Below are positions 1 through 5,890 of a DNA stretch of 5,890 bases, piece by piece. Each line of letters opens with the position of its first letter. The stretch's first letter is position 1. Source of the stretch: Dethiobacter sp. (GTDB taxonomy: Bacteria; Bacillota_D; Dethiobacteria; Dethiobacterales; Dethiobacteraceae); the NCBI GenBank assembly GCA_018333395.1, contig JAGXSQ010000052.1, forward strand, positions 1-5,890, given 5' to 3'. The notes beneath the pieces were generated by a model that searched no databases, was not told the DNA's origin, and was given only the letters and a program-made list of their open reading frames with translations. The position numbers and the translations under genes are program-made.

Positions 1-23
1 TATCAATAGATGGTAGATTTTCT

Positions 24-68
24 TGGTGGAGATGAGGGGAATCGAACCCCTGACCTCTTGAATGCCAT
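24..68 (-). tRNA. 3' half of tRNA-Ala(GGC), truncated; probable attachment-site remnant
   Basis: Read on the minus strand, the sequence runs from the anticodon loop to the 3' end of a tRNA. It has anticodon GGC in the loop ATGGCAT, the 3' strand of the anticodon stem TCAAG, a variable loop, a perfect T arm (AGGGG, loop TTCGATT, CCCCT), the acceptor 3' strand CATCTCC, discriminator A and an encoded CCA. This matches my memory of Firmicute tRNA-Ala(GGC). Upstream of the loop the expected CTTGA stem strand is absent (ATTAC is present and cannot pair), and there is no D arm or 5' acceptor strand, so it cannot be a working tRNA. A break in the anticodon loop that leaves the 3' half is what integrases targeting tRNA genes leave at the far end of an island. 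With this polarity the island would lie to the right (position 69 onward) and the chromosome to the left. The intact partner copy is not in the window. Confidence 0.85.
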
Positions 69-473
69 GTAATACCTCACCTCCTCGGGATTGAGTCCAC
101 GGGGCAGACGTTGCCGGTATTCTTCCTCTTCCGCCTTGTTCAGCTTTGCTGTAGTTCATCTTGCTCATCAGGGCGGCGGCAGCGGGGTTGCCGCTTTGGA
201 CGTACTTCCGCCAGGGTTCTTTCTTGAGCTGCACTTTTAAGAAAGCGAAATTCCAAGACATCTTCTTTCCACGGCGGCGTCATGGGCGTACACTACGATG
301 GGCAGGATTTTTTGCTGGTACTTTTCGTAGAGCCGGGCGAAGTATTTGAACATCCTCCGGTTGTAGTCCGGCCGCCGCTGCGACTGGTTCTACACGTGAA
401 TCAGGATTAGGCCTTCTTCACCTTTGAGGCGGGTTTCTACCAGGATGTCCACCACGTGCTTTTCCTGGTCAAA
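69..473 (-). pseudogene. Decayed Rpn-family PD-(D/E)XK nuclease-like gene (recombination-promoting nuclease / putative transposase family)
   Basis: No intact frame covers this stretch, but minus-strand pieces join into one recognisable protein. From about 473 the frame reads KHVVDILVETRLKGEEG, then LILIHV, a TAG at 390-392, NQSQRRPDYNRRMFKYFARL and KILPIVVYAHDAA. It then shifts near 265 to EDVLEFRFL, again near 240 to VQLKKEPWRKY and NPAAAALMSKMNYSKAEQ, and once more near 150 to EEEEYRQRLPRGLNPEEV. This order is typical of Rpn/Transposase_31-like proteins, which carry a D...ExQ nuclease site. The TAG stands where the catalytic Glu of ExQ is expected (HV-stop-NQ), 19 codons after the Asp of VDILV. 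The first part of the protein is missing, lost at the junction with the DUF499 gene. The end runs directly into the tRNA fragment. The family call rests on remembered motifs; the nonsense codon and frameshifts are visible in the sequence. Confidence 0.75.
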
Positions 474-477
474 TCCC

Positions 478-3400
478 TTATTCTTTCTCAAATCCGTGAC
501 TGATAAACTTCAGGGTCTGGCTGTTTTCGGTCACGGTCCGCACCACGTTGTCCGGAGCGCCGCTTGGGATCTCCGCCTCTATCTCCAGCGTCACCTTTAC
601 CTTCGCGCCTACCAGGCCCTCCAGGTGGACTATCACCTCTTCTGCAATCCGGCCGGCGTCTCGCCCCACCCGGGCGGCATCCAGCTCCACACTGCCATGG
701 AAGCGCTTCGGCCTTGCCGGGCCGACCGGTGCGACGGACGGAGTGCCGGGTGTGGATGTAGGAGTACCGGGCGGGTATGGTCCCGCAAGGCTGCCTGCTG
801 TGCCAGCAGGCCCGCCGTTTCCACCGGTGGGGGTTTGTTCACCTTTTCCCCTATCCAGCTGCCGGCGTGCCACTTCCGGTTTAACAAGGAGCCCCGGCGC
901 GTCGCTGTCGGGGATGGCTACCCGCTGGCCGCAGCGCAGTCCCCGGTAGCGGCCGCTGGCCTCGTCATAGTCCTCCGCATAGGCAAAGCTGTCCTGCTCC
1001 CAGGTAAGCAGAGCCAACCCTTCGCGCATGGCGGCCAGGAGCACTTCCGGTTCTTTCAAGCGCGGCAGGTAGGGGTACCGGGCGAAGTCTTCCACCAGCT
1101 GCCGGATCGAGACATGGTCGCCGCGCCACAGGGGTACCCGGTCAAGTTCCATGCGCAGAGGCGTGGCGGCAAGGCTGGTCACCAGTTGGTCGTCGCCGCG
1201 CAGCTTGCGGCTGGCCCGTTCAGCAAGGGCCTCTTGGCCGTTAAAGCGATAAGGTTGCCACTCCACAGCCCCCTGTGGCGATAGCTGTACGGGTACCAAG
1301 AGCCATTGATAGGCCTCGGGGATGCGCATCAGCAGGGTAGTCTCCGCACTTGACAGCTGCGCTTCCGCCTGCCTTACCTGGTGGGGGGAAAGGTCAAGCC
1401 CTTCCTTTTCGGCAAGAATTGATTTCCAGGCAAGATAACGGCGCGTCGCTTCATCCAGGTCCTGCAGGCGGGTCCTGTCCACAGCCAGGAAAACAAGGGT
1501 ATTGCGGTAAAGGCGGGGCACGTTGCCGCGCATCTCCAGGATCCCTTTCGCTGCTGCCAAGGCTGGGCTGTTCGCTTCCCTGCCGTAGGGGTAATCAATC
1601 CCCAATACTACAAGGCGGGCGTCAAGGTCATCAGGCACCTCTTGACTTAATTGGGGCAGGGGATGGACGCGGCTGAAGTCGCCCCTTTTTTGAACATCCT
1701 TACGCAGGCGGACATCCAGCTCCTTTGCTACGGCATCTGGATCCCGCTTAAGCTGCTCGGCCCGGTCTTCCGCCAGTTTAGTTACCGTAGGTTGGGTCGA
1801 ATACCAGAAACGGGGTCCGTCCTGGTAAAGGTAAGTTGCCGCGGCGGCAAGGCGCCGCAGGGCGTCGCCGAATACGGCCGGCGCTTCGCCCGGCATTACG
1901 CAGCCAAGCTTGATCCGCCGGTCCTCCAGCCCACGGTTGGCCGCCGCAGGCGTGGGCGCGGACCCCAGGTAAATGGTGCGGGCCACACGGCGGCAGGCCG
2001 CCAGCCTCCCCAGGTTAGGCGCCTCCAGGTCAATGCGCTGCGGCAGGGAGTTAGGCCCGTCCACATCCCGGGCGATAACCGGCACCCAGTTATCTGAAAG
2101 GTAACGGGTCAGTTCAAATTGTACCCGCGGGTCGTCGATGGGGACGGTGGAGGGCATGATCAGGGGGTTTCGGTCGCCCTTTTCCCAGAGACTGTGGATT
2201 ACCGCCGCCATGAGACGTAGCACACCCCGCGTGCGCTGAAACTTTGCCAGGGTGGACCAGTCCGTATAGAGACGGTCAAATACTTCCGGATGGATGGGGT
2301 AGGCTGCCTGCAGGCGCTTCTCATAGTCGCTGTCCCGGCATTCGGGCGGAAATTCCTGCTGTTGCGTGCGGTAGAGGTCGTAAAACTGGCCGGCCACCAG
2401 GTCCCGCTCCACGAATTGGGAACGATCCACCAGGGGTTCGAAGAGGCGTCGCCGTACTATTTCAAAACCCTCTTCCGCACTGGCCGGACGCCAGGATGAA
2501 TCCACGCGGCCAACCACATTGCGCAGGCGCTCCAGCGCTTCACGGCCCCGCTGCCCGCCCACCTCGGCGTCGTCAGCCCGGGCGTGGGGTGATGCCGCCG
2601 TATCGGACGCGGGCAAACTGATCACCAGCAAGCACTGCCGCGCCAGCTTCGCCGATTCGGTGAGCACCTGGGCAAAGCTGAACTGGGTCTCAAAACTTCC
2701 CGCCGGCAGGTCGCTTGTGAAGTGCAGCTGCCGGGCGTAGGCCACCCACTCGTCAATTAAGATCAGGCAGGGGCCGTATTCATTGAAGAGATCCCGCAGG
2801 GCGTCACCGGGGCTGGTGGCCCGTTCGTCATCAAGGCGCAAACGGTCATAAGCCTGCCGGCCCCCAAGCTGCCAGGCCAGCTCCCCCCAGAGGGTATGCA
2901 CTACGGTACCGTCTTCCTTGGTAACGGGGCTGCCGGGGGAAATTTTATTGCCTACCAGCACAACGCGTCGTACGGCCGGCAAGCTGGTTTTTCCCGCTTT
3001 TTTCATGATGGTTTCAAGGCCGGGCAGGCCGGTATGGTCCCGGCCGGAAAAGAGATGATAAAGGGCCAGCATGGAGTGGGTTTTGCCGCCGCCGAAATTA
3101 GTCTGAAGCTGTACCACGGGGTCGCCCCCGTCGCCGCTAAGGCGCTCTACCGCGCCAACCAGCAACTGCTGCAGGCTCTCCGTAAGGTAGGTGCGCCGGA
3201 AGAACTCCACCGGGTTGCGGTATTCGTCAGTGCCCTCGCCCAGGTGAACCTGCCAGAGGTCTGCGGCAAACTCGGCCTGCTGGTAACGGCCGCTGGCCAC
3301 ATCGCGGTGGGGATGGACCACCTCGCGCCAAGCCTTGAGATAGCCTGACGCCTTGCTCTCCACGGCTGTGCCGGCGCTCTTGCGTTTCTCGCTGCGCACC

Positions 3401-3834
3401 TGCTCGTCATAACGCACGCGCAACAGCTCCTGCTTCATCTTGTCTGTTTCGGTGGCCTGCGGTGCAGATATGGCGGTCAGCAAACGGGCGGCCGAGTCCA
3501 GGGCGCGGTACGTATCGTCGCCGGAGAAGGCAGCCTGGTGCGCCCACTTGTTACGTACCTCCCGCAGCTCGCTCACCAGGCTGCGCTCGGCATGCCCGAG
3601 AGTCTTACGAAAAACCTCGTTCCACTGCTCCCAAAAGACCTTTAAGATTGCCGCCACATCAAGGTGGGGCTGCTGGCCCTCCGGCCAGCTCAGGTCGCGG
3701 GACCAGTGCTCCGTCACCCGGGTGAGCCAGTATTTGCCGTAATGGGCCGCCAGCTCACGCTCCACAAAAGGGGCCAGCCCATCTTTAAGCAGTTCCAGCG
3801 CTTTGCCGACCCGTTCATGATTGGTAATAGCCAT
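478..3834 (-). CDS. DUF499 family P-loop ATPase with N-terminal Swt1-type HEPN domain
   Basis: A 1118-residue protein, near full length for the family. Residues 1-125 or so form an alpha-helical region ending in RNKWAH (R94, H99), the Rx4H motif of HEPN RNases, and resemble the Swt1-type HEPN domain often found at the front of DUF499 proteins. The ATPase core follows. Its Walker A-like loop is NFGGGKTH (246-253, K251, T252), lacking the usual first glycine as I recall for this family. The Walker B strand is LILIDEW (357-363, D361, E362), and a sensor-like strand LLVISLPASD (402-411) and an Arg-rich segment RLRNVVGR (436-443) follow. A Gly/Pro/Thr-rich linker (998-1041) leads to a conserved-looking C-terminal domain (1042-1118). 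No signal peptide or membrane span is visible, so it is probably cytoplasmic. The ATG at 3834 is preceded by AAGGAG with 6-nt spacing, and the gene starts 30 nt after the hepT stop. DUF499 genes are typical partners of DUF1156 methylases in predicted defence loci. The biochemical role is unknown; ATP hydrolysis and RNase activity are inferred from motifs. Confidence 0.93.
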   Translation of the reverse strand: MAITNHERVGKALELLKDGLAPFVERELAAHYGKYWLTRVTEHWSRDLSWPEGQQPHLDVAAILKVFWEQWNEVFRKTLGHAERSLVSELREVRNKWAHQAAFSGDDTYRALDSAARLLTAISAPQATETDKMKQELLRVRYDEQVRSEKRKSAGTAVESKASGYLKAWREVVHPHRDVASGRYQQAEFAADLWQVHLGEGTDEYRNPVEFFRRTYLTESLQQLLVGAVERLSGDGGDPVVQLQTNFGGGKTHSMLALYHLFSGRDHTGLPGLETIMKKAGKTSLPAVRRVVLVGNKISPGSPVTKEDGTVVHTLWGELAWQLGGRQAYDRLRLDDERATSPGDALRDLFNEYGPCLILIDEWVAYARQLHFTSDLPAGSFETQFSFAQVLTESAKLARQCLLVISLPASDTAASPHARADDAEVGGQRGREALERLRNVVGRVDSSWRPASAEEGFEIVRRRLFEPLVDRSQFVERDLVAGQFYDLYRTQQQEFPPECRDSDYEKRLQAAYPIHPEVFDRLYTDWSTLAKFQRTRGVLRLMAAVIHSLWEKGDRNPLIMPSTVPIDDPRVQFELTRYLSDNWVPVIARDVDGPNSLPQRIDLEAPNLGRLAACRRVARTIYLGSAPTPAAANRGLEDRRIKLGCVMPGEAPAVFGDALRRLAAAATYLYQDGPRFWYSTQPTVTKLAEDRAEQLKRDPDAVAKELDVRLRKDVQKRGDFSRVHPLPQLSQEVPDDLDARLVVLGIDYPYGREANSPALAAAKGILEMRGNVPRLYRNTLVFLAVDRTRLQDLDEATRRYLAWKSILAEKEGLDLSPHQVRQAEAQLSSAETTLLMRIPEAYQWLLVPVQLSPQGAVEWQPYRFNGQEALAERASRKLRGDDQLVTSLAATPLRMELDRVPLWRGDHVSIRQLVEDFARYPYLPRLKEPEVLLAAMREGLALLTWEQDSFAYAEDYDEASGRYRGLRCGQRVAIPDSDAPGLLVKPEVARRQLDRGKGEQTPTGGNGGPAGTAGSLAGPYPPGTPTSTPGTPSVAPVGPARPKRFHGSVELDAARVGRDAGRIAEEVIVHLEGLVGAKVKVTLEIEAEIPSGAPDNVVRTVTENSQTLKFISHGFEKE
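793..811. repeat. Perfect 8-bp hairpin inside the DUF499 linker coding region
   Basis: GCCTGCTG, a 3-nt loop TGC, and CAGCAGGC form a perfect inverted repeat. It lies in the DNA for the low-complexity Gly/Pro/Thr linker of the DUF499 protein (coding positions about 712-843). Possible roles are none (chance in GC-rich low-complexity DNA), a translational pause, or the trace of a small inserted palindrome. Nothing in the sequence decides between these. Confidence 0.5.
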
Positions 3835-3864
3835 GATTTACTCCTTGCCAAAAATATTTTGCGG

Positions 3865-4293
3865 CTACTCTAATTCCCCTATAGCCCGGGCCAGGTATTG
3901 CCGCAAGAGATCAAAATCTCCCAACTCCTGGCAAAGGTTCTGATGCAGTTGAGCTACATCCACCGCCCAATACAAGTGCACCAGACGGTTACGAAAGCGT
4001 GCCATATTAGCCAAACGCTCGCCAAATGCATGAGGAAACAACCCATTCTCCGTCAGGACGCGAAATGTGTCCGCGTAATCTTCGGGCACTCTTAAACCGT
4101 TTTTGCTGATCAGGTGATTACCTATATCTATGGCCGCCTCAATGGCCACAATAAAATTGTACTTGGCACTGGCTACTTTATGAGGATCCTGCGCAAACTT
4201 CTCCAGAGTAATTGTCGCCAACTCCCGCAAAAGTCTTAACGCTGCACTTTGTTCTGAAATGAGACGGGTCAATTTTTCGGCCTCATATCTCAA
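3865..4293 (-). CDS. hepT: HepT-like HEPN ribonuclease toxin (DUF86 family)
   Basis: A 142-residue, mainly helical protein of typical HepT length. It carries RNRLVHLY (R101, H106, Y108), the RX4HXY signature of HepT toxins. In characterised HepT/MntA pairs the Arg and His form the RNase site at a dimer interface, and the Tyr is AMPylated by the partner nucleotidyltransferase to silence it. DUF86-type features also include the AIEAAIDIGNHLI helix (50-62). The start is a TTG at 4293, and an in-frame TGA begins only two codons upstream, so no earlier start is possible. An AAAGGAAG ribosome binding site lies 9 nt before it. The TTG overlaps the last 11 nt of mntA, which suggests translational coupling. 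The stop is 30 nt before the DUF499 start. Base composition is clearly more AT-rich than the DUF499 and DUF1156 genes, suggesting a separate origin. Target RNA is unknown. Confidence 0.92.
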   Translation of the reverse strand: MRYEAEKLTRLISEQSAALRLLRELATITLEKFAQDPHKVASAKYNFIVAIEAAIDIGNHLISKNGLRVPEDYADTFRVLTENGLFPHAFGERLANMARFRNRLVHLYWAVDVAQLHQNLCQELGDFDLLRQYLARAIGELE

Positions 4294-4711
4294 GGTTCAA
4301 CACTTCCTTTAAATAACGCCGGCGGAGGGGATAAAAATCAAAATAGCGGCTGAAAGTAGCTGTCTCAAATTCAACTCGCAAACTTTCGTCTTTATCGACC
4401 AGCTTTTGCCCTTTTTTAATAACGCTGTAACGGAAGGTGTCTGGCGCATGGTTTAGAACCCGTACATCAACGGGGAAAGGAAACAGCTTATGTAAGCTCG
4501 CTTCTAAGCTTACCTCGCATTGCAGATAATTAATCTCACTTTCCGTTTTAAGAAAGACGGCAACATCTATATCGCCAAATTTGTCCTTCGGGGAAAACGA
4601 CCCGTGGACATAGGCAAAAATCACGCGCGGATCCTGGGCTAGCACTTCAGTCAACCTTTCTTTTATGCTGCCGTATTCTTCCTGGGTAACCTGATAGCGT
4701 TTCACGGTCAC
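4283..4711 (-). CDS. mntA: MntA-like minimal nucleotidyltransferase antitoxin
   Basis: A small nucleotidyltransferase of 142 residues (144 from the GTG at 4717). From the 4711 start, the active-site motif is HGSF...GDIDVAVF, with G37, S38, D47 and D49, and a third acidic residue is likely D82 in FPVDVRVL. Characterised MntA proteins use ATP to AMPylate the RX4HXY tyrosine of HepT and so neutralise it. The spacing here is GSX8DXD, two residues shorter than the textbook GSX10DXD. I recall related HGSF...DIDVAV proteins, so the protein is probably active. An in-frame TAA at 4724-4726 limits the start to GTG at 4717, 4711 or 4705. The AAAAGGGGG site abuts 4717 (no spacing) but sits 5 nt from 4711, so 4711 is chosen. 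The end overlaps hepT by 11 nt. Antitoxin-first order and overlap are usual for this pair. A promoter lies just upstream. Confidence 0.92.
   Translation of the reverse strand: MTVKRYQVTQEEYGSIKERLTEVLAQDPRVIFAYVHGSFSPKDKFGDIDVAVFLKTESEINYLQCEVSLEASLHKLFPFPVDVRVLNHAPDTFRYSVIKKGQKLVDKDESLRVEFETATFSRYFDFYPLRRRYLKEVLNLEI
4303..4310 (-). promoter_or_regulatory. Ribosome binding site of hepT within the mntA end
   Basis: The minus strand reads AAAGGAAG, inside the last codons of mntA and 9 nt before the TTG start of hepT. It supports this TTG as a real start and allows coupling of toxin translation to that of the antitoxin. Confidence 0.6.
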
Positions 4712-4716
4712 AAACA

Positions 4717-4725
4717 CCCCCTTTT
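4717..4725 (-). promoter_or_regulatory. Ribosome binding site that decides the mntA start
   Basis: The minus strand reads AAAAGGGGG, one mismatch from the AAAGGAGG consensus. It ends on the first GTG (4717), too close for initiation there, and lies 5 nt before the second GTG (4711) and 11 nt before the third (4705). This favours 4711. Confidence 0.6.
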
Positions 4726-4760
4726 AGCATGTAAAACCGCGATATTGGCTCTTTATACAT

Positions 4761-4790
4761 ATATTAGCACAGTACAAATTGCCCTGGCAA
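4761..4790 (-). promoter_or_regulatory. Sigma-A-like promoter for mntA-hepT-DUF499
   Basis: On the minus strand the -35 box TTGCCA (4785-4790) and -10 box TAATAT (4761-4766) are 18 nt apart. TGC directly before the -10 gives an extended -10 (TGn) match. Transcription would start around 4753-4756, leaving a leader of about 40 nt before mntA. With the tight gene spacing downstream it could drive mntA, hepT and the DUF499 gene together, separately from the DUF1156 gene. Judged by eye only. Confidence 0.6.
4779..4790. promoter_or_regulatory. Palindrome over the -35 box, possible operator
   Basis: TTGCC-CT-GGCAA is a perfect 5-bp inverted repeat that includes the -35 hexamer on the minus strand. 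A second, wider inverted repeat, CGATATT (4740-4746) and AATATCG (4792-4798), flanks the whole promoter and likely start site. Either could bind a repressor, for example an autoregulatory toxin-antitoxin complex. Short palindromes also occur by chance, so this is tentative. Confidence 0.35.
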
Positions 4791-4814
4791 GAATATCGGC
4801 GGGATATGTGAACC

Positions 4815-4838
4815 GGGAGCGCGGGCGTCCCTGCCCGC
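4815..4838. repeat. Palindromic repeat copy 1 (REP-like)
   Basis: GGGAGCGCGGGC, then GTCCCT, then GCCCGC. The arms GCGGGC and GCCCGC (4821-4826, 4833-4838) can form a 6-bp GC hairpin with a 6-nt loop. It lies between the DUF1156 stop and the mntA promoter, 40 bp start-to-start from copy 2 and in the same orientation. There is no T-run after it on the minus strand, so it is not a classic terminator, though it could still slow transcription or protect the DUF1156 mRNA end. Confidence 0.8.
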
Positions 4839-4854
4839 CGTCCTCTACGGCCCT

Positions 4855-4877
4855 GGGAGCGCGGGCATCCTGCCCGC
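4855..4877. repeat. Palindromic repeat copy 2 (REP-like)
   Basis: Same element as copy 1 in the same orientation: GGGAGCGCGGGC, ATCCT, GCCCGC. It differs by one G-to-A change and one missing C in the loop, while both hairpin arms are unchanged. Variation confined to the loop with conserved arms suggests the hairpin matters to how the repeat spreads or survives. Confidence 0.8.
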
Positions 4878-4940
4878 ATTACCAAACAGCCCGGCACTAA
4901 TATTCATCTTGCTTAAAGCAGACCGCAATAAGAGGAGTGT

Positions 4941-5890
4941 CTACTCGGCGAAAATATCTAGCTGCTGGTCCAAGGGTTTCCGTTCCTGGGCCAGCCGGGC
5001 AATCTCGGGCCAGCTCTGCACCAGACCGTTATAAGCCAGGGCTGCTTGCGCCCATTTTTTCCGGTCACAGACAGTGTAGAGACGGTAGGCCAGCTCCCGG
5101 GCGGTATCGGCCCGGCCACGGAGTTTGGCTACCAGTGCGGCGGCGGCGGCTTCCCCCTGCTCCAGCACCCGGATCAAGTGGTGCACCATCTCCCAGACGG
5201 TGAGGCGCGGATCCTTTTCCGGGTCCCAGTCCGGCGCCAGCTCACCGGATTTAAGCAGCCTTACCTTGCCCCCTCTGGCATGGATGATTCCCGCCTCCTG
5301 CATCCCCTGCACGCTGGTGTTCTTGGCCTTGGATAAGGTTTCGGCCACACCGTATTCAGCGGGCTCAAACCCGTGCTGCTCAAACCAGGCCAAGGCCCAG
5401 CGGGTATCGGCGTCAAAAGCTCCTTCCTGCTCAGCCAGCACCTCGTCCAGCACCTGGTTGATCAGGGTAAGAGCCTCGCGTACCCGGACAGACTTGCCGT
5501 CGGCGTCGAGCACTTTGGCGTAGCGCGTATAGACGGCCATGCCCGGGCCGATGGCCGCCTGGGCCAGGTCCACCGGGGCGATGTTGCCTTCCTGAAGGTG
5601 GCGCAGCGCCTTGGGCAGCTCGGCTTTAAGCACGTTGACAAACTCCCGGCGCGTGGCGGTGGGCGCGTCGGCCGATCGCTTGCGGCAGACGAGGACGATG
5701 CTGGAGGCCAGAACATTGGTACCGGTCTTCATGCCGAAATCTCGCTCTGTGCGCATCGGCCATGTCCCGCTGATCGAAAAGCCGGCTTGGACAACGGCGT
5801 CGAGGAAGGTTTCCCAACCTGTGGACCTGGGGGCTGTAGACCTGGGAGCGCGGGCGTCCCGCCCGCCGTTTTCAGATGCGGCCGAGACGG
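4941..5890 (-). CDS. DUF1156-type DNA methyltransferase, C-terminal part (runs off the window)
   Basis: The frame is open from the right edge (first full codon at 5888) to TAG at 4941, giving 315 residues. The ATG at 5756 is internal, because the frame continues upstream with family-like sequence, STGWETFLDAVVQAGFSI and SGTWPMRTE. This is followed by GTNVLASSIVLVCRKR, PVDLAQAAIGPGMAVYTRY and a VREALTLINQVLDEV helix. These are landmarks I recall from the C-terminal portion of DUF1156 adenine-specific DNA methylases, usually about 900-1000 residues. The catalytic DPPY-type motif and SAM-binding region would lie outside the window, so activity cannot be judged. The end (KPLDQQLDIFAE) looks complete. 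Residues just before STGWE include GGRDARAPR, encoded by an inserted palindromic repeat (5844-5866), and a short duplication PRSTAPRST. DUF1156 proteins are regular partners of DUF499 ATPases. The next gene, mntA, follows after a 229-nt gap holding two more repeat copies and a promoter. Confidence 0.88.
   Translation of the reverse strand, partial: VSAASENGGRDARAPRSTAPRSTGWETFLDAVVQAGFSISGTWPMRTERDFGMKTGTNVLASSIVLVCRKRSADAPTATRREFVNVLKAELPKALRHLQEGNIAPVDLAQAAIGPGMAVYTRYAKVLDADGKSVRVREALTLINQVLDEVLAEQEGAFDADTRWALAWFEQHGFEPAEYGVAETLSKAKNTSVQGMQEAGIIHARGGKVRLLKSGELAPDWDPEKDPRLTVWEMVHHLIRVLEQGEAAAAALVAKLRGRADTARELAYRLYTVCDRKKWAQAALAYNGLVQSWPEIARLAQERKPLDQQLDIFAE
5819..5848. repeat. 15-bp imperfect tandem repeat within the DUF1156 gene
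   Basis: Two adjacent 15-bp units, 5819-5833 and 5834-5848, match at 13 of 15 positions (unit CTGTRGACCTGGGRG). On the minus strand they encode PRSTA and PRSTG, so the duplication keeps frame. The distal unit overlaps the start of palindromic repeat copy 3, which suggests that it arose together with that insertion, perhaps as a target duplication or by slippage. Confidence 0.7.
5844..5866. repeat. Palindromic repeat copy 3, in frame inside the DUF1156 coding sequence
   Basis: GGGAGCGCGGGC, GTCCC, GCCCGC: the same element as copies 1 and 2 and in the same orientation, with hairpin arms intact and one T fewer than copy 1. Similarity to copy 1 extends right through CGT. Read on the minus strand it adds the residues GGRDARAP to the methylase without a stop or frameshift. 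It sits just before the STGWE motif, where family members, as I recall, have a variable linker. Confidence 0.8.

Follow-up and report, generated by a model that had tools for sequence, protein, structure and literature searches.

Among Hma operons, the junction between hmaB and hmaC behaves as a slot: in lineages other than that of the window (the whole 5,890-nt stretch of Dethiobacter sp. DNA analyzed here), locus comparisons show MNT-HEPN pairs of more than one subfamily entering it, leaving it, and entering it again. The window itself belongs to an Hma (Type-1 BREX-related) operon, and the mntA-hepT pair placed directly before its hmaC start codon looks foreign. The built-in guard of an earlier note on this DNA is better described as a module that Hma operons can lack or swap.

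The pairing of DUF1156 with DUF499, which that note held to be a candidate defence pair, already has a name: it is the Hma system, made up of the HmaA helicase, HmaB methylase, and HmaC ATPase (PADLOC 2021), also called the Type-1 DUF499 BREX-related (BR) system (NAR 2026, PMC12839542). Open reading frames and profile matches confirm four minus-strand genes in the order hmaB C-terminus, mntA, hepT, and hmaC (Table 1), with an 11-nt overlap between mntA and hepT and 30 nt between hepT and hmaC. The ATPase is of the HmaC type (PADLOC HmaC, 1130.5 bits over residues 166-1116). HmaB adjoins it as the C-terminal 315 residues, which align with the HmaB of L001 and L245, and the cassette separates the two genes; the 5' part of hmaB lies beyond the window end (5890). 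Pfam matches no domain in this methylase fragment, and against NCBIfam DUF1156_antiphage it reaches 25.5 bits, far under the 1000-bit cut-off. The DUF1156 label therefore rests on C-terminal models of HmaB. Any HmaA copy in the source operon would lie past position 5890; in relatives the helicase is present upstream. The window thus resembles known Hma loci in its HmaB and HmaC profile matches and in its Swt1-like HEPN-DUF499 fusion, but differs from them in having mntA-hepT between hmaB and hmaC, and no helicase is visible in the window. A tRNA scan of the window found none.

Table 1. Features of the window, with the evidence for each.
Feature	Position	Strand	Basis
hmaB (DUF1156 adenine methylase), C-terminal 315 residues	4941..5888	-	PADLOC HmaB 4.6e-126, model 669-965/967
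hmaB-mntA intergenic stretch, two GC-rich palindromic repeat copies (D1/D2)	4718..4940	.	223 nt
mntA, MNT nucleotidyltransferase antitoxin	4283..4717	-	NCBIfam MntA_antitoxin above cut-off; alignment; AlphaFold model
hepT, HEPN RNase toxin	3865..4293	-	PF01934, NCBIfam HepT_toxin, Shewanella HepT 6m6u/5yep
hmaC, N-terminal Swt1-like HEPN fused to DUF499 AAA+ ATPase	478..3834	-	HEPN_Swt1, DUF499, PADLOC HmaC
occupied hmaB-hmaC slot, low-GC cassette	3835..4940	.	GC steps; slot occupied in other loci

HmaC is 1118 aa long, with Pfam matches to HEPN_Swt1 at residues 11-123 (5.4e-41) and to DUF499 (1.5e-26). Its HEPN motif RNKWAHQ (residues 94-100) and ATPase motifs (GGGKT at 248, Walker B DE at 361-362) are conserved across 143 aligned HmaC proteins; a PDB sequence search with HmaC gave no match. 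The HEPN fusion to the DUF499 ATPase is reported in 1370 of 2446 taxa in the accessible text of PMC12839542. This fused domain can itself be exchanged.

The reference for the window's pair is the type VII HepT/MntA system of Shewanella, SO_3166/SO_3165 (PMC7641770, as far as its text is accessible; PDB 5yep, 6m6u, 7aer). The likeness lies in an MNT gene upstream of a HEPN gene, in a HepT carrying RX4HXY (here RNRLVHLY) and aligning with Shewanella HepT 6m6u/5yep at 2e-7, and in an MNT fold with GS and DXD; the differences are an MntA loop two residues shorter and a position inside a defence operon. HepT, which starts at a TTG overlapping the mntA stop, scores 110.8 bits against the 60-bit NCBIfam HepT_toxin cut-off and 1.6e-30 for PF01934, and RX4HXY is found in 119 of its 120 listed homologues. 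MntA, starting at a GTG at 4717 or 4711, passes the 60-bit MntA_antitoxin equivalog cut-off (64.7). Its motif is GSX8DXD instead of the published GSX10DXD; in its family of 14 proteins X8 occurs in 11 and X10 in three, alignment and regular expression agreeing, while for the slot MNTs of other loci the X8 readings are unusable, since the expression takes the first DXD. A PDB sequence search with MntA returned no match, and its AlphaFold model (pLDDT 87) has 15 PDB matches at E<=1e-3, all of them HEPN-MNT complex chains (TM 0.51-0.63 by query length). Because the spacing departs from the published one despite the cut-off and the fold, the pair is filed, from sequence and model, as a putative MNT-HEPN pair of a close subfamily rather than as an established member of Class I. 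GC content falls to 0.44-0.48 in the cassette (400-nt steps inside 3801-4800) against 0.58-0.68 inside hmaC and hmaB. With the 223-nt gap upstream, the pair could have its own promoter; a weak promoter-like site at 4790-4761 on the minus strand lies in this gap, and the scan of 3700-5100 found two sites where 1.4 were expected, which is not above chance.

Of 127 HEPN-fused loci with sufficient DNA upstream, 13 have a complete MNT-HEPN pair in the hmaB-hmaC slot, in each case from one of two subfamilies other than the window's; the count overstates the frequency because part of the sample was aimed at relatives of known positives. Before counting, 21 duplicate loci, 14 HEPN-fused loci with less than 900 nt upstream, and nine truncated HmaC were dropped, and non-fused HmaC were counted apart (49, plus five too short). 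Nine slot pairs are of PF01934 type (L045, L046, L056, L061, L073, L078, L175, L177, and L178) and four of PF05168 type (L165, L180, L224, and L228). These subfamilies came to light by reading the gap genes, then by profiles, where phmmer with the window proteins matched nothing. In the four PF05168-type loci an MNT without a HEPN partner was considered and rejected, the partner being the PF05168-type HEPN. All 13 pairs lie on the hmaC strand with the MNT 5' of the HEPN, and in 12 the HEPN match ends 4-26 nt ahead of hmaC. RX4HXY is intact in all nine complete PF01934-type slot HEPNs and absent in the four of PF05168 type, so RNase activity cannot be read from these last. The arrangement of a pair between DUF1156 and DUF499 is accordingly recurrent and not a one-strain accident. 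In an unaimed sample (the 80 best of 576 confirmed loci), a slot pair occurs in six; of the eight pairs found there, these six fall in the hmaB-hmaC gap, a region that accounts for 6.5% of the DNA outside the core genes (binomial p 2e-6, a post hoc figure uncorrected for kinship).

Elsewhere the slot is mostly without a pair. Over the 1.4 kb upstream of hmaC, an MNT is absent from most loci examined. Thirty Bacillota loci have no pair directly ahead of hmaC; among these, L103 (an HmaC fragment) has an MNT, and L109 has a pair further off. Samples from Nitrospirota and Pseudomonadota gave an MNT or HEPN match in none of the nine loci read, of which six were new and three (L254, L257, and L259) were repeats of earlier loci. 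A restriction of the pair to HEPN-fused HmaC was not supported (16/127 fused vs. 2/49 non-fused, p 0.16); of the two non-fused cases, L109 has its pair 680 nt or more upstream and with the two genes in the opposite order, and the locus of L214 is fragmentary.

Turnover of the slot is visible at short distances. The slot is occupied in L045 and empty in L245, where hmaC DNA is 95% identical. L078, from Thiocapsa sp. KS1, and L178 have HmaC proteins 98% identical and HepT proteins only 57% identical, and their DNA identity rises in a step where hmaC begins; no swap is seen between L045 and L046, which resemble each other across slot and hmaC alike. On the HmaC tree, the window, the PF01934-type loci, and the PF05168-type loci stand in separate places, implying at least nine presence/absence changes on a FastTree topology with several long branches and with slot state unassigned for 21 of 143 rows. 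Some related operons have different toxin-antidote pairs at this position, so it looks like a place of exchange and not like a fixed part of the machine. A built-in part, as the earlier note had it, would be found in close relatives and co-diverge with HmaC. Most loci have no pair, and for the best sampled slot type the trees do not agree, pair and HmaC divergence being uncorrelated (Spearman 0.16, p 0.40, over 28 non-independent comparisons). The window's own type of HepT/MntA is one that phmmer finds nowhere among the 80 best HmaC loci, and so is not a constant part of Hma. The slots of the closest HmaC relatives (P0136-P0143) are outside this comparison; in four of these eight, including the closest (89%), the longest contig is longer than any contig with the window MntA type. 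A chimeric assembly of the window was considered: its MntA cluster is spread over six contigs, but hmaC could be demonstrated on none of the other five.

Of the functions weighed, a backup abortive layer is the likeliest for the pair. We tentatively propose, at a confidence not far short of probable, that it is an exchangeable layer co-expressed with hmaC. With ATP as donor, MntA would place AMP on the tyrosine of HepT beside the RX4H active site, keeping the RNase off. When infection halts synthesis or blocks MntA, or when the operon is silenced or suffers damage, HepT without this modification would cut RNA and arrest growth. This step would come after failure of the DNA-targeting Hma core (methylase, helicase-nuclease, and ATPase), the HEPN fused to HmaC acting as a separate second RNase, and slot turnover would reflect selection by phage counter-defence. 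That the pair might replace the helicase nuclease is not supported: the NOV_C end is present in all four loci checked that have a pair and in the two that have none. The pair thus adds to the primary effector. In the accessible text of PMC12839542, auxiliary nucleases of BREX/BR systems are proposed as backup suicidal effectors, and auxiliary effectors include HEPN proteins, sometimes MNT-fused, beside or inside core loci, which is the likeness to the present case. The view that no such system had been described holds in part: that text, as far as accessible, describes no fixed pre-hmaC slot, HEPN-type exchange, or occupied/empty comparison, but it already lists HEPN genes, some MNT-fused, as BREX/BR auxiliary effectors. 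Against a backup role, most Hma loci manage without a pair, and PF01934 HEPN genes are common in these genomes in any case (33 of 50 searched).

The main rival is operon stabilization: the pair would act as an addiction module, killing or arresting cells that lose the Hma operon or island without any phage sensing, and its position inside the operon would make hmaC loss costly. MntA and HepT do match toxin-antitoxin families by NCBIfam and by fold, the cassette is low in GC and looks mobile, and relatives of the window-type MntA are also met away from Hma: the 12 Bacillota loci fetched (flanks of at most 1.5 kb) all lack an HmaC or HmaB match, as does L160, the complete contig (6976 nt) of the closest one. 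Yet L245 has an empty slot beside an intact hmaC, L167, L032, and L176, with MNTs that have no HEPN partner or with pieces of an MNT, suggest that pairs can decay while hmaC stays, and addiction does not predict one repeated slot, where six of eight pairs lie in one gap. We regard this explanation as possible but rather unlikely.

The slot also takes many other genes, and so may simply tolerate inserts. The hmaB-hmaC gap is at least 150 nt in 33 of 71 loci and holds, by Pfam, a ParE-like toxin, PIN, AAA_21 + DUF4276, DuOB + DUF488, a kinase, Schlafen AlbA_2, and a RAMP protein, along with transposase-like genes judged by eye; several of these non-pair genes belong to conflict families too. The hmaA-hmaB interval is often long as well (at least 150 nt in 45 of 53). 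Abundant mobile MNT-HEPN pairs would then land at a permissive site with no functional link to Hma. The constant strand and gene order, the tight spacing to hmaC, the occupation by two Pfam HEPN types from different regions of the HmaC tree, and the conflict families among the other occupants all argue against this, and we consider it unlikely. That MntA also, or mainly, controls HmaC through AMP on its fused HEPN, the pair being an ATPase regulator, is highly improbable: the HEPN gene is the slot gene nearest hmaC, HmaC begins with a HEPN domain, and RX4H is present in both window HepT and HmaC, but a tyrosine two positions past the motif histidine occurs in none of 143 aligned HmaC, so the known AMP acceptor site is missing, and most of the HmaC loci examined lack an upstream MNT.

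A bolder reading is doubtful. The pre-hmaC stretch would be a dedicated effector slot, in which a conserved HmaA-HmaB-HmaC sensing and processing core is combined with interchangeable MNT-controlled HEPN modules, HmaC or its exchangeable HEPN signaling to the slot HEPN. If true, this would be a cassette-swapping defence system, with toxin control by AMP transfer built into machinery of the restriction type.

MNT-HEPN pairs are tied to defence by position, since they recur in a single slot of a candidate anti-phage operon that is restriction-like. The occupied and empty slots of L045 and L245, and the swapped ones of L078 and L178, are natural comparisons for the contribution of the pair. Together, these loci suggest a mode of evolution for Hma-type systems in which the core stays stable and the small toxin modules next to it are exchanged.

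Every feature that the earlier note had read on the minus strand, the end of hmaB, mntA, hepT and hmaC, is present in the window, a short contig, and the DUF1156-DUF499 pair that it had described as a candidate for phage defence is part of a named system. The three-gene operon (helicase HmaA, DUF1156 methylase HmaB and DUF499 ATPase HmaC) received its name, Hma, from PADLOC in 2021 (PMC8565338), and it is the Type-1 DUF499 BREX-related system of a 2026 paper (PMC12839542). According to the text of the latter, a HEPN fusion occurs in 1370 of 2446 Type-1 taxa and was first noticed in 2013 (PMC3710099); among the auxiliary effectors it counts HEPN genes, some of which are fused to MNT. HEPN proteins as backup effectors beside these genes are thus, in general terms, a published idea. 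Our literature search, which covered text passages of PMC12839542, found no description of a fixed slot for MNT-HEPN pairs separating hmaB from hmaC.

Features of the window and what identifies them
Feature	Position	Strand	Basis
hmaB end (open frame)	4941-5888	-	match to end of HmaB
mntA	4283-4717	-	passes NCBIfam equivalog cut-off
hepT	3865-4293	-	passes NCBIfam equivalog cut-off
hmaC	478-3834	-	PADLOC HmaC profile, N-terminal HEPN
palindromic repeat copies	4810-4831, 4850-4877, 5839-5866		GC-rich
tmRNA-like stretch	24-84	-	Rfam RF00023, 35.2 bits (gathering score 47)
87-codon open frame	1-261	-	runs off window edge

Residues 166-1116 of the window HmaC match the PADLOC profile (1130.5 bits), and its N-terminus is a Swt1-like HEPN domain (5.4e-41). 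Among 143 aligned HmaC, GGGKT and the Walker B DE are kept in all, and in 142 so are the R and H of the HEPN motif RNKWAHQ. HepT can be aligned with the solved Shewanella toxin, R-x4-H-x-Y included. The MntA model (pLDDT 87) has 15 PDB matches at E<=1e-3, all from HEPN-MNT complex entries; since the TM scores are 0.51-0.63 (query length) and the rmsd mostly exceeds 8 Å, the predicted likeness is at the level of the fold. Two copies of the palindromic repeat lie between hmaB and mntA; the third, within the hmaB frame, encodes GGRDARAP, residues not shared by two aligned relatives at that point. Near the window's edge, 61 nt resemble tmRNA ends, with a CCA end; this could be what remains of an ssrA integration site, and ARAGORN found no gene there. 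The 87-codon frame is reminiscent of remnants of Rpn-type transposase-like genes, but gave nothing in Pfam at E<=1.

The pair is not the constant part of Hma that had been supposed. HepT and MntA close to the window's own (window-type) occur in none of the best 80 of at least 576 confirmed HmaC loci (one-genome-per-species contigs; phmmer E<=1e-3), and hmaB lies less than 150 nt from hmaC in 38 of the 71 that have hmaB on the contig. The longest contigs carrying window-type MntA (14 proteins) reach at most 69,159 nt. Of the eight HmaC relatives closest to the window, four are informative in a comparison of contigs: among the best 120 of 8000 HmaC matches listed, the longest contigs of P0136 (the closest, 89%), P0139, P0141 and P0143 exceed this length and hold no detectable window-type MntA, unless hmaC lies at a contig end. 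The flanks of 12 MntA relatives from a Bacillota sample, of which L118 is the best (72%) and L160 is its whole contig, contain no HmaC or HmaB match. The cassette has a GC content of 0.44-0.48 against 0.58-0.68 in its flanks, and together these findings fit a recent acquisition.

The alternative that the pair is a passenger of one strain also fails in its simple form, as pairs of other subfamilies occupy the same slot elsewhere. With Pfam typing on representatives and hmaB located upstream, complete PF01934-type pairs are found at L045, L046, L056, L061, L073, L078, L175, L177 and L178, their HEPNs just 21-27% identical to the window HepT, and PF05168-type pairs at L165, L180, L224 and L228. 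PF01934/PF08780 pairs form Class I, and PF05168 pairs Class II, of HEPN/MNT systems (PMC7641770). Of 127 loci in which HmaC is HEPN-fused and the upstream DNA measures 900 nt or more, a partly aimed sample, 16 have MNT and/or HEPN within 1400 nt upstream on the same strand; adding the PF05168 profile shows complete pairs in 13 of the 16, and MNT alone or pieces of it at L032, L167 and L176. The HEPN match stops 4-26 nt short of hmaC in 12 of the 13 complete pairs; at L175 the complete pair is 753 nt away, with a second, incomplete one closer. The unaimed sample has a slot pair in 6 of 80 loci, Chloroflexota in 2 of 30 listed (5 being repeats of loci already sampled), and Nitrospirota and a Pseudomonadota sample in none of 6 new loci; fused and non-fused HmaC show no significant difference in how often a pair is present. 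Occupation of the slot is non-random: 6 of the 8 pairs in the 80 loci fall within the hmaB-hmaC gap, 6.5% of the non-core DNA (p 2e-6, post hoc and uncorrected for kinship). The other two are at L005, about 8 kb downstream on the opposite strand, and at L004, where an MNT and PF05168-type HEPN pair (3365-3936) sits in the hmaA-hmaB interval.

Many other genes share the slot. L073 has a zeta-toxin-like gene (8157-8885) upstream of its pair, so several toxin modules can stack there. L019 holds about 9 kb of genes (864-9901), among them a RAMP-superfamily protein and two further large proteins, alike by eye; together they may represent effectors of a type III CRISPR-like set. On annotated plasmids of Thermus brockianus and Chlorohelix (L173 and L174), the slot contains a hypothetical protein together with an HTH regulator and a sigma factor in one case, and in the other a protein forming a four-helix bundle.

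The slot turns over. In a FastTree of the 143 HmaC, which has several long branches, window, PF01934-type and PF05168-type loci take separate places, and pair presence changes at least nine times over 122 rows of known state. L045 and L245 are close relatives with hmaC DNA 95% identical, yet one has the pair and in the other hmaB ends 6 nt before hmaC. Between L078 and L178, HmaC is 98% identical, HepT 57% and MNT 80%, and DNA identity, 49-79% in the slot, steps up to 92-100% where hmaC begins and stays there. L045 and L046 show no such step (slot and hmaB end 79-92%, hmaC 83-96%), and therefore some pairs are co-inherited with hmaC. At L061, MNT is nearest to L045 (86%) and HepT to L177 and L078 (72 and 71%), so the two genes can themselves recombine. 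The agreement of trees that the earlier note asked about is missing: pair identity does not track HmaC identity (Spearman 0.16, p 0.40; 28 comparisons, 8 loci). A 72-residue frame at L167 (5170-5385, minus strand), 9 nt before hmaC, begins like a slot MNT and ends, by eye, like a slot HepT; it looks like a pair leftover after internal deletion. The alignments suggest that the HmaC HEPN domain itself is exchanged. L176 and L177 are 66% identical in HEPN and 93% in the remaining HmaC, against 87% and 84% for L177 and L073. The suggested exchange also shows in the DNA, where identity is low across the initial 300 nt of hmaC. Residues 1-125 form two groups (L056, L073, L177; and L045, L046, L078, L175, L176, L178, L197) that cut across the kinship of the remaining protein.

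In the Shewanella pair, MntA adds AMP to a HepT tyrosine beside the RNase site (PMC7641770). The window HepT retains this tyrosine, whereas its MntA, a putative AMP-transfer enzyme, has GSX8DXD, as do 11 of the 14 window-type proteins, instead of GSX10DXD. By analogy, it would probably modify HepT in the same way. That MntA also switches the HmaC HEPN like this is unlikely, because none of the 143 sequences has a tyrosine at the matching place. The slot HEPNs of PF05168 type lack RX4HXY (4/4). All four pair-bearing loci checked keep a helicase ending in NOV_C, a nuclease-like domain (compare DUF3883 of the 2013 paper), and the pair therefore looks like an added layer. Addiction and a permissive site are rival accounts of the pair. 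From its position, turnover and motifs, we infer and favour a backup abortive module, which would be coupled to hmaC expression.
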